Shown here: positions 1-47,929 of the stretch, piece after piece
Position numbering within the stretch: the first letter of the stretch is position 1
Layout of the letters: each line of letters begins with the position of its first letter
Assembly: GCA_947474995.1 (NCBI GenBank)
Contig: CANJNJ010000021.1
Location: forward strand, 1 to 47,929
DNA from: Opitutaceae bacterium
Lineage (GTDB): Bacteria > Verrucomicrobiota > Verrucomicrobiia > Opitutales > Opitutaceae
Direction: 5' to 3'
Length of the DNA stretch: 47,929 nt
Notes under the pieces: model-generated
Databases searched by the model: none
What the model was told of the DNA's origin: nothing
The model's input: the letters and a program-made list of their open reading frames with translations, nothing else
Position numbers and translations under genes: made by a program

Positions 1-1343
1 ACGCCGCCGGCGGCCGAGGTCGAGAAATTGAGTTCCAGCCGCCGGCCCTTGAACCGAATCGGCTTCGTGATCAGTTCGCCGCCGCCCATCGGCGCAGACA
101 CCGACACGAAGCCGTCCAAACGCAGCGTGTAGCGGCGCAGGGCGCTGCCCTTGCCCGTCCAGGAGTCTTCCAAGGCGTAGAGCGAAAGTTCGTCCGGGGC
201 GCCCGAGAGCGCGGACTTGGTCTCGACGAGATGCCAGGCCATGTATTGCTGGCCATAGTTCCAAGTGCCGGGGCGCTCGATTCCCGGCCGCAGAAAGGCC
301 TCGTTCCAGCGCTTGAACGCGACGCCATCCCGACTGGCCATGATCAGGGTCTCGGTCACCGCGGTCCCGTAGCGCTGATTCTCTCGTGCGCGCCACTCGC
401 GATTGTCCAACTGCGGCAGGGCCCGCATCGAATCCGACCAGCCCCGGTCCACGTAGCGGATGGGAAACCCCAGCAGAATCTGCGGCGCGCGATGGTAGGG
501 CTTGATGACATTGGTGTACAGGTGCTCCGGGGGCGAATCGGCGAAGCCAAGGTCGGCCTCGTTGTTCCAGTGGAGAAAGTCCGGCGACGTGGCGGTGCGG
601 ATGCCGCGCTGCGTTCCCTTGGTTTCGCCGCCCTGCGGCCGCCAGTAGGCCCGATATTCGCCGCGCAATGCGTCCCAGAAAGCCAGATTCTGCGAGTCAA
701 AACCATCGCCCGTCATGACCGGTGCGATCTGCATGGGTGACCAGTGAATGCCGTCGGGTGACTGGAACGCCAACAAGCTCTTCGAGTTCTTCGGGCCGTT
801 GAGCAAAGTCTTGTAGCGCGCCTCTGGCGCGGCCTTGGGATTCTCATCCCTGAAAACGGCGGAGGCTTCGACCAGGACTGTGACCCCTTGGAATTCGCCG
901 CTCGGCACCACGATATTATTGGCCTTCGAGCCGCCGAACTCGAACAAGCCCAGCTCCGGCTTGCGCCAATGAATGCCGTCATCGCTCTCGGCGTAGCACA
1001 GATTGCGCACGGCGCTGAGGTCCAGCCGATCCGCGAGCGCCGTCACCTGCCATCCTCGATAATACATACGGTAAAGGTCACCGTCTTTGAACACCGAGTG
1101 ATAGCTACTGAAGTTACCCTCCCAGGGCGCATCGTGCGTGATTGCGATCTCCTGCGGCACGGGATGATGCAATTGCCATGCCGCCTGGCCGCTCAATTGT
1201 TCCACGAGCTGATTATCCACGAACAACTCGCGGCGGTCGCCGATGTCCGTCGGGGCCGAGGCGGCCAGGGCAAAACCGCCCAACCCGAGGACCGGGGCGG
1301 TGGCAAGCAGGTGCAACAGGATGGTTTTCATTATGGTTTTCAT
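1..1343 (-). CDS. Secreted glycoside-hydrolase-like (beta-propeller type) protein, 3' end outside window
   Basis: The reading frame is open from an ATG at 1343 to the window edge, giving 447 residues without a stop. The N-terminus (MKTIMKTILLHLLATAPVLG) is a signal peptide, so the protein is exported. The body has spaced motifs such as YRMYYRGW, CYAESDDGIHWRKPELG, AFQSPDGIHWSP and ATSPDFLHWN. This repeated 'aspartate-glycine...W' pattern is typical of five-bladed propeller GH43/GH32-like or sialidase-like proteins common in Planctomycetes and Verrucomicrobia. A second in-frame ATG lies at 1331. An AGGAG-like stretch sits about 10 nt upstream of the first ATG, which favours 1343. It lies 247 bp downstream of the TonB receptor on the same strand, so the two may be co-expressed. 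The substrate cannot be read from the sequence. Confidence 0.75.
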   Translation of the reverse strand, partial: MKTIMKTILLHLLATAPVLGLGGFALAASAPTDIGDRRELFVDNQLVEQLSGQAAWQLHHPVPQEIAITHDAPWEGNFSSYHSVFKDGDLYRMYYRGWQVTALADRLDLSAVRNLCYAESDDGIHWRKPELGLFEFGGSKANNIVVPSGEFQGVTVLVEASAVFRDENPKAAPEARYKTLLNGPKNSKSLLAFQSPDGIHWSPMQIAPVMTGDGFDSQNLAFWDALRGEYRAYWRPQGGETKGTQRGIRTATSPDFLHWNNEADLGFADSPPEHLYTNVIKPYHRAPQILLGFPIRYVDRGWSDSMRALPQLDNREWRARENQRYGTAVTETLIMASRDGVAFKRWNEAFLRPGIERPGTWNYGQQYMAWHLVETKSALSGAPDELSLYALEDSWTGKGSALRRYTLRLDGFVSVSAPMGGGELITKPIRFKGRRLELNFSTSAAGG

Positions 1344-1590
1344 TTTAAGAGCTCTCCTTCCAACGTCCCGTAAAACATCGCCGGTTGAGCCGACAGCCCC
1401 GAGGCCGTCCCTGCCGTTGAACCTGCCATTTTCCCGGTCCATTGAATTCTTGCGTCACGCGCCTTTCACCAACTGCGCCATCGGCACGAACGCCAGCGAT
1501 CCCCACCGCGGGGAGGTCTGACCGGCGTCGACCTTCCTGGCGGAGACCTCTTTCGCCCGCCCGGGCCGCGCGCGCTCGGAGCCCGGCTGC

Positions 1591-3810
1591 CTACCAGGCA
1601 TACTTTACGGTCAGGCGCGCGCGACCCGGATCATTCAGCTGCAAGAGGACTGCGCTCGCGAGGTTAATGATATAGCGTTTGTTCGTCACGTTGTCCCAGT
1701 TCAGTTGCAGACTCCATTGTTTTCCCGACTGATAGCCCGCAAAGAGGTTATAGGTGACCGGGTAAGCCGGAATCATCTGCCTCACAGCGGCAGCGTTCCC
1801 GCGATTCTCTCCTTGCTGATAAAGCGAGGCCCCAAAATCAAAGCCCTTGAGCGCACCGCCGGTCCACGTATACTTTGCGAGCCCACCGTGCGAATCCGGG
1901 ACCGCCTGGGCTGCCGGGCCCTTGTTGGCGGCGCTAAATGATTCATTCTTGAAGTAATTTGCGATGAACTCAAGGCGGCCCCCATCGGTACCAAGGCTCG
2001 CGCCCGCATCAAATTCCCAACCCTTCGAGCTATCCTGCGCCGACTGAATGATGATTCCCTCATTCCGCGAATTAAACAGCCCAGTGAGGGTTCTGACATT
2101 CGAAATCGCCATGTCGAAATGGGTCACGGAACCGAACACCACCACCTTGTTCGAGAGCCGGTGATCCAATTTTATGCCGACTTCCTTGTTCGATCCCTCC
2201 TGGTCCCTGAAGGGCTGCGGGATTTCTTCCGTGGTAAACCCGGACTGGGGCAGGATGGTCGTCGTGTTGCCGGCGTAGACGGAAAGGTAGGGAAGCGGCT
2301 TGAACAGGATGGCATATTTGTCCCCCCGAAAATACTTGATCGCAGATTCCGTCATCACGCCGGTAACGCGGTTCAAGGTGGTGGAGTAGGTCCGGAAAAA
2401 GCGCGAGCCGGCGACCAGCGACAGCTTCCCCTTGAAGAAGCTCAGGTTGTCCTGGACGTACCAGGAGAAGGGGAACGATCGGGTCACCGCGTCGTTCTGG
2501 TTGGGCCCCGCGATGATCGGCACCGTCCCGAGGTTCGCTTCATCCCAGGAGAAGTCCCGTTTCGTCACATCCAGCGCCTGGATATTGACGGGCCTCAGGC
2601 GCTGCCAGCCGTAGGATCGCGACGTCTCCGCCCCGGCCGTGAAGGTGTTCCGGTAGCTCTCGCGTTCCAACTCATGGATGTAGTCCACCTGGCCCAGCGC
2701 GATCGTGCTGTCGATCGAGAGGGGACGCTGCAGGCGGCTGAGCGTGCGGTTATCCGCGGCCAGCCCCGTGGCGAGAATCTCCCGGCGGCGATCCTGATAG
2801 CCGACGTAGTGAAAAAAAGCCCGCAAACTGCTGTTCGCCGTCAAGCGCGTCAGCGCCGTCGCCGAGACAAACAGTTCCTCGGTGTTTTGCCAGGTGTGTT
2901 TGCGGAGGGAGATGGCCGTCGCCCCGCCGGAAAACTGGTGGATCACGGCGTAAGGTTGGGCCGCCGTGGCGGAGGAGACCTCACTGAAATCCTGGTAGTA
3001 ATGGTAACCATCATCCTTGAAGATGGAGCCATTGATCGTGACGATTGTCCGGTCGCCGAAAAGCAGCTGCACCTGGCCGCCGGCGAATTTCTGGTCATCG
3101 TGTTCGACTTCCTTTTCGCGATCTCCCTTTTCCGCGCCCACGGTCACCCGATAGTTGGCCTTGAAGTCGCTGTCCTGAAAAATCGGCCCGGTCTGGTTGA
3201 CGGCGAGACGGAAGTAGTTGCGGTCCGAAATCGTCAGTTGCGCGTCACCCTGCCGGCGGGCGGTCGCCGGCCGCGTCACCATGTTGATTCCGCCGCCAAT
3301 GAAGGAGTTGTTGCCCAGCGTCAGCGCAATCGGCCCCTTCAGGACCTCGACGCGCTCGATGTCGTACATCTCATTGCGCTTGAAGCTGGTCTTGGTGACG
3401 CCGTCGCGGAGCGCATTGTTAACGCGGAATCCGCGGATGTTATAGTCGTCCGTGGAAGTTTGGTTTTGCGCGATGCCGGCGCCCCCGACCTTCACCAGTT
3501 CGCTGAGATTCGTGGCCGAAAGATCCGCGATCAATTCCGCGTTGATGATCGAAATGTTCCCCGGAATATCCGCCAGGTTCTTGACCGAGCGAAAACCGAC
3601 CAGGGTCTGCTGCGACCGATACCCGCTGTCGTTCGCCGTCGAGACGACAAACGGGGAAAGCTCGATGACCTCCTCCTTTGGCGCGGCGGTCTTGGCCGCC
3701 GCCGGGGCAGTTTGGGCGCGGACGCTGACCAAAACGGCCAGCAGCGCACTGGAGACGAACACGCTGCGCCTGATCGGCGCAGCGCAGGACAGGGGCTTTT
3801 TCATTCTCAT
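1591..3810 (-). CDS. TonB-dependent outer-membrane receptor
   Basis: The product is a 739-residue outer-membrane transporter. I chose the ATG at 3810 (MRMKKPLSC; an alternative is 3804) because it puts a signal peptide ending near VSVRAQT at the N-terminus; the frame itself opens further upstream at 3870. After the signal come EEVIELSPFVVSTAND, the element seen in Opitutaceae receptors in place of a classical TonB box, and then a plug domain (DIPGNISIINAELIADL, YNIRGFRVN, IERVEVLKGPIA, GGGINMVTRP). The rest is beta-barrel, ending in RARLTVKYAW with the C-terminal aromatic residue expected for barrel insertion. The plug motifs resemble siderophore-type receptors, but Verrucomicrobiota use such receptors for glycans and other ligands, so the ligand is unknown. 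No strong Shine-Dalgarno sequence is visible. Confidence 0.92.
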   Translation of the reverse strand: MRMKKPLSCAAPIRRSVFVSSALLAVLVSVRAQTAPAAAKTAAPKEEVIELSPFVVSTANDSGYRSQQTLVGFRSVKNLADIPGNISIINAELIADLSATNLSELVKVGGAGIAQNQTSTDDYNIRGFRVNNALRDGVTKTSFKRNEMYDIERVEVLKGPIALTLGNNSFIGGGINMVTRPATARRQGDAQLTISDRNYFRLAVNQTGPIFQDSDFKANYRVTVGAEKGDREKEVEHDDQKFAGGQVQLLFGDRTIVTINGSIFKDDGYHYYQDFSEVSSATAAQPYAVIHQFSGGATAISLRKHTWQNTEELFVSATALTRLTANSSLRAFFHYVGYQDRRREILATGLAADNRTLSRLQRPLSIDSTIALGQVDYIHELERESYRNTFTAGAETSRSYGWQRLRPVNIQALDVTKRDFSWDEANLGTVPIIAGPNQNDAVTRSFPFSWYVQDNLSFFKGKLSLVAGSRFFRTYSTTLNRVTGVMTESAIKYFRGDKYAILFKPLPYLSVYAGNTTTILPQSGFTTEEIPQPFRDQEGSNKEVGIKLDHRLSNKVVVFGSVTHFDMAISNVRTLTGLFNSRNEGIIIQSAQDSSKGWEFDAGASLGTDGGRLEFIANYFKNESFSAANKGPAAQAVPDSHGGLAKYTWTGGALKGFDFGASLYQQGENRGNAAAVRQMIPAYPVTYNLFAGYQSGKQWSLQLNWDNVTNKRYIINLASAVLLQLNDPGRARLTVKYAW

Positions 3811-4138
3811 TTTTTGGAGGTGGTTTGAACGGAAAAGAGACGAGGACGGACGGAGCGGCCGCGGTTCCACCGGTTAATTTGCGGATGGCCCTGGCGGCGG
3901 ATTTTGATCCCGCTAAAAAGTGGATATCAACACTTGGGACGGAGCCAACCGGCGCGTCCTCCACGCCATGGCGGGAGGGGGTTGTGCCAGCCTCTTTGCG
4001 GGATAGCCGGGGGGAGAGCAACAGGTGGAGGCGGCGGGCAAAGGTGGCGGGGTAGGCTCATGCAACTCTAGCCGCCGACCTGATAGTGGTTATGTCCACA
4101 TGTCAAGTTTCGTTCCGGACCACCGGGCGATCCCGACG
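3811..4138. other. Intergenic region upstream of TonB receptor, candidate promoters
   Basis: 328 bp without a gene between the receptor start and the RAYT unit. Two weak minus-strand promoter candidates are visible. One has TTGATA at 3925-3930 with a poor -10 (TCAAAA) 17 nt away. The other has a perfect TTGACA at 4101-4106 with TATCAG at 4080-4085, but the spacing is only 15 nt. Neither is convincing. A short partly symmetric stretch (TGGTTATGTCCACA) overlaps the second and could be an operator. Nothing else is apparent. Confidence 0.25.
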
Positions 4139-4162
4139 GGGTCAGGGCGCTACAAGTTAATT
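4139..4162. repeat. Left 24-bp terminal inverted repeat of RAYT unit
   Basis: Exact reverse complement of 5138-5161. It contains CTAC (complement of GTAG) at 4150-4153. Symmetry breaks immediately outside and inside the 24 bp. Confidence 0.85.
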
Positions 4163-4229
4163 CGACACCCCAAATTTTGGGGTTCCGCGGGCTGGTGTCA
4201 CACCCGCGAATCCGTCCTCTTCGGGTGGC

Positions 4230-5150
4230 ATGGCGCGGCCGTTGCGAATCCAGTTTCCCGGTGCCCGGTATCATGTCATCGACCGCGGAAACTATCGGCA
4301 CCCGGTTTTTCGTTCGACCGGCGCAGCGCAGGCATTCACCCGCGTGCTCGACGAAGCCGCCCGGTGCCATGGCTGGCGCCTGCACGCGCATGCGCTGATT
4401 CCGAACCATTTCCATCTCGCACTCGAAACGCCCGAGGCAAACCTAGTCGAGGGCATGCACTGGCTGCTGGGCACCTTCGCCAGCCGGTTCAATCGATTCC
4501 GCGGTGAAAGGGGCCATCTGTTTCAGGGGCGTTATCAAGCCCTGCTGGTCGAGGACGACGCGCATCTTGTTCGCCTGATCAACTACATCCACCTCAACCC
4601 GGTGCAGGCGCAGTTGGTGCCTCTGGAGCGACTGCCGGATTTCCGCTGGAGTAGCATGCGAGCGTTCGCCCGCGGCCCCCGCCCCGGTTGGCTCAGCGCC
4701 GCCACACTACTCGCCCATCTCGGGCTGACCGATAACGCTGGCGGCTGGCGCAGCTACCTGGACCTTCTGGCCGAAATCGCGCGCCACCCGCTCCAACTCG
4801 CTGCCGAGGAGGAGGAATTTACGAGCGGCTGGTCGATCGGCAGCCCTAACTGGAAGTCCGAGATGCTGGCTGCCCATCCCGTGCTGGCGGATGACCCGGG
4901 AATCTCCGGCGCGGAGCGGCGAGCGGCCAACGAGGAGCGCTGGCAACGTGAACTTGCCGCGGCGTTGCTCGAGGCCGGCAAATCCGCGGCCGACATCGCC
5001 GGCGATCCCAAGGGATCCTCATGGAAAATTGCTGCCGCCGTGCGCCTCCGTCTTCGTGCCCGCGCCCCGCACCGCTGGATCGCTGCCTCGCTCAACATGG
5101 GATGCGCCGCCTCCGTCCGCGTCTATGTCTCGCGCCAAATTAACTTGTAG
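4230..5150 (+). CDS. REP-associated tyrosine transposase (RAYT, Y1/IS200-like)
   Basis: A 306-residue single-strand transposase of the HUH superfamily. The N-terminus MARPLRIQFPGARYHVIDRG is the standard RAYT opening. The metal-binding HUH motif is H60-F61-H62 (PNHFHLALE). The nucleophile is expected to be Y119 in LINYIHLNPVQ. GHLFQGRYQALLV between them is also characteristic. The extra C-terminal region, about 130 residues, ends in a helix-turn-helix-like stretch (KIAAAVRLRLRARAPHRWIAASLNMG), as in longer RAYTs. Start at 4230: ATG with no good Shine-Dalgarno sequence. The stop TAG lies in the terminal repeat. All catalytic residues are present, so the enzyme could be active. Such proteins cut and mobilise palindromic REP sequences with a GTAG or GGAG head; several such palindromes occur elsewhere in this window. 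Confidence 0.93.
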   Translation: MARPLRIQFPGARYHVIDRGNYRHPVFRSTGAAQAFTRVLDEAARCHGWRLHAHALIPNHFHLALETPEANLVEGMHWLLGTFASRFNRFRGERGHLFQGRYQALLVEDDAHLVRLINYIHLNPVQAQLVPLERLPDFRWSSMRAFARGPRPGWLSAATLLAHLGLTDNAGGWRSYLDLLAEIARHPLQLAAEEEEFTSGWSIGSPNWKSEMLAAHPVLADDPGISGAERRAANEERWQRELAAALLEAGKSAADIAGDPKGSSWKIAAAVRLRLRARAPHRWIAASLNMGCAASVRVYVSRQINL

Positions 5151-5161
5151 CGCCCTGACCC
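5138..5161. repeat. Right 24-bp terminal inverted repeat of RAYT unit
   Basis: Exact reverse complement of 4139-4162. Reading AATTAACTTGTAGCGCCCTG, it encodes the C-terminal INL and stop of the transposase. It shares the GTAGCGCC head with the REP-like elements at 37922, 44390 and 44623. Confidence 0.85.
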
Positions 5162-5185
5162 TATTGGACTTGGTTGGGGCTGGAA

Positions 5186-7720
5186 TCAACGCGACCGGAC
5201 GATCTCGCTGGCGAGGGCCTCGACGATGAGCGTGCGCAGGCCGTAACCGTCTTTCGCGACGGCCTCAAAGATGTCCTCGATCACGAATTCATCGGCGGGT
5301 TCCATGTGGCGGCCGGTGGCGTAGCTGAGGACCTCTTTGATCAGGTGGCGGGTGAAACCGTCGGTCCGCCTCGCGACGAGGATGCGTTTGAAATCGTGAA
5401 AGTCGGCATAAGCCTCCCCCGAGCCGAACTCGCCGGTGGAATCGACCTTCGGGGCGGACGCATCGTCCTTGGGCGCAGGCTCATCGTCCCGGAGCCGGGT
5501 CGTAGGGTCCTTGGGCTTGGCATAGGTGTCGCGCCAACGGCCGATCGGATCGAACGTCTCCAGACCGAAGCCGAGCGGATCGATCTTCCGATGGCACGCG
5601 GCGCAGGTCTTGTCGGCCCGGTGTTGTTCGAGCCGCTGGCGGATGGTGGTGGCTCCGGTCACGTCCGACTCGATGGCGGGAACCACGTCGGGTGGCGGTG
5701 GCGGCTTGCGGCCGAGAAGGTTTTCCGAAACCCAGACGCCGCGAGTCACGGGCGAAGTCTCGACCCCGTTCGCGCTGACCGTGAGCACCGCCGCCATGCC
5801 GAGCAGGCCGCCGCGCTGGCGGTTGCCCGCGATACTGACCCGCTGAAAACCATCGGCGAGGCGGAGCGTTTTCTGCTCGGGGAGGTTGTAGAGTCTGGCC
5901 AGCCGCTTGTCGGCAAAGGTGTAATCGGCATCGAGAAACTGCTGCACCGATCCGTTTTCCCGGAGTAGATGACGGAAAAAGAGGCGCACCTCCGTCTTCA
6001 TCGCCTCGGGCAGGTTCTCGGCATAATACACCCGCATGGTTTCACGCGGCGGCGGCATGCCGCCGAGGTCGCGGAGATTCAGCCAGCTGTCGAGGAAGGC
6101 GTTCACGAATCCTCCGACGCGGTCGTCCGCGAGCAGCCGCGCGCTCTGCTTCCGGAGTTCCGGCGGCGCGGTCAGTTTTCCGGCAGCGGCGACGGCGAGC
6201 AGTTCCTGGTCGGGCGGTGCGCTCCAGAGCGCGTAGGAGAGACGCGAAGCGAGATCGTAGGAGCCGAGCTGGGATTTTTTTTCGGCCGTGATCTCGCTGA
6301 AATAGAGAAACGAAGGCGAGCAAAGCATCATCTTCAACGTGTCGAGGGCCGCCTGACGCGGCGGCACCTTTTCGGCGATCCGCTGGCCGTAGGTCTTCCG
6401 GATGCTGGCGCGGTCGGCCGCCGTCAGCGGACGTCGATACGCGCGGGCCCCAAAGGCATAGAGCTGATCGAGCGCACGCTCCGCCTGAAAGCCCCGCTCA
6501 CCAAACACCGCGATCTCTTCTAGGCTTCCACCTTGCTCGGTGAGCGGACCCTCAATCTTGATCTCGCTGATGCGGATGTGCGGGAGTTTTCCTCCCTCGG
6601 TGATCAGGTGGGTGCGGACGACGCCCGCCTTGGCGAACTTCCCTTTGAAGTCGTCCGCGTAGCGCTTGTTGACCTGGAGGACGGCCGCCCGCGACTCGTA
6701 AGGCCCGTTGGGGAAGATGAAGCGAGGCGTCTGCCCGGCTTCGAGCCAGACGCGAAATTTGACCCAACCCGGTTTGTCGTCCGGCAGCGTCGCCTGCCCG
6801 AGGAGCGGCTCGATCGCCTGGGGATAATGGATGTGGTTCTTGGTGGCGTCGCCCGGAACGACCCCGAGCAGGAAGGGTTCGGAGAAATCGATGCCGAAGA
6901 TCCCGGGGTCGTAATGCGTGTCGCGATTCATCGCCTGCGCCTCGACCTCGATATCATACAGTCCGGAGACCGGCACGCCTTTGAGGAAATCCTCGATATG
7001 TCCATAGCTGCCCTGCCGCGTGTCGGAGTTCGGCTGTTCATACACGCAGAGATACCGGTAGTTGAAGGCGGCCTTGTGCGGCCCCGTCAGCTCCTCGTAT
7101 TGGACGAAGTGGCCCTTGAAGTCCCAGGACTGCGGTGGCATCTCCGGCCGGCCGAGGCGGGTTTCGACGAGGCGATTGGCGGATTGGAAATACTGATCCA
7201 ACAGGAAACCGGAAGTGACGAGCGACTTCCCAATGGTGTCGATGTGCTCACTCGCCTTCTCCTTCGGAAAATCCGCCGTGAGACCGAGGGTATCCACCCG
7301 CCGGCCAAAGAGCGTCGCGATCGTATTCTCGTATTCACGGTTCGAAAGGCGCCGCATCACCGTGCGCGCTCCAGTGCTCGCAATCTTGCCGCGCGCGGAT
7401 GCGATGCTGTCACGCAGGACGTGGATGACGGCGAGCCGCTCGTCGTCGGCCGGTTGATCCGCCTTCCGGGGTGGCATTTCCCCCAGCGTCAGCTGCTCCA
7501 CGATTTCCCTAGCCGTGATCAGCGCCGCCTCGGTGGAGAGCGGAAGCTGGAAACGCTCGAATTCGCGGTCGCCTTTCAGCGTCGCGGCGTCATGGCAATC
7601 CAGGCAATATTTTCCCACGAATTCGGAAAACGCTTTCTGCCCGGGCGATTCCGCTGCCGGAGCGAAAGCCGCGGTGAGCGCGAACCCAAGGGCGGCGTGG
7701 CCCAAACGACGGACGCGCAT
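5186..7720 (-). CDS. DUF1592-family multidomain protein with two c-type haem motifs
   Basis: An 844-residue exported protein of the Planctomycetes/Verrucomicrobia cytochrome family. Start at 7720 (MRVRRLGHA...) because it places a signal peptide directly before the first haem motif C39-L-D-C42-H43; the frame opens upstream through a non-coding repeat. Domains in order: PSCyt1-like haem region (about 25-110), DUF1587 (RRLSNREYENTIATLFG), a beta-sandwich middle, DUF1595 (AYRRPLTAADRASIRKTYG), DUF1592 (LASRLSYALWSAPPDQELL), DUF1588 (NRQRGGLLGMAAVLTVSANG), a second haem motif C706-A-A-C709-H710 followed by RKIDPLGFGLETFD, and DUF1585 at the end. It is downstream of the DUF1552 gene on the same strand, 122 bp apart. 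Function is unproven; the haems suggest periplasmic electron transfer or oxidation of an organic substrate. Confidence 0.92.
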   Translation of the reverse strand: MRVRRLGHAALGFALTAAFAPAAESPGQKAFSEFVGKYCLDCHDAATLKGDREFERFQLPLSTEAALITAREIVEQLTLGEMPPRKADQPADDERLAVIHVLRDSIASARGKIASTGARTVMRRLSNREYENTIATLFGRRVDTLGLTADFPKEKASEHIDTIGKSLVTSGFLLDQYFQSANRLVETRLGRPEMPPQSWDFKGHFVQYEELTGPHKAAFNYRYLCVYEQPNSDTRQGSYGHIEDFLKGVPVSGLYDIEVEAQAMNRDTHYDPGIFGIDFSEPFLLGVVPGDATKNHIHYPQAIEPLLGQATLPDDKPGWVKFRVWLEAGQTPRFIFPNGPYESRAAVLQVNKRYADDFKGKFAKAGVVRTHLITEGGKLPHIRISEIKIEGPLTEQGGSLEEIAVFGERGFQAERALDQLYAFGARAYRRPLTAADRASIRKTYGQRIAEKVPPRQAALDTLKMMLCSPSFLYFSEITAEKKSQLGSYDLASRLSYALWSAPPDQELLAVAAAGKLTAPPELRKQSARLLADDRVGGFVNAFLDSWLNLRDLGGMPPPRETMRVYYAENLPEAMKTEVRLFFRHLLRENGSVQQFLDADYTFADKRLARLYNLPEQKTLRLADGFQRVSIAGNRQRGGLLGMAAVLTVSANGVETSPVTRGVWVSENLLGRKPPPPPDVVPAIESDVTGATTIRQRLEQHRADKTCAACHRKIDPLGFGLETFDPIGRWRDTYAKPKDPTTRLRDDEPAPKDDASAPKVDSTGEFGSGEAYADFHDFKRILVARRTDGFTRHLIKEVLSYATGRHMEPADEFVIEDIFEAVAKDGYGLRTLIVEALASEIVRSR

Positions 7721-7733
7721 CGGCGAATGATGC

Positions 7734-7830
7734 CGGTGAGAGTTGATGGTTGAGAGTTGAGAGATCAGTGCCACGAAAGGAATACGATGCTGCCTGACGA
7801 TCGAGTTCGCTCTCAACACTCAACTCTCAG
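7734..7830. repeat. Imperfect intergenic inverted repeat (GAGAGTTGA type)
   Basis: Between the DUF1552 and DUF1592 genes, GAGAGTTGATGGTTGAGAG near 7738-7756 is matched in inverse by CTCTCAACACTCAACTCTC at 7810-7828 (17 of 19 positions). It may form a hairpin in the intercistronic mRNA and could uncouple expression of the two genes or stabilise the upstream message. Confidence 0.5.
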
Positions 7831-7842
7831 CTTGCAACTCGC

Positions 7843-9114
7843 CTAGACCGACCGGCCGGTGCTCGAGCCGAACGACTCGGTCTCGACGCCCATGCGCTGA
7901 GCGAGATCGACGTAGAGATTGCACAGGGGCACCTTGTTCGGACCCGAGGACGCGACCTTCTTGAACTCGCCGTGCCGGTAGCCGCCGCCGGCGAGGAGGA
8001 TCGGAAGGTCATTGTTCCGGTGCGTGTTCGCATCGCCGATGCCGCTGCCGAAAAGCACCGACGTCGAGTCGAGCAAGGTCCGATCGCCGTCGTCCAGCTT
8101 GGAGAGCCGGGTGACGAATTTTCCGAACTGATCGATCTGGTAGGTCTCGAGCGTGAGGAGATTCTTAATCGTCGCCTCGTCGTTACCGTGGTGCGACATG
8201 CTGTGGTAGGATTTTTCGATACCCAGATTCTGCGGCAGGAAATCGCCGCCGATTTCCAGCGTGGCGATGCGCGTCGAGTCGGTCTGCAGTGCCAGGGCGA
8301 TCAGTTCATAGAGCATCGGCAAATCCTCGACCCGGTTCTTGTTGGCCGGTCGATCGAAGGGAGCCGGCGGCTTGGGCAGGTTGGCCCAACGCTGGCGCAG
8401 TTCGAGGCGCTTCTCGACGTCGCGAATGGAGGTGAAGTATTCGTCCAACTTGTCCTTGTCCTCACGATTGACCCGCTTCGAGAGACTGTTCGCCTCCCCC
8501 AGCACGGTATCGAGAATGGAGGCCTGCAAACGGTTCTCTTGGTTGCGACGGTCCTGGCGCTCCTGAGAGTCGCTCACGAAGAGCCGGTCGAACAACTCGG
8601 CCGGGCCCGTGATCGGAGGCACGCGCACGCCCGCCTTCGTCCAGGCGATCTGGCAGCCACCGTGGATGCCGCTCTCCGAGCCGACCGTCAGCGAAGGAAA
8701 GCGCGTGTGGTGGCCAATTTCGTCGGCCATGAACTGGTCGATCGTGACATTGCCGAGCGGCCGGTTTTGCGCTTCCGAATTGAGGACGCCCGAAAGGAAG
8801 GAATGGACCGCGAAGTGACCGCCCTTGATCCCGTGGTCGAGTCCGCGGTAAACCGTCAGGTGCTTGCGCACATCCCACAGCGGCTTGAGCAGCGTGGTCT
8901 GCTCGTAGGCCGATCCGGTCGATTCGGGAAATAGGTGCTTTACCTGATAGCCCAGCAGATTCCCGATTGCGACGAAGCGCCGCGCGCCGGCCCCCGCGCC
9001 CTTGGCGGTCTGAACGGCGGAACTGCCACCCACGGCACTGGCCAGGAGCGACGGCAGCGAGGGGAGGGCCAAGGCTGCGCCCAAGGATTTAAGGATGAAA
9101 CGACGCCTGTTCAT
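7843..9114 (-). CDS. DUF1552 domain protein, Tat-exported
   Basis: A 423-residue protein of the DUF1552 family, which almost always accompanies DUF1592-type cytochromes. The N-terminus MNRRRFILKSLGAALALPSL carries a twin-arginine signal, implying export of a folded protein. Family features include YRGLDHGIKGGHFAVHSFLS, SLTVGSESGIHGGCQIAWT, SYHSMSHHGND and VLFGSGIGDANTHRNNDLPI, close to the sulfatase/alkaline-phosphatase-like fold of DUF1501/DUF1552 proteins. The start is supported by a GGAGAAGG Shine-Dalgarno sequence about 7 nt upstream of ATG 9114. It is the promoter-proximal gene here; I expect the cytochrome gene first in most such pairs, so the order is reversed. Substrate and reaction are unknown. 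Confidence 0.92.
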   Translation of the reverse strand: MNRRRFILKSLGAALALPSLPSLLASAVGGSSAVQTAKGAGAGARRFVAIGNLLGYQVKHLFPESTGSAYEQTTLLKPLWDVRKHLTVYRGLDHGIKGGHFAVHSFLSGVLNSEAQNRPLGNVTIDQFMADEIGHHTRFPSLTVGSESGIHGGCQIAWTKAGVRVPPITGPAELFDRLFVSDSQERQDRRNQENRLQASILDTVLGEANSLSKRVNREDKDKLDEYFTSIRDVEKRLELRQRWANLPKPPAPFDRPANKNRVEDLPMLYELIALALQTDSTRIATLEIGGDFLPQNLGIEKSYHSMSHHGNDEATIKNLLTLETYQIDQFGKFVTRLSKLDDGDRTLLDSTSVLFGSGIGDANTHRNNDLPILLAGGGYRHGEFKKVASSGPNKVPLCNLYVDLAQRMGVETESFGSSTGRSV

Positions 9115-9750
9115 AGGATTACCTTCTCCAAGGATTTTCAGTGCAGTGGACGTGCTTTCACCACGTCGCGCCGGAAACGGGCTGCCTAAGCTTTCTGCAA
9201 GCTTCCGGCGGCAGACCCTCTGGGGCAATGGATGGTCGCAGGTGGACTCAAGCGGTGCCTCTGCTTTGTGCGAGTAAAAAAACCGCTCCGATGGCCATGG
9301 TTCGAGTCGGCAACCAAGGTGGTCCAACCGTTTGGGCCGGCAGATGGAACAGCTCCCCCCCCGAAATTTGGAGTAAACAACCCCGGGGCAAGCCCCGAGG
9401 CATTTGAACAATCCCACCCATGCCAACCAGCGATCGTCCCATTCGTCCCATTCAATGTAGCTGCGAGCGCCAGCGAGTGGTCTGCCGTCCGCTCGCTGGC
9501 GCTCGCAGCTACGCCATCCAACCCGAAGCCAGCCCTGGTCGCCTTTGGCGCCGCCAGAGGCGGGTAAACTTCGGAGGATCGGACCCATCGCGAATGAACG
9601 GGCAGGCGGACGGCGCCGGCCCGTCCCAAGACTGACTGCTTTTTCCCGTTCATCACTTGTCGCGTAGGCAAAACTTATCCAACGATCTCCCTTTTCGGAG
9701 AGCGCGCTTGTGTTGGAGGGTCGCACGACTACGGTGCAAAAACCCATCTC
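9115..9750. other. 636-bp divergent intergenic region with palindromes
   Basis: No gene is supported here. It separates the minus-strand DUF1552 gene from the plus-strand SPFH operon and so should hold both promoters, none of which I can place. It contains a GGGGCAAGCCCC hairpin near 9372-9383, an 8-C run at 9355-9362 and the long GTAG-headed palindrome at 9457-9512. Open frames across this region are low-complexity and read through the palindrome. Confidence 0.6.
9457..9512. repeat. REP-like palindrome, perfect 21-bp arms with GTAG head
   Basis: 9457-9477 (GTAGCTGCGAGCGCCAGCGA plus G) and 9492-9512 are exact reverse complements, separated by a 14-nt loop. The outer ends are GTAG and CTAC, the signature of REP sequences used by RAYT transposases. 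The sequence differs from the other families here. Confidence 0.75.
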
Positions 9751-10614
9751 ATGAGTCCCCCTGCCCTCGCCAGAATCATCGGAGTCGCCCTGCTGCTCTT
9801 CGCCGCGGTCATCATGGCATCGTCCGGCACCTTCGTCGTGAAGCCCGGGTATCGCGGCGTCGAGGTTACGATGGGCGAGGTGTCGCGCGCCTTCAAGCCC
9901 GAGGGCTTCGGCCTGAAGGCCCCTTTCGTCACCACCATCACGCAGATCTCCATCCGTCAACAAACCGCCGAGGATCAGGCCGAGTGCTATTCCTCGGACC
10001 TTCAGCAGATCACCATCGACCTCAAAGTGCTCTTCCGCGTGCCGGAAGCTTCGGTCGTGAAACTCTTCCAGGACTATTACGGTGATCCGTTTCAAAGTCT
10101 CGTGGCCCCCCGGGTGCAGGAGGCCCTGAAGGAAGTGGCCGCGTTGCAAAGCGCCGAGCAAATCGTGAAGAACCGCGAACAGATCAAGACGCGCTCGCTC
10201 GAGATTGCGCGCCGCAAACTCGGCCAGCTCCTCGTGATCGAGGACATCGTGATTCAGAATATCTCGCTGACCAAGGAGCTGGAACACGCCATCGAAGCCA
10301 AGATGGTGCAGGAGCAGGAGGCCTCGAAGTCCAAGTATTTTCAGCAGCGCGTGCAGATCGAAGCCGACACCGCGATCATCCGCGCCAAGGGCGAGGCCGA
10401 ATCGATCATGATCCGCGGCGACGCGCTCAAGAAAAACCCCGCCTTTGTCGACCTGCAGATCGTCGACAAATGGGACGGAATTACCCCGGCCGTCATCGGC
10501 GGCGGCGACAAGGTAATGCTCACGTTGCAAGACATCGAACGCCTCAAGGCCCAAAAGTCCAATGCCCCCCCCGTACCACAACCAGCCACTTCGAAAAGTC
10601 CGGCCCGACTCTGA
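9751..10614 (+). CDS. SPFH/prohibitin-family membrane protein (first paralogue)
   Basis: A 287-residue band-7 protein. One N-terminal membrane segment (residues about 7-25, ARIIGVALLLFAAVIMASSG) is followed by the SPFH domain (KPGYRGVEVTMGEV, EGFGLKAPFVTTI, IDLKVLFRVPEASV, PRVQEALKEVAALQSAEQIV) and a charged alpha-helical region (HAIEAKMVQEQEASKSKY) likely to form coiled coils and rings at the inner membrane. The C-terminal tail is Pro/Ala-rich and includes an 8-C run at 10565-10572. It is the first gene of a three-gene operon, with only 4 nt to the second. Bacterial relatives (HflK/HflC, prohibitin-like) scaffold membrane proteases or lipid domains; the partner here is unknown. No clear ribosome-binding site precedes the ATG. 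Confidence 0.93.
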   Translation: MSPPALARIIGVALLLFAAVIMASSGTFVVKPGYRGVEVTMGEVSRAFKPEGFGLKAPFVTTITQISIRQQTAEDQAECYSSDLQQITIDLKVLFRVPEASVVKLFQDYYGDPFQSLVAPRVQEALKEVAALQSAEQIVKNREQIKTRSLEIARRKLGQLLVIEDIVIQNISLTKELEHAIEAKMVQEQEASKSKYFQQRVQIEADTAIIRAKGEAESIMIRGDALKKNPAFVDLQIVDKWDGITPAVIGGGDKVMLTLQDIERLKAQKSNAPPVPQPATSKSPARL

Positions 10615-10618
10615 ACCC

Positions 10619-11440
10619 ATGAATCCTCTCCTTGTCTCCCGGCTGATCGGCGTGGCGGCGATGACCTTCCTGGTGCTGGTCCTGGCTTCAGCGGCCTCTT
10701 ACGTGATCGAGCCTGGCACCCGTGGCCTCAAGGTCACTCTGGGCAAGACGGCCGATAACTTCCTGCCCGAAGGCTTTGGTTTCAAGACCCCCTTCCTCAC
10801 CAGCATCGTCACGGTGAACGTGCGGCAAACGACCCAGACCGTGAAGGCCGACTGTTTTTCCTCCGATCTCCAGCAGGTAAAAATAGATCTTCGCGTGCTC
10901 TACCGCGCGCCCGAGTCGTCGGTCGTGCAGATCTACCGTGAGTTCGCCGGCGATCCGTTCGACAGCCTGATCGCCCCGCGCGTACAGGAAGCGATCAAGG
11001 AAGTGACCGCACTCCTGACCGCGGAGCAAATCGTCAAGAGCCGCGAGGAAATCAAGAAAAAGGCGCTTGCCGCCGCGACCCAGAAAATTGGCTCCCTGCT
11101 CATCGTCGAGGATATCGTCGTGCGGGATATCAATCTCTCGCCGGAACTGGAGAAAGCCATCGAAGCCAAGATGGTCGCGGAACAACAGGCGAACCAGGCG
11201 CGCTTCACGCAAGTCCAGACCCAGGTTGAAGCCGAGACGGCCGTCATCAGCGCCAAGGGCGAAGCCGAGGCCATTCGCGTGCGCGGTGAGGCGCTGCGGC
11301 AGAGCCCGGCGTTTCTGCGCTGGAAGATTGTGGAGCGCTGGAACGGCCGCTCGCCGATGGTCGTGCCCGCGGGGCCGGAACATTCCGGCGCGGCGCTCTT
11401 GCTGCCGATTGGACCGGCGGAAATGCCTGTGGCGCCATGA
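10619..11440 (+). CDS. SPFH/prohibitin-family membrane protein (second paralogue)
   Basis: A 273-residue paralogue of the preceding protein. Start at 10619 (MNPLLVSRLIGVAAMTFLVL), 4 nt after the upstream stop, so translation is probably coupled; an in-frame start at 10562 would overlap the first gene and is less likely. It has the same architecture: one N-terminal membrane helix, SPFH domain (PGTRGLKVTLGKT, EGFGFKTPFLTSI, IDLRVLYRAPESSV, PRVQEAIKEVTALLTAEQIV) and a helical ELEKAIEAKMVAEQQANQAR region. The strong similarity between the two suggests local duplication and a hetero-oligomer, comparable in layout to HflK-HflC. The stop overlaps the next start by 4 nt (ATGA). Confidence 0.93.
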   Translation: MNPLLVSRLIGVAAMTFLVLVLASAASYVIEPGTRGLKVTLGKTADNFLPEGFGFKTPFLTSIVTVNVRQTTQTVKADCFSSDLQQVKIDLRVLYRAPESSVVQIYREFAGDPFDSLIAPRVQEAIKEVTALLTAEQIVKSREEIKKKALAAATQKIGSLLIVEDIVVRDINLSPELEKAIEAKMVAEQQANQARFTQVQTQVEAETAVISAKGEAEAIRVRGEALRQSPAFLRWKIVERWNGRSPMVVPAGPEHSGAALLLPIGPAEMPVAP

Positions 11441-11634
11441 ACCCGCGGACGCGCGCGTTCCTGCAATTCGGCACGCTGGTGTTGGTGGGTCTGCTGCTGG
11501 TTTTCGTCTTCCCGCGCGCCGCCGCGTGGGCCGAGATGGCCGCGCGCGAAATCCGCTACCTTTGGTGGCTGATTTTACTCGTCGCGCTCGGCGGATGGCT
11601 GATCTGGGCCGGCCGGCGACGACCCCGGGAGTGA
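11437..11634 (+). CDS. Small two-helix membrane protein of the SPFH operon
   Basis: 65 residues with two hydrophobic segments (about 9-26, QFGTLVLVGLLLVFVFP, and 43-58, WWLILLVALGGWLIWAG) and an Arg-rich end (RRRPRE). Its ATG overlaps the TGA of the second SPFH gene in an ATGA junction, which is good evidence that it is translated. I do not recognise a family. The tight coupling suggests a partner or adaptor of the SPFH complex. Confidence 0.75.
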   Translation: MNPRTRAFLQFGTLVLVGLLLVFVFPRAAAWAEMAAREIRYLWWLILLVALGGWLIWAGRRRPRE

Positions 11635-11669
11635 CGGGTCACCGAAGGCCCGGATTTGACCGCCTGATC

Positions 11670-11687
11670 AAATCAACTTGTAGCCCT
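11670..11687. repeat. Relic resembling a RAYT-unit end
   Basis: AAATCAACTTGTAGCCCT matches the right end of the RAYT unit (AAATTAACTTGTAGCGCCCT) except for one substitution and a 2-nt gap. It lies 36 bp after the small membrane gene and just before the dispersed repeat at 11724. It may mark an old insertion or excision. Confidence 0.4.
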
Positions 11688-11723
11688 AAAAATCCATTCT
11701 CCACTCGTTAAGGGAGCCACCGC

Positions 11724-11775
11724 TAAACCCCTCCGGGATCCAATCCCCCGGAAAATCCCGTTTCCTTTCCGTCAG
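11724..11775. repeat. Dispersed intergenic repeat, copy 1
   Basis: About 52 bp, roughly 90 percent identical to 17352-17404. The core is a hairpin (TCCGGGATCCAATCCCCCGG) followed by the conserved GGAAAATCC and TTTCCTTTC segments. Similarity fades on either side. Copy 1 ends just before the truncated gene at 11782. Confidence 0.65.
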
Positions 11776-11781
11776 CAGTAA

Positions 11782-12045
11782 CTCCATCGGCGGCTCATCC
11801 TGCTCGGCACGATTTGTCTCCTGACTCCGGCCCTCTCGCGCATGGGGGACAAACGGTCCGTCCTCCCGCTGTTCCTCACGCTGATCTTCGTGATCGTGGC
11901 CATGCTCCACGATTGGACGACCCGGCGCCGCGTGCACCCGACCGACCTGTGGGACTTCGCCATTCGGCTGCTCTCCGGTCCGGGCCGCGCCGCGCTCGGG
12001 AAGGCGGCGGCGTGGCCGTCCTTCGCCCGGATGCTCGTGGAGTAA
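11782..12045 (+). pseudogene. C-terminal remnant of a membrane protein
   Basis: The frame reads LHRRLILLGTICLLTPALSR and continues through MGDKRSVLPLFLTLIFVIVA, LHDWTTRRRVHPTDLWDFAI to a stop at 12045. This looks like the last two membrane helices and cytoplasmic tail of a larger membrane protein; the 'HDWxTRRRVHPxxLW' tail is familiar from uncharacterised multi-helix proteins. An in-frame TAA at 11779 and the dispersed repeat just upstream remove everything before it. An internal ATG at 11842 could give a 67-residue peptide, but there is no ribosome-binding site. Most likely a 5'-truncated pseudogene; a real micro-membrane protein is possible. Confidence 0.5.
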
Positions 12046-12211
12046 TGGCAGGCAAACCGGGCGGGCACCACCGGGGGGCGCAACCGCCCGGTGATTGCCG
12101 GAATCGCGTGGCGCCGGCTCAAATCGGCCCCGCTCACGTTGGCACGACTCGCTGACGACTCCGGTCGCGACCCGGCGGGATCCGAGACGAAGGGAAAACA
12201 GCACGGCCGGG

Positions 12212-13462
12212 GTGCGCGGAATCGTTGACGAGGCCGATAGGATCGTCGATCGCTCGCTCGTGACCTCGGCCGAACGAACGAAGCGCAGTTACGAACTCCA
12301 CCCCTATCCACCGGCGAAGAGCGAGGGACCTTCCGACCGGGGCGGATCGCTGCCGCCGTTGAAATGGATGCAGGCGGTGGGCCGGCCCGGGCACGGCGAA
12401 CCGCGGCGAGTGCTGGTGGCGGGTTGCGGCACCGGGGTGGAGGCCAGGGTGATGCGGCGGCGGCTGCCGCGGGCGGAGATCGTGGCGGTGGATTTCAGCC
12501 CGCGTTCGATTGCCTGGGCGAAGCGCTTCCAGCGGACAGCCGGCACGGCGCCACCCATCAGCTTTCAGGTGGCGGACCTGACGGACCGAAAACTCGCCTC
12601 CACGGTCGGAGGGGAGTTCGATTTGATCACGTGCCACGGGGTGTTGAGCTATATTCCGCAACCGGAGGCGGTCTTGAAAAACCTGGCCGCCTGCCTGCGC
12701 GCCGGAGGGGCGCTCTATCTGGGCGTGAACGGGGAAGCTCACCCCGCGACGCGACTGCGGCCGTGGCTGGCGAGTTTCGGCTTGGCGGTGGACGAGATGC
12801 GCCATGAACGCCGGCTGCGCCAGCTGCTCGGTTTGTGGGATGCGCTCAATGATGATGGGGACGGGGAACTCGCGACGATGTCGGCCAGCTATCTTGGGGG
12901 CGACGTGTGCGGGCCTCACTTTAACAACTGGGCGCTGGCGGAGTGGCGGTCCCGCGCGCATCAGGCGGGCTGGGAGGTGGCCGGCACCGACGTCTTGCCG
13001 TTGGCGCTGCAACTGGCGGCGGAGCGGGGGAACCAGGCGAGCCTGTTTCCGGCGGGGGTCGGGTCATTGGCGGCGCGACTGGACCAGGCGCGGCCTGCGG
13101 GATTTCATCGGATCATGCTCCGGCGGGCGAAAGCCGGGGAATTGGATGTGCCGCCCGGCGGCGGCCAGGCGGCGCGGCGCGTGTATTGGACCGGCTTGTA
13201 TTCGGTGGAACTGCGGCGCGTCAGCGGACGGCAGACGGTGAAGGCGGTGTTCAGGTGTCCGTCGCTTCATGTCCATTTCGAGCAGATACTTGCCGCCTCC
13301 CGGGCGCGGGCGCTGGGAGTTTTGAGGGAAACGGGAATGGCTTCCGCGCATTGGACGGCGGAGTGGAACCGGACCGACGCCGCGCGCCGCCTGCTTTGGC
13401 TCTGGGCCGGGCTGGGCGTCGTGGCGGTCGGCGAAGCGGCGGCTCCGGCGGTTCAGCGCTGA
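12212..13462 (+). CDS. Class I SAM-dependent methyltransferase
   Basis: A 416-residue protein from a GTG at 12212; the frame opens at 12095, but the extra 39 residues are low-complexity. After a short N-terminus with YELHPYPPAKSEG comes a Rossmann methyltransferase domain: motif I VLVAGCGTGVEA, motif II AEIVAVDFSPRSIAWAKR, then FDLITCHGVLSYIPQPEAVL and CLRAGGALYLGVNGEA. The C-terminal half has no recognised domain, although RVYWTGLYSVELRR and HVHFEQILAASRARALGVL may form an independent module. It resembles the methyltransferase at 31446 in having a 'Y..xPYP/PFP' N-terminal motif, a central methyltransferase and a C-terminal extension. The substrate is unknown; this general type includes protein and small-molecule methyltransferases. 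Confidence 0.85.
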   Translation: MRGIVDEADRIVDRSLVTSAERTKRSYELHPYPPAKSEGPSDRGGSLPPLKWMQAVGRPGHGEPRRVLVAGCGTGVEARVMRRRLPRAEIVAVDFSPRSIAWAKRFQRTAGTAPPISFQVADLTDRKLASTVGGEFDLITCHGVLSYIPQPEAVLKNLAACLRAGGALYLGVNGEAHPATRLRPWLASFGLAVDEMRHERRLRQLLGLWDALNDDGDGELATMSASYLGGDVCGPHFNNWALAEWRSRAHQAGWEVAGTDVLPLALQLAAERGNQASLFPAGVGSLAARLDQARPAGFHRIMLRRAKAGELDVPPGGGQAARRVYWTGLYSVELRRVSGRQTVKAVFRCPSLHVHFEQILAASRARALGVLRETGMASAHWTAEWNRTDAARRLLWLWAGLGVVAVGEAAAPAVQR

Positions 13463-13906
13463 GGGGAATCGGCGGTGGCCCGAGGAACGGGTCGGCGTCA
13501 TGGCCGCCGGCGCAGGATTAAACAGGGGCGTCGGTGGTCGGCCACGCCCTGGTTCGCCGTGGTTGCGCTCGGGTGAAGAACCGCGGTGATTCCACCGCAC
13601 GATCGCGCGGCCGCGTTGGGAGGGTCAGGTCTTGGCCGGATCCGCGACGACGGTGCGCTCGCGATCGTCGAACCAATCGAAGTCGGCGGGCTGAGCCGTA
13701 ACCAGACAGTCGATCGCTCAGCGCGAAGAGCTGAGCGCCCAATCTCCCGAGCAGACGTGCGCCCCGTCCGACTCAAAAACGAAAGTCACCGTTTGGTTCT
13801 GCGCTCAGCTCCCGGCTCTCCACTCCCGACTGAATTTCCACGGCCAAGTGGCGCGGGCTTGCACGCAGAAGATCGATCGCTCGATTCTCCACGGACCCGG
13901 CGCGCC
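13463..13906. other. 444-bp intergenic region, no gene recognised
   Basis: Lies between the methyltransferase and the convergent CotH gene. Frames here are Arg/Ser/Pro-rich and look random. The only protein-like stretch is a startless minus-strand fragment ending at 13625 (CLVTAQPADFDWFDDRERT), which could be a decayed gene end. No terminator with a T-run is visible. Confidence 0.5.
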
Positions 13907-16900
13907 TCAGGGCACCTCGTAAATTTCGATCAGGGCGACGCCGCTTTTGTCACCGGACCCTTTGACTTCGACGGAGTAGCTGCCGGGGGCGAGCGTGGCG
14001 AGGAGCGCCGCGTCGCGCGAATTTTTGGGCAGGGCGAAGGCGCCGACCGACACAAAGGCCGCGGTGAGGGCGGAGCCGCCGCCCCAGTCGTCGTTGTCGG
14101 CGATCTTGCCCGCCGCGCCGTTGAGCGTGAGCTGCGGATCGGCGACGACGCCCCCAACGTTGAACGGCGCGGCCCCGAGCGTGGGCCCGACGGCGCGGAT
14201 CAGAACGGTGCGGGGCGAGGCGCCAAAAATGACAAAGCCCGCGGTGAGACCGGTGCCCAGGTTCTTGAGGACCGAAACGTTGACGAGCCGCGGTGTGGCC
14301 GCCCCGAATGAGGCCACGGCCGTGGAGTCGTAGAGTTCGGCAATCACCGTGCCGATGCCCGTGCCCGTGTCGCCCACTTGCACGGTGTAATTTCCCGGCG
14401 CAAGGGCGCTCTGGAAAATCGCCGCGTCCTTCGAGGTGGGCGAGTTGTAGGCGAAGGCACCCACCGCCGCGAAGGCGGTGCTGAGCGCGGCGCTGCCATT
14501 CCAATCGTCATTGGTGGCCACGGTCACGGCGGGGCTGCTGCTGGTGCTGGTCCTGGTCAGCGACATCGTCGGGTCCGGCAAGAACGCGGTGACTCCGAGT
14601 TGGGCCAGCGACGGACCAGCCGCGCGCGCAAGCAGGGGTTTGGTCCCGGTGGTGCCGGCGCCGCCGACGGCGAAGCCCATGGTGAAATCCTCGCGGGCAG
14701 GGAGGGTGGTGAGGATCGAGAGGTTGATCAGCCGACCCGGGGTGCCGAGCGCGGAACTCCACGGACTGCCGGGCACGGCGTTGGGGTCGACGTTGGCACG
14801 GTAGCCGCGCCCCCGGACCACCGCCGCATCGGACATCGTGACGGGCGCAGAGGAGAGCACCGCGCTGCCGGAAAGTCCTCCGCCGGGCAGGCGCGGATCG
14901 GAGCCATCGAGGGTGTAGGCGACCTGCGTGCCGGGCGCGGGGGTCAGCGTGAGTGTTCCGTCGGCGATGGTCATCGTCGGTTCGCCGCTGAACTGCGAGT
15001 CGATCCAAGCCGTGCGCTTTGCCAGCCAGTTTTTCAAATTATCAACCTCCCCCTGCCAGCCGTCGTTGAAGCGACTGGCGTTGTCGGGCCAGCGGGCGGC
15101 GTCGCGGGCGCTGGCAAGTGGGCCGATTTCCGCGGCGAATTTGTCGATGCGCGCCGACGTGGTCGCGGTCGAGAGTTCGTTCTTCCGCAGTTTCTGCCAG
15201 CGTTCGACCCAAGCCTGCCTGAACTCGGGATCGCGCGCGATGACACCCCACCATCCGTAGTTCCAGTAATCCGTAGCGTCCCCCAATCCGCTCCACGCTT
15301 CAGCAATGACGGCCCGACTGTCGCCGCCGTCGAGCGCCCGGTCGTAGTCCCATGCCGGCCCGGACGTCAGGCGGCCACGACGGTCCTTTGTCATGTAGGT
15401 GCTGCGCTTGAGCGCGTCCACGTTCATCGAGAGGACGCTGATGAGGTGGTAGTCAATCCACGCCTCGAGGTCGACGTAGTCGAGGTGGGTGCGTTTCTGC
15501 CAGCCGCCAGCTTGGTCGGCATAGAGGGCGTCCTCGAAATTTTGGACGTAACCCTTGATGTAATCGCGTTGGAGCGGCGGGAGGTCGCGGATCTTGGGGC
15601 TGGTGACAATGACCGCGTTGGGCAGACCGGGAAAACTGCGCGTGGTCTGGAAATTGAATTCATCGGGATCGTCACCCACGTCAAATTTCAGGAAATAACC
15701 GCCGGTGAGCGCATTGCCGGCGAGGTCTTTCGGGGCGATGGCCGTGATGTCGACCCGCTTGCTGTCGACGCGCAGGGCGTCGGTGAAAATGTAGATGCCG
15801 GCGTAGTCGTTGTAGTCGAGGTCGCCACCATCCGCGTTGAAAAAGACCTCGACGAGCTGGGTGCGCGGCGCCCAGCGGCCGATGCGGTTGCTCAGATCGT
15901 AGATGTAGACGTTGTGGAGATAGGTGGGATCGTATTTCCACGGGCCGTTGAGCACCCACTCGTCCGCCGACGGAAGGCCAAAGGGTGAGTGCGAGTCGGC
16001 TTTGCCGAGGCTGTCGAGGAAACGGAGCGCGAAGCCTTTCTTGGGGAAGCCCGCCGAGGAAGAGCCGCGCACATTGGTCGAGAGCGGGCTCGTGACGGAG
16101 GGCGGAACGTTGAGCGTGGTGCCGCCGGTCGCCGGCCGGGCCCACGAGTAATACCACGCGGATTGCTGCGTCCCGTCTTTTTCCAACGGACCGCTGCCGT
16201 GGGTGTCGATCACCATTAACGGCAGCTGGCTGGAAAAATTGTCGAGCCGGGCCGGGCCGGTGTTGGCGAGCCGCACATAGTGCGCGGAGGTGGCGAAACT
16301 GGTCGCGAGGCTGTCGTTGGCGAAAATCATCGCGCGGATGATCGACGACGCGGCGACGGTGATCGGCACGGTATATTCCGCTGAGGTGGCGTCGGGATCC
16401 TTCACCGCCGCTCCGGCGGCGGTGGGCGCGGAAACGACATAGCGAATCTTCTGCCCGGCGGCGGCGCCGGTGAGCGTGAGCGCAAACGTGCCGGTAAACG
16501 GGCCGGACGCGCGGGAAAAGGCGACGCGCTCGGTCAGGAGCAACGTGTCCGCGTCGCCGTTACGGGCTTCGGGCGCCGGAGTGCGGAAATCTCCCCGGTT
16601 CGAAGTCTCGGTCGCTGCGGCGAGCTGGGCAATGCCGGGGGCAACGTCGTCCGGTTGCCTGGAATACTTGGGCGCAAACTCGGAGGCTATGGTGGTGCCG
16701 TCCGGCTTGATCAGCGCGAGATAGCGGCCATTGGCGTCGAGGACGAAATTGGTGTGCAACGGCTCGGTGGGATCGCGCCGATCTTCGTTTGAGGCCCAGA
16801 CAATCAGATGGCCCCCGGTCGCGATGGTGACGGCCGGAAACGGCCATTTCGTCTTGTTGGTCGCGGAGTCGGTGAGATACCAGCCGGCCAGGTTCACCGG

Positions 16901-17059
16901 TATCGCGTCGGGATTGAAAACCTCGATTCCGGCGGAGTATTTGCCGTCGCTGGCGGCGAGGAACTCCGCGATCACCGGATCGGCCCGCAGTGCGGCAGAG
17001 AGGGCGAAAGAGAGGACAAGCGGGAGTTGAGCCCGCAAACGGCGGGTGAGAAGGATCAT
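13907..17059 (-). CDS. Secreted CotH-type protein with lamin-tail domain and C-terminal repeats
   Basis: A 1,050-residue extracellular protein. Start chosen at 17059 (MILLTRRLRAQLPLVLSFAL), giving a signal peptide cut near ALRA-DP; an alternative ATG is at 17080. Order: lamin-tail (LTD) domain, about 28-140 (VIAEFLAASDGK, FNPDAIPVNLAGWYLTDSA); a chitobiase-C-like segment (GQKIRYVVSAPTAAG); CotH kinase-like domain in the middle (GSSSAGFPKKGFALRFLDS, HNVYIYDLSNRIGRWAPRT, AWDYDRALDG); a second chitobiase-C-like segment (PAPGTQVAYTLDGSDP); and two repeats of about 110 residues at the C-terminus, sharing KPLLARAAGPSLAQLG / RTVLIRAVGPTLG and NDDWNGSAAL / NDDWGGGSAL. CotH relatives are atypical protein kinases; LTD and the repeats suggest surface display. 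The kinase residues were not individually verified. Confidence 0.9.
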   Translation of the reverse strand: MILLTRRLRAQLPLVLSFALSAALRADPVIAEFLAASDGKYSAGIEVFNPDAIPVNLAGWYLTDSATNKTKWPFPAVTIATGGHLIVWASNEDRRDPTEPLHTNFVLDANGRYLALIKPDGTTIASEFAPKYSRQPDDVAPGIAQLAAATETSNRGDFRTPAPEARNGDADTLLLTERVAFSRASGPFTGTFALTLTGAAAGQKIRYVVSAPTAAGAAVKDPDATSAEYTVPITVAASSIIRAMIFANDSLATSFATSAHYVRLANTGPARLDNFSSQLPLMVIDTHGSGPLEKDGTQQSAWYYSWARPATGGTTLNVPPSVTSPLSTNVRGSSSAGFPKKGFALRFLDSLGKADSHSPFGLPSADEWVLNGPWKYDPTYLHNVYIYDLSNRIGRWAPRTQLVEVFFNADGGDLDYNDYAGIYIFTDALRVDSKRVDITAIAPKDLAGNALTGGYFLKFDVGDDPDEFNFQTTRSFPGLPNAVIVTSPKIRDLPPLQRDYIKGYVQNFEDALYADQAGGWQKRTHLDYVDLEAWIDYHLISVLSMNVDALKRSTYMTKDRRGRLTSGPAWDYDRALDGGDSRAVIAEAWSGLGDATDYWNYGWWGVIARDPEFRQAWVERWQKLRKNELSTATTSARIDKFAAEIGPLASARDAARWPDNASRFNDGWQGEVDNLKNWLAKRTAWIDSQFSGEPTMTIADGTLTLTPAPGTQVAYTLDGSDPRLPGGGLSGSAVLSSAPVTMSDAAVVRGRGYRANVDPNAVPGSPWSSALGTPGRLINLSILTTLPAREDFTMGFAVGGAGTTGTKPLLARAAGPSLAQLGVTAFLPDPTMSLTRTSTSSSPAVTVATNDDWNGSAALSTAFAAVGAFAYNSPTSKDAAIFQSALAPGNYTVQVGDTGTGIGTVIAELYDSTAVASFGAATPRLVNVSVLKNLGTGLTAGFVIFGASPRTVLIRAVGPTLGAAPFNVGGVVADPQLTLNGAAGKIADNDDWGGGSALTAAFVSVGAFALPKNSRDAALLATLAPGSYSVEVKGSGDKSGVALIEIYEVP

Positions 17060-17165
17060 CGTGCACGGGGAACGGAACATTCCCGAGGTGCGGAAGCAAT
17101 GCCGCGCGCGAGGAAAGGCGATCCGAACGGGTGACGGCCGATTTTTCCTTTCGTGATCGAGGCAG

Positions 17166-17186
17166 GGACGGTTCTCCGAACCGTCC
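17166..17186. repeat. REP-like hairpin, 9-bp stem with TCC triloop
   Basis: GGACGGTTC / GAACCGTCC flank a TCC loop. The loop and inner stem (GGTTCTCCGAACC) recall the REP family at 37922 and 44390 (GGTCTCCGACC). There is no T-run, so a terminator is unlikely. Confidence 0.5.
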
Positions 17187-17351
17187 GCGGACGGGACAAG
17201 GGAGTCTGCCGGTTACCTGTTACATGACCGCCAAATCGCAACCCGAACGGCGGGTGGAGCACCCAGATCGCACCGCCAAATTGCACCAGAGCTTGTGTTC
17301 CCAATTTACAAGCAATGGAACTCAGTGAAACTGCCGATGGGGACTCGCCTG

Positions 17352-17404
17352 AAAACCCCTCCCGGATCCGATCCCCCCGGAAAATCCAGTTTCCTTTCAG
17401 TCAG
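17352..17404. repeat. Dispersed intergenic repeat, copy 2
   Basis: Matches 11724-11775 over about 52 bp: hairpin (CCCGGATCCGATCCCCCCGG) followed by AAAATCC and TTTCCTTTC. It ends 22 nt before the sulfatase start codon, so it forms most of the likely leader of that gene. Confidence 0.65.
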
Positions 17405-17425
17405 CTGCCCCCTCTCTTCTGCATC

Positions 17426-19330
17426 ATGGCTCTTGAACACTCTCTCACCCAGAAGGCCGCGCGTCGGATCTGGTTCGGCATCCTGGCCATCCTCGCCGCG
17501 CTGCCCGGCACCCTGGGTCTCCGCGCCGCGGAGACCCGTCCGAACATCCTCTGGATCACGTTCGAGGACACGAGCAATCTCATGGGCGCCGACGGCGATC
17601 CCCTCGCCGTGACGCCAAACTTCGATCGCTTCGCGAAGGAGAACATCCGCTTCAGCCGCGCCTATGCCTACACCGGCGTGTGCGCGCCGTCGCGCTCGAC
17701 GCTTATCACCGGCGTCTATCCGACGCATCTCGGCAGCCACCACATGCGGTCGAACGTGCCGCTGCCCGCCGCGGTGAAACTGTTTCCCGAGTACCTGCGC
17801 GAGGCCGGCTACTATGCGACGAACAACGTGAAGGAGGACTACAACTTCACGACGCCGAAGACCGCGTGGGACGAGTCGAGCACCAAGGCGCACTGGCGCG
17901 GTCGCAAGCCCGGGCAGCCGTTCTTCGCCGTGTTCAACCACATGATCACGCACCAGAGCCAGGCGTTTGCCCGCGACGTCGAAGCAGCCGAAAAGGGTCT
18001 GCCGCCGCCACCGACGGTTCACGACCAGGCGAAGATGGTGATTCCGCCGATTCATCCTGACATCCCGGAATTCCGCCGCGAATGGGCGCGCTATTACGAC
18101 AACATCACGACGATGGACGGGCAGGCCGCGGCGATCCTGAAGCAGCTCCAAGATGACGGCCTCGCCGAGGACACGATCGTCTTCTGGTTCGCCGACAACG
18201 GCACCGGTCTGCCCGCGATCAAAGGTTGGGCGTGGCACAAGGGTCTGAATGTGCCGTGCCTCGTGCACTTCCCGAAAAAATGGGAGCACCTGCGCAACTC
18301 CATTCCCAACGGCACGACGGATCGCATGATCAGCTTCATCGATTTTGCCCCAACGGTGCTCAGCCTCGCGGGCGTCAAGATTCCGCCGCAGATGCAGGGC
18401 ACGGCGTTCCTCGGTCCGCAGGCTGGCGCGCCGCGGAAGCTGGCCTTCGGGGGCAAGGAACGGCACAGCGAGCGCTACGACATGATCCGGTACGTGCACG
18501 ACGGCAAGATGCACTACCTCCGGAATTTCCTGCCGCACCTGCCGTGGGGCCAGTACCTGAGCTACAACTACCAGCACGCCAGCCTGCGTCACTGGCAGCA
18601 ACTCCAGGACGAGGGGAAGCTGACCGGGATGTCGGCGCGCTTCTTCCAGACGAAGCCGATCGAGGAACTCTACGATACCTCGGTCGATCCGTGGGAGATC
18701 AACAACCTCGCCACGGACCCGCGCTACGCCGCCGACCTGAAGCGGCTGCGCGGCGAACTCGAATCGTGGATGATCTCGAACGGCGACCTCGGGTTGCTGC
18801 CGGAGTTAGAAATCTACCGCCGCGCCGGCGCCAAGACGCCCTACGACATTTCCCAGGATCCGGCGAAGAATCCCGTCCGCGAACTACTCGCGGCCGCGCG
18901 CACCGCGAACGAGCGCGACCCGAAGCGCGTGCCGGAATTGATCAAGCTGCTGGGACACTCCGATGCCGCGTTCCGCTGGTGGGGCGCGACCGGGCTCGTG
19001 GCGTTGAATGAAAAGGCCGCGCCGGCGGCCGCTGCGTTGGCCCAGGCGGCGAAGGATGCCTCCCCGGATGTCCGGATTGCCGTGGCCGAGGCGCTCGGCC
19101 ACGTCGGAGGCGTCGATGCGGCGCTGACCATGCTCGAGGCCGAGATGCAGCATCCGGCCGCCCTGATCCGGCTCTCCGCCCTAAACGCCATCGATCGCAT
19201 GGGACCGAAGGCGAAGCGCCTCGCGCCGCTCCTCATCAAGGCCAAGATGCCCGAGTCCGTCCAGAAGGACGCCGAGGATTACGTCGAGCGGATGATCGAA
19301 TACATGCCGGCGCGGCTGGGTGTGAAATGA
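17426..19330 (+). CDS. Secreted sulfatase with C-terminal HEAT-like repeats
   Basis: A 634-residue type I sulfatase. Start at 17426 (MALEHSLTQKAARRIWFGIL), which begins a signal peptide cleaved near LRAAE; the upstream extension to 17315 only translates the dispersed repeat. The nucleophile motif is C86-A-P-S-R (TGVCAPSRSTLITG), where Cys is expected to be converted to formylglycine. Metal-binding and fold elements are RPNILWITFED near the N-terminus and FWFADNGTGLP. After about residue 500, HEAT/PBS-like repeats follow (AFRWWGATGLVALNEKAAPA, PDVRIAVAEALGHVGG, LIRLSALNAIDRMGPKAKRL), an arrangement also found in heparan-type N-sulfatase relatives of Planctomycetes and Verrucomicrobia. It probably removes sulfate from polysaccharides in the periplasm. 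The maturase is not in this window. Confidence 0.93.
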   Translation: MALEHSLTQKAARRIWFGILAILAALPGTLGLRAAETRPNILWITFEDTSNLMGADGDPLAVTPNFDRFAKENIRFSRAYAYTGVCAPSRSTLITGVYPTHLGSHHMRSNVPLPAAVKLFPEYLREAGYYATNNVKEDYNFTTPKTAWDESSTKAHWRGRKPGQPFFAVFNHMITHQSQAFARDVEAAEKGLPPPPTVHDQAKMVIPPIHPDIPEFRREWARYYDNITTMDGQAAAILKQLQDDGLAEDTIVFWFADNGTGLPAIKGWAWHKGLNVPCLVHFPKKWEHLRNSIPNGTTDRMISFIDFAPTVLSLAGVKIPPQMQGTAFLGPQAGAPRKLAFGGKERHSERYDMIRYVHDGKMHYLRNFLPHLPWGQYLSYNYQHASLRHWQQLQDEGKLTGMSARFFQTKPIEELYDTSVDPWEINNLATDPRYAADLKRLRGELESWMISNGDLGLLPELEIYRRAGAKTPYDISQDPAKNPVRELLAAARTANERDPKRVPELIKLLGHSDAAFRWWGATGLVALNEKAAPAAAALAQAAKDASPDVRIAVAEALGHVGGVDAALTMLEAEMQHPAALIRLSALNAIDRMGPKAKRLAPLLIKAKMPESVQKDAEDYVERMIEYMPARLGVK

Positions 19331-19496
19331 ACCCAAACACGCGGGCGCCTGTCGGACCGCGATCATGCCGATCTTACGGACGCCGTTGGGCGCGGTGGTG
19401 GGATGAGCATTGCTCCATGAGCCGGCCCGGGCAAAACCCAAGTTTCTCGAAAACCCGCACGACGTCTCGCTGGTGGATGGGTGGGAGGCGCGGCAT
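19330..19496 (-). pseudogene. Frameshifted hicA-like toxin gene remnant
   Basis: Starts at 19496, one nt after the hicB-like stop. The first frame reads MPRLPPIHQRDVVRVFEKLG, a typical HicA N-terminus (family: MxxLPxVxxRxVVRxLEKLGF), but runs into a stop at 19374 after 40 residues. Another frame continues with a HicA-like middle (GSWSNAHPTTAPNGVRKIG) where the family has its catalytic 'GSHxxxxHP' segment; here the His of GSH is Trp. A frameshift near 19425-19440 therefore destroys the toxin. HicA is an mRNA-cleaving double-stranded-RNA-binding-fold toxin; this copy should be inactive. Confidence 0.6.
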
Positions 19497-19497
19497 T

Positions 19498-19695
19498 TCA
19501 AATCGTAACCGCAGCCTGCTCGAACCGCTTCAACCCTGACTCCTCCGTCTCGACCTCCAGCCAAAGCCGAATGGCATCGCGGATATGCGCGAGCGCTTCC
19601 TCGCGGGTGGCGCCCTGCGAATGACAACCGATCCGGTCCGGGCAGCTCACGGCCCAGCCTTCGCCGGATGGAAAAAGCGTCACCCGGTAGTTCAC
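19498..19695 (-). CDS. HicB-family antitoxin-like protein
   Basis: A 65-residue protein from a GTG at 19695. It has the HicB partial RNase-H-like fold: MNYRVTLFPSGEGWAVSCPD, then GCHSQGATREEALAHIRDAI and RLWLEVETEESG. HicB neutralises the HicA mRNA interferase, and hicB/hicA lie side by side. Here the partner 1 nt downstream (19330-19496) is frameshifted, so this antitoxin is probably orphaned. The short form without a C-terminal DNA-binding domain is common. It lies convergent to the sulfatase and divergent to the glycerate kinase. Confidence 0.82.
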   Translation of the reverse strand: MNYRVTLFPSGEGWAVSCPDRIGCHSQGATREEALAHIRDAIRLWLEVETEESGLKRFEQAAVTI

Positions 19696-19840
19696 GCCGC
19701 AAAGCGAGTCCGCGACGGCTCGCGGTCAAACTCGCGAAACCGGGTCGGCAGAAAAACCCGCTTCCTCGCCACAGCCGTAAGTCGACCAACCGCTTTTTCG
19801 CCTTTTAACCGGCCCGCCGTGCCGCCACGTTCCGCAGCCA

Positions 19841-21001
19841 ATGCGCGCCCTTCTCGCCTTCGACAAATTCAAGGACTCCCTGACCGCGCGCGACGCTTGC
19901 GACCTCACGGCGCGCGCGCTCCGGGAACGCCATCCGGACTGGACGCTCGATGCGTGTCCGCTCGCCGACGGCGGCGAGGGCTTCTGTGAAATTCTCACGC
20001 TCGCGGCCGGCGGGCGGATCGTCACCTCGGCGGTGAGCGGCCCGCGAGGGGAACCGGTGCAGGCGACCATTGGCCTTGTGCCGGTCGCGGGCATTCCCGC
20101 CGCAGCCCGGAGGTTGATCGCCCCGGCGTCGGGAGATTTTGCGCCCACGGCCACGATCGCGGTCATCGAAATGGCTTCGGCTTCCGGCCTGGCCCTGTTG
20201 CCACAGGAGGAACGCGACCCATGGCACACGTCCACGCTGGGGACCGGTGAATTGATCCGCACCGCCGTGGAAATGGGCGCGGCGGCCATCCTTCTCGGCG
20301 TCGGCGGCAGCGCCACGCACGACCTCGGCGCCGGTACGCTGGCCGCGTTGGGACTGAATTTCGAAGCCGCGGACGGCCGGCCCATCACCCGGCCGATTCC
20401 CGCGCGCTGGCGTGACATCACCCGGCTGTCCGGCCGCATCACCCCGGGGCTCCCGCCAATTTGGATCGCCTGCGACGTCACCAATCCCCTGCTCGGCCCC
20501 AAGGGCGCCGCGGCGGTCTACGGTCCGCAAAAAGGGCTGCGGGCGAAAGATTTTTCCCGACTCGATCACGAAAGCGCGCGGCTCGCCCTCATGCTGTGCA
20601 CCTACTGCAGCCAGCCCGAGAATCTCATGGACCTGCCGGGCGCCGGCGCCGCCGGGGGAATTTCCTTCGGCTTGATGACGGCGGCCGGAGCCCAACTCCT
20701 GCCCGGTTTCGATCTCGTTTCCGCCTGGCTGGACCTCGAGGCACGCCTGCTGGCGGCGGATCTCGTCATCACGGGCGAAGGCCGCTTCGACGAAAGCTCA
20801 TTGAGCGGCAAAGGTCCCGGAGCCGTCGCCGCGCGCGGGCTCGCGCTGGGCAAGCCGGTGCACGTCTTCGCCGGCCAGGTCACGGCCGCGCCCCGCGAGC
20901 ACCTGAGCCTGCACGCGATCACGCCGGTCGGAATGGCGCTCGAACAGGCCCTGCGCTCGGCGGCGGCCAATCTCACCACCGCGATCCAAGGCGCGTTTTG
21001 A
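19841..21001 (+). CDS. glxK: Glycerate kinase
   Basis: A 386-residue type I glycerate kinase (GarK/GlxK family), phosphorylating D-glycerate with ATP. Family features: MRALLAFDKFKDSLTARDAC at the N-terminus, PLADGGEGF, STLGTGELIRTAVEMGA, ILLGVGGSATHDLGAGTLAA (glycine-rich), CDVTNPLLGPKGAAAVYGPQ and VITGEGRFDESSLSGKGPG. The length is normal for the family. It is the first gene of a plus-strand run that includes a sugar symporter, a LacI regulator and a 2-hydroxyacid dehydrogenase, which fits a route from hydroxypyruvate or tartronate semialdehyde to phosphoglycerate. The symbol is by family; garK is equally possible. Confidence 0.93.
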   Translation: MRALLAFDKFKDSLTARDACDLTARALRERHPDWTLDACPLADGGEGFCEILTLAAGGRIVTSAVSGPRGEPVQATIGLVPVAGIPAAARRLIAPASGDFAPTATIAVIEMASASGLALLPQEERDPWHTSTLGTGELIRTAVEMGAAAILLGVGGSATHDLGAGTLAALGLNFEAADGRPITRPIPARWRDITRLSGRITPGLPPIWIACDVTNPLLGPKGAAAVYGPQKGLRAKDFSRLDHESARLALMLCTYCSQPENLMDLPGAGAAGGISFGLMTAAGAQLLPGFDLVSAWLDLEARLLAADLVITGEGRFDESSLSGKGPGAVAARGLALGKPVHVFAGQVTAAPREHLSLHAITPVGMALEQALRSAAANLTTAIQGAF

Positions 21002-21042
21002 ACGTGACCGCACTGCGGGTGGCGGCCATTGCTCGGTTCTTC

Positions 21043-22413
21043 ATGGCTGGAACGCCCCGTATTTTCGCGCTCAAGAATTTCCTCTCGCTGGCGGTGCCGC
21101 TGTTTGGCCTCTTCGGCTGCAGCGCCAGCCAGCCGCCGGCGCCGGCCCAGCGAACCAGCCCGCTGGTGATTCCGCCGATCACGATCTCGGCGCCGCGGGA
21201 AGAGAAACCGCCCATGGTGATGCTCGGCATCGACGTGCTGGAGGCGGAAGGTTTCGCGGCGGTCAAAGGCAAGCGCCTCGGGCTCCTGACGCACCCCGCC
21301 GGCGTGAATCGCCGCGGCGAAAGCACCATCGACGTCCTGCGCCGGGCACCCGGCGCCAATCTCGTGGCGCTCTACGCAGTGGAGCACGGCATCTATAACG
21401 AGCAGCCGGCGGAGAAATATTTTCCCGACGCCGTGGATCGCAAAACCGGGCTGACCGTTTTTTCGCTCTACAGCGGCAAGACCAAGAACTTCAAACCCAC
21501 GCCCGCGCAGCTCAAGACGATCGACTGCCTCGTGATCGATCTGCAGGACATCGGCACGCGCAGCTACACCTTCAGCGGCGCGATGAAGACCGCGGTCGAG
21601 ACCTGTTTCGAAAACGGCAAGGAAGTCATCGTGCTCGATCGCCCGAATCCGCTCGGCGGCCTGAAAGTCAGCGGCCCGGGCCTCGATCCGGATTTGATGA
21701 CCGACGTCGGCAAGTTTCGCGTGCCCTACGTCCATGGCCTCACCATTGGGGAACTCGCCAAGATGGCGCTCGCCCTGCAGCCCCCCAGTGGGCTCGCCGT
21801 CAAGGATGAGGTACGGGCCAAGGGGAAACTCACGGTGATTCCCATGCGTGGGTGGACGCGGTCGATGCGCTGGACGGAAACCGGCCTGAACTTTGTCCCG
21901 ACCTCGACGCGGATCCAGGATTTCGCGGCCGTGATGGGCTATCCGATGACCGGGCTGGGGACCATCGTCGGAGGATTCCGGCATGGCGTTGGCGCGCAAT
22001 ATCCCTTTCGCGGCCTGGCGCACCTCGAGGTCAAACTCGACGTCGTCGAGAAGGAGTTGAAGGCGCTGAAGATTCCCGGCGTGCAATTCCGGCGCGTGAG
22101 CGGCCCCAACAGCCGGACCGGCGAGCCCGGCATCGGCGTCTACACGGAGGTTCCCGATTACGATGAATGGCAGCCCTGTGATTTGAATTTCTGGCTCATG
22201 AGACTCGCGTGCAAGCTCGAGCCGAAGAATCCGTTCAAGACCTTGACGCCCGCGAAGCGCCGCGAATTCCTGATCCATGTCGGCTCGGCTGCGTTCCTGA
22301 GCGATATCGCCGCCAACGGGGCGCGCGTCGACCTCGAGGGCTGGTTAAAAAAATGGCGCGAGCAGGCAAAGATCTACCAGGAGCAGAGCAAGCGATTCTG
22401 GCTGTATCAGTGA
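21043..22413 (+). CDS. DUF1343/NamZ-type lipoprotein (exo-N-acetylmuramidase family)
   Basis: A 456-residue lipoprotein. Start at 21043 (MAGTPRIFALKNFLSL); a GTG at 21004, 2 nt after the previous stop, is an alternative. The lipobox is LFGC (PLFGLFGCSASQ). The DUF1343 core shows GKRLGLLTHPAGVNRRGEST, ALYAVEHGIYNEQPAEKYFP, LQDIGTRSYTFSGAMKTA, VLDRPNPLGGLKVSGPGLD, PYVHGLTIGELAKMAL and MRGWTRSMRWTETGLNFVPT. Members characterised as NamZ are exo-beta-N-acetylmuramidases (GH171) that release MurNAc from peptidoglycan fragments; the key substrate residues were not checked. Membrane anchoring next to a symporter and kinase suggests nutrient scavenging from cell walls or recycling. Confidence 0.88.
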   Translation: MAGTPRIFALKNFLSLAVPLFGLFGCSASQPPAPAQRTSPLVIPPITISAPREEKPPMVMLGIDVLEAEGFAAVKGKRLGLLTHPAGVNRRGESTIDVLRRAPGANLVALYAVEHGIYNEQPAEKYFPDAVDRKTGLTVFSLYSGKTKNFKPTPAQLKTIDCLVIDLQDIGTRSYTFSGAMKTAVETCFENGKEVIVLDRPNPLGGLKVSGPGLDPDLMTDVGKFRVPYVHGLTIGELAKMALALQPPSGLAVKDEVRAKGKLTVIPMRGWTRSMRWTETGLNFVPTSTRIQDFAAVMGYPMTGLGTIVGGFRHGVGAQYPFRGLAHLEVKLDVVEKELKALKIPGVQFRRVSGPNSRTGEPGIGVYTEVPDYDEWQPCDLNFWLMRLACKLEPKNPFKTLTPAKRREFLIHVGSAAFLSDIAANGARVDLEGWLKKWREQAKIYQEQSKRFWLYQ

Positions 22414-22426
22414 CGGCCGGGGGTTG

Positions 22427-22487
22427 GTAGTTCCGCCTTCAGGCGGAAGGGATTGTCGCACCCGAATCCGCCTGAAGGCGGAACTAC
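22427..22487. repeat. REP-B inverted pair, copy 1
   Basis: 22427-22447 (GTAGTTCCGCCTTCAGGCGG plus A) is exactly inverted at 22467-22487, with 19 nt between. Each arm is itself a hairpin (TTCCGCC...GGCGGAA) with a GTAG head, the layout of a BIME (paired inverted REPs). It begins 13 bp after the NamZ-like stop. Confidence 0.75.
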
Positions 22488-22558
22488 GAACTTCGAACCA
22501 TTCTTCCTGGCGCGAAGATATCGTTGCCCCGACGCCCGCGGCCCGAAATCCTCCACCC

Positions 22559-23608
22559 ATGGCCCGGCCCAAGAAAGTATCGCAGACCCAGCTCGCGCGA
22601 GAACTCGGCATTTCCCAAGCGCTCGTCTCGCTCGTCCTCAACGGGCACAAGCAGGGTATCAGTCCTGAGACCTACGATCGCACGTGGGCGCACGCGGTGA
22701 AGCGCGGTTATCACCCCAAGGGCATGCGGCTGGCGTCTTCTCCCGCCGCGAAGGGGCGCCAGGTCGGCATCATTTTCCGCGCGCCGCTCCGGCTGCACAC
22801 GCCGTCGATGTATTTCGGCCATGTGCAGCACGGACTGCACAGCGCCATCGAGGCGCGCGAGTTCACCACGGTGTTTCTGGGGGCCGAAGATCAACTCGAC
22901 GCGGCCAAGTTGCGCCGGGTGTTTGCCCCCGGCCATTCGTTCCATGGGCTCGTGCTCGTCGGCGAGGTCACCCGGGGCTTCCTTGACCAACTGCGGAAAT
23001 TCGGCCTGCGCATCGTGGCCGTTTCCGCCCGCTTCCCCGGCCTGTGCCACTCCGTCCTCGGCAACGAGCCGCAGGCGCTGCACGCGATCGTCGAACATCT
23101 CCACCGCCTCGGGCACCGGCGCTTCGGCTGGCTCGGCGGCAACGTGGGCCTGGGTCGCCACGAATCCCGCCTGCAGGCCCTGGAATCCGCACTCGCGGGC
23201 TTTAGTCTCAAGCTCAAGCTCAAGCCGCAGTATGCGGTCAAACTCAAGGACGGCGATCGCATCGACGGCGCCGAGGCCGTCGCTTCGCTGCTGCCGCTGG
23301 CCCGGCGGAGCGACTTTCCCACGGCCTTCATCACCTACAACACGCTCATGGCGGCGGGCGCAGTTCGGGCCCTGAGCCGCGAGGGCTGGGACGTCCCCGG
23401 CGACTTCAGCGTGGCCAGCGCCGACTATTCGCCCATCGCCCACGAAAATACGCCGACCCTGACGGCCGCCGGCTCCAATCCGGAAAAATTGGGCGAAGCA
23501 GCCGCGCGCCTGGTGCTCGAAGCGCCCGCGGGCGAGGATGACGGTTTCACCGACCTCATGCTGCCGGCGCAGTTCTTTGTCGGGGATTCGACCGGTCCGG
23601 CGAAGTAG
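22559..23608 (+). CDS. LacI-family transcriptional regulator
   Basis: A 349-residue regulator. Start at 22559 gives MARPKKVSQTQLARELGISQ, the first helix of a LacI helix-turn-helix, followed by ALVSLVLNGHKQGISPETYD with the hinge region after RGYHPKGM. The rest is a periplasmic-binding-protein-like effector domain (VGIIFRAPLRLHTPSMYFGH, LHRLGHRRFGWLGGN, FPTAFITYNTLMAAGAVRAL, DFSVASADYSPIAHENTPTL). It sits between the NamZ lipoprotein and the symporter and probably controls one or both in response to a sugar or sugar acid. It is flanked on both sides by REP-B pairs. The frame extends upstream into REP-B copy 1, which I consider non-coding. Confidence 0.92.
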   Translation: MARPKKVSQTQLARELGISQALVSLVLNGHKQGISPETYDRTWAHAVKRGYHPKGMRLASSPAAKGRQVGIIFRAPLRLHTPSMYFGHVQHGLHSAIEAREFTTVFLGAEDQLDAAKLRRVFAPGHSFHGLVLVGEVTRGFLDQLRKFGLRIVAVSARFPGLCHSVLGNEPQALHAIVEHLHRLGHRRFGWLGGNVGLGRHESRLQALESALAGFSLKLKLKPQYAVKLKDGDRIDGAEAVASLLPLARRSDFPTAFITYNTLMAAGAVRALSREGWDVPGDFSVASADYSPIAHENTPTLTAAGSNPEKLGEAAARLVLEAPAGEDDGFTDLMLPAQFFVGDSTGPAK

Positions 23609-23669
23609 GCGGCCCGCGGCGAGGTAACGATGCATCCGCCTGGCGGAATAACCGCCGTGATTTCGCGGA

Positions 23670-23685
23670 CGCCGGTCGGAGACCC
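23670..23685. repeat. Partial REP-A element
   Basis: CGCCGGTCGGAGACCC is the inverse of GGTCTCCGACCGGCG with the GTAG half lost. It looks like a decayed fourth copy of the family at 37922 and 44390. Confidence 0.4.
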
Positions 23686-23704
23686 GGGCCCTGTCGGGCG
23701 GTTA

Positions 23705-23765
23705 GTCGTTCCGCCTTTCGGCGGAAGGATTGCATCACCCGGATTCCGCCTGAAGGCGGGACGAC
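23705..23765. repeat. REP-B inverted pair, copy 2
   Basis: GTCGTTCCGCC...GGCGGAA at 23705-23726 and its inverse (TTCCGCC...GGCGGGACGAC) at 23744-23765. The head here is GTCG rather than GTAG. It lies 65 bp upstream of the symporter start. Confidence 0.7.
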
Positions 23766-23829
23766 GCGCGCCGCCGAAAATTCCCTTGTAGTTTCATAAT
23801 TATCAACCGGAACTCCCCCCCCACCCCGC

Positions 23830-25578
23830 ATGACCTCCTATGACTACGCCGTCCTGGCGTTCTATTTTGTCTTCATGCTGGCCATCAGCTGGGTCTTCCG
23901 GCGTTTCGTTTCGAACGTCAGCGATTATTTTCGCGGCGGCGGCAAGGCGCTGTGGTGGATGGTGGGCGGCTCGGCGTTCATGGTGCAGTTCAGCGCGTGG
24001 ACGTTCACCGGCGCGGCGAGCAAGGCCTACAGCGACGGCTGGCCCATTGCCGTGATCTACATCGGCAATGCCATCGGCTTCGCCTGCAACGCGCTCTATT
24101 TCGCACCCAAATTCCGGCAGATGCGGGTCGTCACCTTCGTCGAGGCCATCCGCAATCGCTTCGGCCGCGTGAACGAGCGGTTCTTCACCTGGGTGCAACT
24201 GCCCACCGGAATTATCCAGGCCGGCATCTGGCTGAACGCCCTCGGCGTTTTCTTTTCCGCGGTGTTTGGCGTCGATCTCACCCTGACGATTGTGGGCACC
24301 GGCCTGGTGGTGCTCCTCATGACGCTCCTGAGCGGGAGCTGGGGCGTGCTGGCCGGCGACTTCATCCAGATGCTCATCCTGATGCCCGTCTGCATTGCGG
24401 TGACGGTGCTCGCGCTGCTCAAGGTCGGTGGCGTCAGCAGCTTCTTCGCCCGGCTGCCCGCGCACCATTTCGATTTCTCGCAGGTGTTCACCGAGCAGTT
24501 CCTCGGCCTGTGGGTGATCGCGATGCTCCTGAAGCAGTTTCTCAGCACGAACAACGTCTCCGACGCTTCGCGCTACCTCTGTGTCAAAGACAGCAAGCAC
24601 GCGCGCTGGGCCGGCTTCCTTGGGGCCGGATTGTTTGTCGTCGGCATCGTGATCTGGTTCGTGCCGCCGATGGCCGCCGCCATCCTCCATCCCTCGCTGG
24701 CCGAGCTGTATCCCAACATGAAAAACCCCGCGGAGGCGTCGTTCATCGCCATCTCGCGCGACGTTTTGCCGGTGGGGATGATGGGCCTGCTGGTCAGCGG
24801 AATCTTTGCCTCGACCATCGCGACGATGGACTCGGGGCTGAACCGCAACGCCGGCATCTTCATCAAGAATTTCTATCAGCCGGTGCTGCGACCCCACGCG
24901 ACCGACCAGCAATTGCTGCGCGCCAGCAAGCTCACGACCATCGTGTTTGGCGGCCTCGTGATCTTCATGGCCTGGCGGCTGAGCCAGCTGCAGGGCCTTT
25001 CGCTCTTCAGCATCACGGTGCGCTTCAGCGCGCTGGTGACGACGCCCTTCTGGGTGCCGTTGCTGCTGGGCATGCTCGTCTCCGACACGCCGCCCTGGGC
25101 GGGCTGGACCACGGTCACGGTCGGCTTCTGTTCGTCGCTCTTCGCGACCTATCTCCTCACGCCGGCCGCTGCGGCGCAGTTTTTCCACGTGGCCGGGCCG
25201 CTCTCGCGGGCCTCCACGGAGTATTGGGAACAGGGCATCGCCACCGTGCTCAACCTCGCGGTGGGCTCCGCGTGGTTCCTGGGCTCGAAGTTTTTCTGGG
25301 ACCGCTCGTCCGCCGAGTACCAGGAACGCGTCCGCACTTTTTTTGCCAACATGCACCGACCGATCGATTTCACGCGGGAGGAAGGAGCTGGCAACGATGC
25401 CCGCCAGGAGCGCTACATCGGCTGGCTGTGCCTGGCCTACGGCGGATTTGTCTCCCTGCTCGCGCTCATCCCGAACCCGCCGCTGGGGCGCCTCGCTTTC
25501 CTCTTCTGCGGCGGAATTGTCGTCGGGGTCGGCGGCCTGCTCCTCGCCATTTCCCGCAAAACCCCTCTCCCGTCATGA
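23830..25578 (+). CDS. Sodium/solute symporter (SSS family)
   Basis: A 582-residue inner-membrane transporter of the sodium:solute symporter family, with about 13-14 hydrophobic segments. Typical features: YFRGGGKALWWMVGGSAFMV near residue 40 (unwound TM1 region), QFSAWTFTGAASKAYSDG, AGDFIQMLILMPVCIAVTVL, GLLVSGIFASTIATMDSGLN (the conserved SSS segment near TM8) and FSITVRFSALVTTPFWVPLL. The length matches SSS sugar or organic-acid carriers. It has a 4-nt ATGA overlap with the downstream isomerase, so the two are co-translated. With the LacI regulator upstream, it probably imports a sugar or sugar derivative. An 8-C run precedes the start. Confidence 0.93.
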   Translation: MTSYDYAVLAFYFVFMLAISWVFRRFVSNVSDYFRGGGKALWWMVGGSAFMVQFSAWTFTGAASKAYSDGWPIAVIYIGNAIGFACNALYFAPKFRQMRVVTFVEAIRNRFGRVNERFFTWVQLPTGIIQAGIWLNALGVFFSAVFGVDLTLTIVGTGLVVLLMTLLSGSWGVLAGDFIQMLILMPVCIAVTVLALLKVGGVSSFFARLPAHHFDFSQVFTEQFLGLWVIAMLLKQFLSTNNVSDASRYLCVKDSKHARWAGFLGAGLFVVGIVIWFVPPMAAAILHPSLAELYPNMKNPAEASFIAISRDVLPVGMMGLLVSGIFASTIATMDSGLNRNAGIFIKNFYQPVLRPHATDQQLLRASKLTTIVFGGLVIFMAWRLSQLQGLSLFSITVRFSALVTTPFWVPLLLGMLVSDTPPWAGWTTVTVGFCSSLFATYLLTPAAAAQFFHVAGPLSRASTEYWEQGIATVLNLAVGSAWFLGSKFFWDRSSAEYQERVRTFFANMHRPIDFTREEGAGNDARQERYIGWLCLAYGGFVSLLALIPNPPLGRLAFLFCGGIVVGVGGLLLAISRKTPLPS

Positions 25579-26681
25579 CCAGCCATCGCCACAAACTGAT
25601 CCTCCTGCCGCCGAACCGCGTGTGGCGCCCCTATCCCGGCGGCCGCACGCTCGAACAACTGGCAGGTGTGCCTGAACCCGCCGACTCGTTCATGTCGGAG
25701 GAATGGATTGCGTCGACCACCCGCGCGGTGAATCGCGGCCGCGAATCCATTCCCGAGGGACTTTCCCAGGTTCGCGTCGGCCACGACGGCCCGGTGCGCG
25801 ACTTGGCCGGCCTGCTCGCCAGCGACCCCGAATATTTTCTCGGCGCCGCGCACGTGAAGAAATTCGGCGCGCAGCCCCAAGTCTTGGTCAAGTACCTCGA
25901 CAGCGGCACCCGCCTTTACCTGCAGGTGCATCCCACGCGGGAGTTTGCCCAGCGCTTCATGGGGGCGCCGAGCGGCAAGACCGAGGCCTACTACGTGCTC
26001 GACGTGCGCGATCCCGCCTCGGCCCAAGAGCCGGTCGGCTACGTCTACGTCGGCTTCCAACGCCCGCCGACCCCCGCCGCGTTGCGCGAGTACATCGTCA
26101 CCCAGAACATCGCGGCGATTGAGGGCTGCTTTGATCCCATTCCGGTCCGGCCCGGCGACACGCTCATCATTCCCGGCGGCACACCGCACGCCCTTGGCGC
26201 GGGCGTCTTCATGGTCGAAATCCAGGAGCCGAGCGATCTCGTGGTCCGCTTCGAGTTCGAGCGCGCCGGTTATGTGCTGCCCGAGGCCTCGCGCTTCATG
26301 GGCCGCGATCTCGACTTCGCCCTCACCGTCTTCAATTTCGCGCCGCTCACGCTGGCCGACGTCGACGCGCGCGTCCGCTGTCAGCCCCGCCGGCTCCGGG
26401 AACTGGGACCCGGCTCGTGGCAGGACGAGCTCATCGGCCGCGCCCAGACCGACTGTTTTCGCGTCACCCGCACGCATTTGGGCGGTGCCGTGCTTAAGGA
26501 TGAAACCAGCTTCGGGATCGCCATCGTCACCGCCGGGAGCGTGATAGCGGAAGTCGGGGGTGAAACCCATCGGTTTAATGCTTATGACAAGATGTTCCTG
26601 CCGGCCGGTCTCGGCCCCGTGAAATTCACGCCGCTCACCGCCACCGCCGAAATCCTCGAGTGCCGACCACCCGCCAGTTAA
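25575..26681 (+). CDS. Class I phosphomannose-isomerase-like protein
   Basis: A 368-residue cupin-type protein resembling class I mannose-6-phosphate isomerases (ManA). Start at 25575 overlaps the symporter stop (ATGA). Zinc-site motifs are present: LYLQVHPTREFAQRF (Gln and His), GKTEAYYVLD (Glu) and IIPGGTPHALGAG (His). EIQEPSDLVVRFEFER near residues 215-230 is the expected substrate-side strand. The C-terminal part forms a second cupin (GIAIVTAGSVIAEVGG, YDKMFLPAGLGP). The position after a symporter suggests it isomerises an incoming sugar phosphate, probably ketose/aldose 6-phosphate, but no sugar kinase is adjacent, so the true substrate may differ. Confidence 0.87.
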   Translation: MTSHRHKLILLPPNRVWRPYPGGRTLEQLAGVPEPADSFMSEEWIASTTRAVNRGRESIPEGLSQVRVGHDGPVRDLAGLLASDPEYFLGAAHVKKFGAQPQVLVKYLDSGTRLYLQVHPTREFAQRFMGAPSGKTEAYYVLDVRDPASAQEPVGYVYVGFQRPPTPAALREYIVTQNIAAIEGCFDPIPVRPGDTLIIPGGTPHALGAGVFMVEIQEPSDLVVRFEFERAGYVLPEASRFMGRDLDFALTVFNFAPLTLADVDARVRCQPRRLRELGPGSWQDELIGRAQTDCFRVTRTHLGGAVLKDETSFGIAIVTAGSVIAEVGGETHRFNAYDKMFLPAGLGPVKFTPLTATAEILECRPPAS

Positions 26682-26704
26682 TACCCGCCGCCTTTCCCCC
26701 TGCC

Positions 26705-27715
26705 ATGCCTCGCCGTTCCAGCCTGCTCGCCGCTCTCTCGGCCGCGGAAATGCGCGAATTCCTGCCCGAGTCCCTGCGCGCTCAGGTGCAGGCCCTTACT
26801 CCGGAATACCGGCAGATCGATGCCGGCGCGCTCGACGAGAGCGGCTTCGCCCGCGAACTGGCGGCCGCCAACCCGGACATCCTGGTCGGCTGCTGGAAAA
26901 CACCGCGGCTGCCCGACCAACTCCCGCCGCGGTTGCGCTATGTCTGCTACATCACGGGCTCGGTGAAGAAGCTGGTCCCGCGGTCCCATCTTGAACGCGG
27001 CCTGATCGTGACCAATTGGGGCGCCTCCATCAGCCGCACGGTCGCGGAGTGCGCGCTCTTTCACGTGCTCGCCTGCCTGCGCAACACCTCGCACTGGGCC
27101 ATTGCGATGCACCAACCCGGCGTCGCGGCGTGGAAGGGCGGCCTGTCCGAGGCGCGCTCCCTTTTTTCCCGGCGGGTGGGAATTCACGGTTTCGGACCCG
27201 TCGCGCGCGAGCTCGTGACCCTGCTGCGCCCGTGGGGCTGCCCGATCAGCGTGCTGGCGCCTGACCTCACTCCCGCGCTCGCCCGCATCCATGAGATCGA
27301 ACGCGCCGCGTCACTCGAGGCGCTGTTCGCCGAAAACGAGATCATCGTCGAGCTGGCACCGCTCATTCCCGCCACGGTCGGCGTGGTCACCGAGCGACAC
27401 CTGCGCCTCATCCGGCCCGGCGGCGTCTTCGTCAACGTCGGCCGGGGCGCTGTCGTCGATGAGGCCGCGCTGCTGCGGGTGGCCCGCGAAGGCCGGATTC
27501 AGGTTGGCCTCGATGTCTTCACGCAGGAGCCCCTGCCGGCCGACAGCGGTTTCCGCGCGCTGCCCAACGTCAGTCTCACTCCGCACATCGGCGGGCCGAC
27601 CATCGACCGTTTTCCCGATGCCGGCGCTTTTGCCCTGAAGAACCTCCGGGCCTACGTCGCCAACCAGCCGCTCGAGGCCGTGGTCACGCCGGAGATTTAC
27701 GACCAGTCCTCCTAG
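26705..27715 (+). CDS. D-isomer-specific 2-hydroxyacid dehydrogenase
   Basis: A 336-residue NAD(P)-dependent dehydrogenase; start at 26705 (MPRRSSLLAALSAAEMREFL), because an upstream in-frame ATG at 26660 lies inside the isomerase gene. The substrate domain is followed by a cofactor domain with GIHGFGPVARELVTLL. Catalytic residues of the family are visible: Arg in NVGRGAVVDEAAL, Glu in DVFTQEPLPADSG and His in LTPHIGGPT. Relatives reduce hydroxypyruvate, glyoxylate or 2-keto acids. In the same run as glycerate kinase, a hydroxypyruvate/glycerate role is reasonable. The dinucleotide motif GFGPVA lacks the usual third glycine (GxGxxG). Confidence 0.9.
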   Translation: MPRRSSLLAALSAAEMREFLPESLRAQVQALTPEYRQIDAGALDESGFARELAAANPDILVGCWKTPRLPDQLPPRLRYVCYITGSVKKLVPRSHLERGLIVTNWGASISRTVAECALFHVLACLRNTSHWAIAMHQPGVAAWKGGLSEARSLFSRRVGIHGFGPVARELVTLLRPWGCPISVLAPDLTPALARIHEIERAASLEALFAENEIIVELAPLIPATVGVVTERHLRLIRPGGVFVNVGRGAVVDEAALLRVAREGRIQVGLDVFTQEPLPADSGFRALPNVSLTPHIGGPTIDRFPDAGAFALKNLRAYVANQPLEAVVTPEIYDQSS

Positions 27716-27796
27716 CGCGGACTTTTCGCCCCGCGGCTCAAAGCCGCAGCCAAAGTTGGACGGTTGAGGAGGAGCGCAGGTCCACCGCCGGGAGCG

Positions 27797-27873
27797 AGCA
27801 TCGAGTAGCGTGCAGGGAAACGGTCGCTCGATTTTCCTACTCGCTACGCGCTACGCGCTACTCGCTACTCTCG
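27797..27873. repeat. GTAGCG/CTACTCGC repeat cluster, copy 1
   Basis: GAGTAGCG near 27800 is followed by a run of CTACTCGCTACGCGCTACGC and then CTACTCGCTACTCTCG at 27858-27873. The last 16-mer is identical to 40378-40393, which has the same forward/inverse arrangement. It occupies the gap before the FMN oxidase gene. Confidence 0.55.
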
Positions 27874-27928
27874 GCGAAAATCGTCGCTAACTTGAACCAT
27901 CTCGAGAGACGGTAATGCCCTACCCCCC

Positions 27929-29110
27929 ATGCCGAACTGGACCGATCCCAATCGTCGCGACTTCCTGAAATTCCTCGCGGCCAGCCCGCTCCTCGGGCTG
28001 GCGGGGCGCGCCGAGGAGACCCCCATCGCGTCGGCCGGGGACGCGCTCAACGTACTGGATTTCGAAGCCGCCGCGCGGGAAAAACTGCCGCCCGCGCACT
28101 TCGGCTATCTCGCCACCGGCGTCGATGACGAACGGACGCTGCGCGCCAATCGCGAGGGCTTCGCGCGGTTCCAAATCCGGCCACGCCGGCTGGTTGATAC
28201 GTCTCGCCTCGACTCCTCCGTAAGCCTGTTCGGGACCCGCTGGGGCACGCCCATCGTTTTGTCCCCGGCATCCAGCCAGCGGGCCTTTCACAAGGAGGGC
28301 GAACTACCGGTCGCCCGCGCCGCGCGGGCGAAAAAGCATCTGCAGATCCTGTCGACCGGGGCCAATGCCTCGGTCGAGGACGTGATCGCGGCGCGGGGCG
28401 AGCCGGTCTGGTTCCAACTCTATGCCTCGTCGAGTTGGACGGTCTCGCGCGCGATGGTGAAGCGGGCGGAGGCGGCCGGATGCCCGGTGCTCTGCCTGAC
28501 GGTTGATCAGGTCGTGGACTCAAATCGCGAAACACTGAAGAAAGCCATCCGGCGGGATGACCGGGACTGCAGCGAGTGCCACGACCGCAGCTCGCCGCAA
28601 ACCGTGCACGAGCGAAGGCGCATGTTCGACGGGCTCGATCTCGCCGGCGTCAGCTTCACGCCGGCTCTCACGTGGGACTACGTGAAGCGCCTGAAGGACG
28701 CGACGTCGATGAAGGTCGTGGTCAAGGGAATCGTGACGCGTGAGGATGCCGCGCTCGCGGTCCGGCACGGCGCCGATGGCGTGATCTGCTCCAATCATGG
28801 CGGGCGCGCCGACGATACCGGCCGCTCCAGCATCGAGAGCCTGTCCGAGGTCGTCGCCGGCGCTTCCGGCCGGATCCCGGTTCTGGTCGACAGCGGATTC
28901 CGGCGCGGCACCGACATCTTCACCGCCCTCGCGCTCGGGGCCTCCGCGATCTGCGTGGGTCGGCCCTACTTATGGGGCCTCGCGGCGTTCGGCCAGGAGG
29001 GCGTGGAAACCGTGCTCGAAATCCTCACCCGCGAACTTCACCTGGCGATGCGCTACGCAGGAACACCGGCGATTCGCGACATCGCGGCCCATCACATCAG
29101 CACGCGGTGA
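27929..29110 (+). CDS. FMN-dependent alpha-hydroxy-acid oxidase/dehydrogenase with Tat-like signal
   Basis: A 393-residue member of the glycolate oxidase/lactate dehydrogenase (LldD) family. The N-terminus has NRRDFLKFLAASPLLGLAG, a twin-arginine signal. Residues matching the FMN active site are all present: Tyr in HFGYLATGVDDERTL, Gln and Tyr in WFQLYASSSW, Asp in CLTVDQVVDSNRE, Lys in MKVVVKGIVTRED, and His and Arg in ICSNHGGRADD. The flavin phosphate region is VDSGFRRGTDIFTALALGA. It oxidises an L-2-hydroxy acid to the keto acid; specificity is not readable. Tat export of a flavoenzyme would place the reaction in the periplasm, which is less usual for this family. Confidence 0.92.
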   Translation: MPNWTDPNRRDFLKFLAASPLLGLAGRAEETPIASAGDALNVLDFEAAAREKLPPAHFGYLATGVDDERTLRANREGFARFQIRPRRLVDTSRLDSSVSLFGTRWGTPIVLSPASSQRAFHKEGELPVARAARAKKHLQILSTGANASVEDVIAARGEPVWFQLYASSSWTVSRAMVKRAEAAGCPVLCLTVDQVVDSNRETLKKAIRRDDRDCSECHDRSSPQTVHERRRMFDGLDLAGVSFTPALTWDYVKRLKDATSMKVVVKGIVTREDAALAVRHGADGVICSNHGGRADDTGRSSIESLSEVVAGASGRIPVLVDSGFRRGTDIFTALALGASAICVGRPYLWGLAAFGQEGVETVLEILTRELHLAMRYAGTPAIRDIAAHHISTR

Positions 29111-29138
29111 CCCGTCGACCGGGAATGAATCCCCGGCG

Positions 29139-29621
29139 CTACGGCTGCACCGCTTGAATCTCCACTTCGTGCCGGAACGGCGACGAGGCGAGCGTGACCA
29201 CGTGGGCGTTGATCGTCCGGTAGCGCACCCGGCCGCCGAAGGTAATCCGCACGTCCACATTGAGGCCATGGCGCAGTTGGCTGTCGTCGGCCTGATATTC
29301 GATTTGAAAGGGCACCGGTTCTGTCACCAGCGCGTCGAGCGTGCGGCGATATTCGCCCAGCACTCGCTCCACCGGCAGCGTCCGCCCGCGATCCCCGAGC
29401 GGAAGTTCCGCACCCGGGTTCATCGCCATCTTTTCGATCGGCGTGATATCCAGCAACCGCACCAGAATCTCGGTACCCGCCGGCAAGGCGGAGTGCAGAC
29501 TTACCACCCCAGTAAGCACGCGCTCGGGGTTTCCCTCGGGCGTGATGTTGATGTGTTCACAGCCCGCGCCCATCCCCAGCAGACCGAGCGCACCAAACCA
29601 GACGAGGACGGAAAGTTTCAT
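29139..29621 (-). CDS. YbaY-like lipoprotein
   Basis: A 160-residue lipoprotein: N-terminal signal MKLSVLVWFGALGLLGMGAG followed by Cys21, a slightly atypical lipobox (GAGC). The mature part is a small beta-sandwich with the YbaY/type III secretion pilotin-like pattern: VLTGVVSLHSALPAGTEILV, VRLLDITPIEK, PVPFQIEYQADDSQL and YRTINAHVVTL. The ATG at 29621 overlaps the stop of the upstream glycosidase-like gene by 4 nt, so the two are translationally coupled. Function in the envelope is unknown. Confidence 0.8.
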   Translation of the reverse strand: MKLSVLVWFGALGLLGMGAGCEHINITPEGNPERVLTGVVSLHSALPAGTEILVRLLDITPIEKMAMNPGAELPLGDRGRTLPVERVLGEYRRTLDALVTEPVPFQIEYQADDSQLRHGLNVDVRITFGGRVRYRTINAHVVTLASSPFRHEVEIQAVQP

Positions 29622-30841
29622 GTTGATTGGGATCGCAGGGCGGATCGCCGCAAGAGCGCGGCCCGCGAATTAAACTCGGCGAGCAATTCCGTGTGCTCGC
29701 GGGCCTCGGCCCCATTAACGTGGACCAAGCCGCGGGCAAACGGCGGCTGCTCGCCGGGTTCGTCCTGCCACTGGCTCCAAACGTAGCCAACCACCGCCGG
29801 GTGTCGAGCCATCCGCTCCAGCGCCAGCCGGCCGCGCCGCAGCATCCGCTCCACGCTCGTCAGTTTTCGCGCCGCTCCTGTCGCCGGACGCCAAAAAATT
29901 TCATCCGCCCAACCCACGTTGCCGGCCAGGACCGGCTGGCTCGCCTCGAGACCAGAAGCGGGCAGATCCCGCCAATCCGGCATCGCCAGATCGACAGCCG
30001 GGTAAACACACTCCGCCATCACGGGCCCACCGACGGCGCCGCCGAACCGGCAGCCCATGATCAGGTGATTCGGGTCCGCCGCCCGAATCGCCGCCGCCGT
30101 GGTCGTAAAATAGCGCCGCGCCACTTCCCGCGTCCAGCGCACCTCGTCCCGCAGGTACCCGCGGGTCGCAAAGCCTTTTTCCGTCCGGGTGAGTTCGCGC
30201 ACCACTTCCTTGTTGGGCAGCGGAACGCCCCACGCCCGGGCGAGCGACTCCATCCGTCCCCCGTGCAACGCCAGCACGAACTCCCAGGCGGCATGATACG
30301 TCGCAAAGTTAGGCTCCAGGCTCAGGCAAATTTGCAGCAGCGACGGCCGGCCGGCGGGCGTCGGTTGGCCCCAACCCAGCGCATCGTCAGTGACCCACCC
30401 GAGCAACTCCCGCACTCCGGCCCGTGGCGCGCACTCCGCGAGCGCCCGCTCCACGGCCAGCTGCGGCCAGTCCGGCGCAAAAACATCCGGCAGCCGGACT
30501 CCCGGCGTCACAATCACCGCGCCCGACCGGCAAAAATCCACGGCCTCCAGAAACGCCAGTCCGTCCTCCCGCCCCGCGCCGTCGCCGCCCACGCCCACCG
30601 CGTTGAATCCCCACGTGCGCAAGCGAATCGCCGCATCCACCCACCCGGACTCGCCACTGGCCCGCGCCTGGCCTCGCACCGCGTGCACCGCCCGGACAAA
30701 AAATGGCTCGCCCGCCGGATCGAGCAGCCACCAGCGCCCGCCCGCATCCTGCACGACGCGAAAAAAACCCTCCGCTCCGCGCCTCGTTTCCGGCCGAAAT
30801 TCGCCGGAAACAAGCGGGGCGGTTTCTTCGGCGGACGGCAT
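29618..30841 (-). CDS. Glycoside-hydrolase-like TIM-barrel protein (agarase-like)
   Basis: A 407-residue protein with no signal peptide. GFFRVVQDAGGRWWLLDPAG near residues 25-45, followed by EPFFVRAVHAV, is the opening seen in agarase-like and other GH-A clan proteins of Verrucomicrobiota. Later LLGWVTDDALGWGQP, YFTTTAAAIRAADPNHLIMG, MPDWRDLPASGLEASQPVLA and HPAVVGYVWSQWQDEPGEQP fit a (beta/alpha)8 barrel; acidic residues in WVTDDALG and WQDEPGE are candidates for the catalytic pair, but I could not assign them. It is the middle gene of an operon: 9 nt after the LapA-like gene and overlapping the YbaY-like lipoprotein. A cytoplasmic location would be odd for a polysaccharidase. Confidence 0.72.
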   Translation of the reverse strand: MPSAEETAPLVSGEFRPETRRGAEGFFRVVQDAGGRWWLLDPAGEPFFVRAVHAVRGQARASGESGWVDAAIRLRTWGFNAVGVGGDGAGREDGLAFLEAVDFCRSGAVIVTPGVRLPDVFAPDWPQLAVERALAECAPRAGVRELLGWVTDDALGWGQPTPAGRPSLLQICLSLEPNFATYHAAWEFVLALHGGRMESLARAWGVPLPNKEVVRELTRTEKGFATRGYLRDEVRWTREVARRYFTTTAAAIRAADPNHLIMGCRFGGAVGGPVMAECVYPAVDLAMPDWRDLPASGLEASQPVLAGNVGWADEIFWRPATGAARKLTSVERMLRRGRLALERMARHPAVVGYVWSQWQDEPGEQPPFARGLVHVNGAEAREHTELLAEFNSRAALLRRSALRSQST

Positions 30842-30850
30842 CCGGGCGAC

Positions 30851-31102
30851 TTACTTGTCCTTGCCGCCGCTGCTCTTCCGGCCGCCACCGCCGCCACCGA
30901 CGGTGAGCACGGTACCAGCCAGCACTCCGACCGCAAATACGCCAAAATAAACCAAGGCCGCGGAAGCGTGAATCGGCGTCTTGGCCGTCGTGCCGGCAAT
31001 CGGGAAATGGAAGTCGATCGCGTGGGTGTTGTTCATGCCCACGTAGAGCATGACGAAAAGGATCCCGAGCAGGATGATGGTTTTGACGACGGCCTTAAAC
31101 AT
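30851..31102 (-). CDS. LapA-domain (DUF1049) small membrane protein
   Basis: An 83-residue protein from ATG 31102 (MFKAVVKTIILLGILFVMLY). Two membrane segments (about 5-22 and 45-65, SAALVYFGVFAVGVLAGTVL) with the linker VGMNNTHAIDFHFPIAGTT match LapA/DUF1049 (lipopolysaccharide assembly protein A domain). The C-terminus is a Gly run and Lys-rich tail (GGGGGGRKSSGGKDK). The longer frame from 31351 is Arg-rich and unlikely to be translated. It is the first gene of the operon with the glycosidase-like and YbaY-like genes. Confidence 0.78.
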   Translation of the reverse strand: MFKAVVKTIILLGILFVMLYVGMNNTHAIDFHFPIAGTTAKTPIHASAALVYFGVFAVGVLAGTVLTVGGGGGGRKSSGGKDK

Positions 31103-31445
31103 GTCGATGGGGAGATGTGACCAGAGGCGTAGCCACCGGTCCCCCGCTCCGCAAATCGAATCCGCCACCACCCCGCCACAAACCGGCCGCCTCTCCCCCC
31201 CGGCTTCCGGCTTTCGCTCCCGCCGACCACTGCTCCCGCGCCCGTCCCCCTCCCGTTGGTCATCTAATCGACACCAACGGGCATCGCGCCGCCCCGGCCG
31301 GGTACGGGCGGAGGGCCCGGAGCCAAGCCGACGGGTGAAAAGGTCTGTCATTCTTGAGTTTTCCCACGGTCGGCCAAAGGCCGAGGTGCATTTTCTCCGA
31401 TCTTTCCCATTGATTCAATCGGCAGAGGTTAAATCGTGGACTCAC
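31103..31445. other. 343-bp divergent intergenic region
   Basis: Between the LapA-like gene (minus) and the methyltransferase (plus); both promoters should lie here. TTGATT near 31410 and TAAATC near 31430 are a weak promoter-like pair with a 14-nt spacing, too short to trust. Nothing else is recognised. Confidence 0.4.
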
Positions 31446-32885
31446 ATGAACAAAAAACCTACCCCCGAACGGGAGACCAGCGTGAGTGAGCGAGTGCGCA
31501 GCCAATATACCGCCGCGCCGTTCCCTCCGGTGAGCTATTTCCCGGTTGTGTCGGGGCCACCGCAGCACCGCACTTGGTTGTACAGCTTCACGGAGATTTA
31601 CTACCACGCGTTTCGGAAGCTGCGCAATCCGGCCGGCGCCCGCTTGCTTGATGCGGGCTGCGGCACGGGGCACGGCGTTCATCAAATCCGGCATCTGGCC
31701 CCCGGTGCGGAGGTGCACGCCTGCGACTTCAGCCCCAGCTCACTGGCCATCGCCCGCCAGCGGATCGAGGCGCTCGGCGGCGAGCCCGTCACGTTTCATG
31801 AATTGGACCTGCTGGACCTGCGCAAGCTGCCGGGAAAATTCGACGCCATTTTTTGCAGTGGGGTCGTGCATCATACGGCCGATCCGGTTCGGGCGCTCCA
31901 GGAACTAAAAAGCAAACTCAAGCCCGATGGCGTGCTCTATCTGATGCTTTACAGCCAGTTTGGGCGGCGTCCGACGATGCTGATGCAACGGGCGATTAAA
32001 ATGCTGTCGCGAAATCCGAAAGATCAGCAGGAAGGGCTGCAAGTGGGCCGGATGTTGTTCGACGCGCTCCCGTCCACGAATCCGATTGCGACCTGGGAGC
32101 GGGAAAAGTGGAGCGACAATCACCGCGCCCACCCCGAGGCGTTCATCGACATGTACGTCAACGCGAACGAAAAGAACTATTCCATCCGCGAGGTCTACGC
32201 GGATCTCGCGGCTGCCGGCCTCCAGTTCGTTCGCTTTGACAAGCCGCAACTGTGGCAACTGGGCGCGCGGATGAACCTCCCCCAGGAACTGCAGGCGAGG
32301 TTTCAAGCGCTCCCCGCGCTGGGCCAATACGAAGTCATCGAGCACCTTTTCCCCGACCGGGACCAATACATGTTCATGGTCACCCACGCGGGAAAGCCGC
32401 CGGCCTTACCCGCGTGGTTGGTGCGCGGCAGCCTGGCCGGATTGGAGCATCGGTTTACGGCAACGCGCTCAACGTTCATCGCGGAAATAAACCCCACGAC
32501 CCCGCAACCGGGATTCTCGTACTGGTCCGGCTACTTCGAAGTCCTCACCCAGCTCGACACGCTCACGCGGGATCTCCTCGACCGCTGCGACGGCAAGGGC
32601 AGCGTCGCGGACGTTATCGCCAGTTGGGAAAAAGCCCACGGCCCCCTCGTCCAGGGTCGCGGGGCCGAGTTCATCCGCATGCTGGAGGCTCGCGGTCTCG
32701 TCTATCTATCCGAAATTGCCACCCCGCCCGCCGCGATTATACCGCTTCCGGTCCCCGCCAAACCCAAAGCCGCCACCGGCAAACCCGCCACCCGCAAAGC
32801 CGCCAAGCGGCCGCCGGAGAAGCCGGTAAAGAAGCCGGCGAAACTCAAGCCTTCTTCTCGGTCAGCTCGTCGTAAGCGACGCTGA
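31446..32885 (+). CDS. SAM-dependent methyltransferase with C-terminal PqqD-like module and basic tail
   Basis: A 479-residue protein; start at 31446 (MNKKPTPERETSVSERVRSQ). After YTAAPFPPVSYFP comes a class I methyltransferase domain (ARLLDAGCGTGHGVHQI, VHACDFSPSSLAIARQRI, FDAIFCSGVVHHTADPV, LKPDGVLYLMLY). Residues about 190-310 are helical. Residues about 340-430 (YFEVLTQLDTLTRDLLDRCD, GRGAEFIRMLEARGLVYLSE) resemble a PqqD-like peptide-binding winged helix. The last 45 or so residues are Lys/Pro/Arg-rich and may bind nucleic acid or an acidic partner. The last 41 bp overlap the convergent metallo-hydrolase gene. It parallels the methyltransferase at 12212. The substrate could be a peptide or protein. 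Confidence 0.85.
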   Translation: MNKKPTPERETSVSERVRSQYTAAPFPPVSYFPVVSGPPQHRTWLYSFTEIYYHAFRKLRNPAGARLLDAGCGTGHGVHQIRHLAPGAEVHACDFSPSSLAIARQRIEALGGEPVTFHELDLLDLRKLPGKFDAIFCSGVVHHTADPVRALQELKSKLKPDGVLYLMLYSQFGRRPTMLMQRAIKMLSRNPKDQQEGLQVGRMLFDALPSTNPIATWEREKWSDNHRAHPEAFIDMYVNANEKNYSIREVYADLAAAGLQFVRFDKPQLWQLGARMNLPQELQARFQALPALGQYEVIEHLFPDRDQYMFMVTHAGKPPALPAWLVRGSLAGLEHRFTATRSTFIAEINPTTPQPGFSYWSGYFEVLTQLDTLTRDLLDRCDGKGSVADVIASWEKAHGPLVQGRGAEFIRMLEARGLVYLSEIATPPAAIIPLPVPAKPKAATGKPATRKAAKRPPEKPVKKPAKLKPSSRSARRKRR

Positions 32886-33762
32886 GATTGACCGGCAGGC
32901 GATTCGCCGGTCCAACCGGCAGATGATAGTCCGGGAATCCGGGAAGATTGTCCAAGGCGACAATCTTCTCCTTGGGTTCGCCCGCGGAGATTCGCTTTTG
33001 CACGTGTTCGAGCAGGGCCGAGAGGTAATCGCGGAAAACGAGCAAGTCGCCGTGGCTGGGCGTCACGCCGAATTTCGGATTGCCGTGGCCGCACACGTAA
33101 ATCGCGTCGGCCGGGTAGGACTTATGCACCTCCTCGAGCACCGTGATCCAGTGGCGCAGGCTGGCTCCGGCGGGCCGATCGACTCCCGGATAGACGCGGT
33201 TGAACATCAAGTCTCCCATGTGCACGACATTCGCCTTTTCGAAAACCGTCACAATGTCGCCGCTCGTGTGCCCGGTACCGTGATACTTGGCGCGGATGGT
33301 TTCGCGGCCCACCTCACGCCGCCAGCTCGAAGGAAACGTGGTGTCGGCATACGCCTGGCCCTCGAGGGTCTTGTCCTGCGTCGCGCGCGCCCGCTGCAGG
33401 CCGGGAACGTTGGCGTGCGCCACAATCATCTTGGTGGCCGGCTTGAACACCGCGTTGCCGCCCGTGTGGTCGCCGTGGTGATGGGAATTGATCAGGACGT
33501 CGAGCTGCCGGCCGCTGCGTCCGGGCATCCCGCTCAGGAAGAGCGCGGCGGTGTCAGGAAACTGCGTGTCGACAGCGGCGAGGGCATCCTTGTTCGAGAG
33601 CCAGCCAATGGTGCCTCCGCGCCCGTTGAAGAGGCCGACTTCGCGGCGCAGCGGACGAAATTCCGTGACTGTGGCGGACGCCTGCGCGGCCAGCCGCGAG
33701 CGGAGGAGCAATCCGGCAGCGGTGAAACATGAAGAGCGGATGAGGAAGTCGCGACGATTCAT
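32845..33762 (-). CDS. Exported MBL-fold metallo-hydrolase
   Basis: A 305-residue metallo-beta-lactamase-fold protein with a twin-arginine signal (MNRRDFLIRSSCFTAAGLLL). The metal motif HxHxDH is INSHHHGDHTGGN; further ligands are likely His in YHGTGHTSGD and Asp in VVHMGDLMFN, with the final His in YVCGHGNPKFG. The family hydrolyses diverse ester, thioester or lactam substrates; this subgroup (with VYPGVDRPAGASLRHWI) is annotated only generally. It is convergent with, and overlaps by 41 bp, the methyltransferase. Confidence 0.9.
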   Translation of the reverse strand: MNRRDFLIRSSCFTAAGLLLRSRLAAQASATVTEFRPLRREVGLFNGRGGTIGWLSNKDALAAVDTQFPDTAALFLSGMPGRSGRQLDVLINSHHHGDHTGGNAVFKPATKMIVAHANVPGLQRARATQDKTLEGQAYADTTFPSSWRREVGRETIRAKYHGTGHTSGDIVTVFEKANVVHMGDLMFNRVYPGVDRPAGASLRHWITVLEEVHKSYPADAIYVCGHGNPKFGVTPSHGDLLVFRDYLSALLEHVQKRISAGEPKEKIVALDNLPGFPDYHLPVGPANRLPVNLSVAYDELTEKKA

Positions 33763-33918
33763 GGCCGGACGTTAAACCGCGAATCCCCGCCATTGAACGC
33801 TTATTTTTTCGGCAAAACGCACCTTTGTAGCCTCGGCGGTGGCAACAGCGGGTTGGGGATATTCCGCCGATGCCGCCTGGCGAGAGACGGTCATGCACTT
33901 TCTTGAGGAGGGCGCCCG

Positions 33919-33999
33919 GTGCGATCGGATGGGGTCACGGGGGTTGCGCCTGGAGACCCTTCCCCACCACCGGACGTGCGGTTTGCCGCATCCGGCGGT
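33919..33999 (-). ncRNA. Group II intron domain V (and possible VI) relic
   Basis: On the minus strand, 33999-33966 folds as a 34-nt hairpin: 9-bp lower stem (ACCGCCGGA/TCCGGTGGT) with a G-U wobble, a 2-nt CG bulge on the 3' side, 5-bp upper stem (TGCGG/CCGCA) and a CAAA loop. This is the layout of group II intron domain V, including the bulge and wobble next to the catalytic triad; the triad is CGC instead of AGC, with a compensating C-G pair. A GGGTC/GACCC stem at 33932-33959 could be domain VI. No maturase frame is found upstream, so it is probably a truncated intron. The shortened distal helix recalls class IIC introns. Confidence 0.55.
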
Positions 34000-34330
34000 T
34001 GGATTACAGAAAATGACGGTCCCTCGTGGTGCCGGGGCATCCGGCCAACCACGAACGCGGTCAGATTGGGTCCACCCATCCGAGACAGCCGCCGACCGCA
34101 GGAAACCAAGTTTCGCTCGGCGCCCGGTCGTTTCGGCTGACGACCCGACTTCCCTTCACCCTCCTTGCTTCCAGCATCCCTCGTCCCTTCGCTCCGGTTG
34201 TTGTCACGGTCTGCGAACATTTCGTTTCAGATGCTTAGTTCATGCCCATGCCGGACACATGAGGGCGGCGATGGAACCACGGCCTCTCGGCGAAATTCGT
34301 CCCGTCCATCTCAAATGACTCCCAAAATAG

Positions 34331-34362
34331 CAGGGGCGCCCCCGCGAACGAAGGCGCCCCTG
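34331..34362 (-). terminator. Hairpin downstream of TonB-C protein
   Basis: A perfect 10-bp stem (CAGGGGCGCC/GGCGCCCCTG) with a 12-nt loop lies 13 nt past the stop of the minus-strand TonB-C gene. On that strand it is followed by CTATTTTGGG, a weak U-rich tract, so termination is plausible but not certain. Confidence 0.55.
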
Positions 34363-34375
34363 GTTGATTTCTGTT

Positions 34376-34774
34376 TTATTGCTTGGCCGCGAGGAGGTCT
34401 ACCGTCGGCAGGTCTTCAAAGATGTTCACCGGGAGCACGACTTTCATCGGCACCGGGACACCATTCAATTCCGCCGGCTTGAACCGCCATTGTTGCACCG
34501 CCTGTTTCACGAGCGACGCCACCATGAAGTCCTCCGCGGACTTCACGACGACGTCGAGGGGGTTCCCCGCCTCATCAACGATGAACTCAAGTTCCACCGT
34601 GGTCCCCTCGTAGATCGATGCCACGCGTGGGGCTACCACGGAAATTGGCACCGGTATACCAGGGTCGTGACGGCACGTCTCGACGTAGAACTGCTCGGAC
34701 GTCATCGCCGCCGCGGCGACAGACGAGAGCACTCCCACACTGATTAGGCTGACGAACTTGCTGACTGCTTTCAT
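34376..34774 (-). CDS. Short periplasmic TonB C-terminal-domain protein
   Basis: A 132-residue protein; start at 34774 (MKAVSKFVSLISVGVLSSVA) gives a signal peptide. The mature protein is essentially one TonB C-terminal domain: PISVVAPRVASIYEGTTVEL, EFIVDEAGNPLDVVVKSAED, SLVKQAVQQWRFKPAELNGV, PVPMKVVLPVNIFED. It lacks the membrane anchor and Pro-rich spacer of a full TonB, so it cannot transduce energy on its own. Similar stand-alone domains are common in Verrucomicrobiota. The frame extends upstream to 35041 but only through non-coding sequence. Confidence 0.85.
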   Translation of the reverse strand: MKAVSKFVSLISVGVLSSVAAAAMTSEQFYVETCRHDPGIPVPISVVAPRVASIYEGTTVELEFIVDEAGNPLDVVVKSAEDFMVASLVKQAVQQWRFKPAELNGVPVPMKVVLPVNIFEDLPTVDLLAAKQ

Positions 34775-35205
34775 GTTTTCAAACTCCGCGGATAAGGCGG
34801 AGAGTTTGGTTGTCTCTTTCAGGTTGGACGCCGTCGCCACGGCTACGCGCCGCGCAGCCACGGTTTCGGCGGCTTCGGCCGTCGGGCGGCTAAACCGACC
34901 TCCGGCCAAATTCCGTCTTGGGTAAACCAGGGCCGGCGCTGGAAGTGGGCGCGCCGGCCGAAAGCAGAGCCGCGCGGAGTTATCCACGTGACGCACATTC
35001 AAAGAACGCGTCCGGCGTTCCCATGAATGCCGGTCGCGCACAGGGAGCAGTCGCCATGCCGTCGGTCAATTGAAACGCCCGTTCGCCGCCAACATGTCAC
35101 ATTCGATGCCGCGCACCTGGCGTATTTTGAAAATTCATCCCGGTTTCCGGAAAACCTGGCTTGCAGGCCTCCCCGCATCAGCGTTGGCTCGTCCTTTCGT
35201 CTATC
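34775..35205. other. 431-bp divergent intergenic region
   Basis: Between the TonB-C gene (minus) and the desaturase (plus). It contains a 9-bp inverted repeat GGCCGGCGC (34931-34939)/GCGCCGGCC (34951-34959). A TTATCCACG close to a DnaA box occurs once near 34980 and is probably chance. No clear promoter is seen. Confidence 0.45.
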
Positions 35206-36402
35206 ATGTCCGAACCTGTTTCTGCCCTGGCCAAGCCCTCCTACCAGCGATTCGCCGCCGCCTTTGTGCAATGGTTTGATTCCGACCACACGCCAGACGG
35301 TCCAGAGAAGATGCGGGCGGAACCGGATCGGGTGGATTGGCCGCGTTGCATCCCGTTCATCATCCTGCACGCCGGGTGTCTCGGGGTGATTTGGGTGGGC
35401 TGGAGTCCCTTCGCCGTCGGTCTGACCTTCGCCCTCTATGTCGTCCGGATGTTTGCGGTCACCGGGATTTATCATCGGTACTTTTCCCACCGGACCTATT
35501 CGACGTCTCGCGGCGGCCAGTTCTTCCTGGCCCTCTGGGGCGCCACGGCCGTGCAGCGCGGCGCGCTGTGGTGGGCCTACCATCATCGGCATCACCATCA
35601 GCACTCCGACGATCCCGAGGACGCCCATTCGCCGCATGTCCACGGATTTTGGTGGTCCCATATCGGCTGGATCACCAGCCGCCGGAATTTTCCCACTGAT
35701 TATTCCAAGGTGAAGGACCTCGCGAAATTCCCCGAGCTCGTCCTCCTGAATCGCTTCGACACCGTCATTCCCATCCTCCTGGCCGTCGCGATCATTGGCG
35801 CGGGCCAATTGCTCGCGCATTACGCCCCGGGCCTGCACACCAGCGGCGCCCAGTTGCTCGTGTGGGGCTTCTTCGTCAGCACCACAGCCCTGTTTCACGG
35901 CACGTCCTGCATCAACTCGATGGCCCACCTGATGGGCCGCCGCCGATTCAAAACGGGGGACGACTCGCGCAACAGTTTCATCCTCGCGATTATTTGTCTC
36001 GGCGAAGGCTGGCACAACAACCACCACCGCTACATGCACTGCACCCGGCAGGGCTTTTACTGGTGGGAAATCGACCTGACCTATTACGGGCTCAAGGCGC
36101 TTTCGTGGACCGGTCTGATTTCCAATTTGAAACCCGTGCCCGCGGCCATCCTCGCCGAGGCCGCGCATGCGGACCACCACGCGACCATCGCCGCCGCGGC
36201 ACACGCCGCGCACACCCACCCGGAATTTTCGCCCCTCAAGAAAGTGTTCCCCACCGCCGCGGCCATCGCGGTGGCCACCGCGACCGCCGCGCAGGCCACG
36301 ATGTCGAAAAATGCGGATGAGCTCGCGACGCGCAAGGACGTCGCAAGTTTGATGCACGATTCGGCGAAGCAGAACCCACCCGTTGGTTCGCAAGCGAGTT
36401 AA
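35206..36402 (+). CDS. Membrane acyl-CoA/acyl-lipid desaturase
   Basis: A 398-residue membrane di-iron desaturase, probably delta-9 type, inserting a double bond into fatty acyl chains with O2 and reductant. Start at 35206 (MSEPVSALAKPSYQRFAAAF). The three histidine boxes are present: HRYFSH, HHRHHH and HNNHH (EGWHNNHHRYMH). Membrane segments flank them (CIPFIILHAGCLGVIWVGW, ILLAVAIIGAGQLLAHYA). The C-terminus carries an Ala/His-rich extension of about 70 residues (HADHHATIAAAAHAAHTHPE) not usual for the family. A terminator-like hairpin follows. It lies just upstream of the lipid-modification cluster and may supply its unsaturated substrate. Confidence 0.93.
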   Translation: MSEPVSALAKPSYQRFAAAFVQWFDSDHTPDGPEKMRAEPDRVDWPRCIPFIILHAGCLGVIWVGWSPFAVGLTFALYVVRMFAVTGIYHRYFSHRTYSTSRGGQFFLALWGATAVQRGALWWAYHHRHHHQHSDDPEDAHSPHVHGFWWSHIGWITSRRNFPTDYSKVKDLAKFPELVLLNRFDTVIPILLAVAIIGAGQLLAHYAPGLHTSGAQLLVWGFFVSTTALFHGTSCINSMAHLMGRRRFKTGDDSRNSFILAIICLGEGWHNNHHRYMHCTRQGFYWWEIDLTYYGLKALSWTGLISNLKPVPAAILAEAAHADHHATIAAAAHAAHTHPEFSPLKKVFPTAAAIAVATATAAQATMSKNADELATRKDVASLMHDSAKQNPPVGSQAS

Positions 36403-36421
36403 GCCAGGCTTAGGCACTCAC

Positions 36422-36453
36422 GGTGGAGCCCGTTGTCCTCAACGGGCTTTTTT
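36422..36453 (+). terminator. Rho-independent terminator after desaturase
   Basis: AGCCCGTTG (36427-36435), TCCT loop, CAACGGGCT (36440-36448) and a run of six T (36448-36453). This is a strong intrinsic terminator 24 nt after the stop. It is also one arm of an inverted repeat pair (see 36422-36496). Confidence 0.85.
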
Positions 36454-36496
36454 GAGGATACGAGATCAAGACCCGCTGAGGACATCGGGTTCCACC
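36422..36496. repeat. Inverted REP-like pair containing the terminator
   Basis: 36422-36446 (GGTGGAGCCCGTTGTCCTCA plus ACGGG) matches the reverse complement of 36472-36496 at 22 of 25 positions. Each arm holds a small hairpin (CCCGnTGTCCTCAnCGGG), which suggests a mobile palindrome family that also acts as terminator. Confidence 0.6.
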
Positions 36497-36587
36497 TAGT
36501 AGACCTGCGCCCGTGCCCGACGTTGCGTCCGGTCGGGATCGTCACGCGTAGTAGTCCTTGGCTCGGCCCTCCCGAACCGCCAACCAC

Positions 36588-37925
36588 ATGAGCTCACTCG
36601 CAATCATCGGCACCGGCATCGGTGGACTCGGCTGCGCCCATTTTTTGCACCGGCACTTCGAACTGACGCTTTTCGAGCAAAACAGCTACGTGGGCGGTCA
36701 CACCAACACCGTTTCCGCCCTCGAACCCGGCACCGGACGCAGTGTACCGATCGACACGGGTTTCATGGTCTTCAACAAGGTGACGTATCCACACCTGACG
36801 CGACTGTTCACGGAACTCGACGTGCCGATCAAACGGACGGAAATGTCGTTCAGCGTGCGCCACGCGGACACCGGACTCGAATTCGCCGGTTCGTCGCTCA
36901 ATCACCTCTTCGCCCAACGCCGCAATCTGCTCCGTCCGCGTTTCTGGCGCATGCTCTCCGCCATCAACCGCTTCAATTCCGAAGCCGTCGCGGCGCTCGA
37001 AGATCCCGCCATTCAGGACGAAACCCTCGGCGCCTACGTGAAGCGCCGCGGGTATGGTGATGACTTCTTCAACCTGTATCTCGTCCCCATGAGTTCCGCG
37101 GTTTGGAGCACGCCGCCGGCGCTGATGCTGGAATTTCCCGCCACGACCTTGCTGCGCTTTTTTCACAACCACGGTTTCCTTGGCCTGAGCACCCAGCACC
37201 CGTGGTGGACCGTCGAGGGTGGCGCCAAAACCTATGTCGCGAAAATCACGGCGCCATGGCAGGATCGCATCCGGCTCGACCAGCCGGCCACCCGCGTCGT
37301 CCGAACCCCGCGCGGTGTCGTCATCATGACCGCCAGCGGCCAGGCGCAAGTCTTCGACCACGTCATCCTCGCCTGCCATGGCGACCAGGCGCTTCGGCTG
37401 CTCGCCAACCCGACGTTGGCCGAAGCACGGGTTCTCTCCGCCTTTCGCTACCAATCCAACATGGCCACGCTGCACACCGACGCGTCCGTGATGCCGCGGA
37501 CCCGCCTCGCGTGGTCGAGCTGGAACTACGAACTGAATCGGGAAAAGTCCGGCCGCGTCTCGAGCGCCACGCACTATTGGATGAATTCGCTCCAGGGCGT
37601 TTCCGATCGGGAAAACTATTTCGTGTCCATCAACCGTCCCGAGGCCATCGCGCCCGAACGCGTGCTGCGCCGGATTGAGTACGAGCACCCGCTCTTCAGC
37701 CTCGAGGCCGTCCGCGCCCAGGCGGAAATTCCGGGGCTGAATGCCGCAGCGCACGGTGGCACGGAGACGTATTTTGCCGGTGCCTGGCAGCGTTTCGGCT
37801 TCCACGAGGACGGCCTGCTGAGTGCCGTCCGGGTCTGCGAACAAGTGCTGGGCCGCGATCCGTGGTTGGCGTCACCCAAGTCGGCGATCGACGCCAAGCC
37901 GGCGAACGCGCCGGCCGTTCCGTAG
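36588..37925 (+). CDS. FAD-dependent oxidoreductase (amine-oxidase-like) of lipid cluster
   Basis: A 445-residue flavoprotein of the NAD(P)-binding/amine oxidase family. Start at 36588 gives MSSLAIIGTGIGGLGCAHFL, with the GxGxxG dinucleotide motif, followed by ELTLFEQNSYVGGHTNTV, the flavin-binding glutamate and GGH loop. C-terminal THYWMNSLQGVS and AYFAGAWQRFGFHEDGLLSA-type residues (TYFAGAWQRFGFHEDGLL) fit the conserved FAD C-terminal motif. Homologues are typically next to DUF1365 and cyclopropane-fatty-acid-synthase genes, as here, and in furan or 10-methyl fatty acid pathways a flavoenzyme of this sort acts as desaturase or reductase. The stop TAG is part of the REP palindrome at 37922. 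It starts the plus-strand cluster after a terminator. Confidence 0.9.
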   Translation: MSSLAIIGTGIGGLGCAHFLHRHFELTLFEQNSYVGGHTNTVSALEPGTGRSVPIDTGFMVFNKVTYPHLTRLFTELDVPIKRTEMSFSVRHADTGLEFAGSSLNHLFAQRRNLLRPRFWRMLSAINRFNSEAVAALEDPAIQDETLGAYVKRRGYGDDFFNLYLVPMSSAVWSTPPALMLEFPATTLLRFFHNHGFLGLSTQHPWWTVEGGAKTYVAKITAPWQDRIRLDQPATRVVRTPRGVVIMTASGQAQVFDHVILACHGDQALRLLANPTLAEARVLSAFRYQSNMATLHTDASVMPRTRLAWSSWNYELNREKSGRVSSATHYWMNSLQGVSDRENYFVSINRPEAIAPERVLRRIEYEHPLFSLEAVRAQAEIPGLNAAAHGGTETYFAGAWQRFGFHEDGLLSAVRVCEQVLGRDPWLASPKSAIDAKPANAPAVP

Positions 37926-37944
37926 CGCCGGTCTCCGACCGGCG
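37922..37944. repeat. REP-A palindrome, copy 1
   Basis: GTAGCGCCGGTCTCCGACCG plus GCG: an 8-bp perfect stem (CGCCGGTC/GACCGGCG) with TCC loop and a GTAG head. The TAG of the head is the stop codon of the FAD oxidoreductase gene. Confidence 0.8.
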
Positions 37945-38122
37945 TCCGGAGCCTTCCGCCAAAAACCCGCCCCCGGCAAAGGTCACGACCCGCCCGAATC
38001 GGCCCCTTTTCCGGTGGGACCCAAGGCCGCCACTCGCTAAATATCGGAACCATCTTATTACCCAAAGCATCCGCCCCGTGCCGCCACCCGTACCACTGCC
38101 TGATGCCATCGTTGGAGAGCGC

Positions 38123-38983
38123 ATGAATTCCTGCCTTTACGAATGCCACGTCATGCACGCGCGGTTCTCGCCGCTCCCGCATCGCTTCGTTTATCGCCTG
38201 TTTCTCTTCGCGATCGACCTCGACGAGTTGGACGCTTTGCACCGGCAACTGGCGCTATTTTCGGTCGACCGCCCCAACCTCTACTCGTTCCGCGACCGGG
38301 ACTATCTGCCGACGGGCGAAGCCATCCACAACGCCGACCCCCGCCCGACCGCCGCGTCCGCTTCGTCGCGGGCGGCGTCGCTCAAGCAGCGCGTTCGCTC
38401 GTTCCTCGCGGAGCGGGGCGTGGATCTCGCGGACGGCCGCGTCCTGCTGGTCACCCTGCCCCGCGTGGCCGGCTACGGCTTCAATCCAGTGTCGTTCTAT
38501 TTTTGCTTCGACGGAGCGGGCACGCCAATTGCTTCGCTCGCGGAGGTCACGAACACCTTCAAAGAAATGAAACCCTACTGGCTCGGCCCGGAAACCAGAC
38601 CGGCCGAGTCCGGCGCCTTCCATCTCCGCCTGCCGAAGCATTTCTATGTATCTCCGTATTCGGACGTCGACGTGGCGTTTGATTTCACGCTGCACGTACC
38701 CGCCGATCGCCTGGCGCTTCAAATCGACGACTTCATCGGCACCGAGCGCACGCTCACGACGACCCTCACCGGAGCGCGCCAGGAACTGACGAACTCCCGC
38801 CTGGCCTGGTTCACGCTCAAATATCCCCTCCTCACCCTGCGCATCATCTTCCTGATCCACTGGCACGCCTTGCTCCTCTGGCTCAAACGCGTACCGTGGT
38901 TCGCCAAAGCGGCGCGCGCCGATGACCAACGCGGTCTCTACCGGCCCCACGACTCCCTCCTCCAGCCTTCCGATCACGCATGA
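38123..38983 (+). CDS. DUF1365 family protein
   Basis: A 286-residue protein of the DUF1365 family. Start at 38123 is supported by a GGAGAG Shine-Dalgarno sequence 6 nt upstream. Features: MNSCLYECHVMHARFSPLPH, RFVYRLFLFAIDLDELD, LLVTLPRVAGYGFNPVSFYF, AEVTNTFKEMKPYWL and KHFYVSPYSDVDVAFDFTLH. The tandem aromatic GYGFNPVSFYF is the hallmark of the family. Its biochemical role is unproven. It is regularly linked to the FAD oxidoreductase upstream and to the SAM methyltransferase downstream, which it overlaps by 4 nt (ATGA). Confidence 0.92.
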   Translation: MNSCLYECHVMHARFSPLPHRFVYRLFLFAIDLDELDALHRQLALFSVDRPNLYSFRDRDYLPTGEAIHNADPRPTAASASSRAASLKQRVRSFLAERGVDLADGRVLLVTLPRVAGYGFNPVSFYFCFDGAGTPIASLAEVTNTFKEMKPYWLGPETRPAESGAFHLRLPKHFYVSPYSDVDVAFDFTLHVPADRLALQIDDFIGTERTLTTTLTGARQELTNSRLAWFTLKYPLLTLRIIFLIHWHALLLWLKRVPWFAKAARADDQRGLYRPHDSLLQPSDHA

Positions 38984-40323
38984 GTTCGCCGTCCAACGCT
39001 CCCTCCGCTCCGTTTCCCCTGGTCCGCCCCGGCCAACCGGAAAGCCACACCGGCAAGCCCGAACCCTTTGCTCGCTCGCTCTGGCAGCGCGCGGTGGTTC
39101 GCGCTTTCGCCGAGATGAAACGCGGCCACCTGCGCCTCGATCTGCCCGACGGCACGAGCCTCGACTTTGGTTCGCCGGCCGACGCGAACACGCGCACGCT
39201 GCCCCTGGATCTGCCGGCCGCCGCGCAGATTCGGGTTCGGCGATCGGCGTTTTTCACGAAATGTTTCTGGTCCGGCGACATCGGCTTTGCCGAGTCGTTC
39301 CTCGACGGCGACTGGGACACCCCCAACCTCACCGCGGTCGTCGCCTGGTTCATCCTGAACCTCGACGACGCGCCGACGCTTTCCGGGTCCCGCCGGGCCC
39401 GCTCCGCCGCTTTGAATCTCCTGCGCGTCGCGAACCGCGTCGGCCACGCGCTCCGCCCGAATACGCGCACCATGGCCCGGCGCAATATCCAGGAGCACTA
39501 CGATCTTTCGAACGAGTTCTTCGGCCTGATTCTGGATCCGTCGATGATGTACTCGTCGGCCCTGTGGCCCGAGGGCGCGCCGCACCTTTCGCTGGGAGAG
39601 GCCCAACGGGAAAAGAACGACGCCTTGTGCCGCCAGCTGCGGCTGACCGCGAACGACCACGTGCTCGAAATCGGCAGTGGCTGGGGCGGCTGGTCGCTCC
39701 ATGCCGCGAAGACCTACGGCTGCCGCGTGACGACGGTGACCATTTCGCAGCAGCAATTCGATTTTGCCCGCGCGCGCATCGCCGCCGCGGGACTCGCCAA
39801 TCGGGTCGACGTGCAACTGCGCGACTACCGGGATCTCACGGGCCGCTTCGACAAGGTCGTCTCGATCGAAATGATGGAGGCCCTGGGCCATCGCTACCTG
39901 CCCGAATTTGCCGCCGTGATCGACCGCGTGCTGAAACCCGAAGGATTGGTCGCGTTCCAGTTCATCACCTGCCCGGATGCCCGCTACGACCGACTGCGCC
40001 ACGGCGTCGACTTCATCCAGAAGCACATCTTCCCCGGCTCGCTGCTGTTGTCGCTGAATCGGGTCAATGACCTCATGGCCAAAGCCGGCGGGTTCGTGCT
40101 CCATCGCGCCACGGACTTCGGCCTCGATTACGCCCGGACCCTCCGCCTTTGGCACCAGCAGTTCCAAGCCCAGCACGACGCCGTGCGGGCGCTCGGGTTC
40201 GACGAGCGCTTCGTCCGCAAGTGGAACTACTACTTCAGCTACTGCGAAGCCGCCTTCGCGATGCGCAATATCTCCGTCGTGCACACCGTGCACACGCGGC
40301 CGAATAACCTTGGGCTCAAGTAG
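38980..40323 (+). CDS. Cyclopropane-fatty-acid-synthase-like SAM methyltransferase
   Basis: A 447-residue protein of the CFA synthase family, which transfers a one-carbon unit from SAM to the double bond of phospholipid acyl chains. Features: IQEHYDLSNEFFGLILDPSM, MYSSALWPEGAPHLSL, motif I HVLEIGSGWGGWSLHAAKTY, TISQQQFDFARARI, EMMEALGHRYLPEFAAVIDR, DFIQKHIFPGSLL, and WNYYFSYCEAAFAMRNI with the family Cys and Tyr residues. The catalytic residues appear intact. The length is greater than the E. coli enzyme by about 65 residues. It is coupled by ATGA overlap to DUF1365. The stop TAG is part of the following GTAGCGAG repeat. Confidence 0.92.
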   Translation: MSSPSNAPSAPFPLVRPGQPESHTGKPEPFARSLWQRAVVRAFAEMKRGHLRLDLPDGTSLDFGSPADANTRTLPLDLPAAAQIRVRRSAFFTKCFWSGDIGFAESFLDGDWDTPNLTAVVAWFILNLDDAPTLSGSRRARSAALNLLRVANRVGHALRPNTRTMARRNIQEHYDLSNEFFGLILDPSMMYSSALWPEGAPHLSLGEAQREKNDALCRQLRLTANDHVLEIGSGWGGWSLHAAKTYGCRVTTVTISQQQFDFARARIAAAGLANRVDVQLRDYRDLTGRFDKVVSIEMMEALGHRYLPEFAAVIDRVLKPEGLVAFQFITCPDARYDRLRHGVDFIQKHIFPGSLLLSLNRVNDLMAKAGGFVLHRATDFGLDYARTLRLWHQQFQAQHDAVRALGFDERFVRKWNYYFSYCEAAFAMRNISVVHTVHTRPNNLGLK

Positions 40324-40393
40324 CGAGGTGTGCGCAGCGGGTAGCGAGCATCTCGCTTCGACCGCTTAGTCTACTCCCTACTCGCTACTCTCG
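40321..40393. repeat. GTAGCGAG/CTCGCTAC repeat cluster, copy 2
   Basis: The element starts at the stop codon of the CFA-synthase-like gene (AAGTAGCGAGG), repeats GTAGCGAG near 40351 and ends with CTACTCGCTACTCTCG at 40378-40393, identical to 27858-27873. Confidence 0.55.
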
Positions 40394-40395
40394 CT

Positions 40396-40803
40396 ATGCT
40401 CCTCGCTCTTCGTTCTCTCTTTCTCCTCGTCCTCGCCTCGATGCTCGCGGTCACGACCTGGGCCAGCCTGCGCTGCCCCTTATTTGCCGTGCCGCGCGAC
40501 GTCTTCACGCACCCCTGGTTCATTGCCACCCTGTTCGATGCTTATTGGGGTTTCCTCACATTCTTTGTCTGGGTTTGGTACAAGCAAACTTCCGGGATCG
40601 CGCGTTCGGCCTGGTTTGTCGCCATCATGCTGCTGGGGAATATCGCGATGTCCGCCTTCTGCCTCGCCGAGCTGATGCACGGCGACCGCAAAACCGACCT
40701 CCGCGACCTGCTGACCGCCCGGCGCGAAGGCATTGGCGCACTGGGTTTATCGCTCGCCACGCTGGGAGTCGTGGTCGTGGCCCTGGGCCTGCCGCGAAAT
40801 TGA
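40396..40803 (+). CDS. DUF1475-like small membrane protein
   Basis: A 135-residue protein with about four membrane segments (MLLALRSLFLLVLASMLAVT, FIATLFDAYWGFLTFFVWVW, SAWFVAIMLLGNIAMSAFCL, GLSLATLGVVVVALGL). LFDAYWGFLTFFVWVWYK is the signature of DUF1475 proteins. Biochemical function is unknown. It lies within the CFA-synthase/DUF1295 cluster, and similar small proteins recur in comparable clusters. No ribosome-binding site is evident. The frame starts 3 nt after a repeat. Confidence 0.82.
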   Translation: MLLALRSLFLLVLASMLAVTTWASLRCPLFAVPRDVFTHPWFIATLFDAYWGFLTFFVWVWYKQTSGIARSAWFVAIMLLGNIAMSAFCLAELMHGDRKTDLRDLLTARREGIGALGLSLATLGVVVVALGLPRN

Positions 40804-40838
40804 ACGAATCGATGATACGTCGAGGGCCGCACGTGTTG

Positions 40839-40902
40839 GTCGTTCCGCCTTTAGGCGGAATCCGAACCACCCAAGCCATCCGCCTACCAAAGGCGGGACG
40901 AC
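40839..40902. repeat. REP-B inverted pair, copy 3
   Basis: GTCGTTCCGCCTTTAGGCGG plus AA at 40839-40860 and an inverse copy (TCCGCCTACCAAAGGCGGGA plus CGAC) at 40879-40902. Related to 22427-22487 and 23705-23765. Confidence 0.7.
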
Positions 40903-41003
40903 CAACGAGGCCCAGCCTGCCCTCGACGAGCCCGGTCCGACGAGGCGATTATGCGCGCAACTCGGCTTCCCATCCGGCCAAACTGTGTTATCCGTTCTGG
41001 TCT

Positions 41004-41564
41004 GTGTCTGAATCCGACCCCGTCCTTCCCCCCACCCCGGATGTGCCGCCGCGCAACCTCTGGCAAAGGCGGGTCGTCGATCCCATTGTCGCCCAGCTCA
41101 CGCAGGGCCTGACCCCGCAGAAGATCGCGCTGACGATCGCCATCGGCAGTTCGATCGCGATGTTTCCCATCCTCGGGACGACGACGCTCATCTGCCTCAT
41201 CGTGGGCGTGTTCATGAAATTGAACCAGCCCATCATCCAGGCGGTGAACTGGGCGTGCACGCCCATCCATATCCCGTTCATCTTTTATTCCTTCAAGTGG
41301 GGAGAACTGGCCTTCGGGTCCGCCCATACGCGGCTGGAGATGCGGGTGATGCGCCGGCTGCTGGTCGATGATCCGCTGCGCTTCGTGCAGGACTACAGTA
41401 CGACCGCCCTGCACGCGGTCGTGATTTGGGCCATCCTCGTGCCTTTTTGGGCGGCGGCCGTGTATTATATTTCCCTCCCGATCATGCGAAGCATTGAAAG
41501 TGCCCGCCTGGCCGCCGCGGCCAAAGCCGCCACCGAAAAGGCGCGCACCCACCCGATTCCGTGA
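41004..41564 (+). CDS. DUF2062 membrane protein
   Basis: A 186-residue protein from a GTG at 41004 (VSESDPVLPPTPDVPPRNLW); the frame continues upstream through REP-B copy 3, so the later start is preferred. DUF2062 features: PIVAQLTQGLTPQKIALTIA, IGSSIAMFPILGTTTLICLI, FMKLNQPIIQAVNWACTPIH and ILVPFWAAAVYYISLPI. About three or four membrane helices. The stop overlaps the next gene's GTG start (GTGA). The role is unknown; homologues occur with lipid or glycosyl transferase genes. Confidence 0.85.
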   Translation: MSESDPVLPPTPDVPPRNLWQRRVVDPIVAQLTQGLTPQKIALTIAIGSSIAMFPILGTTTLICLIVGVFMKLNQPIIQAVNWACTPIHIPFIFYSFKWGELAFGSAHTRLEMRVMRRLLVDDPLRFVQDYSTTALHAVVIWAILVPFWAAAVYYISLPIMRSIESARLAAAAKAATEKARTHPIP

Positions 41565-42355
41565 ACGCGCTCCCACTCGGGCTCTTCGCACTCGCCGTGC
41601 TGTGCGTTGGCTTCGCCGCACTCTTCCTCGTCGCGCGCCGGCTCGAAAATTATGGCGTCGTCGACATCGCCTGGTCGTACGCTTTCGGCGCCCTCGCGGC
41701 CTTCTACGCGCTCGCCGCCACCGGCTGGCCCTGGCGGCGGGCGTTGGTGGCCGCCATGGCCGTGCTGTGGAGCGGCCGGCTGGGCACGCATTTGCTGGTT
41801 CGCGTTTCCCACCATCATCCGACCGAGGATGCGCGTTACGCCCAATTGCGCCGCGACTGGTCGGCCAATTTTGCCTCCAAGATGTTCGGTTTCTTTCAGC
41901 TTCAGGCCGTCTCCGTCGTGCTGCTCGGCGCGGCCTTCCTGCTCGCCTGTCGCAACCCGGCGCCCGCCCTCCATCCGCTCGAGTGGACCGGCGCCATCCT
42001 CTGGCTCCTCGCGCTCAGCGGCGAGGCGATCGCCGACGCCCAACTCGCCGCCTTTAAGCGCGACGCGGCTCATCGCGGCCAGGTCTGCGCCGTGGGTCTG
42101 TGGCGCTACAGCCGGCATCCGAACTATTTTTTCGAGTGGCTGATTTGGGTGGCTTACTTCGTGTTCGCCCTCGCCTCGCCCCTCGGCTGGATCGCCGTGA
42201 TTGGCCCGGCCGCCATTCTTTATCTGCTGCTGCGGGTCACGGGTATTCCGATGACCGAGGAACAAAGCGTGCGCAGCAAAGGCGACGCCTACCGGCGCTA
42301 CCAGCAAACGACGAGTGCGTTCGTCCCCTGGTTTCCCCGCCCGCCCGCTCCATGA
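41561..42355 (+). CDS. DUF1295 (steroid 5-alpha-reductase-like) membrane protein
   Basis: A 264-residue integral membrane protein from a GTG at 41561 that overlaps the upstream stop by 4 nt. LENYGVVDIAWSYAFGALAA and SGRLGTHLLVRVSHHHPTED are typical of DUF1295. The C-terminal LWRYSRHPNYFFEWLIWVAY is the conserved 5-alpha-reductase/isoprenylcysteine methyltransferase-type cofactor-binding segment. The family includes reductases acting on double bonds of lipids, which fits a cluster with CFA-synthase-like genes. The stop overlaps the next ATG by 4 nt (ATGA). Confidence 0.9.
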   Translation: MNALPLGLFALAVLCVGFAALFLVARRLENYGVVDIAWSYAFGALAAFYALAATGWPWRRALVAAMAVLWSGRLGTHLLVRVSHHHPTEDARYAQLRRDWSANFASKMFGFFQLQAVSVVLLGAAFLLACRNPAPALHPLEWTGAILWLLALSGEAIADAQLAAFKRDAAHRGQVCAVGLWRYSRHPNYFFEWLIWVAYFVFALASPLGWIAVIGPAAILYLLLRVTGIPMTEEQSVRSKGDAYRRYQQTTSAFVPWFPRPPAP

Positions 42356-43362
42356 TCGATGCCTTGCTCGAAAAGAATCTGCTGCCCGACTGGGCGGTTC
42401 GACGCGGCATTCGCCGGCTCCTGGCCCAGCGCATTCGCGACGAGTCCGCGCACTACGACCGGGCCGACTACGTCAGGGATCTCCAGACCCGCCCGATCGC
42501 CGAACAAACCGCCGCGGCCAATGAGCAACACTACGAGGTGCCGGCGGCGTTCTACCAGGCGTGCCTCGGCCCGCGGTTGAAATATTCGGGCTGCCTCTAT
42601 GCCACCGGCCGCGAGACGCTCGCCGAAGCCGAGGAGGCCATGCTCGCGCTCTACGTCGCGCGCGCCCAAATTTCCGACGGTCAGGCCATCCTCGAGCTGG
42701 GCTGCGGCTGGGGCTCCCTGTCGCTCTACCTCGCCGCCAAATTCCCCCGCGCCCAAATCACCGGCGTCTCGAACTCGCACTCGCAACGGGAATTCATCGA
42801 AGGCGTCGCCCGCCAGCGCGGCCTGTCCAATCTGCGCATTCTCACGTGCGACTTGAACGCCCTCGAACTCGCGCCCGCGCAATTCGACCGCGTCGTCTCG
42901 ATCGAGATGTTCGAGCACATGAAGAATTATCAGCGGCTGCTCGCGAACATCGCCCGCTGGCTCCGGCCCGGGGGCCAGCTGTTCGTGCACATTTTCACGC
43001 ACTCCCGGTTCTCCTATCATTTTGTGGCCCGCGATTCGACCGACTGGATGGCGCGGTACTTTTTCACCGGCGGCCAGATGCCCGCCCACGATCTCCTTTC
43101 GTGTTTTCAGGCCGACCTCCGGCTGGTCACCGACTGGAAGGTCAACGGCACCCACTATCAGCGCACGGCCGAGCACTGGCTGCAAAACATGGACGCGCAT
43201 CGCGCGGAGATTTTGCCGTTGTTCGCCGCCACCTACGGACCCAACGAGGCGACCAAGTGGTGGGCCTACTGGCGCACCTTCTACCTGAGCTGCGCCGAAC
43301 TCTGGGGCTATCGCGGCGGCGAGGAGTGGCTCGTGAGTCACTACTTGTTTCGGAAACCGTGA
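42352..43362 (+). CDS. Second CFA-synthase-like SAM methyltransferase
   Basis: A 336-residue relative of the cyclopropane-synthase family, shorter than the one at 38980 and closer to the coclaurine-N-methyltransferase-like branch. Features: NEQHYEVPAAFYQACLGPRL, KYSGCLYATGRETLAEAEEA, motif I ILELGCGWGSLSLYLAAKFP, GVSNSHSQREFIEGVA, VVSIEMFEHMKNYQRLLANI and PGGQLFVHIFTHSRFSYHFV. Active residues differ from true CFA synthases, so the acceptor may be another lipid or amine. Co-transcribed with DUF1295, by overlapping ATGA. Having two family members in one cluster suggests two successive methylations or two acceptors. Confidence 0.9.
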   Translation: MIDALLEKNLLPDWAVRRGIRRLLAQRIRDESAHYDRADYVRDLQTRPIAEQTAAANEQHYEVPAAFYQACLGPRLKYSGCLYATGRETLAEAEEAMLALYVARAQISDGQAILELGCGWGSLSLYLAAKFPRAQITGVSNSHSQREFIEGVARQRGLSNLRILTCDLNALELAPAQFDRVVSIEMFEHMKNYQRLLANIARWLRPGGQLFVHIFTHSRFSYHFVARDSTDWMARYFFTGGQMPAHDLLSCFQADLRLVTDWKVNGTHYQRTAEHWLQNMDAHRAEILPLFAATYGPNEATKWWAYWRTFYLSCAELWGYRGGEEWLVSHYLFRKP

Positions 43363-43425
43363 ACGCGAAGGCCGGTCAACCTGCCAGCGAGCGACCGGGT
43401 ATTTCCCGATCCATCGCTCCCAACC

Positions 43426-43516
43426 GTCTCACGCGGAGACGCGTCTCACGCGGAGCACGGCGAAATTCGTCCCTTTGCCCTGGTCTCCTCCGCGTCTCCG
43501 CGTCTCCGCGTGAAAC
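43426..43516. repeat. Inverted repeat CACGCGGAGACGCG type
   Basis: GTCTCACGCGGAGACGCG at 43426-43443 is matched in inverse at 43499-43516 (17 of 18). Extra partial copies lie between. This is a palindromic intergenic element in the gap after the second CFA-synthase-like gene. Confidence 0.5.
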
Positions 43517-43631
43517 GGTTCGACGACCGATAAATGGTCGCCCTTCCGCCCTTCGCCCAGTTGCCCGGTGGCGGCATGGGCCGACGAGCGCAGGCAACCA
43601 AGCCAAGGATTCACGCGTAAGATTTGGAATC

Positions 43632-44393
43632 ATGGCCTGGGTTCGTTTCGCTCTCGTGCTCGGCTTCCTCATGGGTGGCAGGCCGGTTCTTTTGGCCGCC
43701 GACGTCGAGGCTCTGCTCCGCGAAGCCCACGCCGCGGAGGCCAGTCTCGACTCGCAACACGCGCTTGATCTCTACCTCGCGGCCGAAACGCTACGACCAA
43801 ACGATGCGGCGATTCTCCAAAAAATCGCCCGCCAGTATTCCGATCGGATCGTTGATCTCACAACGGATGCCGAAAAAAAGGCCTCGGCCGAAAGCGCCCT
43901 CGCCTACTCGCAGCGCGCGGTCGCCCTAGACCCGCGCAACGCGGTCAACGTCCTCTCGCTCGCGATCTGTCACGGCAAACTCGGCCTCTTCGGCGACACC
44001 CGCACGAAGGTTGCCAGTTCCCGGTTGGTCCGGGACGAGGCGGAGCGCGCGCTCGCCCTCGATCCCAACTACGCGTGGGCCCACCATGTCCTCGGGCGCT
44101 GGCATTATGAGGTAAGTGACCTGGGCTTCGCGGCCCGGGCGTGGGTGCGACTGTTTTACGGCGGGCTGCCGGACACCTCGATGGCCGAAGCCGTGCGACA
44201 CCTTTCCCTGGCCGTCCAACTCGAGCCGGACGAACTCGCCCATCATCTCGAACTCGGCTTCGCCTTGCTGGCCGCCGGCCAGAAGGAAAAAACCCGCGCG
44301 GCCTTCGCACACGGCCTCGCGCTGCCCTCGCGCGGCAAACACGACGAACCCGCCAAAGCCCGGGCCCGCGCCGCGCTGGCCGGTTTGAGGTAG
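43632..44393 (+). CDS. TPR-type secreted protein
   Basis: A 253-residue protein with an N-terminal signal (MAWVRFALVLGFLMGGRPVL) and helical TPR-like repeats: LREAHAAEASLDSQHALDLY, AILQKIARQYSDRIVDLT, ALAYSQRAVALDPRNAVNVL, ALALDPNYAWAHHVLGRWHY and HLSLAVQLEPDELAHHLEL. The arrangement resembles regulator-of-microtubule-dynamics-like TPR proteins found in many bacteria. It probably mediates protein-protein contacts in the periplasm. The stop TAG lies in the REP palindrome at 44390. Start at 43632, no clear ribosome-binding site. Confidence 0.85.
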   Translation: MAWVRFALVLGFLMGGRPVLLAADVEALLREAHAAEASLDSQHALDLYLAAETLRPNDAAILQKIARQYSDRIVDLTTDAEKKASAESALAYSQRAVALDPRNAVNVLSLAICHGKLGLFGDTRTKVASSRLVRDEAERALALDPNYAWAHHVLGRWHYEVSDLGFAARAWVRLFYGGLPDTSMAEAVRHLSLAVQLEPDELAHHLELGFALLAAGQKEKTRAAFAHGLALPSRGKHDEPAKARARAALAGLR

Positions 44394-44412
44394 CGCCGGT
44401 CTCCGACCGGCG
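44390..44412. repeat. REP-A palindrome, copy 2
   Basis: Identical to copy 1 at 37922-37944: GTAG head, CGCCGGTC/GACCGGCG stem, TCC loop. The TAG is the stop codon of the TPR gene. Confidence 0.8.
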
Positions 44413-44453
44413 TTGGCAACATCCCGGCCCAATCAACCAAGCCCAAGCGATCC

Positions 44454-44505
44454 ATTCAGAAGCCAGGAAGCCAAGTATTCACTCCTGGTTTCCTGGCTTC
44501 TGAAT
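44454..44505. repeat. Perfect 16-bp inverted repeat
   Basis: ATTCAGAAGCCAGGAA (44454-44469) and its exact inverse (44490-44505) with a 20-nt loop. AT-rich compared with the surroundings. It could be a bidirectional terminator between the TPR gene and the convergent VOC gene, or another palindromic element. Confidence 0.6.
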
Positions 44506-44601
44506 TAATCCAGATTTTTCCCGTGCTCCTCCAACGCCGGTTTCCCCGGCGGAATAAAACTCCGCGCGGCCGCTGGATCGGCATTTACCCTTCACGTCCA
44601 A

Positions 44602-44623
44602 CGCCGGCAGAGACCGGCGCTAC
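44602..44623. repeat. REP-A palindrome, copy 3 (inverted)
   Basis: Reads GTAGCGCCGGTCTCTGCCGG plus CG on the minus strand, one position different in loop/stem. Its TAG (44620-44622) is the stop codon of the minus-strand VOC gene. Forms an inverted pair with copy 2. Confidence 0.78.
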
Positions 44624-45075
44624 TTTTCCTCGGCCGACGGCGGTTTCAGCTGCGTTGGCTGCGGCGGTACCACGGTCGCCGGCGTCTTGAATTCCAATCG
44701 CCGCCCGTCGGGATCGCGCACGTAGAGGCTGCGGCCGCCGTGCACCCACCGCGTCTCGCGCTCGATTACCACTTCGCGCCGCGTGAGCCATTTTTTCCAC
44801 GCCTCATAGCCGTCGGCCGTAATCGAGAACGTCAGGGTCGAGGGCGTGCCCACGGCGGCGACGCTGGCCATTGGCGCAATCGAACCGTCGCTCTTCACCA
44901 GCAGCAGCATGCCGCCTTCGCCAGTGTCGACTTCGGCGTAGCGGTCCGTGTCCCCGTCCTGCACCTCCAGTCGAATATTGTCCCGATAGAACGCCACCGA
45001 CCGCTCGACATCTTCCACGAGCAGGATCGTCTGCTGGCCACCGTCGAGGCGGGGTATGATCGGTCGCTTCTTCAT
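44620..45075 (-). CDS. VOC-family (glyoxalase/dioxygenase-fold) protein
   Basis: A 151-residue vicinal-oxygen-chelate protein. Start at 45075 (MKKRPIIPRLDGGQQTILLV); the longer frame from 45237 is low-complexity. The two beta-alpha-beta units are VEDVERSVAFYRDNIRLEVQ and WKKWLTRREVVIERETRWVH, ending in SLYVRDPDGRRLEF, the usual metal-ligand Glu strand. The C-terminus is a Pro-rich tail (PATVVPPQPTQLKPPSAEEK). Function could be lyase, dioxygenase or antibiotic binding; the sequence does not decide. Stop TAG is provided by REP-A copy 3. Confidence 0.87.
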   Translation of the reverse strand: MKKRPIIPRLDGGQQTILLVEDVERSVAFYRDNIRLEVQDGDTDRYAEVDTGEGGMLLLVKSDGSIAPMASVAAVGTPSTLTFSITADGYEAWKKWLTRREVVIERETRWVHGGRSLYVRDPDGRRLEFKTPATVVPPQPTQLKPPSAEEK

Positions 45076-45296
45076 GCCCGGGCGTGGAAATTCATCCTCA
45101 ACCTCCTTCTTGCAACAGCTTTTGGCACGTTGCAACGAAACGTGTGCCCCCCCCCCGGGAGCGCGGCCTTCCCCCGACCGCTTTCCCTGAGCGGCCGCGC
45201 GCCCGCTATCGCCGGCATGCGAACCCGGATCGGCCATTCCGAAACTTTCGCTGCATCCTTGCCGCCCAGCACGAGCATGGTTTCGTTGCTGCCTTC

Positions 45297-46538
45297 GTGA
45301 ATCTCAGCGCGCCCACCGAATATCTCCGGGTCTTCAAGCCCTCGACGCGCACCAACTGGGATCTTATCACGCCTTTTGCCCTGTTCGGCCTTAGCCTCTG
45401 GGGTATAGCCTTCATCTATTCGGCCCAATTGCCCGTCCATGGCACCGACTGGCAGAAGCAAATCCTCTTTTTGGGCGTCGGCGCCCTCCTCTATTTCGGG
45501 GTCTCGATGATCGACTACCGGTTCTGGCTCAGCGTGGTCCATTGGGTCTATACCGGCAGCCTGATTCCCGTCGTCCTTGTGCTCGTGCCCGGAATCGGGG
45601 TCGAGCGTTACAACGCGCAGCGCTGGATAGATTTCGGGCTTTTTTCCTTCCAGCCTTCCGAGACCGCCAAGATCGGCGTCCTCCTCGTCACGGCCAGCAT
45701 CCTGATCCACTCGAAAGTCGGCACCGTCGCCCAATCGCTGAACGCCTTGGGGAAATTGGCCCTTGCTGTGGGCACACCCATGTTTCTTATCCTGCTTCAG
45801 CCTGACCTCAAGTCGGTGATTGTCCTGCCCCCTATGGTCTTTGCGATGCTCTACGTTTCGAAGCTCTCCCCGCGATTTTTCGTGGCGGCGCTCGGCGCGT
45901 TCGTGCTTCTGGTCGGGCTCGTGGTTCTGGACTCCCGAAACTACGTCAGCTTCATGGAATCGCGCGGCTACTCCTATCTCAAGGACGCGGGCAAATTCGA
46001 ACACGGTGGACCCACCGTCCTCCCGCTCCATGACTATCAGCGCAACCGCATCCTCGCTTTCGCCGCGCCCGAGAAAGTCGACCCCAAGGGCATCGGCGTC
46101 GCCTATAACTATTCACAGTCGCTGATCACCGTCGGTTCCGGCGGTTTGTTCGGCAAGGGTTGGACGGAGGGCACGCAGGCCCAGCTGGGTTATCTGCCCC
46201 GCTCCGTCGCCCACAACGATTTCATCTTCTCGGTCATCGCCGAGGAAAAAGGTTTTCTGGGAAGCCTCACGGTCCTGGGCCTGTTTGGTTTGGTCATGTT
46301 CAACGGCATTCGTATCGCCGGTTCCGCTCGGGACCGTCTCGGCACCTTGATCGCCATTGGCGTCACGGTGTTGTTCGCGGTGCACGTGTTTGTGAACATT
46401 GCCATGACCATCGGGCTGGTGCCCATTACGGGCATACCGCTTCCCTTTATCAGCTACGGTGGCTCTTTTGTGCTTAGTTGCTGTTTGCTGCAAGGACTGG
46501 TCCAGAGCGTCTGGCGCTTCAGGAAGGATTTCACATGA
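45297..46538 (+). CDS. rodA: RodA/MrdB peptidoglycan glycosyltransferase
   Basis: A 413-residue SEDS-family protein that polymerises lipid II for cell elongation with a class B PBP. Start is a GTG at 45297 (VNLSAPTEYLRVFKPSTRTN); the frame runs further upstream without a better start. Around ten membrane helices. SEDS features: GTDWQKQILFLGVGALLYFG, RWIDFGLFSFQPSETAKIGV, LILLQPDLKSVIVLPPMVFA, GGLFGKGWTEGTQAQLGYLP, AHNDFIFSVIAEEKGFLGSL and GLVPITGIPLPFISYGGSFV. RNase E/G follows 93 nt downstream, as is common near mre/rodA loci; no mreBCD or PBP2 gene is adjacent upstream. Confidence 0.93.
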   Translation: MNLSAPTEYLRVFKPSTRTNWDLITPFALFGLSLWGIAFIYSAQLPVHGTDWQKQILFLGVGALLYFGVSMIDYRFWLSVVHWVYTGSLIPVVLVLVPGIGVERYNAQRWIDFGLFSFQPSETAKIGVLLVTASILIHSKVGTVAQSLNALGKLALAVGTPMFLILLQPDLKSVIVLPPMVFAMLYVSKLSPRFFVAALGAFVLLVGLVVLDSRNYVSFMESRGYSYLKDAGKFEHGGPTVLPLHDYQRNRILAFAAPEKVDPKGIGVAYNYSQSLITVGSGGLFGKGWTEGTQAQLGYLPRSVAHNDFIFSVIAEEKGFLGSLTVLGLFGLVMFNGIRIAGSARDRLGTLIAIGVTVLFAVHVFVNIAMTIGLVPITGIPLPFISYGGSFVLSCCLLQGLVQSVWRFRKDFT

Positions 46539-46631
46539 AATCGCTTTTTCGCGTCATCGACCGCCCTGCCAGAATTTCCTGCGCCGCAACTGCCGCATCC
46601 GGGTGCCCCGTCATCACAACAAACACCCGCC

Positions 46632-47929
46632 ATGAGCGATCAATCGCAGCCCCAATCCGCCGTCCCTCCGGACGTCGCCCAAAAATATGACGAGGAACTC
46701 GTCAATCCGCCCCCGCCAAGGGAAGTCGACCCGATCGACAACGCCGAACTGAAAGCCGGCGCCGCTGAAAGAGCCAAACAACGTCCGTTCCTCCAAAAGA
46801 TCCTCGCCGTGTTCCAAAAGGAAAAGGGCGCGTATCGGGAACTGATCATCAATTCCGAACCGTTGGAGAAGCGCGTCGCGCTCCTCGTCGACGGTCGCCT
46901 CGAGAAATTCGAGATCGAGCGCGAGTCCGACAGCCGGATGGTCGGCGGCATCTACAAGGGCCGCATCAAGAATCTCGACCCGGGCCTCAAGGCCGCGTTC
47001 GTCGACATCGGCTACACCAAGAACGCGTTTCTCCATTACTGGGACATGCTCCCCGCCGCCGCCGACTCCTCCGTCGAGGTCGTGCGCGTCAACAAGAAGA
47101 AGAACGCCCCGGCGCGTCCCGCCGAGCCCACCGTCAAGGACATCCCCCAGCTCTATCCGCCCGGCAGCGACATCGTCATCCAGGTCACCAAAGGCCCGAT
47201 CGGCACCAAGGGCCCGCGCACGACGACCAACCTCTCCCTCCCCGGCCGCTACCTGATCCTCACGCCGTTCAGCGACGGCTGTGGCATCTCGCGCAAAATC
47301 GAGGACCCGGCCGAGCGCAAGCGGCTCAAGACGCTGATCAACGAGCTCACGCTCCCCGAGGGCGTTGGCGTCATCGTCCGCACTGCGGGCGAGGGCAAGA
47401 AGGCTCGGTATTTCGTCCGCGACCTCCACATCCTCCTGAAGACGTGGGAAGGCATCGTGGCCAAAATGCAGAACGATCGCTCGCCGTCGTGCCTCTACCA
47501 GGAGCCCGACGTCGTGGAGCGCACCGTCCGCGACTTCCTCACCGAGGAGGTCGACCGCGTCCTCATCGACAGCAAGGAAGACCACGAGCGCACCCAGAAG
47601 ATGGTCGCGCAGATTTCGAAACGTTCCGCCGGCAAGATCGCGCTCTACAAGGACAGCATCCCGATCTTCGAGCGCTTCAACATCGAGCGGCAGATCGAGC
47701 AGACCGGCCAGCGCAAGGTCCCGCTCCCGAGCGGCGGCGAAATCATCATCGACGAAACCGAGGCGCTCATCGCGGTCGACGTGAACACCGGCTCGCACCG
47801 GAACCGCGGCGGTGACGAAAAGAACGTCATCTATGCCGTGAATCTTGAAGCGGCCGCCGAAATCGCGCGCCAGATCCGCCTTCGCAATTTGGGCGGTCTG
47901 ATCATCATGGACTTCATCGACATGAAGGA
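46632..47929 (+). CDS. rng: RNase E/G family ribonuclease, 3' end outside window
   Basis: Partial, 432 codons visible. Start at 46632 ([20 protein letters not shown]). An N-terminal extension of about 60 residues precedes the RNase E/G catalytic region: [56 protein letters not shown] (S1 domain), [40 protein letters not shown] and the catalytic [17 protein letters not shown]. The visible end [13 protein letters not shown] carries the second metal-site Asp. It processes 5'-monophosphorylated RNA and rRNA precursors. The S1 domain is interrupted by a Lys/Pro-rich insert ([20 protein letters not shown]). Symbol by family; rne/cafA equally possible. Confidence 0.92.

Follow-up and report, generated by a model that had tools for sequence, protein, structure and literature searches.

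Stop codons supplied to flanking genes by a GTAG-tagged repetitive extragenic palindrome in an Opitutaceae genome

Repeats and gene ends in the window

The window, meaning the whole stretch of 47,929 nucleotides analysed here, is contig C21 of an Opitutaceae genome of 5.24 Mb in 261 contigs. Genes were called with a purpose-written codon-usage script rather than a published gene finder; its starts are unreliable, and a correct frame is enough to fix the stop. The script was trained on the window's genome and reused for three genomes of the same genus (G002, G004 and G005), while for G075, a genome of another genus, it was trained separately. The features concerned are as follows.

4139-4162, minus strand: left arm of the 24-nt terminal inverted repeat of the transposase, a perfect match to the right arm
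4230-5150, plus strand: Y1 transposase of the RAYT/TIRYT kind (PF01797, E 2.9e-10), its TAG within the right terminal inverted repeat; outside the REP-A family
5138-5161, plus strand: right arm of the 24-nt terminal inverted repeat, containing GTAGCGCC and the transposase stop
23666-23689, minus strand: degenerate REP-A-like copy that gives no gene its stop, 57 nt past the end of gene 22559-23608
29119-29142, minus strand: related GTAG hairpin GTAGCGCCGGGGATTCATTCCCGG, in whose TAG the minus-strand gene 29139-29621 ends
36588-37925, plus strand: gene for a FAD/amine-oxidoreductase-like protein (PF01593, Pfam), ending ...APAVP-TAG within REP-A copy 1
37922-37944, plus strand: REP-A copy 1, exact GTAGCGCCGGTCTCCGACCGGCG; TAG at 37923-37925 is the stop of gene 36588-37925, with an RNA hairpin directly after
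40320-40390, plus strand: repeat stretch of the GTAGCGAG type, from which the CFA-synthase-like gene 38980-40323 takes its AAG-TAG stop
43632-44393, plus strand: gene for a TPR-repeat protein (TPR by Pfam), ending ...LAGLR-TAG within REP-A copy 2
44390-44412, plus strand: REP-A copy 2, exact GTAGCGCCGGTCTCCGACCGGCG; TAG at 44391-44393 is the stop of gene 43632-44393
44602-44623, minus strand: REP-A copy 3, GTAGCGCCGGTCTCCGACCGGCG minus one base in its second half; TAG at 44622-44620 is the stop of gene 44620-45075
44620-45075, minus strand: gene for a glyoxalase/VOC-fold protein (PF00903, Pfam), ending ...AEEK-TAG within REP-A copy 3

The first-pass annotation had claimed that each intact REP-A copy, on either strand, ends the flanking gene in frame with its TAG. 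We found this in all three copies and confirmed every coordinate. Its reading of the cyclopropane-fatty-acid-synthase-like gene 38980-40323 as ending in a repeat also stood, the end reading AAG-TAG-CGAG. The gene that stops at the TAG of GTAGCGCCGGGGATTCATTCCCGG (29139-29621, minus strand) is an additional case absent from that annotation.

The consensus of REP-A is (C)CGAA-GTAG-CGCCGGTC-TCC-GACCGGCG-T(C/T)GG. Conservation extends beyond the 23 bases of the unit: A occupies each of positions -2 and -1 in 54-68% of copies, and most copies continue on the 3' side with T, then C or T, then two Gs. In the fold of the consensus CCGAAGUAGCGCCGGUCUCCGACCGGCGUCGGG, three outer pairs enclose a GTAG bulge; when the window copies were folded with their flanks, GTAG was partly and weakly paired to the flank in two of the three. 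A short stem-loop with GTAG left unpaired at one end places REP-A among the GTAG-tagged repetitive extragenic palindromes.

The transposase gene had been described as ending in its own repeat. It does end in GTAGCGCC, but this is part of the perfect 24-nt terminal inverted repeat (AATTAACTTGTAGCGCCCTGACCC) and no REP-A copy; the GTAGCGCC of the arms is a short likeness to REP-A. Like the TIRYT elements described by Di Nocera et al. (PMC3733652), the window transposase has a Y1 domain and long inverted repeats (24 nt, perfect), and its gene overlaps the repeat at the 3' end. The TIRYT motif GGGGWSAS fits its left side (GGGGTCAG, 4138-4145), while the right side (AGGGTCAG) misses the first letter. 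Judged by the description in the main-text parts of that article, the transposase fits TIRYT, although its repeats are not REP-A. There are seven Y1_Tnp matches in the window's genome, one of which (C42:7830-8075) has a copy of a close REP-A variant, GTAGCGCGGGTCTCYGACCCGCG, on either side; the script called no gene there. We infer that this match is a better candidate than the window transposase for moving REP-A. A partial likeness to the inverted repeat of the transposase (AATCAACTTGTAGCCCT) was observed at about 11671-11687, downstream of a short ORF ending at 11634.

Placement of REP-A copies relative to stop codons

Searching the window's genome with the 22-base core TAGCGCCGGTCTCCGACCGGCG at up to three mismatches gave 152 matches, and none for the backward control. 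Among the 117 distinct copies examined, 37 supply the stop of a gene (36 TAG and one TAA), where uniform placement expects about one. Overlap was found in every mismatch class (9/29, 14/42, 10/31 and 4/15). Within -60 to +4 of a same-strand gene end lie 69 copies, and all 37 occupy the one overlapping position, for which the uniform expectation is 1 in 65. In G075, where the core is present in 174 copies at up to two mismatches, 113 copies were examined: 16 overlap a stop, nine lie directly after one and nine are spanned by a same-strand gene. The overlap rate is below that of the window's genome (Fisher 0.002), and 16 of 55 nearby copies again fall at the one overlapping position of 65. Genome-wide counting thus bears out the suspicion, raised from the window, that stops are overlapped more often than by chance.

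GTAG repeats that are common near gene ends could bring TAG into frame by luck, and the earlier observation rested on only three copies; the excess in each of the three same-genus genomes alone is also weak (P 0.14, 0.048 and 0.075). Concentration of 37/69 and 16/55 nearby copies at a single position nevertheless refutes luck for the window's genome and for G075, and as a general account we consider it highly improbable.

On their GTAG side, 75 of the 117 copies have a same-strand gene 3' end as neighbour; besides the overlapping ones, 28 sit 0 to 30 nt past the stop. Gene 3' ends within 30 nt number 65 on the GTAG side vs eight on the other side, and 44 vs two in G075. REP-A is mostly extragenic, with nine copies inside genes (five same-strand, four opposite-strand), and of the five same-strand genes that span a copy, two stop at a TGA within its loop. 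The stop frame was occupied in 37 of 42 cases (binomial 3e-13 if landing is even over the three frames, a model that ignores relatedness among copies and selection). These counts establish the position, frame and strand of the stop-supplying copies.

In 22 copies the triplet is neither TAG nor TAA any more. No read-through in this frame was seen for any of them (TGA remains in one, and another lies at the edge of a contig and could not be judged). The sole TAA copy still ends its gene. GTCG replaces GTAG in 11 of the 117 copies; no stop overlap occurs among these, seven of which are located 4-40 nt past the stop of a same-strand gene. The TAG of REP-A behaves as though needed by the overlapped genes, an argument from read-through that follows partly from the definition of overlap. 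Folding of the 30 nt after the stop gave a median of -14.4 kcal/mol for the 37 overlap genes vs -6.7 for 38 genes ending in TGA or TAA, a difference that arises largely by construction.

The codon before the stop is AAG in 20 of the 37 overlap genes (19 AAG-TAG, one AAG-TAA). Since AAG stands at the same place in 26 of the 80 non-overlapping copies as well, the terminal lysine is at least partly derived from the repeat. We also looked for a remnant of the native stop in the 6 nt after the repeat and found no enrichment there (6/37 overlap copies vs 11/80 others), so a native stop directly 3' of the repeat was rejected.

An inverted partner lies within 150 nt on the 3' side of 34 REP-A copies in the window's genome, and 83 of the 117 lack one; in G005 it was found for 36 of the 60 copies examined. 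Such inverted pairs are presumably comparable to REPIN dimers. A reading in which GTAG is only the target site and no part of the element was dropped, since stops can come from either outward end of an inverted pair (L037 and L056; L273 of G005). At L273 a single inverted pair ends two convergent genes simultaneously.

At no mismatch the core was present in four of the 29 genomes searched, namely the window's (58 copies), G002 (44), G005 (43) and G004 (11). Stop overlap in the same-genus genomes was rare among the copies examined: 2/60 in G005, 1/62 in G002 and 1/13 in G004 (Fisher against the window's genome 5e-6, 5e-7 and 0.11, respectively). Most G002 copies belong to a sub-variant with a different loop, and many lie within longer repeats; with these and the inverted pairs of G005, the comparison is not one between identical elements. 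The extended unit at up to one mismatch was found in six of 252 genomes of the family, the window's included, and 18 extended units were counted in G075.

Stops made of GTAG plus a hairpin of any family were also counted. In 80 named loci they occurred in 5/65 genes ending in GTAG vs 7/627 ending in TGA, 2/205 in TAA and 3/68 in other TAG. In loci of the same-genus relatives the values were 1/13 for GTAG vs 4/16 for other TAG, 5/109 for TGA and 2/20 for TAA. As the two sets disagree, a general GTAG-hairpin excess outside the window's genome is weak and mixed.

C-termini of overlapped genes compared with relatives

Overlap genes picked as likely conserved, and the VOC gene, were searched for relatives in the same-genus genomes, which allowed 23 genes to be compared (22 of the 37 overlap genes and the VOC gene). 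Judged by likeness from reading the sequences, some overlap genes are presumably of housekeeping type (isopropylmalate dehydrogenase, dihydroorotase, UvrC and cyclophilin). In a search for a nearer relative that might show empty sites, the best of 80 loci retained from the matches listed had 82% protein identity, and the best among the same-genus genomes compared had 81%.

The 82 relative genes stop with TGA (58), TAG (18) or TAA (6). Relatives that lack the palindrome might have carried the same TAG and flanking sequence, but 64 of the 82 stop with TGA or TAA. No REP-A copy was seen at the stop among the relative stops inspected. Hairpin-like stretches of other kinds come after a few of the TAG stops (L138 and L160 among them), and in two G005 relatives (L130 and L147) a REP-like stretch follows shortly past the stop. 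L130 and L019 of the window's genome are the same gene and have a REP copy at the 3' end in both; the copies differ in orientation and place, which suggests separate insertions.

The closest relative ends no more than one residue away for 13 of the 23 genes. Against the median relative, 10 genes are within one residue, nine are shorter by 3 to 10.5 residues and four are longer by 2.5 to 13. C-terminal length agrees within one residue in 44% of 82 pairs of an overlap gene with its relative, and in 38% of 169 pairs of relatives. The C-termini of overlap genes therefore differ from those of relatives no more than relatives differ mutually. The proposal that insertion creates new C-termini stood in part: nine of the 23 genes are at least three residues shorter than the median relative, whereas many conserved ends change by zero or +1 residue. 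Truncation does occur, but we rejected it as the general rule from the distribution around the median. The clearest shortenings are in L011, L029 and L090 (9-11 residues) and L028 (2-13).

Two genes of the window illustrate how these values are to be read. The length measure may miss gaps: it puts the FAD gene at +5 to +17, yet the tail after DPW has 19 residues vs 2-18 in 14 relatives. The VOC gene has one glyoxalase-like part in the window and in L175, and is a fusion of two such parts in L181 and L184; its length values of 13 mean little because two of its three relatives are fused to a second domain.

Erosion could also place stops in this way. Copies would land in the 3' untranslated stretch, and later small deletions or loss of the native stop would move the gene end onto the TAG, where erosion halts. 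The unenriched native-stop remnants agree with this, as do the non-overlapping copies sitting close to stops in the window's genome and the four of 23 genes at least 2.5 residues longer than the median relative, as after stop loss (two of these four values are doubtful). However, stop loss by point mutation would lengthen a gene by the distance to the repeat, and 10 of the 23 genes are within one residue of the median relative. We regard erosion as rather improbable.

Retention, aimed insertion and known systems

The data favour retention of nearly harmless insertions, with aimed insertion as a lesser possibility. According to the retention account, which we hold to be somewhat more probable than its negation, REP-A insertions at gene 3' ends cost little and are kept, and their TAG then becomes needed. 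A single-strand transposase of the RAYT type would spread REP-A. A copy landing at a gene 3' end with GTAG facing the coding strand would, in one phase, terminate the frame immediately (NNG-TAG, often AAG-TAG). Being of little cost to the protein, these copies would be retained, presumably by selection; the native stop past the repeat would then be free to decay, so that the TAG becomes needed. On the mRNA, a stable hairpin would now begin at the stop codon, with the possible effect of shielding the 3' end or of delaying termination. Three observations count against this account. There are 37 copies at the exact position vs about 0.9 copies per nt over the 31 positions just past stops, which exceeds random landing with tolerance, so more than tolerance is needed. 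Native-stop remnants are not enriched after the repeat. In addition, overlap is rare in G005, G002 and G004, whose repeat is identical or similar.

In aimed insertion, the transposase or single-stranded gene 3' ends would prefer a stop context, and copies with an in-frame stop would survive. Copies do pile up against stops: in the window's genome nine copies are at offsets 0, -1 and -2 and 19 are spread over the following 28 positions, the corresponding counts for G075 being 15 and 12. Several conserved C-termini altered by zero or +1 residue point in the same direction. Against this, the repeat's own AA or GA before GTAG can complete a TAA or TGA when a T precedes it, which ties the pile-up to stop supply, and G005 and G002 carry the repeat without pile-up on stops. 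We judge aimed insertion unlikely, though a serious candidate. Its more elaborate form, in which the transposase recognises gene 3' ends with stop codons as the landing site and the 5' end CGAAGTAG has evolved to stop the commonest phase, allowing almost cost-free spread through needed genes, seems to us doubtful. The contrast between relatives with the same or a similar repeat makes aimed landing versus retention testable.

This kind of finding is already known, because Di Nocera et al. reported in 2013, in the main-text parts of PMC3733652, that GTAG repeats often give TAG (there called 'opal') to flanking genes. The GTAG-tagged REPs described there share with REP-A the unpaired GTAG tag, a short hairpin, many copies and a location mostly just downstream of genes. 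The main-text parts give no stop-overlap count, chance model or comparison of C-termini, while here the overlap in the window's genome was counted and found to differ sharply between relatives. For E. coli, work cited in PMC12306157 reports that REPs lying no more than 15 nt from a stop codon stall ribosomes and thereby lower translation; there too a hairpin repeat lies near the stop, but after it, whereas REP-A contains the stop. Stop supply by REP-A is a real and unusually strong instance of a known phenomenon. It adds numbers to the 2013 remark, in that about a third of examined copies carry the stop of a gene, and the proteins end about where those of relatives do.

Two other repeat families were observed nearby. 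One, built on GTTCCGCCTTTAGGCGGAAT and an inverted partner, is found in the window at 22423-22491, 23701-23765 and 40835-40884, and also adjoins some REP-A copies elsewhere in the genome. The other, a palindrome ATTCAGAAGCCAGGAAGCCA with its inverted partner, lies at 44449-44510 and recurs in genome loci such as L028, L079 and L090.
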